Source of the DNA: Antedon mediterranea
Lineage: Eukaryota; Echinodermata; Crinoidea; Comatulida; Antedonidae
Length of the DNA: 64,000 nucleotides
NCBI RefSeq assembly: GCF_964355755.1
Contig: NC_092672.1
Coordinates: forward strand, 38,746,501 to 38,810,500
Direction: 5' to 3'
Shown piece after piece: positions 1 to 64,000 of this stretch (position 1 is its first letter; each line of letters begins with the position of its first letter). The position numbers and the translations under genes were made by a program. The notes under the pieces were generated by a model. The model did no database searches, was not told where the DNA came from, and saw nothing but the letters and a program-made list of their open reading frames with translations.

Positions 1-75
1 TAAAAAAAAAATTGTATTTCCAATCCTTATTTATAATATTGCAATTCATTCATTTTTGTGTTTAATTGGTTACAG

Positions 76-3000
76 AAAATGGATTTATTATCTCGTGATG
101 AACTAGCAGCTACATTATTAATTCCAAGTAAAGAGGTGTTCAGCTCAATGCTTGTTGAAAATATTACATGTGTTGGTTGTAGAAGAAGGTATAACAAAAT
201 TAATTCATTCACTCAAAATCCACAATTTTAGAAACATTATTCCTGTGACCCTGGTTCTTTATTAATTTGTTGTTACAACTGTTTTAGAATAAAAAATTTA
301 ACAATTTCTTGGGAATTCATAAATGTTGTAATTAGTAAATGTAAATGCAATTTAAGTTTTACCTTGAACCCACTTACTGTATTTGTACTCTTGGTGAAAA
401 TTCTACACCCTTTTAATGTTTTTTATTCTTAACTCAGAAGTTAAAGTGTGCTTTGATACTTACTGTATCTCTACTCTTGGTGAAAATTCTACACCCTTTT
501 AATGTTTTTTACTCTTAACTCAGAAGTTACTTATTGATACTTACTGTATCTCTACTCTTGGTGAAAATTCTACACCCTTTTAATGTTTTTTACTCTTAAC
601 TCAGAAGTTAAAGTATGTTACTTATTGATACTTACTGTATCTCTACTCTTGGTGAAAATTCTACACCCTTTTGTTTTTTCTTAACTGTACTCATTTTTGT
701 TGAGCAAGTTATAAAGTGTGTCATTGATACAAAGTTTGCAACAGACATAATTATTACTTATTTACTCATCCTTCTACAGCATTGAGCAGATGTTCAAACA
801 ATTGAAGGATCAGGGTTTGGTAAGCGCACTGGATCCACTTGTAATCACTACAAGATCTGAACTATCTCTCAACCCATCCTTCCTATACTCACCATGGAAT
901 ATGCATTCTTTATTCAATGTTCAGGGGTAAGTAATCTTACTGTAGTTTTTATTTTTTTATTTTTTTTTTATTTATTCATCTTCTCACTAACACTGTTAGT
1001 GAAGGATCGGGACCACAGGTGATAAACACCTCAAAAAACGGTCCAGTCCCAATTGCACAGTTGCTGTGTGTGACCAGAGTGGCTGTGTTTGTGTGGACTA
1101 GTACACCGGGGTAACCCCCTACTCGTCTCAAAAGATATACTAGGTTTTTTAAAGTGTACATGAGCTATGTGTACACTGGATCTACAGTTTATGTATAGTC
1201 CTTATCTGAGAAGACTCCTTCTACCACCAGAACCATGGAGCGATTGAGCCTCGAACCCTTGCCGATGTTATGGCTACGTAATTATGGTTCCACTGTCTTA
1301 ACCGCTTGGCCACTCACTCACAGTTGTAGTATGCAAGGTCAAAGGTCAACACAAAAATAATATATGCACTGCTGCAATGACATATTACATATTACAGTGT
1401 AGTTGACAGAGCCAATAATGATTTATTTTCAGCTCTGTGAACATACAACATAATGTCAGGATTGTAATTTATTGATAATTATATGTAGTTCACTGATTGT
1501 AAATCAGTATAAATTTAACTTGCGTTTCAAGACAGTTTTGTCTAGCTGTCAGTTAGACTTCATAAGTTGCTGTGTGTTGTTACGACGCTGATTGGCCTCC
1601 ATTCCAGCCATTTGATGTTTTGGTGTGTAGCCTAGGGGACCAGTCGTCAGGAGTTGATTGTAAATATGTCATAGTTCGATTGTAATTGTTTTTTGTTATT
1701 TTTAATTTTCAGAACCAAGTTAGCAAGTATCCTGGAAGCTTTACCTCGAAAGAAAGGAAGTAAAAGGTGTGCTCTGCATTCTTTAGATTCGCACAAATCA
1801 AAGCCAAATGGGTATGTATTAAGTGCTAGAAATGAATCTTTATGTGACAAAAAAATATGCTTATATTTGAACATGATGATGTCATATCACTACCATATTT
1901 GGGCATATCACTACCATATTTGGGCACATCACACTTTATTTGTCAAACTATAGTTTGATAGTGTAAACAGAGCTTAAGACTTCTTAATTTCATTGTCATG
2001 TCAACTGACATCATCGATTCTCCTGTTTTTTTAGAGTATATTTATTAATTTCCCAGTCAAGCAGCGTAAGGTCACAAAGTATAATGTAATTTAACAAATA
2101 ACATTTTCCCAACTAATCTTTTCTGAGTTCGACTTCATATTCCTCATCTTCCTATACTGTGTGCAGAACCTCATATTCCTCATCTTCCTATACTGTGTGC
2201 AGAACCTCATATTCCTCATCTTCCTATACTGTGTGCAGAACCTCATATTCCTCATCTTCCTATACTGTGTGCAGAACCTCATATTCCTCATCTTCCTATA
2301 CTGTGTGCAGAACCTCATATTCCTCATCTTCCTATACTGTGTGCAGAACCTCATATTCCTCATCTTCCTATACTGTGTGCAGAACCTCATATTCCTCATC
2401 TTCCTATACTGTGTGCAGAACCTCATATTCCTCATCTTCCTATACTGTGTGCAGAACCTCATTTGAGTATAGTAGCACATGATTGAATTGAATTGACTCA
2501 GAGGGCCCAGTTATGATCAGTGGCTGTGATGTACTATAGTACACTGGACTAACCCCCTACTCTAAAGATATACTACACTTGATAAATGAGAGGTTCTATT
2601 TTTGTTCCTCTGTGTGTCTGTATATATTTGCTTAGAGACCACAATTGATATAATTGCATGTTTTTGCCTGTTTAGAAATTGGATTGAAATTTGGGAAGCT
2701 TTGGAGGCCCCATGCAGAGAAGAAGTGACATTGATTTCAGCTTCCAGTCTTCAGGTGACAATGGACGCCTATTTAAGAAAACATCGGTATGTATTTAAGT
2801 TGATTTATGTAATATAGGTAGGAGGAAAGCTTTTATCCAGCTGCCATTCGGGCACTGAATGCTTGTCAGTATTCCGTACGAGAGTGATGTGACACTTTGT
2901 AATTGTTTTTGTTAGGTTTTCATTTATCTGTTTTTGCATATCTCAGAGAAGGAATGTGATCCAACTCGGCCCTAAACCATCTCGGCCAAAGTCAAATCGG

Positions 3001-6000
3001 CCCCTAGTCAACTCGGCCCCAAGTCAAGTCGGCCAAAAGTCAACTCGGCCTCGAGTCATCTCGGCCTCACGTCAACTCGGCCAAAAACTAATCGGTCAAC
3101 TCGGCCCCAATAAAGTATGGAACGCAAAAAGCGAATTTTAAACATATTCTTTATAAACATTTTTATTTTACGGTTATCTTAATAATATCTATCTAATATA
3201 TCTAAGAATATTTCGATTAATTCTGGGCACATTCTATAATGTATCAAAATATATAGGCTAGGCCTGGCTAGGCCTAACTAACAAACACGTAGGCACTGAA
3301 ACTATACATCACAACTATTAATATAGATATAAATACTACTTATCAATTAAACGAAAAATGACAGAGTGTGTTATAATTTAAATATTGAATTTTCCGTTTT
3401 ATTTTCTCTAGGCCTATGTGTAGGCCTAACCTATTAGATTAGCAAATCCTGCCATTATAATACAGTCGACTCCGCCTAAGTCGAATCTAATGGGACCGGT
3501 ATAAAAATTCGAGTTACGCGAACTTCGACTTATAGATTTGCAAAAAAATGCTAGGCCTAGGCCTAGGTTTACTCACTAGCCGCGCTATGGCTAGGCCTAG
3601 TAGACCCTGCCCTGTCGCGATCGCGGCCCACGTGATGAGCCTTCTTGAATTGAGTTGGCTTAGCTAGCTAGCTAGGCCTAATAAGTGCTAAACCTCTTTT
3701 ATCGGCAATGATAAACTGTATTTTCTTTTATGGTTTAAGCCCGAAACAATACGAAAACGTATAATAAATACATTTCGGTTCTTATTCGAAAATGGGTACC
3801 CACAAAACGCCGCTCAAGTTCTCAACTCTGAAACAACTCATACACTATACACTAGCGCGAGTTGTAGGACGCCGCCTATACTTTACAACCTGCTTGAGAG
3901 AACCGATATGGTCCCACATTATCTCCTCTGTCGTTTGTTTATCGAATTACGTACGTTTCATCGGCTTTTTTAGCGCGTTGTTGCCGCGTGATTTGTGACT
4001 TCGACTTATACGATATAAATCACTAAAGAATGTGTGTATTCGGACCGCAAAAAGACGTCGACTTAGACGAATTTCGACTTAGAAAAATTCGACTTACAAA
4101 TAAAAATTACACAGTAATGTATAGGAAAGAATTGGGACTTTCATAAAAATTCGACTTTCGCGATTTTTCGACTTACGCGAATTCGACTTAGGCGCAGTGG
4201 TGGCGCCAGCGGGGGGGCTACGGGGGCTCTAGCCCCCTCGTCGGGGAGCCTAGCCCCCCCGTCGGGGAACACGGGTACTTTTTGTCGGGGAATATAATAT
4301 ACAGTAAAAAACGTTCGCGTTCACTTCATGCTTCAGCGCCTAGAAAACCACGACGTTCCATTGACCGTGAGAGTACGTCAGAGGGCTATTATGCACTTTT
4401 ATGCATTCATTTATTGCCAGCGATCTAACTTACTACTAAACATTAGCTAGGTACGCACTTGTCTGGCGGTATCCCTTTGTACGAATCGTTCAACGTTGGG
4501 TCGAGACACGTGATATCAAGTTCCATACAGGGACCAAAATGTGTAATGTAGTTATTTTCCAGGCGAAGTTTACCGACGGTTACCGAAGGGAACACGGGTA
4601 CTTTTTGTCGGGGAATATAATATACAGTAAAAAGCGTTCGCGTTCACTTCGTAGCTAGCTTCAGCGCCTATAAAACCGCGACGTTTCATTGACCGTGAGA
4701 GTACGTCAGAGTGATATTATGCACTTTATATGCATTCATTATTGCCAGCGACCTAACTTACTACTAAACAATAGCTAGGTTCGCACTTGTCTGGCGGTAT
4801 CCCTTTGTACGAATCGTTCAACGTTGGGTCGAGACGCGTAATATCATGTTCCATCCAGGGACCAAAATGTGTAATGTAGTTATTTTCCAGGCGAAGTTTT
4901 CCGACGGTTACCGAAGGGAACACGGGTACTTTTTGTCGGGGAATATAATATACAGTAAAAAGCGTTCGCGTTCACTTCGTAGCTAGCTTCAGCGCCTAGA
5001 AAACCGCGACGTTTCATTGACCGTGAGAGTACGTCAGAGTGATATTATGCACTTTATATGCATTCATTATTGCCAGCGACCTAACTTACTACTAAACAAT
5101 AGCTAGGTTCGCACTTGTCTGGCGGTATCCCTTTGTACGAATCGTTCAACGTTGGGTCGAGACGCGTAATATCATGTTCCATCCAGGGACCAAAATGTGT
5201 ACTGTATAGTTATTTTCCAGGCGAAGTTTACTGACGGTTACGTCGTGTACTGCGTCGACGTACGCTACACTACAGCAAAAACGAATTATGTTAATTGTTC
5301 GTATGTTCACCAATTTTTTAATTTACAAGTAACCTTCTGTACCGTGGGGCACCTAAAATAAATTTTTCATCCATTACTAAACAAAAAAACATGCCATTTT
5401 CTTATTATAGCTAAGTTATTACATTTTCAATGTCCTGTATGTCATGAATTTCTCACCACTCGGAAGTCCAGATAAACAGTTTCTTAGCTCAGCCCCAACA
5501 ATAAAGCTGGTCATATTTCGAAGTACAAGAAGTGCATTTTCCGCGACCTAACATCTCTATTTTTCAAAAATTTCTTAGCTCAGTCACAACCATGATAGGG
5601 ACTATTTTGTTTCATGTTTTGAAGTATATTAAGTCCAATTTCCGGGACCTCCAACTCTATTTTTCTAAATTTTCTTTGAACTTTTATTTTTTAAATTGAA
5701 AAATATGGATTGAAACAGTCATCGCGCATCGTTTTTTTGCACGCAGTATTTTATTTATGCATTATAAAAAATGGAAAAATGGCTACCCTAAATCTGATTA
5801 AAATGACCTCAAATGACGCTAGAACGCGTTGGGGGCTTCGCCCACCGGGGGCCCTTGCCGGCCCCCTGGCCCCCAGCCGGCCTAGTGATGCTCGCTTCGC
5901 TCGCATAGCCCCCTCGTCGGGGAATGTAGCCCCCGCGTCGGGAAGATCCTGGCGCCACCCCTGCTTAGGCGGAGTCGACATATTAACTATTAGGCCTAGC

Positions 6001-9000
6001 ACTTTTTGCGTTTCATACTTTAATGTGGCCGAGTTGAACGATTAGTATTTGGCCGAGTTGACGTGAGGCCGAGTTGGTTTGAGGCCGAGATGACGTGAGG
6101 CCGAGTTGACTTGAGGCCGACTTGACTTGGGGCTGAGTTGACTTTGGGCCGACTTGACGTGGGGCCGACTTGACTTTGGCCGAGATGGTTTAGGGCCGAG
6201 TTGACCTGCACCCCAGAGAAGACATACTTTCTATGTATATTTTACATGGCAAATGACAATAAATGTAATTGATGACTGAATAAATCTTTTTGTTGGTTTT
6301 TTAATAATACATTAATAGAATTCAAAACCTTTCTTTAACTAATCATTAATGATTTCTTTTTAGGTTCTGCACTGAATGTAAGTCTAAAGTGACACGGGCA
6401 TTCAATATACTGATAGGTGAAATTGAACCGAGTAAAGAGAAGGGGTATTGTGCACACATTTATGACGGCCTTCGTAGCTGCCCTCTGCAAAAACACATCC
6501 ATCTTCTTTGTGAGACCAACTTTATACATAAGCTGATTATGAGGGCTGAGCCAGAAATGTCAGGAGTGTAAGTTAATAACAACAATAATTTATATAGCAC
6601 ACACTAAAAGTGCTCATTTTTATAGTTGTTTTCTTTTTCAGTACATTCACATGTAAAATAGAGTATGAATGTGCCCAGTCATTATATTTATCATCATCAT
6701 ACACAATTTTAAAATCATAAATAATTTTATCTATTCTTTATCAAAATAGAATATTTACCCTTCATTATCAAGTAAGTAAAGTAATGTTTTTTGTTTCAGT
6801 CGTGAACGTCATGCAAAAACTATTGATGTGGCCCAGGAAGAGGTGTTGACCTGTTTAGGTCTACATGTTCATGAAAGGCTGTTTAAAATTTCACAGAAGC
6901 TTCGTGCTGAGGAACAAACATGTCAACTTTTGTTCTATCTAGGAGTAGAAAGACTGAGAAAGGCATTTGAGGTTTAAACAATTACTATTTAACAATACTA
7001 TTTAACAATTACTATTTATTACTATTTAACTTTTTTACAAGCATTGCATCTTCATTTGCTCATGACAGAAATATTTATTTTGATCTATTTCATTATGGGT
7101 TTCTTAAATCCATTTATATTATATGGTCCCTTTCATCTTTAAAAATATGTTTTACTCCTTGTTTGTTTTGTGTTTTTGTTTGTTTTATGAGATGAATAAA
7201 GATAAACTGTTGAAATGATTCTTAACTCCAATTTTATTATTATAAGGTAACTATTGAATCAAAGAGAGGTATGAGCATGTTAGAGCAAGTTTGCGAAGAA
7301 ATTAATGAAGCTGATAAACTTAAGCAACACAAGAAAGAACAAAAGAAACTGCGTCGGAAAGCAAAAAAGAAATCGGTTAAATGTGCCATAGGTGCATGCC
7401 TAGAAGATAAATCACAAATTAATACATGTGATTGTGGTTCTGAGAAAGCTGAAAAGGATGTATTTGGAGAGGTGTGTCTGCAAGATAGCCATTTCTACAA
7501 GGTAATAATTAAACAATAGATTTGATGCATATCTGCAGAGTTACTGCTTGATATGATCAGGGAGATGTAAAATAATCTCCCTTATACTAGGGCCGTATCC
7601 ATCTGAAATTTTAAGTTTTCACTACCAACTACTATTTTACACAACTTGACATTACCTTTAGTCCAAAATATGGCTATTTTTATTTATTAAAACAGAAAAA
7701 TGGTTTGTAATCTCAAATTATTGTTGTTTTCTAGTGCAAAGAGGAAAATGATTTGAATGACAATGAAGTAAATTGTGGAAGTTGTGGGCCTGTGGAAGGA
7801 GGTGTTCGAAATGATTGTGGATATTGTAGTTCAAGTTCACCTGAACAGTCAGAAGTAGCTTGTACAGATGGAGTATGTAACCATGAGAATACAGGTATAA
7901 AAACCACCAATACAAAATGTATATAAGGGATACTGAGGTACACATCCAAATCAATCCTTACCCTTCTTTTTGCTGTTTCCTGAATTTACAAAATGCCCAA
8001 TTGATGCCTCATAATTCAGTTGCAATTGGGTATTTGAACCTTGGTTCCCACTTGGACGCAACGCAAGTAATTTGACCAATCACGGCACATAACGGCACAA
8101 TGGCTCAAACTGTTGCATGTGATTGGTCGACTCTAATCTTGAAGGACACTATTAAATAATGCTTTATTCAGATTCATTCTGGTTATAAATAAAAAATAAA
8201 CTAAATAAACTAAATACGGTAAACTAAATAAACTCTCTGATTGTATTTTCAGAATACTTAGAAAGTTGTGACACATGTCAACAAGACGATGTTGATGAAA
8301 TTTGTCCCGATTGTGAAATGAACGTGGTGGAGGAGGAAAATGAATTTTGCCAAAGATATGGGGTAAGATTCTATTGGTCAACATCACTTATTCTGTATAT
8401 TAAGCTCTGTCTACACTATAAAACTAGTTTCACAAAAAAAAGTGTGATGTGCCCAAATAATGGTATTAATATGACATCATGTCTATTAAGCTCTGTCTAC
8501 ACTATAAAACTAGTTTTACAAAAAAAAGTGTGATGTGTCCAAATAATGGTATTGATATGACATCATGTCTATTAAGCTCTGTCTACACTATAAAACTAGT
8601 TTCACAAAAAAAATGTGATGTGCCCAAATAATGGTATTGATATGACATCATCATGTCCATATTTTGGTACATCACATTTTTTTGTCACATAAAGTTTTAG
8701 TGTAGACAGAGCTTAACGCAGAAGTCTACAATGCATGGTGAGGTAAACAGTATTTTACGATCATTGATACTATCTTATATGATCACTATTTTATGTAAAC
8801 TATTGAAATGGTTTGAAACAAGAATGTTGTTTAAAGTACATACTTCGGAATTGTTTAAAATGTTCAATCAAATGTTGTACTCATGTTGAACTCATGTTGA
8901 ACTAATGTTGAACTAATGTTGTACTCATGTTGTACTCATGTTGAACTCATGTTGTACCATTGAACTAATTATAAACATTATTTTTGTATATTATCCACCT

Positions 9001-10590
9001 TAAATCTAACCTTTGACCATATATATTTTTCAGAAATTGCAGTCAGCTCCATTTACTTGTTTACTCCAGGACATGTTAGATGTAAGTTGTCGAATCTTAA
9101 GTCTTGTCTCTGCACTATCAAACTCTATCGCCCGTATTCTTAAACCGGACTTTAGTCGTAGTTCGAGCTAAAACTAAAAAAATGACGTCATTTTAATTCA
9201 TAAACCGAACTTCAACTAAATCACCGACTAAATCAGGCCAACCTCGACTAAATCGAGACGGATTTTGATCGATTTTTTTAGTCCTGGAGGGGGCAGACTA
9301 AATGGTCGACTAAATGGTTTTTAAACGATGTTTATAAAAAATGTAACAGTCATTGAGTTGTTATATTGGCCAGATATTGACGAATGAAATATCTATATTT
9401 ATATTAGCTTAATTAAATATACATTGGTATATGTTATAATAATGAAAATCATCTTTATTTACAACTGTATACAAATTACATAATTTTCTTCGCGCAAGTC
9501 CGACTTCAACTACGTCACGCCATAGCGACAATGGCAGATGCGGAAATTCACCACGCGATGGAATGTTTAGTGGGCCTAGCGCTTTCTTGTCACGCTATGA
9601 AGTGTGTGGTTCGTCGCGATCATACCTTGTTGGGGGCCTAGAAAATATAAAAGTTACCGTACCGCCATGGTTCCTAAATATATTTTGAAGATTTTGTTTG
9701 TTGTTAATCAAAAGTACTTCACTGTTAAATTAATACTGATCTTGTTCTAATAATTAACGATTAAAATTATTTTTCATGTATAGTCCTGATGCGTAAAAAG
9801 TGTTGTAAGAAAATGGAAAGTGATATCAATGCGCAAAATTTCGTCTGCTCCTCAAATACTCTCTTGTCATTGGCCAATGTATAGCCTTTGTTACCCAGAC
9901 GTGTGCAACTCGACTAAAAGCTCGACTTCATTAAGTCGAACTGCAAACTTCGACTACTTCGTTTTTGAATCGAATTTGAAGTAATAGCTCGAACTACGAC
10001 TTTTCCAAGTCGAACTTCGAACTATGACTAAAGTCCGGTTTAAGAATACGGGCGTATGTGACAAAAGAGTGTGATGTGCCCGAATATGGTAGTGATATGC
10101 CAAAATATGGTAGTGATATGACATCATCATGTCCATATATGGGCACATCACATTTTGTTGTCACATAAAGCTTGATAGTGTAGACAGAGCATTTAATGTA
10201 CTGTTGTTCTACTACTACTTCCTATTCAATGAATTTTCTGTATTAAAATGACAAAAAGACATTGCCAGTGAATTTCTTATATTGTAGTTATATTGTAAAG
10301 TTGCGTGACAAATTGGTGTTGATTTATGTGTAATGCAAGTATGTGTTTTGTTTTTATAACAGAAAGGGGAAAATGAAGACTCCGGAGATTTTATAGCTGC
10401 AGAAGATATTGCTAAATTCAAACTAGAAAACAAAAACTTTTCTCAGAAACGCAAAAAACTTAGGGCTAAATTATTAAGAGAGTTCCAGGAAAAGTTTGTA
10501 CCTGGTAACAACGGAGAAGGCTACCATCATAGATGCTGTCATCACTTGGATAAGTGTACATCAGAAATCAGTCAAATGTTTCTGGACTAA
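76..10590 (+). CDS. GGNBP2: GGNBP2 (gametogenetin-binding protein 2), 5'-partial, 11 visible exons
   Basis: Coding exons read as 76-188, 780-926, 1713-1811, 2676-2786, 6364-6567, 6800-6971, 7247-7501, 7735-7894, 8253-8362, 9034-9081 and 10363-10590 (stop). They have AG/GT borders and one continuous frame, giving about 548 residues. The family is recognised from the order of conserved blocks: TCVGCRRS, RCALHSLDSHKSKP, YLRKHRFCTECK, EIEPSKEKGYCA, HIHLLCETNFI, RERHAKTIDVAQEEVLTCLG, KLRAEEQTCQLLFYLGVE, CGYCSSSSPEQSEVACTDG, then a basic C-terminus. Human GGNBP2 is about 697 aa; the N-terminal part lies upstream of the window, because exon 76-188 follows an acceptor AG at 74-75. The in-frame ATG at 79 is therefore internal. 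GGNBP2 is a Cys-rich regulator linked to spermatogenesis and trophoblast growth through gametogenetin binding; its biochemical activity is unclear. A Lys/Arg-rich stretch in exon 7 may be a nuclear signal (inference). Confidence 0.93.
370..675 (+). repeat. Tandem repeat, about 80-90 bp unit, about 4 copies
   Basis: Four imperfect copies of a unit containing CTCTTGGTGAAAATTCTACA and ACTCAGAAGTTA lie in GGNBP2 intron 1. The last copy is truncated. Confidence 0.85.
975..1325 (-). mobile_element. tRNA-derived SINE
   Basis: On the minus strand the head carries an A-box-like TGGCCAAGCGGTTAAG (1312-1297) and a B-box-like GGGTTCGAGGC (1258-1248), spaced as in a tRNA gene. The body continues toward 975. 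A truncated relative of the body (containing ACTAACCCCCTACTC) is at about 2500-2580. It lies in GGNBP2 intron 2. The tail boundary is uncertain. Confidence 0.7.
1846..1978. mobile_element. MITE of the CTCTGTCTACACTATCAAAC family, copy 1
   Basis: The interior has the family signature of alternating ATGTCATATCACTACCATAT and GGGCACATCACA, ending in the inverted terminal sequence GATAGTGTAAACAGAGCTTA. The left end is worn. It overlaps the start of GGNBP2 intron 3. Confidence 0.75.
2133..2462 (+). repeat. 36-bp minisatellite, about 9 copies
   Basis: Near-identical 36-bp units containing CTATACTGTGTGCAGAACCT lie in GGNBP2 intron 3. The unit length is a multiple of three, so frames stay open on both strands; these are not genes. 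Confidence 0.95.
4195..5963. mobile_element. Non-autonomous hAT-type element with perfect 8-bp TSD
   Basis: It starts CAGTGGTGGCGCCAG and ends CTGGCGCCACCCCTG, the CA...TG inverted ends typical of hAT. It is flanked by CTTAGGCG on both sides (4187-4194 and 5964-5971). The GC-rich subterminal zones (GCCCCCTCGTCGGGG) are inverted at both ends. About half of the interior is a three-copy tandem repeat. No transposase open frame is visible. Confidence 0.85.
4265..5245 (+). repeat. Tandem triplication, about 325-bp unit, inside the hAT-type element
   Basis: Three copies start at about 4265, 4588 and 4915, each opening with GGGAACACGGGTACTTTTTG and closing near CGAAGTTTACCGACGGTTAC. Copies 2 and 3 are more alike than copy 1. 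Confidence 0.9.
8395..8716. mobile_element. MITE family copy 2 with internal tandem duplication
   Basis: AAGCTCTGTCTACACTATAA opens three successive copies of the left half (about 8400, 8490 and 8575). They are followed by one right half ending TAGTGTAGACAGAGCTTA. It lies in GGNBP2 intron 9. Confidence 0.85.
8878..8953 (+). repeat. Short tandem repeat, about 11-bp unit
   Basis: Repeats of TCATGTTGAAC / TCATGTTGTAC, about seven copies, in GGNBP2 intron 9. Confidence 0.85.
9096..10191. mobile_element. MITE family copy 3, split by a nested element
   Basis: The left part reads through CACTATCAAACTCTAT to 9128 and the right part resumes TATGTGACAAAAGAG at 10055. It ends TGATAGTGTAGACAGAGC. Joining the halves after removing 9129-10057 restores the usual family order. 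It lies in GGNBP2 intron 10. Confidence 0.85.
9129..10054. mobile_element. 926-bp TIR element nested in a MITE, 3-bp TSD TAT
   Basis: The inverted ends are about 36 bp with few mismatches, beginning CGCCCGTATTCTTAAACCGG. They are flanked by TAT at 9126-9128 and 10055-10057. A 3-bp duplication fits PIF/Harbinger. A short frame from ATG 9531 (starting MADAEIHHAME) may be a coding remnant, but it matches nothing I recognise. Confidence 0.8.
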
Positions 10591-10728
10591 GCTACTAGGT
10601 CTTGAATCATCAATTTACTTTTGTTGTTGGCTTCAGTTTGACAGACAAGAACTGAGAAGTTTATGAGCTTCAGTAAAATATATCATATCAAATATTTTAG
10701 TCCAACTGGAATAATATTGGTTTTTTAC

Positions 10729-10734
10729 AATAAA
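10729..10734 (+). terminator. Poly(A) signal, GGNBP2
   Basis: AATAAA lies 139 bases after the stop codon and is followed by an A-run. Confidence 0.6.
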
Positions 10735-11210
10735 AAAAAATTTATTTCTTACAAGTGATTGAAAAAAGAGACAGTTTATTCTAATGACATTTATCATTTG
10801 TATCCAACATCATTATTTCCATCTTTTGTTTTCTTTCAATATTTTTTTTAAAATTATTATTTTAACAGCTATGTGTAATCCTGGGGTCATCCTGGGGTCA
10901 CTTGATAATAAAACGATTGAATCGCTACTACATTTATTCAACAAATGTAGCAAAGCACACTGCTGAGTAAGGTTATAAATGTTACCAATATTAATTTTTA
11001 TTTTGAAGATGTAAAAGAATTCCGTAGTAATTTATACCTTGTGATGCAAGAATATATTATTAAATCTTCCATTTTTTTAAATTTATTTACATATTGATTG
11101 TATAAATTTAGAACATTGAAATGTATGTTGATCATCAACAAGAAACATGATATTGATTTCCAAGTATATTTGAAAACTTACAATTTTGTTGTGTTTTATT
11201 TGATAAAATC

Positions 11211-11347
11211 TAAAGTTCTGTCTACACTATCAAACTCTATGTGACTAAACAATGTGATGTGCCCATATATATCATATCACATCGCTACCATATCACCACC
11301 ATATTCATACTTTTTTAGCCAAACTAGTTTGATAATGTAGACAGAGC
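11211..11347. mobile_element. MITE family copy 4
   Basis: AGTTCTGTCTACACTATCAA on the left and TTTGATAATGTAGACAGAGC on the right flank the usual GTGATGTGCCCATATAT interior. It is intergenic, between GGNBP2 and the first 14-3-3 gene. The rest of 10735-11560 shows nothing recognisable. Confidence 0.85.
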
Positions 11348-11607
11348 GATTCACATTTTTGTGTCATGACAGTGTAAATGCAGAAAATAGTTCTTTAAAA
11401 TTGCTTTTTTGTAATAATCGACTTAAACTGTGGAGGGATAACTGATTAGAACATGTTGATATTTTATCAGGTATCAGAGATTAAAATATAATTTCCCATA
11501 TATAACATTATTATATAACAGTAGGTACAGTACAGGTAAAGTACAGTAGTACAACAGTTAGGATCGGTGAGAGAGACACGCCCATTTTTCCTGGGATTTG
11601 CCCTGAT

Positions 11608-11617
11608 CCGGAAGTGA
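11608..11617 (+). promoter_or_regulatory. ETS-type motif upstream of 14-3-3 gene A
   Basis: CCGGAAGTGA lies about 205 bases before the start codon, in a locally GC-richer stretch that probably contains the promoter or 5' UTR. This is a motif match only. Confidence 0.35.
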
Positions 11618-11822
11618 AAGTATCTTACGCAGTATAGAGTAACTCTCTCAGCAGCAGCAGCAAAGAGAGAAAAAAGTGAGAGATTGAGATTGTGTGAACG
11701 AGGCTAGTTGTCGCGTCGCGTACCAAACTGAGGATTATTAACGTCTTTACATTACAACAATACAGAGAATAACTTACTGTTTATAATCTGTTTTGATCAC
11801 AAATTTGCAAGATAAATCCACC

Positions 11823-14800
11823 ATGACTGATCGACAGGATAATGTCTTCACAGCTAAAATAGCTGAACAAGCTGAGAGATATGATGGTAGGGTCTGGCGA
11901 TGGATATGAAATTATTGTTTTTATCGACGGTTTAGCCTACCTACTCGACTAGCTAGGCCTAGGCTAGGTAGCCCTCTATAATACAAGATAGAAACCTAGG
12001 CAAAACAAGGGACAGGGAGATGTAATCTGGTAGAACTATATCATACAATATTATTAACGCCACCAGTTACTCCAAATCCTAGCCCCTCTCCCTCTTTCAT
12101 TATTGACAATGTATAGGCCTAGGCCTATAATAAATATTATAAGCTAGGCCTAGCTAGGGCCCTAACTAGGCCTAGTAGTAGGCTAGTACTAGTAGGACGA
12201 GGCTAGCCTGGCCCTACTAGGCAATGGCCTAGTTAGCTGTGCCGTGTAACTGTAGGTAGGAGTGGAGGGATATCCAAGTGGAGGCCTTATTAAGTTATTG
12301 AGGTTTTTAGGCCTAGCCTACTAAAATAGTAATATCTAGCCATCAAGATCAAGGCTTTAAAAATAGTATTTTATTTACTACTACTAGGCCTAGGCTAGTA
12401 CTACTAAAAAATAGACGATTGATTCCATTTTTTGAATAAGACCATGATCATGCCCAATCATTGGTAATTTAAAACTTTATATGATAATTATTTAGGCTAT
12501 ATATGCCTGGGTACCTAATCCGAGTCTACTATTTTAAACTGAAAAATTCTATATCAAACTTAATATTATGTTTCTCAACATTCCTATATTGTGTGTCTCT
12601 TGTATATTGTGTGTCTCTTGTATATTGTGTGTCTCTTGTATATTGTGTGTCTCTTGTATATTGTGTGTCTCTTGTATATTATGTGTCTCTTTGTATATTG
12701 TGTGTCTCTTTGTATATTGTGTGTCTCTTTGTATATTGTGTGTCTCTTTGTATATTGTGTGTCTCTTGTATATTGTGTGTCTTCTTGTATATTGTGTGTC
12801 TCTTTGTATATTGTGTGTCTCTTTGTATATTGTGTGTCTCTTGTATATTGTGTGTCTCTTTGTATATTGTGTGTCTCTTTGTATATTGTGTGTCTCTTGT
12901 ATATTGTGTGTCTCTTTGTATATTGTGTGTCTCTTTGTATATTGTGTGTCTCTTTGTATATTGTGTGTCTCTTTGTATATTGTGTGTCTCTATGTATATT
13001 GTGTGTCTCTTTGAATGAAAAAAAAAACATTTAAAGCCAGAATGAAGCCTTTGGTCCAAACGGCAACAAATATCTGGCCCAAAGCCTCGATCCTAGACAA
13101 TCCAACACTGAAGATTTTCATGTTTTTGAGGGACAATAGCAGACGTTTCAACCCCAAAATTATCAAATTAAATACACTAAATAAAAACAGAATTCAGAAA
13201 GTAAAACGTTTCTGTTGGATCTTAAAGTAAGGGAGGGAGGCCCCTCCAGAGAAATCGAGAGGATGGGAACATTTACAAATGCATCTTTATTGTACAGTAT
13301 GTTGCACTGAAGTATTGTTTTTCTACAGACATGCAGGAAGCCATGAAGCAAGTAGCAAAGTTAGATGTAGAATTAACAATTGAAGAAAGAAACCTGTTGT
13401 CAGTGGCCTATAAGAATGTCATTGGAGCTAGAAGAGCTTCCTGGAGGATCATCACTAATATAGAAGACAAATTAGAGACTCAAGGAAGTGAACAGCAAAA
13501 GGAGCAAGTTAAGAATTATAAAGCAGAGGTAAATTCCTACATTTAGGCTGGTTAAATCAGTGTTTTGTTTCATTACACATTTGAAACAAATCAGGCCTGA
13601 GTCTCTAAGGGACATTCATATAGTCATGTATTATGGACATTCTTGTAATGACAGATTCTGTGATGAAAGTAATGATTTTTCTATTACATCTTTTTCTTTT
13701 TTTAAACCATATTATTACGTTTCATTGTTGCATTATAAATTATATTTTATTATCTTTTTTGAAGAAATAATTGTTTACTTTGATTTGGTTTTGATTTGTT
13801 TGTGACTGGACCAAACAATAAGAAACTTCTCTCTTGGTTGCCATTTAAAAATTTATGTAATCAGCCAAATTAATTTCTTTTTTAAGTTTCAAAATCTATT
13901 TAAGAATATTTCGACCTCAACTGAAATCCATCTTTTTTTTTTCAAAATATTACATTATTTTTTATATGTTTTCCTGGAATTTTGTCCACAATCTACGCTC
14001 ACATTTGGAGTAAAATCAATTGAGTTTGGCCGAGTTTGATGAAATGTTGATGTCCACTGTACAATGTTAAAAGGTAACATTGACAGTTGAAGAAGGAACC
14101 AATGAAAATAGCAACATAAATTCAACTAGATTTGAACTTTGTAACTTATCACAGTGACGTGTTTAGGTTATCTGTGGAAAAACAGCGTGTAACGTTGAAG
14201 CAACAACATTGCCTGTTTGATATGTTGCTTAATAACTGTTAATGTTTTGTTTTAACTTTATATGATATAGAAAAAAAGTATAATGCACAATAGTGACATT
14301 GAAACTAATTCTGATTAATAACAATACTTCCTTTGTTTATAGATTGAAGGAGAATTACAAAAGATTTGTGAGGATATTTTGAAAGTTCTCAATACACATC
14401 TGATCAATTCAGCCGAGTCTGCAGAATCTAAAGTCTTCTACTACAAAATGTAAGTTACTTATTTGTAAACATTCAATATTCTTCAAAGGCCAATTTACAC
14501 AGACCGTAATGGTAAAACAAAAATATAGAATCTATGGTGTTACTTAAATGATCATTTATAGACAGATTCTTTGTGGGACAAGCTATCTGCTTTTCTGCTA
14601 CCGTCATCACTCATGTTTAGTATTCCCTTTTCTTTTGGTAAAACTATTTTTTGGCTTTTTTTTTTATTTTAGCCACAGTAATTGTTGGGTGTTGTTTATA
14701 TATAATAGAATCAATGAGTAATGTAAGCTTAAAAGAACAAAAAACAACGGAATTATGAGTATAGGGTTTGGTAGTAGAAACATATAATAATATGGTCAAT

Positions 14801-15666
14801 AAGCAGAAGGAGAAAATGTCATTAAGGAAGCTGCTTAAAAGAGCAAAAAAAAAGTGAAGGGTGTGATAAAAATAATAATAATAATTTGCAATATTTGTAT
14901 ATTTATAGGAAAGGTGATTATCATCGTTACATGGCCGAGTTTACCTCTGGTACAAATAGAAAACAAGCTGCGGAAAACAGTCTTGAGGCCTACAAGGCAG
15001 CATGTGATATAGCTACTCGTGAATTAGCAGCTACACACCCCATCCGTCTTGGACTAGCACTTAACTTTTCTGTCTTTTACTATGAGATTTTGAATTCTCC
15101 TGAACGTGCTTGTAGACTGGCTAAAGCTGCATTTGATGATGCAATTTCAGATTTAGAATCTATCAAAGATGATACTTACCGAGATTCAACACTGATCATG
15201 CAACTTTTACGAGATAATTTGACATTGTGGACGGCAGATATGGAGGGTGATGTTGAGGGTAAGCTTAGAACCTAATAATGCACAAGTCAGAGTGCGTTAG
15301 AACATAATAATGCACAAGTCAGAGTGCGTTAGAACCTAATAATGCACAAGTCAGAGTGCGTTAGAACCTAATAATGCACAAGTCAGAGTGCGTTAGAACC
15401 TAATAATGCACAAGTCGGAGTGCGTTAGAACCTAATATTGCACAAGTCAGAGTGAGTTAGAACCCAATTTTTCCTTCTTGCAAATGAATTAAAATGGGAT
15501 TATTCTAGACTCCTTTACATTCACCAGTCTGCTAACAATTTATTATCACTTCTTAAAATGCAAGGTACTGTATTTCAAATTTTCAGATGCGGAAGGAGGT
15601 GAAAAAGAGGAAAAGAAAGAGCAAGTAGCACAAGAAGAAGAGAAGACACCAGCTGTGGAATCATAA
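11823..15666 (+). CDS. YWHAE: 14-3-3 protein, epsilon-type, tandem copy A
   Basis: Exons 11823-11886, 13329-13528, 14343-14449, 14909-15258 and 15587-15666 give 266 residues. 14-3-3 dimers bind phosphoserine/phosphothreonine motifs on client proteins in cytosol and nucleus. The fold is continuous: [61 protein letters not shown] and [14 protein letters not shown]. Groove residues equivalent to zeta Lys49, Arg56, Arg127 and Tyr128 are present. Epsilon type is suggested by [29 protein letters not shown] and an extended acidic tail, here rich in Glu ([11 protein letters not shown]). The start ATG has CC before it, and the 5' UTR seems uninterrupted. It shares all four intron positions and phases with copy B at 18500-25058. 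Confidence 0.97.
12591..13014 (+). repeat. 18/19-bp minisatellite, about 23 copies, 14-3-3 A intron 1
   Basis: Units of TATATTGTGTGTCTCTT(T)G alternate between 18 and 19 bp. The length mix opens several overlapping frames on both strands, and none is coding. Confidence 0.95.
15265..15462 (+). repeat. 32-bp minisatellite starting 6 bp after the 14-3-3 A exon 4 donor
   Basis: About six copies of a unit containing CTAATAATGCACAAGTCAGA begin at 15265; the donor GT is at 15259. The donor itself is not repeated. Confidence 0.9.
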
Positions 15667-15935
15667 TGTAATCTTGAAGAAGAATGCTAATGGTAGTATA
15701 TGCTTTGGTAGCAAGACTACAATGCAGCATGCACCATATAATGGCATCTACATTTGGTCTGCTCAGGTGTTAAGTACAGACTTACAGACAAGTCTCAGTG
15801 ACCCCATGCTTGGAAACTGACATAATTATCTGCAAGAAAGTCTCTCAATATAAAATTGTAAATGTGTTACTATATTTCATTAAGGTTAGTGCTTTTTGTG
15901 TGGCCCTTCACAAATGAGCACTTGAGTACAATATT

Positions 15936-15945
15936 AATAAATAAA
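15936..15945 (+). terminator. Poly(A) signals, 14-3-3 A
   Basis: Two overlapping AATAAA hexamers lie 270 bases after the stop. From here to about 18400 I see AT-rich non-coding sequence without a recognisable gene; a longer 3' UTR is possible. Confidence 0.5.
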
Positions 15946-18499
15946 GGTAATTTTTGTATTTGGTATTTGTATAGAATATACACATTACATATGTTCACTT
16001 TACTACAAAATAGAAACAAATCAAATTCTTGTTTAACTTAAGAATGTAATGAGTGTAAACTTAAGAATGTAGTGAGTGTAAACTTTAGAATCTAGTGAGC
16101 TGCTATGATGATAGTTCCTTGATAATTTGATATACTTTACCGCTAATTATTTGCTTACAGAAAACCTTTTTAGAGGGTTTTAATTCAAGCTTTGGTTAAA
16201 GTTCACTTTTATTGCAATGTTTTAATCTTGCTATAAAGATTACAAGATGAAACTTGGTGATTTCTTGTTCACATTAAAATGAATATCAGTGAAGAATGTT
16301 GTGTCATGAAAAAAAAATACTGTATTCTAAAAATTGATGTACAGTAGATTAAAACAATTTCCAGATAGTACTGTAGTACTGCATGTTCATCAAATCTTTT
16401 ATTAAACTATTTGCAAAATATAAATGTTTACATGAGCAGCAGCATTCAAGAATGTGTAGCATTTAGAGGTCCTTCATTATTTTTTGTTTGTCCGTCCATT
16501 TGTTCATTAATACCTAATGTATAGTTTACATTATGCATCAATTTGTGTCTGAATGGTCATTTAAAACATTTGAAATATAACAATAGAAGTACCTGTAATG
16601 AAAAGATACTTCTCTCCCACCATAAATGAAAATATGCAATTATAAACATTTAATTTGAAGTCGGTGTTAATGTTTGCCAATCATTTTGTAAGACATTTTG
16701 GTTAGGCTATGGAGGGATTCCTAAAGGATAGTTTGTATCATGTCTTTTGAAAATGACATCACATTGCTAACGACACCCACTTGATATTGCAAAGCATTAA
16801 AATTGTCTGAACAACCACAAAAACAAAGTAAACTTAATAATAAGCATGTATACAATGTTCTAAATTCTAAAACAGACTGCTTCAGCAGTAACTGGTGTTT
16901 TAAGTATATTTAGTTTACTGTATATAATTATATCATAGACCAAGTGTTTTTTATAAATACCTTTTGTAAATAAGTTAATTATGTCAATTTGACATGATAA
17001 TTTATGAACTTGATTATAACACACACATCCTTGCCATTAGATTGGTTTATTCCGTATCATGTGTGCATGTGTTTTTGCTAGGCCGGATGAATGCTCCATC
17101 AATATCCAGCCTGTAGTGTGCAAGGAATACTGCTTTACTCCCACGGCCAAAAGATGAGCACCTCCTTTTTACTAGGTCAAGGCCTTGCGATATTAAATTT
17201 AATATAAGTGGCGGATTAATTGAATAAATGGTTTACTCCACCTAATTGAATAGAACAGTTATTCTTTTAACTCGTCAAAATATTCTTCCAATTTCATTTC
17301 AACATTTATTTTGTATATTATTTCACTGGAAACCGGCCTTCTACAAGTGATGTGTTTGACTGGAGAAAGTGTTGTATACTATAATATATTAAAGCCACCC
17401 TGGATTATTGTTGAGTAGACAGGAGAAAAAAATGATTATGTTTCCCGTGTCAATTTATACAGAATTATCAATTATTGATCATTTAAATCTTGTAAACCAA
17501 TATGTTTGTTAATCATTATTGTTTAGTTTAAATTGATAATAATGGTACTGTACCATATTTTCTTTTCAGGTAATGTAAATACTGTACCATTTAATATGGT
17601 CAACAGTCCACTTTGAGTTGAGGAATAATAGCCCCAGCATAGCAGAAAATACTGTAGTAGGCTAAATACTCTGCTTTTAAAATCCCTCATTTTGATGATA
17701 CAACCAAGACTTATTTTGTGTATGGTACATTTTCGCTGTGAACATGGACGCTTTTATCTTACCACATGAGTGATGAAAAAGTTGTTTTGGCAAGCTGAAG
17801 TGGTAATCTAGTCCAAATTTAAAATGTGTTTACTAATTATAATTAAAGTAAGTTATTCACTATGTAGTTAAGTATATATTTAACTTTTTTTTAATTGTCT
17901 AATAAGTAAAATAAATTCTTGACATTAAAAATAACATCATTCTATCAAAGTTGTGTTTATTGTAGTGCTACTTACGGTTCTCAGCTCAATAACTAAAAAC
18001 AGTGTTACCAAATACAATGTGCAAAACAAAATATTTCATTACCGAGAATAATGATGGAGGCTAAATCCGTTTTTATGGAACCAAAGTATAATAAAATAAT
18101 GTTAACACTAACATTGAACAACTAATAACTAATCTATGTGCCAAATTATTTCTATAGAGTATATATTATATTTTTGCAATATTCTGTGATACTAAAATAA
18201 TGGCTATATTAGTGTTTTCTCCACTTTTTAAAGAAAATTTATATACAGTAAATAATGAAGACACAGCCAGAGTGACTGTTCTCATGCTGCATGTACTGTA
18301 CGACGCATAACGCGGTATATACAGTATGTCAGGGTAAGTGCGGATGAATATTGTGTTTCTGTAAAAAGTCTGACGATGACCCACACACCGTTCAACCCGG
18401 AACTTTTTTATTAGGTGTTGGCGGGTGTATATAGATAGCGAATTTCTTTAGAACCGGAATAAATCGCTTAAAATCTTCTTTTAAATCAAGTCATCCAAC

Positions 18500-21400
18500 A
18501 TGGTGGAGGGTAGAGAAGATTGGGTGTACATGGCTAAATTGGCCGAACAAGCAGAAAGATATGACGGTATATTTTGTATTGTTTATAGAATTTATAATGA
18601 TGAGACTTGATTGAATTTCTAAATAACTGCTCATCTCTCTCTCTGCTGTGTATAAGCGGGTTTCCTCCTGGCAAACCGTAAAATGGCGTAGCGACTGACA
18701 GAATGGGCGTGTATTATTTACTTTTTAGGAATATTACTATATTTCATAAATATTAAAAATGAGTTTTAGAAACATACAGTGTGTGAATATTCAATTTTCC
18801 TAGCTAGTAGGCCTATAATTTCACATTCTTGATAGATATACTATACTAGCCTCTTCCAGCCTGCCTCTCACACCTCTCACACCCCTCTCAGTCTCAGAGT
18901 CAGTAAATAATTATAGAATATAGGACCTAGGCCTAGCCTACAACTACTGTGCTAGCCTAGGCCTAGGCTATGATAGTTTAAAAGAACTATAGGCTTAGGC
19001 CTACTAACCTAGGGTAATAATATATTATAGCTAGAGGCTACTTTCCATACAATTGTTGACATTTAAAAAATATAATAATAGCATATTGCCATTAATTTTA
19101 GTGAAGTCAAATCATTATTAATATTACATTAAATGTGTTATTCCGTGTTATTTATAGTTGGAAGTGAATACAGCAATTGTCAATTATTAATAATGTGTAT
19201 CATTTTATTAAAATACATACAATAATAATAAACTATGGCCACTTTTAAAATTTGTTGCTAAGGATGTACCAAACAGTGGTAAAGGGCCTTTCACACCTGC
19301 TCCGGCACTGTTCCGGTCCGGCGACGGCAAATCCAATCGAACGTCAATGTTTCGTTTTTACGCGGCTACGCGCATATCGATTGGTGCTTGGCCGCGTGGA
19401 GCGTCGTGAAAACGAAACATTGGCGTTCGATTCGCCGGACCGGAACCGTGCCGGAACAGGTGTGAAAGGCCCTTAACTGTGCACCAGTTTATGGTCCCCA
19501 ATTTTCTAATATCAATTTTATACTATTAGAATTACAGTACTACTATTTTTTAAGTGTACTAATTGCAAACAATTCTCCATGTAGCACCGCACATACTCCA
19601 CAATGACTTAAAATTTGACTGTATCTCTAACACACAGAGATAGAAAATAGATAGGATTTGTTTACTAAAAAAAAACTTCGAAACGGTGAGTCTAGTGGTG
19701 TATTCATACGCCAAGATAATATAGTTCCACATACCATGGGTTTTTTTTGTCTAAGAAATATTTAAGTGCTAAAAAACAAGTACCACAAAGAAGGTTCATT
19801 TACAGTATTTAATTTTTTAACAAATTTTGTGAATATTCCGTGCATATTCGACTGGATACCAAATACAGCATTGCCTTTAATTTAGCAATGTTTTGAATTG
19901 GTTGACAGTCCGAAGTGGTGTCGAATAGGATATACTGCAGGGAAAAATTTCATCTTAAAATTTTGTTTAGCAATATTGCTAATAAAACTGATTTTTGAGT
20001 CGAGAAACATTGTTTTCTATAGTATATTTTGCTACACAATTTTAGAAATGTGTAGCAAGAAGGTTGTTTTGTATAGCTTTTTGCTATGCTACACTGGCGA
20101 AATTATTCCCTGTACTGTGAACTAGATGCAAAAAACACTGTTGTGTGAAGAACAATCTGTGGTTCCCACACAACGAACACACAAAATGTCACATACCTGT
20201 GTTATACCGGTGTAAAAAGTATGATGTTTTGTTGATTGCTGTACGATACAGTAGAACCTGTGTTTTACGTACCCTGATTTTACGTTCCCTCGATTTTACG
20301 TATGCTTAAAATAACCGATGACGTCATCATTTTCTTACATTGAGGGCGCAATTTAACAACAACAAGACAACAACAAAGCACACAAAGCCACTATCATGGC
20401 TGTGTGAGGAATTCTGCTGTGTGTGGGACAAGCTACACACGTGCATTCCCCCTAAAGCAGCGACTGTTTTTATTGATAGAAAACAATTATATTTTACACT
20501 TTATTTAAACATCGCACAGCCTGTATATACTGTACTTTTCTAGTTAGACCTCACATCTTGCTAGGCCTGCTAGCCTAGCCTGAATAGCCTAGGCCTAGCC
20601 CTAGCTAGTGACCACCTCAGCCTGCATACTGTACAGAAGTAGGCAAATACGGCTAGCTACGATCTCTACGTATTTGGGGTCAATTTAAGGTCAACCTTGA
20701 TTTTACGAATCCCTTGTTTTAATAATACCACATTTATATAGCGTCCTTTTCATGAGTAATTATGCTCAAAGGCGCTTTACAAGCATTATTACCCCAGTAT
20801 TTTTTTTTGGATCAAACACGTATGGAAACATACTCCCATAATGCAGCCGGTAACCAGCGCAAAGTTGTGTGTAGATCTAACTGGGTACCCATTTATACAC
20901 CTGGGTGGAGAGAGGCAACGTAAGTAAAGTATCTTGCCTACGGATACAAGCAATGCGGCGAGAGTTGGATTCGAACCTAGGTCTGACGATCGGTAGTCCA
21001 ACGTCCAACACACTGCGCCACACGCCCTTTTACGTACGCCTTTCGGTCCCGTACCGTACGTTTTGTTAAGGTGGCCAAATACTGTACGAGCTTTGCTCTT
21101 TTTGGTCATCCTTCCATTTTTGCTATATATTCATGACACTTGTTTTATTGGAAAATAAAAACTGAAACTGAAACTGTAAAATGAAGGTTCTACTGTACAT
21201 GGTAATGTCATTAATTAGTCTACTCTCCGGCCAACTGGAGTGTCATTTATCATGAATTTTATGTGCGAGAGTACCATTTCGGACCATCTAGGGGTGTATA
21301 ACAAAATTCGCTTCACTCAAATACTAATTTTTCTTTTAATAGAAATGGTTAATTCAATGAAAAAAGTAGCTCAATTAAATAAGGAGTTAACTGTAGAAGA

Positions 21401-24400
21401 AAGGAATTTACTGTCAGTTGCCTACAAAAATGTAATTGGAGCTAAGAGGGCCTCGTGGAGGATTATCAACAGCATTGAACAGAAGGAGAAGTCTAATGAA
21501 GAAGGCGGCCATTCCAAAGAAGTTGATAAATCAAGAAAGTCATCATCGGAAGAGTATAAAAATAAGGTTTGCTTTAGATTTTTTATTTTTTTAATTGATT
21601 TTATAAAAAGTTGGTGAATTTTAATCAGAAAGATAATCCCTTGTAGTAGGTATCCCAATGAAGCGGATTTTCGTTACCGCGATTTTAACACGTTCGTGAA
21701 ATTTCAAAAAGTGACGTGTCTTTGAAGTTAAAAATATACTATTTCTACATGTGAATAAAAATTATATGTCTGGAAAGATCTTGTTTAAGGGATTATTTTC
21801 ATATATTTTTAATCTATGTTTATTAAATATTTTAATAGAAAACGCGAGTTAAAAATGAGGTACAAAAGCCGGCGAGCCGAAATCCGCGCGCTAAAAATAA
21901 CTTTGGAAAACACCTACCCATTTTCAAAACACGATCGCACGAGGTCCATAATAGGTGGTGGAGTAATTTTTGTAGCATGTTATCAGGCTTTAAATACTCT
22001 TTATTTTGATATGTAAATCGGTTATTATTATTATGTACATCCGCCTCAAATGTCAATTTTAACGATAAAAATTGAATTTTTTAGTCTTTCTCATTATCAA
22101 AATCTGGCTAATTTAGTATTGAATTGAAGCTAATTTATATTTCTGTTTGATAAACCACATCGTTTTATTTGACTTTGCGTGGACCTCGTGCGAAGAGGCC
22201 AACAAGACCAACCACTGAAAAAAATAATCCCTACCATAAATATCAGTGTTTACCATTTTCCTTACGGGGGGATTCAGTTCTCCGCTTATTACTAAATTAC
22301 CGTCGCCCAGACAATGTGCATGGTATGCATGTATTAGCGCGTTAATTAATGATTGGATAACCCCTGCAGTGGACTGTTCCATTTTCTGAACTAGTCTTCG
22401 CCGCACACGAGGCATGTCGATAAATGTCGCCTCTCATGGAATATTTGCTTCGAAACGTCAATTTTACCGATTTATTAAATTATTTAATAAGTGGAATATT
22501 TATAAATCTACTATATAAAGCAAGTACGTTAGGAAGAAATGTACCGAAGAAATTTAAGAAGCTTTGATTTTGCTATGCAGCGGCCGTAAGCCATTCTATG
22601 TAGGCGGCCGAAACGCGCTTTGGCCTGTGTTGCCGTTGTATGTCTACGCTGTTTCTAGGCCTAAATTTTATTCCGTATATTTCAATTCAAAGTGCAACTT
22701 TCGGTTAGAATAATCGAAGAGAAATAAAATTAAACATGTTACAATTATACCATTGAGGTAATTACTTTGTTAAATAAAAAATTTCTTCCCGATATTTCTT
22801 AGGCAGAATTTAGCGTCAGGCTTTTATTTAGACCTTCTAGGGGCCTATATAACTTAACTTGTAGTAGGCGCGGCCGAGTCTACGTTCGGCCCGGCGCTCC
22901 AAATGAAATCGTAACGCATAATAAGCACGGGCTTAATTCTTATTTTTGGCGGTTCGAAAATCAATTAAAATAATATATGATTATAAATATAACTTTAAAT
23001 ACTAGAATTATAAAAAAAATGTATACTTACGAAAAATAATATTTAATGAAAAGAAAAAATACCCACACAGTTTTTTAACGCAATATTTTTTTTTTTTCAC
23101 ATTTTAACATTTTTTAACAATATTTTATGTTGTATTTCAGAATTACCTACCTGTCAATATAAATAACCTTACTAAAATACCAATTACATTTTATGCAATG
23201 CAAAAAAAAAGAAGTTAATTCACACATTGGTTCAAAAGTTATGAATCATTTAAAGACCGGAACTTTTTGGGCATTTTTGAGACATTGGGAAAATCACGCG
23301 TAAAAAGCCCTCGGACGAATTTTGGAGGGCGATATCTAAAAAAAAAAAATGTCGAGGACACCCAAAAAAAAATATTCTTGTACAACTCTGTTGTATCTAT
23401 AGGTTTGGAAAAAATAAGAACTTTAAAATTATTAGTATAAAAGTTATAACCCTTCAAAAATGGGTTCAAATATAATTAGAAAAAGTGCCATTTTTCAAGC
23501 AAAAATCACTGTTTTTTGGGCACTTTAACCGACCATAACTTTTGAATGGATAATCCGATTTCAATCATTTAAATTGCAAAAGTTTATGTTCAGTAAGTTC
23601 CTTCTGATTAACTGAAAGAAAAAGTACCATCATTAATTTGAATTTTTACATTGGGATACCTACTTGCAGTGATCATTTGAAAAGTGGTGTATGTAACATA
23701 TTAGATTAACATTGGTATTTTACTGTAGGTTGAAAAGGAACTTCGAGATACATGCGAGGACATTTTATACGTACTTCAAGAAAATCTAATCCCTCATTCA
23801 GATTTGAAAGATGAATCTACAGTGTTTTATAACAAAATGTAAGTGTACTGTAAATGTATACTAGACACCTGATTTTATTCATTCAGTTAGCTTTGACATT
23901 TTACTTATGTGTGCATGCAGTTTTTTTAAAGTATCACTTGCCACGTTCGAACAACTACTCAAATCCCACCTTTTTAATTTGCATTTTTTAACATTAACTA
24001 ATTAATTATAGTGCTTTTACATTAGATGTGCCCTGCTGCTGTTTGTGCTATATAAATTGAATATTATTATTATTAATTATTTATGTCCTTGAATTTAGTA
24101 ACTAGAAAATTCTTAAAGAAGAGCCTTTGATTGTCAATTTTAAGTATGTTAGTCAATATTTCCAATATATTTTGCAGGAAAGGAGATTACTACAGATACC
24201 TAGCAGAATTTGCTGTTGGACAAGACAAAACAGAGGCAGCAGAGAAGAGTTTAGTAGCCTATAAACAAGCAACGGAGAAAGCTAATACAAATTTACCATC
24301 CACTCATCCCATTCGATTGGGTCTAGCTCTTAACTTCTCGGTGTTCTACTATGAAATCTTAAATGCTCCGGATCGTGCATGTAGGTTAGCCAAAAGCGCT

Positions 24401-25058
24401 TTTGATGATGCAATAGCCGAGTTGGATACGCTAAATGAGGATAGTTACAAGGATTCTACACTCATCATGCAGTTATTACGTGACAACCTGACTCTGTGGA
24501 CCTCGGACATGCAAGGAGAAGGTAGTAATACTGATTTTTATAGAAATTTATTAAATAAGAAATAAAGAATTAGATAAGATTAGAACACAAAAATATGTTG
24601 ATATAAAGTTTGCGGTACACCACATTGGTTCTGAAAAGAACAAATACTGCAAGATATCTTTGGTTTATCTGTATGAACATGGTTGTAGTAGGTGATTTGT
24701 TTTGTTTTTTTTATGTCTAAACTAATATACTAACTATAAATTAAAATGTGAAAAACAAACCGACCTCGATTTTCAATTTGTCCGTGTTTGTGGGCAACAC
24801 AACACTCTTTCGGGGAAAATATGTTTGTGATGGGCACATATCGGAAGTGTGCTCAAGCAAAAACTTTGAATGCCCATGCTAAAGGTAGTGTTGAAGTAGT
24901 GGGTTAGAACCAATCTTTATTCTGGTACTAAGACCTACTTGATGTTTTACTGAGCCACAATGTATTAAATATGGTGTTGTTTTTTATATTTTTCAGAAGA
25001 TAAGGGAGATACTTCTATTCAAGATGTAGAACAAGCAGTACAACAAGAAGCCTCATAA
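18500..25058 (+). CDS. YWHAE: 14-3-3 protein, epsilon-type, tandem copy B
   Basis: Exons 18500-18566, 21343-21566, 23729-23838, 24178-24521 and 24997-25058 give 268 residues. Same role as copy A: phospho-client-binding dimer. Motifs seen: [89 protein letters not shown] and a tail with IQDVE, which recalls the LQDVE of vertebrate epsilon. Groove Lys/Arg/Arg/Tyr are kept. The loop between helices 3 and 4 is longer than usual, hydrophilic and serine/lysine-rich (after SIEQKEK). The introns match copy A in position and phase, so the pair arose by tandem duplication after intron gain. The tail is closer to canonical epsilon here than in copy A. Confidence 0.97.
19283..19473. mobile_element. 191-bp near-palindromic MITE, TSD TAA
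   Basis: AGGGCCTTTCACACCTG... and its inverse are flanked by TAA (19280-19282 and 19474-19476). Almost the whole element folds back, with arms containing TCCGGTCCGGCGA. The 3-bp TWA-type duplication fits PIF/Harbinger. It lies in 14-3-3 B intron 1. Patches of TAGGCC simple repeat lie nearby (about 18805-19000). Confidence 0.85.
20249..21195. mobile_element. TA-flanked Tc1/mariner- or pogo-type element, no transposase seen
   Basis: CAGTAGAACCT at the left and AGGTTCTACTG at the right are each bordered by TA (20247-20248 and 21196-21197). Motifs such as TTTTACGTACC recur inward. A tRNA-derived SINE is inserted inside (20713-21030). Confidence 0.7.
20713..21030 (-). mobile_element. tRNA-derived SINE, family 2, copy 1
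   Basis: Minus-strand A-box TGGCGCAGTGTGTTGG (21020-21005) and B-box GGTTCGAATCC (20977-20967). The body holds GGATCAAACACGTATGGAAA, and the tail end holds TATATAGCG and GGCGCTTTACAA. It shares its sequence with the copy at 50277-50570. Confidence 0.85.
21645..23662. mobile_element. About 2.0-kb element or insertion bounded by short inverted repeats
   Basis: AGTAGGTATCCCAATG (21645-21660) is mirrored by CATTGGGATACCTACT (about 23650-23665) in 14-3-3 B intron 2. The 100-residue minus-strand frame at 22415-22113 matches no family I know. A target duplication could not be defined. Confidence 0.5.
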
Positions 25059-25511
25059 GATTGTCTACTGCAACACATCACTATTCCTAAGCTTTGTTTA
25101 TTAGGCTCTCCCTGCTGTACACTCTGAGTTTGATGTATGTATGGGAGGTGGAAACAAAATAGTTGAGTGAAAGTGAAAAGAGTTTTATACGTAGTATATG
25201 ATTTAGCAGCAATTCTGTTTATTTTTGTTTAATATTAAATAGTATTTGGATCTTAATGTGTATACACAGATGTATGTATTCACACTTTTAATGAATAATT
25301 GATATTTAAAGCTTACATTTGGCCATTTCCCATCCAGGCCAGTATTTGTCACATTATTATATACTGCTACTAGCCACATTGAGCCATGTGTGCGAGGAAA
25401 AATACTTGTACATTTTATTAAATATATATTGTAATCCTATGAACAATATTTCTGCATTGACAATCTTAGATTAATTGCATGTGTGATCAACCATTAAGAA
25501 ATCCCGCATTG

Positions 25512-25517
25512 AATAAA
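25512..25517 (+). terminator. Poly(A) signal, 14-3-3 B
   Basis: AATAAA lies about 450 bases after the stop. Sequence from here to 27200 is AT-rich and shows no gene. A weak direct duplication around TGTACTGCATATT.TGTACACAG is at about 26117-26240. Confidence 0.45.
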
Positions 25518-27111
25518 TTATTGCTTTTTATGCGATACAAAGGTATAAAAAGATAAGTGTAATGGAGTGCCTGTCCGACGACCCAGGATCTGGTAATTTA
25601 TAATTCATGTAATAATGGTCATATTTACTACATATAGGTACATTTGCAATGTTTGCAATCCCTTTTTATCATTGGTTATAACTATACTGAACCATTGTTT
25701 ATCATTTATTGCTTCATTTTATTGTATTTATATATAAACATGTGCATTTTTTACAGTAAATGTATAATGTGTTGATAATTAACAAACTAAGATCTAGATA
25801 AGCCTGGGCCTTACTGTTGTCATTGGTAGTATGGTGATTTGTCTTGTATTGATATATAAATGTAAACTGCTGCTAGCTCTTTCCACTGTTGTCTATATAG
25901 ATTCTTGTACTTGTTGGAGTGTATCTAGAACTTTCTTCTCTCGTTAATTTTGCTTACATTTTTGCAAGTTTTAATTTATCTAGTTGTTCAACTTGATTGA
26001 ATGATGAAATAATATGTTGTGAAGTCTTTTTTTTTGATGATTATTAAAAATATTTAAAAAAATGTCTGACACAAAATGTTAAGGAATAATATGCAAATAA
26101 ATATATCTGGGTTTATGTGTACTGCATATTGTGTACACAGTAAACGATGGCAAATTGACATGGACAGCCATGTATCAGTGGGTTGATGTACTGCATATTA
26201 TGTACACAGAAAAGATGGTAAATTGACAGGAAATGCCATTTTATTCCAGGAATTCTTCTTAACTATTGTATCTGTGTTCAAACGTTGAATATTACCATAG
26301 TAAATAGTAAAACACAAAACTGCAGGCGAAATAAAATTAAACATAATTTTCCCATGTTTGCTTTAAAACCTTTAATAAATGTGTAGTCTTTTGTAAGTTA
26401 ATTTTGCAAGATAACCCAAGTAATTGGCTACTAATAGCTATGCTGTGATTTCATTATGAGCTGAAAAGTTCCTGTTTTAACTATAGAAAAATGGACCAAT
26501 AAACAAAGTATAACTGGCAACCACTTACCATTAAGATTTGTGTCTTCTTTAAAATATGTCTGTCCCGAATCTTAAGATTAAAAACTGCCAACTGAAATAT
26601 TTAGCCAGTTTGGACATGAATTTTCACCATTATTGGTTATCTACAACTTTTGTTGCCGACGATAACCCTTGTGATCTTTTTTTTCCATCTTTATTTTTTC
26701 CACCATTTTTGTTGCAGCTGTATCTCTAATTCTTGTCAATATAAAATTAATAATAGGCTGACCTAATAGTAGTTTTAATTGTGATATTCTGCTAATAAAG
26801 TTACAGTAGATAGAGCCCATATAAAAGGCATCAACAAAAATTGTCTCCTTTATATAGGACACTTAATGAAAAACTGAAATTGTCACCATAAAGAGGTATT
26901 TGTGGGAAAAACAAATATATCAATGAGTAATAAGTGATTTGGACTCAAGAAATTGAGAAGAATTTAGAGCAAGTATTATAATTATGATACGATATTAACG
27001 ATATAAATGTCGCATAGTTTAATTTTGTTGAATTACCGTTATGGATTTCACATGTATGCATGCCTCGCTGGCTCGCACTTTGGGCAATGACGTTGGATGC
27101 GATGACCCGGA

Positions 27112-27120
27112 CCCGGAAGC
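27112..27120 (+). promoter_or_regulatory. ETS-like motif upstream of SNAP29
   Basis: CCCGGAAGC lies about 175 bases before the SNAP29 start. This is a motif match only. Confidence 0.25.
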
Positions 27121-27293
27121 AAAAGCTAATAATAAACATGATTAAATTACTCATCAGCAGCTCCCATGCATATGATCGTTGTCTCTCGTACGCTGTTGCT
27201 GCTCGGAATTTGTTGTCTTTGTGGCATAGCCTAGCTTAGGAGAGGGAAGGCGCTTTATTTCCGCTTATAAAGTATTTCAAATATTATTTAGAA

Positions 27294-29291
27294 ATGGCTA
27301 CAAAGAACAAGGTAAATAATCCATTCTTAGATGATGACGATATAGACGATGAAACATTTTTAAACAGCGGCGGCGGCGGACGATCGGCGGGCCGTTCGTC
27401 GAACCACCACGACAACAGGGAATATGGCTATGATGAGCGTGAAAATATCTCCAATATTCACAGTCAAATTGATCGTCAAGAACACTCTATGCTAGAAAGT
27501 ACACAACGTTCTCTTGGTGTTCTATATCAAACAGAAGACATAGGTAATGAAACTGCAAATGTAAGTAACCATTGGCTTCATTTTAATATATTATTCACTG
27601 TTGTTAATATTATAAATGTCAGGGGACTCCCTATTCTAATTAATCATACAACTCCCTTGTTTTATATTTATAGAAAAATGTAAATTCCAACGTTCCATGA
27701 TGACTCTAGCCAGGCCTTATTAAATAGGCTAAAATTGACTCTCTGGCATTCCCCTCTAAAGTCTAAGATTAAATTAATAAGATAAAGATTTACAAAAGAA
27801 ATTTTTTTTTCCAAAAATTGAAGTAAAACATGCATTGTGTGAATAATTTAAAAAATTCAAACTATTGTTCTTCCAGGAATTGTTACGGCAAGGAGATCAG
27901 CTTCGACGAACGGAAAAAAAACTTGACAAAATGAATGCAGATTTAGATACCTCTCAACGATATGTCACATCATTGAAAGGCATCTTTAGTGGGATGAAAA
28001 ATTATTTCCGACCAGCAGTTAAAAAAGATCCGGAATGGGAAAAGCAAGAGGAACGGGGTCCAAGCAAACTACAGAGGGCAGTAGACAATAGCCAAGCATC
28101 AGCGACGTCTGCACCAACTTATGTGGATGATCATCCTGCTCTACGATTGCGTGATCCTGAAGCCTCAAACGTTTATGGACGACAGTCATCTAGTGCAGTT
28201 AGTAAAGCAGTTGACGAAAATATTGGTGGGTTAATAGCTACATACATACAGATTATTTATATCCAATATACATTACAAACCTGTTGTAAACACGTCCGTT
28301 ATTTTGTATGGTATGAAATAGGGTATTACTGTTTCCTTCCAATAATATTGAAATTGAAATCTAACATGGTATAATATAGCAGCCAAGAACACAAACACAT
28401 TTATTAATTCATTTTAAACTTTATTTTCCTTCTTTGTAGTTTAAGGTAGCTTTTACTCTAGAAGAATGAACAATCAATTACTAAGAATATATGCAAATCA
28501 TTGTAATAAATGTTGAATTGACATATATGCTCTAAAGTTAGCTTTTACTCTAAAAGAATGAATAATCAATTATAAGAATATTGCAAACCATTGTAATAAA
28601 CGTCGAATTAACGTAAGCTTTCACTTTAGAAAAGCATGGAAAAGTTATCTCTAGCGCCCTCGGGACCACGGACTGGCAGATATATCTAGCGCCCTCGGAC
28701 CACAGGCTGGCCAAAAAAGAAACACAGACTGGCCGTGTGTTTCCCGACCCCTTTAGCATATGTCAGGATTTTCTAATGACAAATTACAACTGCACTCCCA
28801 AAGACTTGTAATAAGACTTTGTTTATATAGCATCTAATTGTGTATATGTTTGTCTTGTGAACGGGATTGCCACCTTTAGGAAGATAGTGAATTCATTCGC
28901 TTATGCTTATCCTTGGCAATTTGCCTCATATAAAAAATCATGGTTATATACTCATTTTTAGAGAGTAGAGAGTGGAGTTGAAAGAGGTTGGGATTGAACC
29001 CTGGACCTTGGGATTGGAAAGCAAGCATTTTAATCGCCAAGCTCCTGCTCCACTACTAGTAGTGTTAGCAGGATTTTGTAGGCCATGTTGACTTATTAAT
29101 CACTAATTCTCTTACTTTGTTTAGATGAACTTGGGTTTGGAATTGCTCGCTTAAAAGATCTTGCAATTGGACTTGGGGATGAAATGGATCAACAAAATGA
29201 AGTTATTGAAAGATTAGATAATAAAGTAATTAAAGTCGATTCAAGAATTGATAAAACTAACAAAGATATGAAGAAAATACTGCGATCATAA
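27294..29291 (+). CDS. SNAP29: SNAP29 (Qbc-SNARE)
   Basis: Three exons, 27294-27560, 27877-28225 and 29125-29291, give 260 residues (human 258). SNAP29 supplies two SNARE helices to fusion complexes, including autophagosome-lysosome and ciliary/endosomal fusion. An NPF motif lies at residues 9-11, followed by an acidic patch, a known SNAP29 feature. The first SNARE helix runs from about residue 50 to 120 (ESTQRSLGVLYQTEDIGNET ... LDKMNADLDTSQRYV). The second runs from about 205 to 258 (LGFGIARLKDLAIGLGDEMD ... QNEVIERLDNKV). No cysteine occurs anywhere, so the palmitoylated linker of SNAP25/SNAP23 is absent; this separates it from those paralogues. It is convergent with the gene at 29677-30526. 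Confidence 0.95.
28436..28625 (+). repeat. Imperfect tandem duplication, about 105-bp unit
   Basis: Two diverged copies of AGCTTTTACTCTA.AAGAATGA ... CATTGTAATAAA lie in SNAP29 intron 2. They are followed at 28650-28700 by two short copies of CTAGCGCCCTCGG. Confidence 0.7.
28810..29063 (-). mobile_element. tRNA-derived SINE, family 3
   Basis: Minus-strand A-box-like TGGCGATTAAAATG (29039-29026) and B-box GGGTTCAATCCC (29001-28990), with tRNA-like spacing. It ends 60 bp before SNAP29 exon 3. The tail limit is uncertain. Confidence 0.65.
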
Positions 29292-29587
29292 AAATCACAC
29301 AGTTCACAGCCAGCTATTACATAATATTATACCACCTTAGCCAAGTTTGTAATCTTTACGCTGATTTACGTATCAATCTTACGGAATAATGCACTGCTGA
29401 TTTTTGAAAAAAACAAACATTAGTATATGTACATTTTGAAATGAAATTGTAAAATGAGGATACTTTGAAAAAAGGTTATGCATATGATTAGTTGTGGTTA
29501 TATTGTTTGTACATATTAAATAGAATTTCAAGATAGTGTTACATAATCTTTATATTTTAATTTCTTAAATTTTTCATTAGAAAGGTA

Positions 29588-29610
29588 AATAAAACTTAGG
29601 ATTAAATAAA
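29588..29610 (+). terminator. Poly(A) signals, SNAP29
   Basis: AATAAA at 29588-29593 and 29605-29610. The opposing gene's signal is only 24 bases further on. Confidence 0.6.
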
Positions 29611-29633
29611 TATACAATTAATTACTAAAGTGT

Positions 29634-29639
29634 TTTATT
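29634..29639 (-). terminator. Poly(A) signal, CIMIP1-like gene
   Basis: TTTATT on the plus strand (AATAAA on the minus) lies about 40 bases after the minus-strand stop. Confidence 0.55.
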
Positions 29640-29676
29640 CAAAGACCTTGCTAAGGCCGTATCAGAACTGAAGTGT

Positions 29677-30526
29677 TCAAAGACCTTGTTGAGGCCATTT
29701 CAGAAGATTTAAAATACCATGCTGCCCTCTAGCGTTTGGAGCGTATCTTCCATAAAGTTCCAACTGGTGTTGTGCCTTTGTTGATCTTGAGCCAATTTCA
29801 CCAGCAGTCGTGACCGGGAACTTTGAAACAAATTTCGGAGTAGATGTTCCTTCTTTGATATTTGGAAGATTGAGATCAGCACTAAGTTTAGATCGTTTTC
29901 CAGTCATTCGAACATCAGATGATGGTATATCATCAATAACTGGAAGTTTTAGAGATTTATCATGTTTTATGGTGCTTTTTGGTCTGCCACGTCTTTGTTG
30001 TGATACAGGTGGAGTGATCGGTATTCCTACAAGGTGTCTGTTTAGTCGGTTGTATTCTTGTGTTAAAAAGCCCCATTTATCTGGCCATTTTCGCCATGCA
30101 TGTAATTCGTGCCGCACATGGTCTTTCCTGCAAATTGTTTAAACTATGTGTTAACATTGAAAACAATAAGACAACAAGACAGGGGAATTCCGGAGGTTTG
30201 TAGATCTGTTTCGCTTTTATTATACGATGTCTCAAAGTCAGATGTTACTCATATAAATTGGTGTTCGTTGTGTAAGAAAAACAGAATTATTTATGAAAAC
30301 TTTAATCTCTAGAGAAAATGAATTCATAACATTTTTAAATTATGAATTAAAAAAATCGATTGACACCTAGTTTACAAAGCTTATATTAGACATATTATAT
30401 TACAAAAACGTTTCCCCCTCCTAATAAAATTATTTTTTCTTTTGTGTTTGCTTACCATATTTCATCATTATGAACAAAATTGGGATGTTTTGGTTTGCGT
30501 GATGTTGTAGGCGGCGGTGCAGCCAT
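29677..30526 (-). CDS. CIMIP1: Ciliary microtubule inner protein 1-like (C20orf85 family)
   Basis: Two minus-strand exons, 30526-30456 and 30127-29677, join in frame (TG|G at a Trp codon) to give 173 residues; human C20orf85 is about 137. Family hallmarks: NDEIWKDHVRHELHAWRKWP leading into KWGFLTQEYNRL near residues 20-50, and a terminal KWPQQGL. The N-terminus is Pro/Thr/Lys-rich and the middle is a basic, low-complexity linker, which accounts for the extra length. Members sit inside the doublet microtubules of motile cilia; that role is taken from the family. The start ATG is the first in the exon. It is head-to-head with PITPNM across about 0.5 kb and tail-to-tail with SNAP29. Confidence 0.85.
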
Positions 30527-31095
30527 CCTGCAGTTCAAAAGTAATTCACTCCGTAGAAAAATTAAATATGCATTAATTAAGTATTAATAATAATGTATGG
30601 AAGAAGTTTGCTGCTTACACGTCGACGTTCTTAAGTTTTACCACTCTCTCTATGCTGGTGTTTCATTGCCAAGGATACGCATGGTCACGCAAGTGCTACG
30701 CGCGCGCCTGCTGGTGGGAAAATTATGGTGGCTGGTGGACAACACAGTGGCATGGTTCGTAGAAAGGAGGCCGACCGCGGAGTGTTTTTTTTTTGTGTGA
30801 CCGTATGTAGCTACATATTGGATTGAATGTACTTAAAAAAATTAAATGAACAGTTAAATTAACATTTAAATCTAATTAATTAAACTGAGATATTTTATTT
30901 ATCTGTGCAGCGAACGTTTACGACGGAAAAAGACTTCGCGATATTCTTTGACGATGGTGGCAGCATTTAAGAATCTCGCACGTACTTAACATTTTATTTT
31001 CTCACGACACCATAATGATAATAATTATTATACCAGAATATTTTCAGGAAAGAAGGAATATTATAATTATTCAACGAATTTTACCCTCGAGTTTG
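30527..31095. promoter_or_regulatory. Probable shared promoter region, CIMIP1 and PITPNM; candidate PITPNM non-coding exon end
   Basis: The divergent start regions face each other here. A donor-like TTTG|GTGAGT at 31095/31096 could end a PITPNM 5' UTR exon; its partner would be the acceptor at 33357 (exon 33358-33430 leads into the PITPNM start). This is inference from splice signals only. Low-complexity TAGGCC patches follow at 31200-31330. Confidence 0.35.
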
Positions 31096-32302
31096 GTGAG
31101 TCAATTAATAAATTATTTATTTGTGTAAAATGTTAACAAAATATTGTTCTTAGAACTAAAACAGAACTGAATATTGATTTGGACAGTAAATATATTTATA
31201 ACTTGCCATTTGGCCTAGCTAGCTCGGCGCTCTAGCTAGTGCAGTTTACCTTTCGCACGTACTCCTCCTTCTAAGTAATCAGACTTTACTTTAGGCTTAG
31301 GTTACAGAGTAACATCCTAGGCCTAACTGCGGTCTGTGGTTCCCATTAAAATGCAATCCCCATTTGGCAATACCCTTAACTTAGTTTAGGATTAAAGAAT
31401 AAATATAAGAAATAAATAAAATCAAAACCAATGCCCCTTGACTTCCCCAGCCAAGGTCAAACCACAATTATTTATTAATAATTAAACATTTTTCCTAAAC
31501 TAAATGAATTTTTTTTTTTATAAATGTTGTGTAAATAATTTCAATTAATTCTGGCAAAATAAAACAGTGGACATATTCACTCACCATTCACAATTATGAA
31601 AAAATAAGGGGCTACAAATTAAAAAATATGAAAGTGAATACAATTTAAGAGAAATAATTTAGCTTTAAAAGAGCGTCCAGACTCTGTGGTCAGCCAACTA
31701 ACTTGATATTTTTTCAGCAATTTTTGGATTTGGTCAAGTGTATATATCCCTCACTTGTTCATAGTTTAGTGGTTTAGGTACATAAGACTAAGTAAGAAGA
31801 GGCTTTAATACACATATTCAACAAACAATTTTTAATTCATTAAAATTCATTCATTTATCTTTATTTCGGACTTAATATTCATAGAAAAAAGATTAAATAT
31901 AACAAAATTAATCCACAAACTTATTATATATAATTATTATACATAAAAAACTCATAAAATTTAACCAAAACCATTTTTATTAGAAAATTCTAACAAGGAA
32001 ATTGTCATTTAGGGTACTAAGTATGGGCTTACGCTTAACTGTCATTTAAGGTATTTAGTATGGTTTTACGCTTAACTTAATTCTTTGTATAAAACTATAT
32101 ACCGATTTTCTCATAAATTCCTGAAATGACAGAAGATTATGTTAACAAAAAGCACACTACAATACCTACCTGTAGGCTGGCGTAGTAATTTCCTCAACGC
32201 ATTGTTATAGCACACTCCGAGTCTATTCACATGGCACAATAGAAACTCATACAAATATGAGTGAAACAAACATTTTTAATGTGTAAGAATTTTTTTTTTC
32301 CC

Positions 32303-32465
32303 TTAAGTTCTGTCTACACTATCAAACTACAGTAGTTTGATAAAAATAGTGTGATGTACCCAAATATGGTAGTGATATACCTAAATATGGATATGACATC
32401 ATCATAGCCATATATGGGCACATAATATATTTTTGTCACAAAAAGTAGATAGTGTAGACAGAGCT
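32303..32465. mobile_element. MITE family copy 5
   Basis: TTAAGTTCTGTCTACACTAT and ATAGTGTAGACAGAGCTTTA form the ends, with the usual AAATATGGTAGTGATAT interior. It lies in the putative PITPNM 5' UTR intron. Confidence 0.85.
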
Positions 32466-32770
32466 TTAGGAATCATTTTTTAAGTTTATTTAGAATACCA
32501 ATAAAATATTCAACAATTCAATTTAGAAAGTTCTATTGCCGACATTTACCAATTCTGCAAACACGCCATAATTAAAATATGAGATATAAATTGTGTCTAT
32601 ACATGTAATGGTACATACATGCAGTGATGCTGTGATAGATAACCTTTGATATTTTAAATGTTTACAACTGGAGTGTAAAGCTAAACTCATGCAAAATAGA
32701 ATGCTGTGTAAAAATAAAATGTTTTAATTAAAAGCTTTTGTGATTATTTTTTGCTCTTAAAATGGTAGTA

Positions 32771-32960
32771 CAGTCAACTCTCCCAATACTGGTTTTCTGG
32801 AAAGTCTAGTATTCGGAATGTGTTTTTAATGGTAATAATAAATTTTGGACCTTTTGGACCTCAAAAAAGTCTCGTATTGGGAGAGTCTCCGGTTTTCAGA
32901 GAGTTTGATATTTGGAGAGTTTCCGGTTTTCGGAGAGTTTGGTATTGTGAGATTTAACTG
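32771..32960. mobile_element. 190-bp TA-flanked MITE
   Basis: CAGTCAACTCTCCC at the left and TTAACTG at the right are bordered by TA (32769-32770 and 32961-32962). The interior repeats TCCGGTTTTCGGAGAGTTTG-like motifs. Confidence 0.6.
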
Positions 32961-33029
32961 TACTAAATAGTTTGAATTTCCTGTTAGTGTTAATACATGA
33001 ACCGGTGGTTGACTTATTGACCTATAGGT

Positions 33030-33250
33030 CCATGGTTGACCTTCTCTCCTTTTAACTTAGTCGGGACAAGTTGTTACTTGTTAGTACCTTAATTCTCTCC
33101 TTTTAACTTAGATTGTGGGGACATGCTGTTACCTAGCATTGGTACCGCTCCTCTCCTCCCAACACAAAAGATTGTGGAGACAAGTTGTTTCTTAGCATTG
33201 TTAGTACCTCTTCTCTCCTACCAACGCAAAAGATAGTGGGGACAATGCCA
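33030..33250 (+). repeat. Degenerate tandem repeat, about 65-bp unit
   Basis: About three diverged copies share CTTCTCTCCT, AAAGATTGTGG and GACAAGTTGTT. Confidence 0.5.
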
Positions 33251-33430
33251 GTGCCTTCACAATGTCAGTGTCTTTTTCCAACTTAAACATTAAATTTGAT
33301 GATTTAAATTAATCTACAATATATCTAGGATTAAAGATATATGTATTTTCTTTGCAGGAAATTATGGGAAGTTGAAGTCACTTGTAGTCAAGTCTGTTTT
33401 CCACAAGACCTTGGAATATTTTAATTAAAA

Positions 33431-36400
33431 ATGTTAATTAAAGAATATCGAATTCCACTGCCAATGAGCGTGGAAGAGTATAGGATAGCTCAGCTCTATA
33501 TGATACAGGTGAGAGGCAGGCATCTATAACACCTAACCCTATAACACCTAACCCTATACCACCTTTAGTTTAGCTTAGCTAAGCTCTATATGATACAGGT
33601 GAGAATCAGGTGTCTATACCACCTTATCCTATACCACCTTTATTTTAGCTTAGCTAAGCTCTATATGATACAGGTGAGAATCAGGTGTCTATACCACCTT
33701 ATCCTATACCACCTTTATTTTAGCTTAGCTAAGCTCTATATGATACAGGTGAGAATCAGGTGTCTATACCACCTTATCCTATACCACCTTTAGTTTAGCT
33801 TAGCTAAGCTCTATATGATACAGGTGAGAGGCAGGCATCTATAACACCTTATCCTATACCACCTTTATTTTAGCTTAGCTAAGCTCTATATGATACAGGT
33901 GAGAATCAGGCGTCTATAACACCTTATCCTATACCACCTTTATTTTAGCTCAGCTAAGCTCTAAATGATACAGGTGAGAATCAGGCGTCTATAACACCTT
34001 ATCCTATACCACCTTTATTTTAGCTTAGCTAAGCTCTATATGATACAGGTGAGAATCAGGCGTCTATAACACCTTATCCTATACCACCTTTAGTTTAGCT
34101 TAGCTAAGCTCTATATGATACAGGTGAGAGGCAGGCATCTATAACACCTAACCCTATAACACCTTATCCTATACCACCTTTATTTTAGCTTAGCTAAGCT
34201 CTATATGATACAGGTGAGAATCAGGCGTCTATAACACCTTATCCTATACCACCTTTATTTTGTATAAAATAAATATTCTTGTAAATTATATAACTATACT
34301 AACATATGTATATACTACTATATTTATTTATATATTTATTTATCTGAATGATCAATGTATTAAGCATTGGTGGCCTAATGCGTCCTCAAACAATGTATTA
34401 AAGCCCCATTCCCTACGTTTTTTAGATCTAATTTTAAGATCACAAACTATATTTAATGTAAAAATAATACTATATGGTCCTATTGCGATAACTTTTTTCG
34501 TCTTTAAACGGTTAAAAATGTGAAAAATAAGTCGATTCTAATAATTATAGCGGCCCGCTATAAATCCCAAAATGCATTGCGCGCGGATTGATATTTTTGT
34601 TTTTCACCTGTAATTCGCCCACTTTTCGATCGATCGTGAGGCCAAAACAAATGGAAGACTCCTAACTTTTCAGCGAAAATACCGTCCACGAGAGGTCGAT
34701 CGCCGCGAGCTACTTAGGTAGTGCATTGTTTCTCACTTTTTATCATAATTTACCATAAAACGTACATTTAAGACAAGGAATGACATGGTTTAATGTTTTT
34801 AAAGTGATATATATGTATTATTTTCCAAAAAACGTCCAAAATTGCAGGGAAGGGGTCTTTAAGCATTGGCGGCCTAATGCGTCCTCAAACAATGTATTAA
34901 GCATTGGCGGCCTAATGCGTCCTCAAACAATGTATTAAGCATTGGCGGCCTAATGCGTCCTCAAACAATGTATTAAGCATTGGCGGCCTAATGCGTCCTC
35001 AAACAATGTACTATTAAGCATTGGCGGCCTAATGCGTCCTCAAACAATGTATTAAGCATTGGCGGCCTAATGCGTCCTCAAACAATGTACTATTAAGCAT
35101 TGGCGGCCTAATGCGTCCTCAAACAATGTATTAAGCATTGGCGGCCTAATGCGTCCTCAAACAATGTATTAAGCATTGGCGGCCTAATGCGTCCTCAAAC
35201 AATGTATTAAGCATTGGCGGCCTAATGCGTCCTCAAACAATGTATTAAGCATTGGCGGCCTAATGCGTCCTCAAACAATGTATTAAGCATTGGCGGCCTA
35301 ATGCGTCATCAAACAATGTATTAAGCATTGGCGGCCTAATGCGTCCTCAAACAATGTATTAAGCATTGGCGGCCTAATGCGTCCTCAAACAATGTATTAA
35401 GCATTGGCGGCCTAATGCGTCCTCAAACAATGTATTAAGCATTGGCGGCCTAATGCGTCCTCAAACAATGTATTAAGCATTGGCGGCCTAATGCGTCCTC
35501 AAACAATGTATTAAGCATTGGCGGCCTAATGCGTCCTCAAACAATGTATTAAGCATTGGCGGCCTAATGCGTCCTCAAACAATGTATTAAGCATTGGCCT
35601 AATGCGTCCTCAAACAATTATATTTATTAATTTATCAAATGTTCTGTATATATTGTGTGTAACAATAAACTAGATGATGATATTTAGATATGTGAATAAC
35701 ATTTTTATACACATTTTTATGTTTAACGTAGTGCAAAACTTAGTGTCATCTTCTAGTATTAAGAAGACTTAAAATCGCCAGCATTAATTATGCATTAGTG
35801 CTCCTGATTGTTATTCTGTTGACTGGCAAAAAGTACCCACCATGCACAATCTCATTATCATACTAATGAGTTTTAATTTAATGAAAGATGGTTTTATAGA
35901 TTTTACTACAAGACCTACAACTGTTTTAGTAATTAAATCACCTGACGGCATAGTGGTCGATGCATTGCAGATATTTTGTATTGTAAATTGTGTATTTTTG
36001 TTTCTATGTTTAATATTATTTTGGTTCTAAACTAGTTACACACATTTGTCAGTTGTACTACTAAATCCTTAATTGCAATCTTTTCTCCTTAATGTTGGTG
36101 CTTTCTCGTGTCAACTCTATTTAGCCTCATATACATTGCACACTATCTTTCTGTGGACTCTTTGCAATCTTTTCTCCTTAATGTCGGTGCTTTCTCGTGT
36201 CAACTCTATTTTAGCCTCATACATTGCACACTATCTTTCTGTGGACTCTTTGCAATCTTTTCTCCTTAATGTCGGTGCTTTCTCTTGTCAACTCTATTTA
36301 GCCTCATATACATTGCACACTATCTTTCTGTGGACTCTTTGCAATCTTTTCTCCTTAATGTCGGTGCTTTCTCGTGTCAACTCTATTTAGCCTCATATAC

Positions 36401-39400
36401 ATTGCACACTATCTTTCTGTGGACTCTTTGCAATCTTTTCTCCTTAATGTTGGTGCTTTCTCGTGTCAACTCTATTTAGCCTCATATACATTGCACACTA
36501 TCTTTCTGTGGACTCTTTGCAATCTTTTCTTCTTAATGTTGGTGCTTTCTCTTGTCAACTCTTTTTAGCCTTCTATATACATTGCACACTATCTTTCTTT
36601 GGACTCTTTGCAATCTTTTCTCCTTAATGTTGGTGCTTTCTCGTGTCAACTCTATTTAGCCTCATATACATTGGCATTGCACACTATCTTTCTGTGGACT
36701 CTTTGCAATCTTTTCTCCTTTTAATGTTGGTGCTTTCTCGTGTCAACTCTATTTAGCCTCATATACATTGCACACTATCTTTCTGTGGACTCTTTGCAAT
36801 CTTTTCTCCTTTTAATGTTGGTGCTTTCTCGTGTCAACTCTATTTAGCCTCATATACATTGCACACTATCTTTCTGTGGACTCTTTGCAATCTTTTCTCC
36901 TTTTAATGTTGGTGCTTTCTCGTGTCAACTCTATTTAGCCTCATATACATTGCACACTATCTTTCTGTGGACTCTTTGCAATCTTTTCTCCTTTTAATGT
37001 TGGTGCTTTCTCGTGTCAACTCTATTTAGCCTCATATACATTGCACACTATCTTTCTGTGGACTCTTTGCAATCTTTTCTCCTTTAAATGTTGGTGCTTT
37101 CTCTTGTCAACTCTATTTAGCCTCATATACATTGCACACTATCTTTCTGTGGACTCTTTGCAATCTTTTCTACTTAATGTTGGTGCTTTCTCGTGTCAAC
37201 TCTATTTAGCCTCATATACATTGCTCACTATCTTTCTGTGGACTCTTTGCAATCTTTTCTCCTTTTAATGTTGGTGCTTTCTCGTGTCAACTCTATTTAG
37301 CCTCATATACATTGCACACTATCTTTCTGTGGACTCTTTGCAATCTTTTCTCCTTAATGTTGGTGCTTTCTCGTGTCAACTCTTTTTAGCCTTCTATATA
37401 CATTGCACACTATCTTTCTGTGGACTCTTTGCAATCTTTTCTCCTTAATGTTGGTGCTTTCTCGTGTCAACTCTATTTAGCCTCATATACATTGCACACT
37501 ATCTTTCTGTGGACTCTTTGCAATCTTTTCTCCTTTTAATGTTGGTGCTTTCTCGTGTCAACTCTTTTTAGCCTTCTATATACATTGCACACTATCTTTC
37601 TGTGGACTCTTTGCAATCTTTTCTCCTTAATGTTGGTGCTTTCTCGTGTCAACTCTATTTAGCATTCCATATACATTGTAAACTATCTTTCTATGCACTC
37701 TATATTGATTGTTTATTAATGCATTGTATTTACACAAATTTATCTTGTTTATAGTGCAATTGGTCCCTTTTTGTCTAATTAGCCCCAAGATTTGTCGGTT
37801 TGTATGCCAGTTGGCATTTTACATTAATCTTTTAATATTTTATATTTTTGATACTCCATGTTATTTTTATATGCATTGAATTTGCGAAATAAAAGTTTTA
37901 GTATTTAACACCAGCACCAACCACAACCACCACCATCTAGAAATGTAATTTGGAGGATGGCCCAAAATTGATCTAATATTGGTTTTGATTCATACAGTAG
38001 ATTTAGTTGTTTTTTTTTCCTATTTTACTTGTGATGTTGTGATGTGAAGTCTACTCTGCTTTATGTTATCTGTCTTCACAATGTAATTAACAGTAGTGAT
38101 ACTTATTAAATTAACACTACAGGCAACATAACAAGAATTTAGTTATAGTCCATTAAACTTACAAGAAGCACTAATGTCTGACCCATTGTACAATGGTAAG
38201 ATCATGTACAGTGACACCGGCATACATTTTAATTTATGCTATTCCAATACATAATATGTACATTAATTAATTATTAGTACTCATGTGATGTTAATTTGTG
38301 TACCATTTTAAAGATGTGAATAACACCTGTATGTTGCAGGCTAAATTCAAATTTTATAGGAAAAAACCCCAAGATTGTTTCAATACTGTATTCTAAATAC
38401 ATAATTCCCAATTTTGTTGTGGGAATATGTATTTTTTAGGTTAGTACTTAAGTCATAGAACTTTGTAGTATACATGGTATTTAATGCTCAAACCTTGTTT
38501 AATGTTATCCAATACCTGTCACATACTTGGACATATATCATCACAAGTTATTTTTACCTCAGTTTTGTATTTTTATGGCTTTGAAAAAATGTCATCACTC
38601 ATTACCTGTAAATGTCATTATTCATTAAGATACTGTCAACAAAATGTTATTCAATCTAGAACCTGATTTATTCCTGTTTTTCTTTTACTGTAGGTAATAA
38701 TTATACATACCAGTTGTAGAATGATATTTATAATTTTAATCAATCATTTCAGGCCCGGATTTAGGCTGGGAATAAATCGGCTTTAGCCCCCGCCTAAAAT
38801 TTAATATTTAGCCGACGGATCGTTTTTATCATTTATGAAATATTTAGCCCCACCCACTAAACTATACCGCCCCTGCATTTAATTAGATTAAGTTGTAGTG
38901 ATAATTAATATAATCTATTTGTTTAGTGCTTTTGTAATTTTCAAACCAAAATGTGTTATGATTAAGGTTACGTTTGTATCAATGAATCAATACTTGCACT
39001 GATGAAGGGCTAGTGTTGACCGAAAGCTCTGCTAACTTTTCTGGCTGTTTTACTTTATCGTTTTGATTTAGCTTTTTGCTTTTTTTTTTTTGTATCTCCA
39101 TTGAGATCCAGCCACTGATACCCACAACATTGTCATTTTGTATCTCCATTGAGATCCAGCCACTGATACCCACAACATTGTCATTTTGTATCTCCATTGA
39201 GATCCAGCCACTGATACCCACAACATTGTCATTTTGTATCTCCATTGAGATCCAGCCACTGATACCCACAACATTGTCATTTTGTATCTCTATTGAGATC
39301 CAGCCACTGATACCCACAACATTGTCATTTTGTATCTCCATTGAGATCCAGCCACTGATACCCACAGCATTGTTGGGCCCGTTTCTGCTGCCAACCCAAA

Positions 39401-42400
39401 ATATACCGTATAAATATACCGTATAAATATACCGTATAAATATACCGTATATATACCGTATATGAAATTCGTGCACCGTTTCCGCTGCACATACTTCGTG
39501 GGTGGGTTGTAAAAAAGTTGGCTTTCATTACCCAAAATTCATTTCGTGAGACGGAAGTATGGATTGACCTCGTGTAGTGAGGTTTTTACCTACTCAAAAT
39601 GTCGTAGCATTGCTTTCTATTTTAAATCTAATGAGCAGAAGTGGCAACGAATTTACACCGCACATACAAGCACAATCTAGAAATGTCACTATAAATAAAC
39701 TCTGTTATTCAAATTGAGTTTATATTATGCTATATTATCCTATATTGCCGTTTTAATTTCCATTTTCTATTATACAGTATTTTACCATGATTTTACATCA
39801 CGTTATTGTCGTGTAAGAACATTCGATTTATTGTAATTAAAATCTCGGTATCTCTTCTGTTGCCATGCAGTCTCCCCCCAACCTTCGCTTCCCCCCACAA
39901 TTGAATTGCAAAAATAGTGATTTGTTCGGTCCACAGTGACATTTTGATCTGTTGCTTGCTTTTACACGTGTGTTTCAACTTTCAATGCAGCAGAAAAACC
40001 AAAACAAACGCGTCGCGCTCTGTTAGTTTTTGACCTCGTGTCATGAGTCGGGTCACATTTACGGTATATTTTGAGTGCAGCAGAAACGGGGAACGAAATA
40101 TACGGTATATTTTGGAATATACCGTATAATATCCACAAACGATGGGGATATTTATGCAGTATATATACCGCAAATATATACGGTATATTTTTTATGAGAC
40201 CCATTTCTGCTGCCAAAAAATATACCGTATATAAAATATACCGTATATATACGGTATATTTTTGGCAGCAGAAACGGGGCCAATGTCATTTTGTATCTCC
40301 ATTGAGATCCAGCCACTGATACCCACAGCATTGTCATGTTGTATCTCTATTGAGATCCAGCCACTGATACCCACAGCATTGTCATTTTGTATCTCTATTG
40401 AGATCCAGCCACTGATACCCACAGCATTGTCATTTTGTATCTCTATTGAGATCCAGCCACTGATACCCACAGCATTGTCATTTTGTATCTCTATTGAGAT
40501 CCAGCCACTGATACCCACCGCATTGTCATTTTGTATCTCTATTGAGATCCAGCCACTGATACCCACAGCATTGTCATTTTGTATCTCTATTGAGATCCAG
40601 CCACTGATACCCACAGCATTGTCATTTTGTATCTCTATTGAGATCCAGCCACTGATACCCACAGCATTGTCATTTTGTATCTCCATTGAGATCCAGCCAC
40701 TGATACCCACCGCATTGTCATTTTGTATCTCTATTGAGATCCAGCCACTGATACCCACAACATTGTCATTTTGTATCTCTATTGAGATCCAGCCACTGAT
40801 ACCCACAGCATTGTCATTTTGTATCTCCATTGAGATCCAGCCACTGATACCCACAGCATTGTCATTTTGTATCTCTATTGAGATCCAGCCACTGATACCC
40901 ACAACATTGTCATTTTGTATCTCTATTGAGATCCAGCCACTGATACCCACAGCATTGTCATTTTGTATCTCCATTGAGATCCAGCCACTGATACCCACAA
41001 CATTGTCATTTTGTATCTCCATTGAGATCCAGCCACTGATACCCACAACATTGTCATTTTGTATCTCCATTGAGATCCAGCCACTGATACCCACAACATT
41101 GTCATTTTGTATCTCCATTGAGATCCAGCCACTGATACCCACAGCATTGTCATTTTGTATCTCCATTGAGATCCAGCCACTGATACCCACAGCATTGTCA
41201 TTTTGTATCTCCATTGAGATCCAGCCACTGATACCCACAACATTGTCATTTTGTATCTCCATTGAGATCCAGCCACTGATACCCACAACATTGTCATTTT
41301 GTATCTCCATTGAGATCCAGCCACTGATACCCACAGCATTGTCATTTTGTATCTCCATTGAGATCCAGCCACTGATACCCACAACATTGTCATTTTGTAT
41401 CTCCATTGAGATCCAGCCACTGATACCCACAGCATTGTCATTTTGTATCTCCATTGAGATCCAGCCACTGATACCCACAGCATTGTCATTTTGTATCTCC
41501 ATTGAGATCCAGCCACTGATACCCACAGCATTGTCATTTTGTATCTCTATTGAGATCCAGCCACTGATACCCACAACATTGTCATTTTGTATCTCCATTG
41601 AGATCCAGCCACTGATACCCACAACATTGTCATTTTGTATCTCCATTGAGATCCAGCCACTGATACCCACAACATTGTCATTTTGTATCTCCATTGAGAT
41701 CCAGCCACTGATACCCACAACATTGTCATTTTGTATCTCCATTGAGATCCAGCCACTGATACCCACAACATTGTCATTTTGTATCTCCATTGAGATCCAG
41801 CCACTGATACCCACAGCATTGTCATTTTGTATCTCCATTGAGATCCAGCCACTGATACCCACAGCATTGTCATTTTGTATCTCCATTGAGATCCAGCCAC
41901 TGATACCCACAGCATTGTCATTTTGTATCTCTATTGTGATCCAGCCACTGATACCCACAGCATTGTCATGTTGTATTTCCATTGAGATCCAGCCACTGAT
42001 ACCCACAACATTGTCATTTTCTATCTCCATTGAGATCCAGCCACTGATACCCACAACATTGTCATTTTGTATCTCCATTGAGATCCAGCCACTGATACCC
42101 ACAACATTGTCATTTTGTATCTCCATTGAGATCCAGCCACTGATACCCACAGCATTGTCATTTTGTATCTCCATTGAGATCCAGCCACTGATACCCACAG
42201 CATTGTCATTTTGTATCTCCATTGAGATCCAGCCACTGATACCCACAGCATTGTCATTTTGTATCTCTATTGAGATCCAGCCACTGATACCCACAGCATT
42301 GTCATTTTGTATCTCCATTGAGATCCAGCCACTGATACCCACAACATTGTCATTTTTTCAGTAATTTGCCTTTGGATTAATGAATCAATACTTTTATACT

Positions 42401-45400
42401 TTCAGAAAAAAAGCTTGGAAGAGAGTAAAGGAGCTGGCAGTGGTGTAGAAATAATAGTAAATGAACCTTATAAAAAGGATGACGGATGCCAAGGACAGTA
42501 TACACACAAAGTATACCATATTGGCAACCATTTACCTGGTAAAGTATGATGCTACTTTGTGTCAAGAATTATTCATAATTCAGGAATAATCAACAACTTA
42601 TATCTGCCAGCTGTTTCCAGCAATTAATTAGCCTAGACCTAGGTAGTGCTGTGTTTGATATGATGATTTGTCCCTGGTTCAAGTCTTACAGCATGCAGAA
42701 TTTGTTTATATGTTTTTTTTAATGGAGGGTTATGTTAATGTTTAGGATTAGAAAGCTATGGAGTTGTTTGATGAGACAGGATTAACAATGCTTATTTAAT
42801 CACTTACTTATGTTTATAAATTATTTTATCATTATAATATCACATAGATCCAAGCAATCAAGATCAGTCTCATTCAAATTAAAATGTTCTGAAACATGCT
42901 TTATTTCCAAAATGAAATGATGGTTTACCTTCTATTCTGACAGGTTGCTGTAAAAAAAAAAATATTATTGGTGTGAAAATTTCCACTTTCTATACTGTAG
43001 ATATTATAGATACTAGTATTAATAGCTAATACGGTTAACAATGTACTTGTTTACCACATTTATTTTTAATTAAAGTATGTGCAAATAAGACAACTTCTGA
43101 TTGCCTTTTAGGTTGGTTTCGTGCAATTTTACCTAAATCAGCATTGCGTGTGGAGGAAGAGGCATGGAATGCGTATCCTTACACAAAAACCCGCTTTACT
43201 TGTCCATTTGTAGAAAAGTTTTTCATTGAGGTTGAGACATATTACTTACCTGATAATGGAAACCAAGAAAATGTATTCAAACTATCATCCTCAGAATTGA
43301 AAACCAGAATTTTAGGTATCAAATTATTTCATTTATACAATGTTATGCTATGATAGAATTTTAAAGTCAAAATATTATATAAATCTTATATTAAAAATTA
43401 ATAAAACAATGTTCTTTATTATTCTGATAAAACTTTTATCATTTTTTATTTTAGATAAAATTGATGTTGCCCGTGATCCTGTACCAAGTGCAGATTATAA
43501 AAAAGAGGAAGACCCTAACATATTTGTCTCATCTAAGACAGGCAGGGGGCCTCTACCAGAAAATTGGCTGGGAATTTCTGGGCAGAAAGACGGTGCTGAA
43601 CAGGGTCTACCAGATGTTATGTGTGCCTATAAACTCTGTAAAGTTGAGTTCAGATATTGGGGAATGCAGAATAGGATTGAGAAATTTATACATGATATAG
43701 GTATTTATATCTCTACACATTTTATTTTTAAAGTATTTATATATGATATAGGTATTAACATCTCTACACATTTAATTTTGTATTGTTTGCATGGTCAAAC
43801 CACCCACACCTTGTCAAGCATTACAATGTTAATGGTACTATGGCCGTAAGTCACCAGTATGGTTGGTAAGGTTTCAATCTGACCACTTTTTTTACATAGA
43901 CCTTTGATAACCCTATGGCTTGAACAGAGATTGTTCCCTTTTCTTGTGAAAACCGCACCACTTTGTTTCTACATCACTGTATAAGTAGTAGTTGGTATAA
44001 CAACCAAAGCTTCAAGACCTCAATAGTTTATACCCTACTGTATATACCCTTTAAACAAATCTATAAATCTAACACATCTTGCATTCCTAGAGATAGATGA
44101 TGAAATAATAGTGACTGTCTTTTAGGCCTTAGAAAAGTAATGCTGCATGCTCACAGACAAGCATGGTGTTGGCAAGATGAATATTACGGACTCACTATCG
44201 AAGACATCCGTGAACTAGAAGAAAAAGCGGCACAACAACTTGCAGAAAAGATGTCTACAGCTCATGACGACGATGAAAACAGTTCAACGGAGAAAGATAC
44301 ACTGAATCATTCAAATTTTAATCGCAGCGCATACAGTAGATCAACAGGCAGTGAGAAACGCCTGCGAGAAACACGATTAGAGTCGTACAGTCATAGTTTG
44401 GAATCCGACGAAAATGAGGAAGTAAAAATTGAGAATGGCAAATTTAAAAGAAAATCTTCACGCCGGAAATCTTCTACATCAGGTAACAAGGAATTAATTT
44501 TATGTTTCTGTTTCAGTTTTAGTTTCAATTTATTTACCATTTCAAATACTGTACATAAATGATAAACAACAAATGCTGGTATGGATAACCATTAAGATTA
44601 AAGCTTGTTTACAGGTTACCCATTAATGCAGTACAATACAAACAACATGAAAACAGGTGTTATACATAACAAGACATGTGAAACCTTTAACTATGTCAAC
44701 ACTTGTGTTGCCAACCCGTTTAACTAAATGATATATTTTATGAAAACAGGACACAGGTGTAATACATAAACAAGACATGTGAAACCTTTAACTATGTCAA
44801 CACTTGTGTTGCCAACCCGTTTAACTAAATGATATATTTTACACAAATGGGCAAATTAGATTATATTTCTTTTTAATTATAAAATAATAATTTTATAGTG
44901 AAATTAAATTAAATTCATTTTATTGCAAGATACTGATCAAAAATGATTTGTTTGATTTTGTAGAATCTACCAAGAACCAAATGTTAGCACAATGGCGAAT
45001 GGACAGTCTTCAGGCTGACTCAGACACATCGGATGAAGAGTTTTTTGATGCTCAAGGTACAGGTATTACTGAAATCCAATAATAATCATAAATTTAACAA
45101 ATTCAATTATTTTATCAACATTCAACAACAAAACATTAACACATCTTTTCAGAGGAAATGGATGAGGTGCTAGAAGAGTTGTCTCACTGGGGAACAGCCA
45201 ACAATCTTATGATGACTGAAGGTAGGTAGGCCTAATACCCTTCAGGCATTGTTGCTCATTGTATATGATGACTGAAGGTAGGTAGGCCTAATACCCTTGA
45301 GGCATCGTTTCTCATTGTATGTGATGACTGAAGGTAGGTAGGCCTAATACCCTTGAGGCATCGTTTCTCATTGTATATGATGACTGAAGGTAGGTAGGCC

Positions 45401-48400
45401 TAATACCCTTGAGGCATCGTTTCTCATTGCATATGATGACTGAAGGTAGGTAGGCCTAATACCCTTGAGGCATCGTTTCTCATTGTATATGATGACTGAA
45501 GGTAGGTAGGCCTAATACCCTTGAGGCATCGTTTCTCAGGGCCTGTTTCTATAGAGCAGAGAATACGGTTTTGAATACCGTTCTTTTCAAGAATCGTTTT
45601 TTCTTGCCAGCAGAAATGGGTCCCCACAAAAAACCAAAAAAAAGAACCGATCTTAAAAACGGTTTCAAAAACCCCAATTGATTGCGGTCTCGATCACAAA
45701 GAACCGTTCTGAAACCGGTTTCCGCGGAGCAATTTTTAGCTGCAACACAATCGCGGTCTCAATTTGACCCCAAAAACTGAACTCTGCAGTCTGCTGCACT
45801 GGGATGATTGCGGTCATCTCGCAGTCAAACTCGCGCGATAGGACCTAGGCCTTAGTCATTTTTATTTCTCTAGATAGTGAGTATTTTATTTAACTAAAAA
45901 ATGTTGACCGATGCCATTACGAGGTTCGTAAAAAATATGTGAAGGAAAGAAGATGAGGGGACTTGTCGGGAGTCGGAAGAAAGACTCACGTATAGGCCTA
46001 CATGTTTTTAAGAATATTGTAAAGCGTGTGAAAAATAGACGAGTTCAACTTGACAATATCAGAGGGTGCGACGTACCTATACTTTAACCAAGGACCACAA
46101 TAACGTTTCAGGAAATAATTCCTCCTTCTATGATGAAATGGATGCTATTTCTTGGGGATCGCGCTATGCGAAAAAAAGTAAACATGACCTCGATCAAATC
46201 GCGCTTCCGCTTAACGAACTGCATTGTGGTGTATATAATGACGTCATTCATAACGAACGCACATGGACGGAACCGGTTTTATTGGAGTAAAAATTGAGCT
46301 GCAACGCGATCTTTATTTATAAACAACAGCCGAAACCGGTTTCCAAAAAACCGTTCTTTTTTTATTTTTCAATAGAAACAGGCCCTCATTGTATGTGATG
46401 ACTGAAGGTAGGTAGGCCTAATACCCTTGAGGCATCGTTTCTCATTGTATGGGATGACTGAAGGTAGGTAGGCCTAATACCCTTCAGGCATTGTTGCTCA
46501 TTGTATATGATGACTGAAGGTAGGTAGGCCTAATACCCTTGAGGCATCATTTCTCATTGTATGGGATGACTGAAGGTAGGTAGGCCTAATACCCTTGAGG
46601 CATCGTTTCTCATTGTATAAGATGACTGAAGGTAGGTAGGCCAATACCCTTCAGGAATTGTTTCTCATTGTATGTGATTTGATTATAAAAAATAATTATT
46701 TTTTTATTTTATAAATGAAATTAAAGATGAATTTTCCCCCTGAAAAAAACCATTTTTTGTTGTTGAATATGCCATTTTATTGTCACATAATAGTTATACA
46801 CTTGGAACAAAAATTGAATCGAAAAAACATTTATTTACCTGAAAAAACTGTAATTTAAAGCAAAAAATATTAAAATTGGCTGCCAGCCAATGGGTTTTTT
46901 ATATCATTTTATATATCACAGAAGTAATTAACATTTATTAAAACTACAAATAAATGTTTTTATTAAATTTGGATACCTTAGATCATGATGAATTTTGTGA
47001 TACTGGTGACCATTCAGATGAGAGTTCAGCCTTCATAAATGACCCCACATCACCACCGTTGCTGACCCCTTCTACCAGTGTTCTATTTATCATCCTTCAT
47101 GGTGGAAACATTCTGGATGGAGTTCAGGAGTTCTTTGCCAAACAAAGCGATATAAACACCTTCAAAGCGTCGTTTGACGCCGTCATACGAGCACATTTTC
47201 CCGTTGCTGTTGATCATGTAGCAATGCGTTGGGTTGCTTGTCCATCTATTTGTTCTGATGCAGTTTCACTTCTCTCTGGGTATGTATACTTAAACACCTA
47301 ATAGAGTTTTAGGTTTTATTTACAAAAGTTCTGTTTTATTGAGTCACTCAGCAGTTCTTGTATTGGCCTTTTCAACAGAAGATATGTTCGTTAATTATAT
47401 TCTTTTGTCATTATTTAATTCTGTTTTTATATTTATTGAGAGAGAAAGCTATGAACACTGTAATTTCCAAATCTATGGATGAATAAAGCGATGTATATTT
47501 CTATGCATACCATTATTATTGTTTATTTTATGTTTTGTATAATAAAGTTTCAAGTTCATGGCATCTCCTTAAACTGAGTTTTAAAATGTGTTTTAATGAA
47601 TTACAAAATAAACTAACTTACTAACTTTGTTTGTGTTAATTATGTTGCAGTCTAAATCCATATAATGTGAGTGCACGTAAATCAGGTGAGAGTGGAGGAG
47701 GTTCAGGGGTTGTAGCTGATTTTATCCCTATTGGTGCCCTGCCGCTATTGGTCACTGGCTGTCCTGAGTATAACGGTCATGTTAACACGGTCATCAACAA
47801 AGCAAATGCAGTTTATCAAGAGTTTACTAAATCTCCAGAAGGACAAGGATTTAAGGGACAGGTAGAAATGTTTTTGCTATATTTTTATTAAAAATGTATG
47901 TAATTTTCCATTTTTCTATTACCGTATACAGTATTTGCTAAATTGATTAATTCATAATAATTTTGGTTCAGAATCAAAAAAGTATGTTTGGTTTCACAGA
48001 TTGAATAACCCTCCTGTTGGCGAATTTCTTTTTGCTGTTGGTTGGGTTTGAAAATAAAATAAAATAAAAACAAGAGCATTGTTTTCTATATTTAGGTATG
48101 TTTAATTGGAGACAGTGTTGGCAGCATTCTTGGGTATGATGCACTATGTCGAGGCATTTCAACGTCAAACACTCACGGAAGTCAAGCCAGCATTGACGAA
48201 TCAGATGCCTTAACAATTAACTTCCCGTCACCTTCCCCTCATTCGTTGTCAATCACTAATGACAATTGCAATAATCAAAGCTTTACCTGTGCAAGTGAAT
48301 TCAGATCAGAGAGACCTATACTTCGCCGAAAAAGTGAGACAACTGCTCCCTCTAGAATGTCGTATAGTAAACGTTTCTCAAATCCATGTGTTTTGAAAGA

Positions 48401-51400
48401 AGTTAGTTTCACGGAAGATGTGCCTAAGCCGATGCCGCTTTCTCAGCATAGTGAGAGCGTTGCAAGTTTTGATTCAACAACTTCTAATAAGGATTTGCCG
48501 CATTTTGAGTTTGAAGTCGCTAATTTTTTCATTTTTGGCTCTCAACTGGGAATTGTCATCACTCAGCGTATGTTAAAGTTTGGAGACAAGACAGGTAAAC
48601 AGTTTAATATTTTTAATTCTTATAAACCATTTGTAATGATAATACTGAGAAAAAAAGTCATTCTAAAGCTCTGTCTAAACTATCAAACTTTATGGGACAA
48701 AAAATGTGATTTGCCCATATATGGAATGATGATGTCATATCACTACCATATATGGGCACATCAAACTTTTTTTTGTCAAACTAGTTTGATAGTGTAGGCA
48801 GAACTTAAGAGCTCTTGCATATATATTTAAACTTTTTTTTATTTTACCCATTTTATCATATTTTAATGTTTTATATACATGAGAAGCAAGACAATTTTCG
48901 AGCCAGAGTATGTAACGGAATAAAATGAATTGAATTGTATTTACAGCTATACCACCCAAACCAGCTTGTGGACAAGTGTTTAACATGTTTCACCGCACAG
49001 ACCCCTCTGCTTCAAGAATTGAGCCTCTTCTTCATCAAAGATTCTCTCTTCTTCCTCCATCTTGGGTTGAGCGTTACCAAAAGTTTCCTCTTGGAGATGG
49101 ACATACAGTTAATCTTGGTAAGATATGTTTTTATCCTGTATAAATATGTTTTTAAATAAATAAATAAAGAATACAGTACATATGCATAATTTGGAAATAA
49201 AATAATAATTTACATAATTCTTCTTCAGGTGATGTTATCCAAAGCAATTCCTATCTCTTCATTGAGAATATTGCTGTGAATTGTATGACAAGCCGGTCCA
49301 GCATCTGCAGCCAAATGTCTATGGATTTTGATGTCAATGGAGTTGGCCACATTGCGAGTTGTAAGTTTCTCTCATTGATTCTATTTTCCTGTTCTTGTTC
49401 AAAGTTGGTAGTTTGTTGTGTTCATTTGTGATCTCAGAGCAGTACTGACAGGGCCGTAGCCACCAGTATGGTTGGTAAGGTTTCAACATGACTACTTTTT
49501 CACAGAGGCCTTTGATAAACCAGTGGCTTGAACCAGTGACTTTGATAAACCAGTGGCTTGAACCAGTGACTTTGATAAACCAGTGGCTTGAACCAGTGAC
49601 TTTGATAAACCAGTGGCTTGAACCAGTGACTTTGATAAACCAGTGGCTTGAACCAGTGACTTTGATAAACCAGTGGCTTGAACCAGTGACTTTGATAAAC
49701 CAGTGGCTTGAACCAGTGACTTTGATAAACCAGTGGCTTGAACCAGTGACTTTGATAAACCAGTGGCTTGAACCAGTGACTTTGAGAAACCAGTGACTTT
49801 GAGAAACCAGTGACTTTGATAAACCAGTGGCTTGAACCAGTGACTTTGATAAACCAGTGGCTTGAACCAGTGACTTTGATAAACCAGTGGCTTGAACAGC
49901 GATTGTTTATATTTCTTGTGAAAACCGGACCACGTTATTTCTTGTGGCTACATTACTAAATGATAAATATGTAATCAGCAGCTTTATTAATAATGCAATA
50001 ACTTAACATGCAATATTACTATAAATATGGTTATAAATTTCATTTGTACTTTGTTGTTTAAATAACAATAAATAGTATTGTATAAATAATGTGTTTTCCT
50101 TGACAGTTGTGAACAATATCAGCAGCAAATGGTGGGGAGATAAGAGGGTGGACTATAGTCTCTATTGTCCAGAGGCTTTGCAGTCTTTTCCCACTGGAAC
50201 TTTGCCACATCTGTTCCATGCCAGCTACTGGGAGTCTACTGATGTTGTTGCTTTTATACTTAGGCAGGTTAGTATAATAAATAATAATATCCTGAATTTA
50301 TATAGCGCCTAATGTTGTGAAACCCCTAAGCGCTGAACATTATTACCCCAGTAATTTTTTTTGTGGATCAAACACGTATGGAAACATACTCCCATAATGC
50401 AGCTAGTAATCACGCAAAGTTGTGTCTTGATCTAACCGGGTTCCCATTTATACACCTGGATGGAGAGAGGCAAACGTAAGTAAAGTGTCTTGCCTAAGGA
50501 TACAAGCAATGCGGCGAACCTCAATCTCACGATCAGTAGTCCAACGTCCAACACACTGCACCACGCCCTCATAGATATTTCTTTGTTAATATGTTTTAGG
50601 TTTTCCAGTATGATCATGCAAGCTTCTATACTGGTGACAGAAGCATTTCAATGTTTTCTCCAAATCAACCCAGAGAAAAATGGCAAAGAAAGAGAACTGC
50701 AGTAAAAATGAAGGTACAGTGAATTTATCATAGAATCATCAAATACTGTTAAGATTAAATTAAAAGGGTAAAAAGTGTTTCTATAACTAGCCAAACAAGG
50801 ATCACCCTAACCCTAAGAAGTTGAAAAGCACCGACTATGTTTTAGCTGTATATGTCAGACTTATTTATTTTTATATTTATAAGAAAAATTAATTGATAAT
50901 TAAAACTGTAATTTACACAATTCTAATGTGTAGTAGTTTAGTTTGATTTAGTTAAATTACAAATAAGCGATTGAGGTTATTAACAAAAATGACATGTTCA
51001 TTAATTTTATGATGGAAACCGGCGCAATATAAGATTTCCTTATTATTTACTGTATTAGCAAAGTACGCATCCCAATCACCGTGCTAACGATGTTATGGTT
51101 CTAGAGGGCGACGATCAAATTATTAGTTCTCGCTTTATGTATGGTTCACTGGATATGGTCACACTTACTGGAGAAAAGGTACAATTACATTCAAATTTAT
51201 AAAATCACGTAATAATAATAATAATAAATTTAGACTTTTCAGTGCATAAAGCCTCTATATGCTGCACATAAAAATGAAAATAATCAATAAAGATCAATTA
51301 AAAATGAGAGTGACCGGCCATAAAATATATGGATCTCAACTGAATACTCTGTCTACTCCATATTATATATGAGCAGTCTGGTGTAAGAGCATAATCAATT

Positions 51401-53131
51401 TCTTGTGCTTATATCATGATGTGGATGATGATTTATTCTTGTTGTTGTTGTTGTTTAGGTTGACCTGTTCATGATGACCCAACCTCCAAACGGCGAGTGG
51501 GTACACTTTGACACTTTCACTACCAACAGTCATGGCCGTATAACTTACACCATCCCACCATCACGTAGACTAGGCCATGGTATCTATCCTGTTAAGATGG
51601 TGGTCAGGTATATACACTGATATTCTTATTTCTCTTTTGTAATTCATAAATAATTACTGGAACTAAAGTCTATAATAACTCAACCTAAGTCTACTTTTGT
51701 CATTTTAACAACTAATTTATTATTATATACAATAAATGTGTAAAAATAGTGAATTAATTTTGTTTTTTTCAGAGGTGATCACACATCAGCAGACTGTTAT
51801 TTAACTGTACTGCCCCCTTGTACTGATTGTGTTGTGTTTAGCATTGATGGTTCATTTACAGCTAGTGTTTCAATCATGGGTCGTGATCCTAAAGTCAGGG
51901 CTGGTGCAGTTGACGTTGTTAGGTAAAACCTGACTTTTGTCACATAGAAAAAACTACATATTATGATATTGCTATGGAAATTTGAACAAGAAATCTAATA
52001 ATTTCGCACCTTATAGAGATATACTATTTAACGATGGTTTATTTTATTCTATATTCAGTACCAAGTTTTCAAACTCTCCTCATATAAAATAATTGTTTTA
52101 TCCAGGCATTGGCAGGAGCTAGGCTACCTTGTGATTTACATTACAGCAAGGCCAAGTATGCAGAAACAGAAAGTTGTAGCTTGGCTGGCCCAGCACAACT
52201 TCCCACATGGCATGGTTCAATTCTGTGATAGCATCACCACTGATCCACTGCGACAGAAGACTAATATCCTCAAGGGGTTGATTGACAATGTAAGTATGAA
52301 TTTAGGTTACGACACACATAGTTGCCCTAGGCATACTTTAAAAATATATATTATATTATGAAAAATTATTATTAAAGGTAGAAGGTCCCAATTCTACTAA
52401 TGTTCTGAACCTACATTCTAGAAACTATAAATTTGTTTTTTAAAAGGTTTAGATACAATCTTTTTATTGTTATCATGTACCTTTCTTATTACATATTTAA
52501 ACCCTTTAGGCTCACATAGTGATACATGCAGCATATGGATCTAGTAAAGACATATCTGTGTATTCTTCTGTTGGTTTGAAATCTGAACAGATATACATCA
52601 TTGGCAAGGCCTCCAAAAAACAGCAATTGCAGGCTCAGGTGAGATCAATTAAAACTACTTGATGTGGTACAGGCACAACTTATCTAAACCTCTGTCTACA
52701 TTATTAAACTTTATGTGACAACAAAATGTGATGTGCCCATATATGGATTTGATGATGTCATATCACTACTATATTTGAGAATATCACTACCATATTTAGG
52801 CACATCACACTTTGATGTTGTAGACAGAAGTATTGGTACTGCAGTCCTACTCCAATTTTCATGTGTTTTTTTTGTTCTATAGCTTTTATCAGACGGATAC
52901 TCGGCTCATTTAGAACACCTGGTTCTTACATCATGCCCTTCAGCTGGTAACTCACGAATGGTGCTCAGAAAAGGATGCTTTTCACTTCCTGGGTTTGGAT
53001 CAACTCGCAGCGTTAAGACACCTGCTTATCGATCAAAGTCATACCAATGTACAGCAATTCCTAGTGGACAAGGTTACGGTCTAGGACCACGGTCAATGAG
53101 TCAAAGTGATCAACGATTACCAAGCAAATGA
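33431..53131 (+). CDS. PITPNM: PITPNM / RdgB / Nir membrane-associated phosphatidylinositol transfer protein
   Basis: Twenty coding exons: 33431-33508, 42406-42538, 43112-43315, 43455-43700, 44126-44482, 44964-45056, 45153-45221, 46982-47279, 47651-47861, 48096-48594, 48947-49117, 49229-49360, 50107-50267, 50600-50713, 51059-51178, 51459-51607, 51773-51922, 52106-52289, 52510-52638 and 52883-53131. They give 1248 residues (human PITPNM1 1244). It exchanges PI and phosphatidic acid at ER-plasma membrane contacts. Domains: PITP fold about 1-255 ([58 protein letters not shown]); FFAT motif EFFDAQE at 365-371 for VAP binding; DDHD region about 560-890 with IGDSVGS near 567-573; LNS2 about 1030-1180 with [15 protein letters not shown]. 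The LNS2 SIDGS lacks the second catalytic Asp of lipins, as expected. ACU-free start: first ATG of the conserved block; a 4-codon uORF (33364-33375) precedes it. Confidence 0.97.
33486..34260 (+). repeat. 75-bp minisatellite repeating the PITPNM exon 1 splice donor
   Basis: The unit contains AGCTCTATATGATACAG|GTGAGA. Donor GT dinucleotides lie at 33509 (authentic), 33599, 33674, 33749, 33824, 33899, 33974, 34049, 34124 and 34214. Spacing is 75 bp, or 90 bp for the first and last gaps, which carry an extra 15 bp (CTAACCCTATAACAC-like). The first unit has an in-frame TAA after the donor. Confidence 0.95.
34352..35626 (+). repeat. 38-bp minisatellite, about 21 copies, interrupted by a MITE
   Basis: Unit contains TTAAGCATTGGCGGCCTAAT and GCGTCCTCAAACAATGTA. 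One copy (about 34352-34401) is separated from about 20 others (34859-35626) by the element at 34402-34858. Confidence 0.95.
34402..34858. mobile_element. 457-bp MITE with TTAA target duplication
   Basis: Ends AGCCCCATTCCCT and AGGGAAGGGGTCT are imperfect inverted repeats. TTAA occurs at 34398-34401 and 34859-34862, and the minisatellite resumes in register. A TTAA duplication fits piggyBac or Kolobok superfamilies. Confidence 0.8.
36073..37680 (+). repeat. About 89-bp minisatellite, about 18 copies, PITPNM intron 1
   Basis: Unit contains GGTGCTTTCTCGTGTCAACT, TATACATTGCACACTATCTT and TGTGGACTCTTTGCAATCTT. A subset of units carries CTTTTAATG or CTTCTATATAC variants. Confidence 0.95.
38996..42378. 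repeat. Insertion bounded by a 15-bp direct repeat, mostly a 48-bp minisatellite (about 49 copies)
   Basis: AATGAATCAATACTT flanks it at 38981-38995 and 42379-42393. The left part (to about 39078) contains CTGATGA (38999-39005) and GAAA (39022-39025). The 48-bp units (ATTGAGATCCAGCCACTGAT ...) occupy 39081-39372 (6 copies) and 40284-42355 (about 43). They are split by the element at 39373-40283. The right edge ends about 27 bp before PITPNM exon 2. Confidence 0.85.
39373..40283. mobile_element. About 911-bp inverted-repeat element inside the 48-bp array
   Basis: TTGGGCCCGTTTCTGCTGCC at the left and GGCAGCAGAAACGGGGCCAA at the right. TG flanks it on both sides; a 3-bp duplication could not be demonstrated. 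Subterminal zones repeat the palindromic ATACCGTATA. The GGGCC.GTTTCT end resembles the element at 45539-46385. Confidence 0.75.
43844..43985 (+). repeat. Dispersed repeat, unexpanded copy
   Basis: Shares GGCCGTA, CACCAGTATGGTTGGTAAGG, CTTTGATAA and CTTGTGAAAACCG with 49451-49960. Here the internal 30-bp segment is present once. Confidence 0.75.
44650..44850 (+). repeat. Tandem duplication, about 107-bp unit
   Basis: Two near-identical copies containing AAGACATGTGAAACCTTTAA and GTTGCCAACCCGTTTAACTA lie in PITPNM intron 5. Confidence 0.9.
45211..46672 (+). repeat. 56-bp minisatellite repeating the PITPNM exon 7 splice donor
   Basis: Each unit starts GATGACTGAAG|GTAGGTAGG. Donor GTs lie at 45222 (authentic), 45278, 45334, 45390, 45446 and 45502, then, after an inserted transposon, 46408, 46464, 46520, 46576 and 46632. 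Reading on from exon 7 meets a TAG at once. Confidence 0.95.
45539..46385. mobile_element. 847-bp PIF/Harbinger-type element, TSD TCA
   Basis: GGGCCTGTTTCTAT and its exact inverse ATAGAAACAGGCCC bound it. TCA occurs on both sides (45536-45538 and 46386-46388), and the minisatellite resumes in register. The frame at 46066-46290 contains [12 protein letters not shown] after KDHNNVSG. This recalls the segment following the Myb/SANT-like domain in the second protein of Harbinger elements. GAACCGTTCT / AAACCGGTTTC motifs recur at both ends. Confidence 0.8.
48664..48808. mobile_element. MITE family copy 6
   Basis: AAGCTCTGTCTAAACTATCA ... TTGATAGTGTAGGCAGAACT with the usual interior, in PITPNM intron 10. 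Confidence 0.85.
49451..49960 (+). repeat. Dispersed repeat with expanded 30-bp minisatellite (about 13 copies)
   Basis: Outer parts match 43844-43985. Inside, TTTGATAAACCAGTGGCTTG / AACCAGTGAC is repeated from about 49508 to 49897, with two shortened units near 49785-49815. It lies in PITPNM intron 12. Confidence 0.9.
50277..50570 (-). mobile_element. tRNA-derived SINE, family 2, copy 2
   Basis: Matches 20713-21030 over GGATCAAACACGTATGGAAA, ATACTCCCATAATGCAGC and GGATACAAGCAATGCGGCG. The minus-strand A-box is TGGTGCAGTGTGTTGG (50563-50548). A deletion removes most of the B-box. It lies in PITPNM intron 13. Confidence 0.85.
52685..52830. mobile_element. MITE family copy 7
   Basis: CCTCTGTCTACATTATTAAA ... 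GATGTTGTAGACAGA with ATGATGTCATATCACTACTA, in PITPNM intron 19, about 50 bp before exon 20. Confidence 0.8.
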
Positions 53132-53704
53132 ATATGCAGACACAAGAATGACAATTTGAGATTCAAATTAGTAGACTCTATTTTTGATATATTGAATTTC
53201 AGCATTTGATGATGAAAATAGCTTCTGCTTTAAAAAAAGGGTATCTAGTTTAGACTTAGACAAGTTCTGCCACAAGCTGTACATGCTTTGGTGAATATTG
53301 TTGTTTTACTTCTCGAATAGGAACAGAGTCAGAATATCAGAGTTGTTTTAAGATGTAAAATATTTGCATCAAACCTGGATGTAGATTTATGCTATCTTCA
53401 TTGTTTTCTATTTTTGCTATAGATGTGGGTGTCTGAGAATGTATGTAGCTTTTATGTCTGTAGCGTATATCTTTAAGTCATTGAAAATTTCAATGTGCAA
53501 AATTAGTTAAAATATAGATATATACCATCCATGATTGGCTGGTAGAATATTGATTATTAAGCAATTCAATTTCTAATAGGTAATTACTAATTGGATTATT
53601 TATAGACTACCTTGAAAACAAATTACTCATTTTATTTCTTTCAATTAATTGTAAATATTCATAAAGAATATAATACTTCCTTTCTTTTACATTGAGAGTT
53701 TATA

Positions 53705-53710
53705 AATAAA
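53705..53710 (+). terminator. Poly(A) signal, PITPNM
   Basis: AATAAA lies 574 bases after the stop. The following 1 kb is AT-rich and shows no gene. Confidence 0.5.
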
Positions 53711-54752
53711 GCTTTTATTTTATAGTATATTTTATTTTTATTTATTTACTTTACAAATTAGGTGCAAGCTGATAATGAATGTAGTTTAGAAGAAATAGAA
53801 TCTTTAACTTTACATATTTTTAGTAAATATATATAAATTTGTTTGGAAAGATAATGTAAAGACATATCAACATGGGTAGAACACTATGAAACTGATTTTG
53901 ACCTTGATACAGTAAGTGTAAAGCATTTCAGTATTCAGTATTCAGTGTATCTGACATTTTCATGTAAGTAATATCAATACCACCAAGATTTTTGTCATTA
54001 AATATTAATGTGAACAAATCATTCTTAAATTAAAAAAATAAATGTGCAATTTCACAATAAAAGTATTTATATGTAAATAAAAATGTATTTTAGCTAAAAT
54101 ATTTTATTTATTTTTTTTTTTTTATTCAATTTCCAGGTAACATACAAAAATCACACAATACAAATTTCACAAAGATTAATATTTTAAGTATGAAACATGA
54201 TTGAATTGTGTGATAGATTATTGTTTACTTTTTTATGTCAAAATGTTGTTTGATTTGTGTGTATACTCCAGTGTATAGTGTAGTATTTAGTATATTGTAT
54301 AGTGTTATATGTTACTTTATGGTTGATGTTTAGACATGCTTGCCTTACAATTCCAGAAAACTGGATTTCTCGCCATGTACTTTTTAGTGAAAATAAATGC
54401 CACTCAAAGCTTTATAATACTCTACAATAAATAAATTATTAATTAATGCACAGCCAGTAATTTGTCAACTGGTAGCTTATTAGTAATAAGTATGTCTGCA
54501 GTGGTTTCATAGGCTACTACTGTCAGTTGTAGTTACACAGAATTTGCCAAAATAAAACACAAATTATAATAAGAGTTCATAATGTATCGGTAGCGCAAAG
54601 ATTATTATTATAAATCAGGATAGATTTTACTCATTGTAAAATATACAAACGTGTTTATTATTAAACCTCAAAATATGTGTGCAATAATAAAACTGTGGAT
54701 ATTGTATTTTGTTAGTGACTATTATTTAACTATCCATATCTGTAAAAGAAAT

Positions 54753-54835
54753 ATATCCGTAGAGGTTCGAACCCAATCTAGAGCTGAGAGCACTCAAAAC
54801 TGAGCATTACCCATTACGCCACAAAGTATTTGACT
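54753..54835 (-). mobile_element. tRNA-like SINE head or tRNA pseudogene
   Basis: Minus-strand A-box-like TGGCGTAATGGGTAATG (54821-54805) and B-box GGGTTCGAACC (54774-54764), with tRNA-like spacing. I could not pair a convincing acceptor stem, so this is not called a tRNA gene. Confidence 0.5.
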
Positions 54836-54994
54836 GAACAGCTGATAATAGTGTATTTATACGCGTATTACGTAATTCATCATTACGTCATAAATAGACA
54901 TATTTGTCGTTTTTGAGTGGACCGTTGAGTAGTTTTTCCGTTGAGTACTTCTTTAACGGAGTATTTTGAGCGTTGAGATTGTTCTTAACAAAAA

Positions 54995-55101
54995 AGCTTT
55001 CGTTGTCAACGTTTTCTATTCGAATGACTTTCTGTTGAGCACAAATTCACAATTCGAATACAAAAAGTACTCAACGAATCTTTACGTTGACAACGAAAGT
55101 T
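54995..55101. repeat. Inverted repeat about 185 bp upstream of EMG1
   Basis: CTTTCGTTGTCAACG and CGTTGACAACGAAAG form the arms, and ATTCGAAT occurs twice between them. CCGTTGAGTA is repeated just upstream. It is probably part of a foldback MITE. Confidence 0.65.
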
Positions 55102-55284
55102 CCCAATCGAATACGACAATGGCGAGAAGCTCAGTCGACTCGAGCGTCGTGTTTGAATGTCGACACGCTGGTCGCATTTTCTACTAACTTAACTTAACAT
55201 TTGATTTTTGACGTATTGAATTTTATGTTTAGCGCCCTCTATTTAATTTAATGAAAAAAAAGAACACGTTTTACAAAAAAAAAC

Positions 55285-58200
55285 ATGGCTGCACACACGG
55301 AGAGCAACGATGAACCCGAGAAAAAAAGGCCAAAGATAATAAAAACGCTCCATGAAAAAAACTTAGATAAACGTTTGATTGTTGTTCTAGAGAATGCATC
55401 ACTTGAAACAGTTAAGGTGCGTAATACAATTTAAGGCGCGTAGATAATAGATAGGCTAGCGGGGGCTAGGCTAGGCCTACTACTACTACTACTAGCCTAT
55501 CTATAGGCCTACTAGTAATAGCTACTAGGCTAGGCCTACTAACTAGCCTAGCTAGCTAGGCCTAGGCTAGTAGCTAGCCTACTAGGCTAGGCCTAGTAGT
55601 AGGAAAGAGCGCCGATGATTTCATGACACAGCTGTCCTGTAGGCTGTACAGATACTATGCCCCTAGTAGGCCTGTTATGCGCGATTTGAACGATTTGCGC
55701 AATTTGAAATTGCGCAAAAAAATCCTTGCGCAATTTGAAATTGCGCAAAGAATTCTTGCGCAATTTAAAATTGCGCAAGGATTTTTGTGCGCAATTTCAA
55801 ATTGCGCAATCAACTTGCGCAATTTCAAATTGCGCAAGAAAATCTTTGCGCAATTTTAAATTGCGCTGCACAATTTGTAAATTGCGCAAGATAGTTCTTG
55901 CGCAATATGACACCTTTGCGCAATTTGAAAACGAACTGTAAATTTTCCCATACATGGCTAGGCTAGGCCTAGGCAGAGGAGTTTAAAATTTAGTATTTTA
56001 TTATATAGGGTAAATAAGACCATTTCAATGAAGATAATGTTAATACTCACTTTTTAAGTTTTTAATATTAGTTTAAGCTAGGCCATGTAACCTAGTCAGT
56101 ATCAGTAGTCCAAACCCTAGCTAGGCTAGAGTAGTATAGCCGGCCGCCCGCGCCGCGCCCGCCTGGTGGAACACCACCGCTTCGTTTTCCTTCGTCGGTT
56201 CTTCGACGGTATGCTAACTTATAACAATATTTGCACTACTAAATTAAGGAAATGCGATATTTATCTTTAATTTTGAATCATTCTTAGAAATTACTATAAA
56301 AATATGGGTGTGCATGATTTCACAATCTGTCGAAAAACCTTGCGCAATTTGCAGATTACTTGCGCAATTTAATACGTTGCTTGCGCAATTTGAAACACAT
56401 GTTTCAATTCAAATTGCGCAAGGATTTTTTTTGCGCAATTTCAAATTGCGCAAATCGTTCAAATCGCGCATAACAGGCCTACTTAACTAGCCTAGGCCTT
56501 TTCCCTTTTTAGTTAGGCCGGCCCTAAACTAGCTTGAATTACCCAACAAGACTACTAATACTAGTACTAAGACCAAGAAAGGGTACAGCAACGCAGCATT
56601 AGAGAGGTAGATGAGTTGAGTTAAATGTTACTAGTAATGTTCAGTATAGCCCCTTTCTCACAGAGCTGAGTGCCTGGAATATTGCGGGAATATACCATTA
56701 CCATGCCGGTATGGTTTTCTGTGAGAACGGGTCGTCTTGGCATCATGCCGGCACCATGCCGGCATCGACATGACCTGCTTTAGACCTAGTAATATTCTAG
56801 GGATATTCCCCGCAATGCCAGACGGGCATTCTGTGAGAACGTAACGCCGTTATATTCCGGGGTTCCCTGTCGAGGCTTCAGACACCTTGCGCGGTCAAGT
56901 GTATCACTTTGGCGCCAATTCAATTAACAATAATAATGTCGAACTGGAGGGATAATGAGATAAGAGAGCTGCTTAAAATAAGGGGACAAGAAGAAATTTG
57001 TAGCATAATCTATAGCAGGCCTCTAGGCCATATAGGCCTAGGCCTAGCTCTTTGTTGGTGCCTAACTAGCCTGACCCTTCGTCGCCTTGTAAATTGTACA
57101 GCCTTCTAAGGTGTTTTACAGATTGCCGATGACGGCTAATTAATTGCTGTACCTGTATAATATATGCACAATATACTGTACATAGCATGTATTGCATAAA
57201 TATGCTATAAAGGAAGATAATAATCTGTAACCTAACATTCGCCGCCATATATCCCTAGACAAAAATAATAACAATAAAGGACGCCCTCAATAATTATTTT
57301 GTCAGAGACTTTTTATCGGCCGAATATGCCCGACTCCTTTCTCACAGAAAGCCGGTATATACCGGTTATATTTCCGGCACGATAGTCCGATGAGAATGGG
57401 TATATGCCGGTAACGATACCGGCACGACGCCAGCATTGTACCGGTATATTGCAGACACATCTGTGAGAAAGGGGCTTATGTAGCGCCAGTTTATGCATAT
57501 GAATACCGTAACTTGAATTTCACTGTTTGAAAAAGAGTGAAAAAGTTAAAAGTACAGTATATTATAAAGTAAAATTTAAAATTAAAGGAAAATGTGTTGT
57601 TTTGTATATTTTATTTATATATTGTTTTATTTAATTATTCACAGTCTTCAATAGCAATTTAACTGTATATTAACATTGTCATTATAATATAATAATAGGG
57701 CCTAGCCTAGATAGTGTTATTTTTCTTTTACTTATTACAATTTATTATTAATATTATATGGCAAAGGTTTTAACTGAAAGGTTAAAAGGTGATGTTTAAC
57801 CAGTTGTAAAGAGGATGGGATGTTTTATTGCTTCATTTTGGTAGGATAATATTAATAAATAAATAAAAGTAATTTAATTTTATCTTTCAGACAACAAAGG
57901 GATTTGAATTATTGAATTGTGATCATCATAAGCACTTAATGAAAAAATATAAAAGGAATCCATCAGATTGTCGACCAGACATTGCTCATCAGGTACAAAC
58001 ATGTTTACTATCACAGCAGCAGGTCGTCAAAATGTGATACAGAAATCAGAAAAAAACATTCAATTCCAATAAAAGAATTTGTTTGCTTTTGCCACACCTA
58101 ATTGGCAACAGAAACTGTTGGGCTCTTTTGCCACTTCTTGGCGCAATCTAGCTTTTTTTTGTATGTTTGTATAAATGTGTTAATAAAATAAAATTATATA

Positions 58201-60062
58201 ATAATAATAATGATGATGAACTAAGTTTCTAAGCTATTTACACAAATATCCTAAAAAATAACCCCTCCCGAAAAAAATATAACGCAGAAGAACCATGTTC
58301 ACTGCTGCATGCTATTCATGTACCGTAATTGCTTTTATATGAATAGTTTTAAAAGCTCTATCCCAAAATTGGATACTGTGTTTTGTAAACAATGATGAAA
58401 TTCGTAATAATGTTTTTCTTTTTTAAAGTGTTTACTGATGTTATTTGATAGTCCTTTAAACAGAGCTGGCCTCTTACAAGTGTTTGTTCACACTGATAGG
58501 AACGTGTTGATTCAAATAAGCCCACAAACTAGGATACCAAGGACCTTTGACAGATTTTGTGGTCTTCTTGGTAAGTACCTAATAATTGATTTGTATGGTA
58601 TTGTTTTCTAACCTTTATTCATTTGTGCATTTTATTAATCATCTGATATATTTAAATTGTGTAAATAATTATAGTTTTGTTTTGTTTTTACTTAATTTGT
58701 ACAACTTAGTTTTGTTATTTTTGTATTTTATACGTAATGATGGAGTAAAAGCAGTTTTCTGTTTGGGCTCATGCCTATTACTTGCTGGAGTAAAAGCAGT
58801 TTTCTGTTTGGGCTCATGCCTATTACTTGCTGGAGTAAAAGCAGTTTTCTGTTTGGGCTCATGCCTATTACTTGCTGGAGTAAGAGCAGTTTTCTGTTTG
58901 GGCTCATGCCTATTACTTGCTGGAGTAAGAGCAGTTTTCTGTTTGGGCTCATGCCTATTACTTGCTGGAGTAAAAGCAGTTTTCTGTTTGGGCTCATGCC
59001 TATTACTTGCTGGAGTAAGAGCAGTTTTCTGTTTGGGCTCATGCCTATTACTTGCTGGAGTAAAATCAGTTTTCTGTTTGGGCTCATGCCTATTACTTGC
59101 TCCTAGCAAGATGAATTGTAAAACATACTTTTTAGAACTTTTGCCGAATAAATATTATTATTATTATTAAGTATTCAAAACAACTATATTATTAGGTGCT
59201 AAATATTACCTGCACAGCCCGGCGAATAATGTGTACATGTTCTTTTTTATCTTTGATTACTGGTGGAATGCTATGTTTTGTATTTTTTATATGCAATATT
59301 TTATGTTCAACTTCAATTTATATAATGAATTACAATAATAAAATACAAGTAATTAGCAATACATTTCTCCATCAACAAATGTTGACATGTAATGATACAG
59401 TGTAATTTTAATAGAAAGTACTCTTTCATTTTCAGTACAGTTGCTTCACAAATTAAGTATCAGTGCATCAGATGGTCCTCAGAAGCTTTTGCGTATAATT
59501 AAAAATCCAGTATCCAGCCATCTGCCAGTTGGTTGCAAGAAAATATGTCTGTCATACAGTGCAAAGAAATTGGTAAAACCAAGTGAACTGGTCCCAGTTG
59601 ATGGACCTGTTGTATTGGTTATTGGTGCAATGGCTCATGGGAAGGTAACAATGCCTAGGGCAGTCACTGTATTATCTGTATTTGAGTTAAAGATACGAGT
59701 TAAAGATACAGTAACCTTAAATTAAGTTGTATCTACACTATCAAACATTATGTGACACTACCATATTTGGTAAAACTAGCCTTTACAGGTTATCTAATGA
59801 TTGATAGTATGAGTAATGATGATGTATCACCAGTGATTAAAATTAAGGCCAATTTTTTGCATTTTAATAATAGGTCAGACCAAATTTGGAAAGGATTTTG
59901 TTTATTTAATTTTACAGTTAAACTTTAACATCTGTTTGTTTTTTTTAGGTTGAACCAGACTTCACAGAAGATGATATCTCTATCAGCAATTACCCATTGT
60001 CTGGTGCCCTCACGTGTGCTAAGATTTGCTCCGCTTTTGAAGAAGGTTGGGGAATATTTTGA
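55285..60062 (+). CDS. EMG1: EMG1/NEP1 rRNA pseudouridine N1-methyltransferase
   Basis: Exons 55285-55416, 57891-57992, 58429-58570, 59436-59644 and 59949-60062 give 232 residues (human 244). EMG1 is a SPOUT-class nucleolar methyltransferase that modifies the hypermodified pseudouridine of 18S rRNA and supports 40S assembly. Recognisable blocks: KRLIVVLENASLETVK, FELLNCDHHKHLMKK, RPDIAHQCLLMLFDSPLNRA, GLLQVFVHTDRNVLIQISPQ, TRIPRTFDRFCGLLVQLLHK, GPQKLLRIIKNPVSSHLPVG, and the SAM-binding knot elements VLVIGAMAHGK and SNYPLSGALTCAKICSAFEE. The C-terminus is WGIF. The N-terminus is short and basic. The ATG lies after an A-run and opens the exon frame. Introns 1 and 3 carry the repeats listed separately. 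Confidence 0.97.
55664..56483. mobile_element. 820-bp element with perfect TIRs made of GCGCAATTTGAAATTGCGC palindromes
   Basis: The left end, AGTAGGCCTGTTATGCGCGA followed by TTTGAACGATTTGCGC, is exactly inverted at the right for at least 50 bp. About nine GCGCAATTT(G/C)AAATTGCGC-type palindromes or half-sites follow inward, mostly on the left. No coding capacity was seen. The target duplication is unclear because the flanks are TAGGCC simple repeat. It lies in EMG1 intron 1. Confidence 0.8.
56648..57476. mobile_element. 829-bp PIF/Harbinger-type element with Myb/SANT fragment, TSD TAT
   Basis: AGCCCCTTTCTCACAG and CTGTGAGAAAGGGGCT bound it, with TAT at 56645-56647 and 57477-57479. Subterminal CCGGTAT/ATACCGG and GCCGGCA motifs are abundant. 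The plus-strand frame from ATG 56936 reads NWRDNEIRELLKIRGQEEI, which resembles the first helices of the Myb/SANT-like domain of Harbinger companion proteins, before it degenerates near 57020. Confidence 0.8.
58741..59104 (+). repeat. 45-bp minisatellite, 8 copies, EMG1 intron 3
   Basis: Unit contains GGAGTAAAAGCAGTTTTCTG and CTCATGCCTATTACTTGCT, with variants AAAAGC, AAGAGC and AAAATC. Being a multiple of three, it stays open in several frames; it is not coding. Confidence 0.95.
59724..59778. mobile_element. MITE family fragment
   Basis: ATCTACACTATCAAACATTA followed by GTGACACTACCATATTTGG; only the left end and a short interior remain. EMG1 intron 4. Confidence 0.6.
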
Positions 60063-60451
60063 GCCAGTACTTTAACTATCTTGCTGGTGTACCAACATTG
60101 ATTCAAAAGCGAGCATAGCTACATGATTCGCATCTAAAACACTTGTCTTGCTTAAATAGCTTGTACCTAGTACAAGATACCTACAGAGGCGATTTAGGTT
60201 AGAGTACCTAGTATTAATATAAATTGTGAATATAATTATTTTTATTAAAACTTCACTGTGATTTAACAAAAATATGTGTCCAGATTAATGTTTTTTTTTT
60301 GTATTGTTTTAGATTACTGGTATTATTTTTATACTAAAAATTTGAATGGCCGTTTTTTCTCGGATCCCACTCTCCTTGGTCGCATCTCTTTTTGGAGTTT
60401 CACCCTTTAGCCAATCCATGGAACTATGAATTATAGCTCCATAGCAAATCT

Positions 60452-60457
60452 AATAAA
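60452..60457 (+). terminator. Candidate poly(A) signal, EMG1
   Basis: AATAAA lies about 390 bases after the stop, immediately before the foldback structure. Confidence 0.35.
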
Positions 60458-60463
60458 TGATTT

Positions 60464-61437
60464 TATATAGCTGAAGGCTAGATGTCAAAGAACAATGTTA
60501 TCGCAGTTCAAAAAGTGATTCTCCATGGAGAGGGAACCAACAAGATGGCGGCTGCAATCGACCAATCAGATATGCCCTACGCAGTCTGCACTGCTATGCC
60601 TGTGTTGAGCCTATCTGTGTGAAAACAATACGCAACGAAGCGTGTGAAGCGTATAAACGACAACGCATTCTATATGATCCTTGTATACAGAGAATGGTAG
60701 ATTACCAAGAAATTATTCATTCCATTGCGATTAACAATATATTTAAGTTTATAAAAACTTCACTGTGCTATGCCAAGAATATGTGTTGAAAATTAAGTGT
60801 TCTTAATGCAATATTATTAATTTTATATTAAATAATGTTTTTGAACACATTTACGGCCGCCATCTTGTTGGTTCCCCCTCCTCCTGTTGGTGGAATTCAG
60901 TGAGTTGTAAGCCGAAGGTTAGAGGGCGTACTCCAGACTGAAAAGTGATTCCAACAGGAGGGGAAAATACAAGATGGCGGCCGTAAATGTGTTCAAAAAC
61001 ATTATTTAATATAAAAAATAATAATCTAATATTGCATTAAGAACACTTAATTTTCAACACATATTCTTGGCATAGCACAGTGAAGTTTTTATAAAATTAA
61101 ATATATTTTTAATCGCAATGGAATTAATAATTTCTTGGTAATCTACCATTTTTGTATACAAGGATCATATAGAATGCGTTGTCGTTTATACGCTGTGTCG
61201 CGGATCGTTCTCAAGCAGAACAGGCGTTGTAGTGCGTATTGCACAGGGCATATCTGATTGGTCGATTGCAGCCGCCATCTTGTTAGTTCCCTTTCCATGG
61301 AGAATCACTTTCTGAACTGCGATAACATTGTTCTTTGACATTTAGCCTTCGGCTATATAAGTAATAAACATTGGTGGAATCACTTTTCAGTTTGGAGTAC
61401 GCCCTCTAGCCTTCGGCTTACAGCTCACTGTAAATTC
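60464..61437. repeat. Large foldback: about 400-bp inverted arms plus a second inverted pair
   Basis: Left arm about 60464-60890 and right arm about 60955-61356 are inverted copies, for example CAAAGAACAATGTTATCGCA mirrored by TGCGATAACATTGTTCTTTG. A central segment (60892-60952, with GTAAGCCGAAGGTTAGAGGG) is itself inverted again at 61375-61437. Arms contain CAAGATGGCGGC and CCAATCAGATATG. No open frame was seen. Confidence 0.85.
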
Positions 61438-62057
61438 CTCATTTGCTAATTATAGAAACCTCTATAGCGCCCGCTGTAGGATATTTTTACTTGGGGTTTT
61501 TTTATGATATTATTTGAGCCGACAATACCTTCCGTGTTTGGTAATTTCATTTTAAAATTTGTTTTAATTAATTGTTTATGTAGATACTGTACCATAATGT
61601 TCTTGATAAATATTTTGTGTGTTTTATTAATTTAAAATGTTTTAGCCTGCTATAATAACATACAGTAAAATGATTAATCTGCGCCGATTATTCTAGCTAG
61701 GCTAGGCCTCAGAGTACTGTATCATCATATCAATAATAATCAATCTATTCGTACATAGTACGTCGTAGCCTTTTTTCTTCCTAGGCTTCCGAGTAATAGA
61801 TATAGAGGGAGAGAGCTAGACTCGGGGGAAAGAGAGAGATAGGCTTACATCCGGCTAGAGGACACTATTAAAAGTAAATGTGTGATGTTATGATAACCAA
61901 TCGATAATGCGCTCTATTGGTCATATTGTACTATATTTATTTTAATATCTTTCGACATTCGAAAGGATAGCCACTATGAGTTATTTATGCTTAAATTAAA
62001 CCTAATATTTTTATAATAATAATATTTTTTCTATTTCTTGTGTTCACAGATTTCTAC

Positions 62058-62164
62058 ATGAAAAGAAACCAAAAAGATTAATGTCATGGATAGCGCAACA
62101 TTTCTGTCAAAGGTTAGGGAAGGCAGCGGAACAGTTGAAGATCTTAATCAACTTATTTCGGTAA
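62058..62164 (+). promoter_or_regulatory. Two upstream ORFs before the ankyrin gene start
   Basis: ATG 62058 opens an 8-codon frame ending at 62081. ATG 62081 overlaps that stop (TAATG) and opens a 28-codon frame ending at 62164, which overlaps the main start at 62086 out of frame. Both precede the better start context at 62086 (G at -3 and +4). Confidence 0.5.
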
Positions 62165-64000
62165 ATGGAGATATAAATGCCGTAGACAATGTTGGTAATT
62201 CAGCTCTTTTTTACTCCATTTCAAATAACGACGACGAGTTATTTTCATCCTTAATGGAATCTGGATCAAATATTAACTATAAAAACAAAGATGGATGGAC
62301 GGTACTAATGAAAGCAGCTGCTAGAAATAATATTGAACACATTAAAAGTCTTGCCTCAAAAGGAGCCCTTCTGAATGAAACCTCATTCCAACAAGAAACC
62401 GCTGTGATTATAGCAGCTGAAAGAGGAAATAAACGAGCCTTAGAAACGTTGCTGGATATAGGTGCCTGCAAGTATCATGAAGCTAGACTATTTACAGCTA
62501 TTCATTTACCAACATTAGCTTTTGCAATATACCGTGGAAGCCATGTTGAGTCTGCTGTCTTAGACACAGCACTAAGTCTGATTGAGTTAAGTAAACATGA
62601 TATGTTTATTCAAAGTTGTCTGGATTTTGGGTTTGGTGCTTTACATCTAGCGGCAATATCTGGTGTTCTTGACCTTGATAGCTTACGTGGGAAAGGCTTG
62701 GAGGTTGACCCACTAACAGAAGCAGGACGAACACCATTGATGCTGGCAGCGCAAAGTAATAATTTACCTTGTGTAAAATGGTTGGTAGAACATGATGCAA
62801 ATATCCAACATTCTGATACCTATGGCGTGACTGTTCTACACTTGGCAACTGCTACTGGACATACTAAAATAGTAGAATATCTTCTTAAAGAGGGAGCATG
62901 TGTTGATGCTGTAGATAATACTGGTTTAACATCATTAATGTTTGCTACATACTTTAATCATGAACAAACGATTGAAGTTCTCTTGAGCAGTGGAGCTGAT
63001 GCATCTGTAGGATCCAAAGCAGGAATCTCAGTGTTGCACATAAGTGCATTTCAGAACAAGAAAACGATCATTGAACTGTTTGCGTCTAAAGGCCTGCCAC
63101 TTGATGTTGTAACTGAAGATGGACGCACAGCATTAATGTATTGTATTCCAAAATCTTGCATAAATGCCTTAAAAGCTCTTATTTCAGCTGGTGCAGATGT
63201 GAATGGAAAGGACATGAATGGGTGGACTGCGTTACATTACTCTTGTATTTTTGGAAATCTTGAAGTCACAACCATTCTCCTAGATAAAGGAGCAGATGTC
63301 AATACAGTAGCACAGAAGACAAATGAGGTTATAGAGGAAGAGTTGAACTGTTCTATGGATGATGATGAAGTTAGCAAGAGTGTTTTTGGTATTGAATGGG
63401 TGCCGTTAACTGTAGCGTCCTTGCTATCCAAAGTGGATATAGTTAGATTACTTCTAGGACGTGATGCTGGGGCAGCAGGAAAAGCAGATACAGCTTTGAT
63501 TAGCTGTATTGGAGGAGCTATACTTAAAAAGTTTGGCTATAATGATGGTATAAATAATTATGCAGACATTGTGAGTTTATTGGCGGCACATGGGGCTGAT
63601 GTTAATTGTAAAACATATGATGGAAGCTCAATGTTAATGTTTGCATCCACTCATGGTTTAGAACGTATTGTTGTTAGACTTCTGGAATTGGGTGCTGATC
63701 CTCTCTTTCGTAAAGAAGACAATACTACTGCTTTGGGCTTAGCAACAAGAAACCATCAAGAAAAGGTTGTGAAAATCCTTCAAGATTGGATAGTAAAGGT
63801 TCAACCTCATTATCGTGGCAACTTTGATGAGGTTGATGCAGCGCCTGCAGGTCCAGCAACAAGCGCAAAAGTTATAGATCAATTATATTCCGACATGCAG
63901 GATATGAAACGTCTTATGAGTCATATGCAGTCAGCCATGAGGACGCAGATGTCTCCAGGTGGAGACCCAACACCACCCAGTATTACTTCGTCTGTTGGTA
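62086..64000 (+). CDS. Ankyrin-repeat protein, 3'-partial
   Basis: A single open exon of at least 638 codons runs off the window; an acceptor AG at 62048-62049 shows that a 5' UTR exon lies upstream. A dozen or so ankyrin repeats fill residues about 25-575, for example KDGWTVLMKAAARNNIEHIK, EAGRTPLMLAAQSNNLPCVK, YGVTVLHLATATGHTKIVEY, MNGWTALHYSCIFGNLEVTT and YDGSSMLMFASTHGLERIVV. Some repeats are degenerate, and an acidic insert (EVIEEELN...MDDDEV) breaks the array near residue 410-425. After about residue 590 a Met/Gln-rich segment (LYSDMQDMKRLMSHMQSAM) may begin a coiled coil, then a Pro/Ser-rich stretch. Ankyrin arrays bind proteins, and no specific orthologue was recognised. Any enzymatic or death domain would be downstream. 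The start was chosen by its Kozak context. Confidence 0.85.
   Translation, partial: MDSATFLSKVREGSGTVEDLNQLISVNGDINAVDNVGNSALFYSISNNDDELFSSLMESGSNINYKNKDGWTVLMKAAARNNIEHIKSLASKGALLNETSFQQETAVIIAAERGNKRALETLLDIGACKYHEARLFTAIHLPTLAFAIYRGSHVESAVLDTALSLIELSKHDMFIQSCLDFGFGALHLAAISGVLDLDSLRGKGLEVDPLTEAGRTPLMLAAQSNNLPCVKWLVEHDANIQHSDTYGVTVLHLATATGHTKIVEYLLKEGACVDAVDNTGLTSLMFATYFNHEQTIEVLLSSGADASVGSKAGISVLHISAFQNKKTIIELFASKGLPLDVVTEDGRTALMYCIPKSCINALKALISAGADVNGKDMNGWTALHYSCIFGNLEVTTILLDKGADVNTVAQKTNEVIEEELNCSMDDDEVSKSVFGIEWVPLTVASLLSKVDIVRLLLGRDAGAAGKADTALISCIGGAILKKFGYNDGINNYADIVSLLAAHGADVNCKTYDGSSMLMFASTHGLERIVVRLLELGADPLFRKEDNTTALGLATRNHQEKVVKILQDWIVKVQPHYRGNFDEVDAAPAGPATSAKVIDQLYSDMQDMKRLMSHMQSAMRTQMSPGGDPTPPSITSSVG

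Follow-up and report, generated by a model that had tools for sequence, protein, structure and literature searches.

Multiple splice donors provided by a minisatellite are known from the human gene IFI6 (G1P3, 6-16), as far as the passage of PMC4526556 that cites Turri 1995 describes it. According to that passage the minisatellite lies at an exon end and every unit contains a 5' splice site, giving an exon followed by a row of donors. The array at exon 7 of PITPNM in the crinoid Antedon mediterranea shows the same arrangement. Usage in mRNAs is mentioned in the same passage for the downstream IFI6 units, whereas the later PITPNM donors are candidate splice sites. IFI6 is a direct precedent and the PITPNM array belongs to the same kind. 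The IFI6 unit has a length of 12 bp and its later donors consequently stay in frame. In contrast, the PITPNM exon 7 unit measures 56 bp and its later donors lead to an immediate stop.

Two further systems are related. Tandem repeats at exon-intron boundaries alter splicing in human duplicated genes (PMC2812944). As here, minisatellites sit on the boundary and change the gene structure; however, those repeats are recent, belong to primate segmental duplications and can form novel introns, while in our case conserved genes are affected and an existing intron was lengthened. Moreover, tandem duplication of AGGT segments leads to intron gain in the Rogers model (PMC4974935), which likewise copies a segment with splice signals in tandem but differs in that no new intron arose here and the acceptor lies outside the array. 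Distinct from these cases are the stop directly behind the later donors and the presence of such arrays in several conserved genes within a single animal genome.

The PITPNM gene and its exon 7

The window, i.e. the whole stretch of DNA analysed, comprises 64,000 nt of contig NC_092672.1. The gene was recognised as PITPNM/RdgB by Pfam matches and an exon model; it lies on the + strand and starts at 33431. The Pfam matches follow the order IP_trans, DDHD, PITM beta-sandwich and LNS2, and an FFAT-like motif (EEFFDA) is found at the end of exon 6. The gene thus has the domain order of PITPNM/RdgB, namely PITP (IP_trans), FFAT-like motif, DDHD and LNS2. The model consists of 18 exons without in-frame stops, and 17 of 17 introns are GT-AG and phase-matched. 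The features relevant for exon 7 are as follows.

45153..45221, +, PITPNM exon 7; 69 bp, both ends in phase 1, directly after the FFAT-like motif of exon 6 (exon model, with IP_trans, DDHD and LNS2 matches in flanking exons)
45222..45227, +, modelled exon 7 donor AAG|GTAGGT (exon model, U1 duplex energy)
46982..47279, +, PITPNM exon 8, whose acceptor closes intron 7 (exon model)

The first-pass annotation had placed the exon 7 donor at 45222 (45221|45222), and the 18-exon model with its open frame, GT-AG introns and matching phases argues for this position. By U1 duplex energy it ranks third among the 17 modelled PITPNM donors. Intron 7 covers 45222-46981, 83% of which is made up by array and transposon.

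Anatomy of the exon 7 array

Exon 7 ends with GACTGAAG|GTAGGTAGG. The sequence GATGACTGAAG followed by GTAGG occurs 11 times, with a distance of 56 bp within each of two halves that flank a transposon. Positions obtained by motif search agree with tandem repeats detected by TRF, confirming the 56-bp donor-carrying array with 6 + 5 copies that had been proposed from inspection of the sequence.

45208..45538, +, first half of the exon 7 minisatellite; TRF 56 bp x 5.9, score 627, six donor copies
45211, 45267, 45323, 45379, 45435, 45491, +, first six copies of GATGACTGAAG (motif search)
46386..46678, +, second half of the exon 7 minisatellite; TRF (from 46385) 56 bp x 5.3, score 497, five donor copies
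46397, 46453, 46509, 46565, 46621, +, last five copies of GATGACTGAAG (motif search)

Both TRF scores (627 and 497) far exceed chance. The first unit overlaps the 3' end of exon 7. It had been assumed that the last 11 bases of the exon are repeated. At least 11 are indeed copied, but the segment reaches 14 bases (TATGATGACTGAAG) and is not always 11. AAG|GTAGGT is intact in 11 of 11 units. The first unit has variants that are rare in interior units. The variant set CTTCAGGCATTGTTGC is common to units 1 and 8, most interior units having another (CTTGAGGCATCGTTTC). Divergence is highest in the last unit, which has also lost 1 bp; the overall pattern is as in arrays with internal turnover.

When 351 bp of exon 7 and array were searched against the 354-Mb assembly, a single locus was returned (E<=0.001). 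As the unit is present at one locus only, the array was born locally, and a dispersed or mobile minisatellite is ruled out. The same search bears out that the exon 7 array is unrelated to the array at exon 1 (see below).

The transposon inside the array

The two halves are separated by the following element.

~45539..46385, +, non-autonomous TIR transposon (GGGCCTGTTTCTAT...), ~847 bp, with TCA target-site duplication, PIF/Harbinger-like

The terminal sequence and the length of the duplication point to a PIF/Harbinger-like family. The family has a high copy number: in the genome 40 copies were scored, including the element itself, with 96-100% identity, and 3-bp duplications are present at most sampled copies. 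The high identity and these duplications indicate a young non-autonomous element that inserted into a pre-existing array.

Predicted consequence of the later donors

Translation across a splice from any later donor yields ...NLMMTE-G-R-stop. Longer in-frame isoforms are thus not the case, and the immediate stop predicted in the first-pass annotation is correct. Based on summed exon lengths, the product would have ~395 residues, retaining the PITP domain and the FFAT motif and losing the rest. The ten spare donors would cause at most leaky splicing to transcripts ending in Glu-Gly-Arg-stop, which may encode a ~395-aa PITP+FFAT fragment or be targets of NMD.

Donor-spanning arrays elsewhere in gene, window and genome

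A second array spans the donor of the first coding exon of PITPNM, supporting the claim of two independent donor-spanning arrays (exons 1 and 7) within one gene.

33431..33508, +, PITPNM coding exon 1, donor CAG|GTGAGA (exon model); its last ~23 bp and the donor seed the exon 1 array
33485..34261, +, array spanning the exon 1 donor; unit of 75 bp, ATACAG|GTGAGA present 10 times with the authentic donor counted (TRF)

In the units of the exon 1 array an acceptor-like tract (CCACCTTTATTTTAG) lies ahead of the ~23 bp and the donor, and each unit could hence in principle be a micro-exon. Another array of the gene (48-bp unit, 43 copies, 40284-42356) stops 50 bp before the acceptor of exon 2. The 14-3-3 gene in the window had also been listed as a case. 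Its array (15258-15468) starts 6 bp after a real-looking donor, and the next coding exon, ending in a stop, was found downstream of it. This part of the claim holds, but the unit does not contain that donor.

Scanning the genome for three closely spaced CAGGTRAGT motifs revealed six arrays, four of which are located at exon ends or probable exon ends.

C1:17.776 Mb (17775400-17777900), DHX8 array; 37-bp unit, 22 copies, covers the last 29 exon bases
C3:18.140 Mb, coiled-coil exon array; 17-bp unit, 23 copies, covers the exon end
C6:30.480 and 30.503 Mb, arrays of two paralogues; 53-bp unit covers end and donor of a probable first exon with signal peptide

For the remaining two (C1:40.90 and C4:25.56 Mb) no clear exon was seen. 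The DHX8 exon was identified by a match to the solved structure of DHX8 (E=2e-19), and the exon after the array reads GDILMFLTGQEEID. DHX8 is a splicing helicase. Its intron of about 880 bp is filled nearly completely by the 37-bp array spanning its own donor; the array also shows a higher-order pattern. The top solved-structure match of the coiled-coil exon is rabaptin-5, which was rejected as not significant (E=0.38). In the DHX8, coiled-coil and signal-peptide cases it is again the first copy that holds the donor. Donor-spanning arrays recur in this genome, at DHX8 and the coiled-coil exon and probably at the two signal-peptide exons, which bears out the phenomenon beyond PITPNM.

Do donors attract arrays?

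The first-pass annotation had speculated on a special mechanism at exon-intron junctions and called for a genome-wide test of enrichment. This was performed in reduced form with the triplets described above. CAGGTRAGT occurs 4462 times in the genome and its backward control 3232 times. Arrays were found for 6/4462 donor motifs vs 4/3232 backward motifs, i.e. no excess (Fisher P=1). Raw counts of MAGGTRAGT (180 vs 1464 for the backward control) are dominated by large single arrays and were therefore replaced by array counts. Moreover, ~75 other non-redundant donors from kinesin, myosin, P-type ATPase and PITP exons (positions approximate, simple consensus rule) revealed 0 spanning arrays where 0.6-1.4 are expected. 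With the motif test at P=1 and 0 arrays at these ~75 donors, the special mechanism is unsupported. A region of 5.5 Mb (C3:19.6-25.1 Mb) contains no fewer than 15 myosin head exons that closely resemble each other, which suggests a large myosin gene expansion.

The excess of CAGGTRAGT over the backward motif implies that ~28% of its occurrences are real donors. Among the independent CAGGTRAGT arrays, 3/5 are at real or probable exon ends vs about 28% expected (P=0.13), by which a modest donor excess is possible. Expressed as rate, the estimated frequency of arrays at real donors is 2.6 times that elsewhere (3/1230 vs 6/6464, P=0.16). These values weakly hint at a possible donor excess of 2-3 fold.

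Minisatellite sequence makes up 17% of the window and 9% of 97 kb sampled from myosin loci. Within PITPNM two donor captures are observed vs 0.38 expected (edge-unit, Poisson P=0.057) in a window chosen for having them. Under TRF bounds the strict arrays in PITPNM include one donor vs a mean of 3.2 under random placement. The comparison with an acceptor motif (TTTTTNCAGG) yielded one array genome-wide, away from exon starts, too few to conclude. The GC skew of the units varies from -0.21 to +0.47 without consistent sign, and the proposed R-loop-associated expansion is thus disfavoured.

Probable origin and possible role of the arrays

Probably the arrays result from ordinary local tandem duplication, which is tolerated at donors as the first copy still splices correctly. 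At exon 7 one small tandem duplication of the last ~14 exon bases and ~42 intron bases may have been the first step. The tetranucleotide TATG occurs in TATGATGACTG at the end of the exon as well as in TATGTGATTTG just past the array, and could have seeded this duplication, although 4 bp could be chance. The copy would then have been multiplied by unequal exchange or slippage, and a recently active transposon would later have entered the grown array. Copy 1 retains the intact exon and donor and everything downstream becomes intron, hence a duplication across a donor would be tolerated as nearly neutral. On this reading, what looks like a link to donors mostly reflects chance capture in a minisatellite-dense genome, combined with a putative selective filter that would let donor-spanning duplications survive. 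Such a filter, not a generator of arrays, would predict that acceptor-spanning arrays are scarcer. Among the 17 PITPNM donors, the two with arrays come joint first and third by U1 pairing energy, a post hoc remark that is consistent with the filter. Counting against local duplication with tolerance are the small sampling, the 3/5 arrays at real or probable exon ends, the 2.6-fold point estimate and also the high U1 ranks of these two donors; some donor bias is possible.

An unlikely alternative is expansion directed by the donor itself, in which transcribed exon-intron junctions would undergo R-loop formation, replication slippage or repair and thereby gain arrays at their 5' splice sites. It would account for the two PITPNM arrays together with those of DHX8, the coiled-coil exon and the two paralogous signal-peptide exons, for the 14-3-3 array adjoining a donor, for the 2.6-fold estimate and for the single acceptor-like-motif array being located away from an exon start. 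However, arrays of the donor motif are no commoner than those of the backward motif, the ~75 sampled donors carry none, the GC skew is mixed in sign, and the units have no obvious sequence in common besides the donor.

Somewhat less credible still is a regulatory function, by which a ladder of decoy donors leads to the premature stop and thereby sets the dose of PITPNM or makes a short PITP+FFAT protein. The conservation of GACTGAAG|GTAGGTAGG at 11/11 donors, the good pairing of the exon 7 donor with U1 and the identical short ending produced from every later donor would fit, as would the use of the minisatellite donors of human IFI6 in transcripts, as stated in the passage of PMC4526556 citing Turri 1995. 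On the other hand, in a circular window test covering four arrays, with the 17-bp unit uninformative, 12.5% of the windows match the conservation of the donor copies at exon 7 (fraction 0.125). The fractions are 0.52 and 0.54 in the exon 1 and DHX8 arrays; none is significant, and selection preserving the donor copies was rejected. Furthermore, the transposon insertion shows that the region tolerates disruption.

Similarly doubtful is the far-reaching idea that 5' splice sites of this genome, strong ones especially, are hotspots of tandem expansion. Introns would then grow time and again as arrays of their own donor, and the ladders would act as leaky brakes by which copy number could tune gene output.

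Creation of intron 7 by the array, i.e. gain by tandem duplication, is disfavoured and very improbable: AGGT is present in the unit and tandem duplication is a known intron route (PMC4974935), but the Rogers model derives both splice sites from the duplicated segment, whereas the acceptor of intron 7 (exon 8 from 46982) lies outside the array with no repeat copy there, the array having lengthened an already existing intron.

Biological meaning

If an enrichment at donors were true for the whole genome, it would indicate a mutational mechanism at exon-intron junctions, for which the present evidence falls short. Local duplication with tolerance provides a simple route of intron lengthening, in which a duplication across the donor is harmless while the first copy is used. 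Several exon ends of one genome, in conserved genes including DHX8, are trailed by ~10 to 20 copies of their own donor and put the spliceosome's choice among near-identical donors to a natural test.
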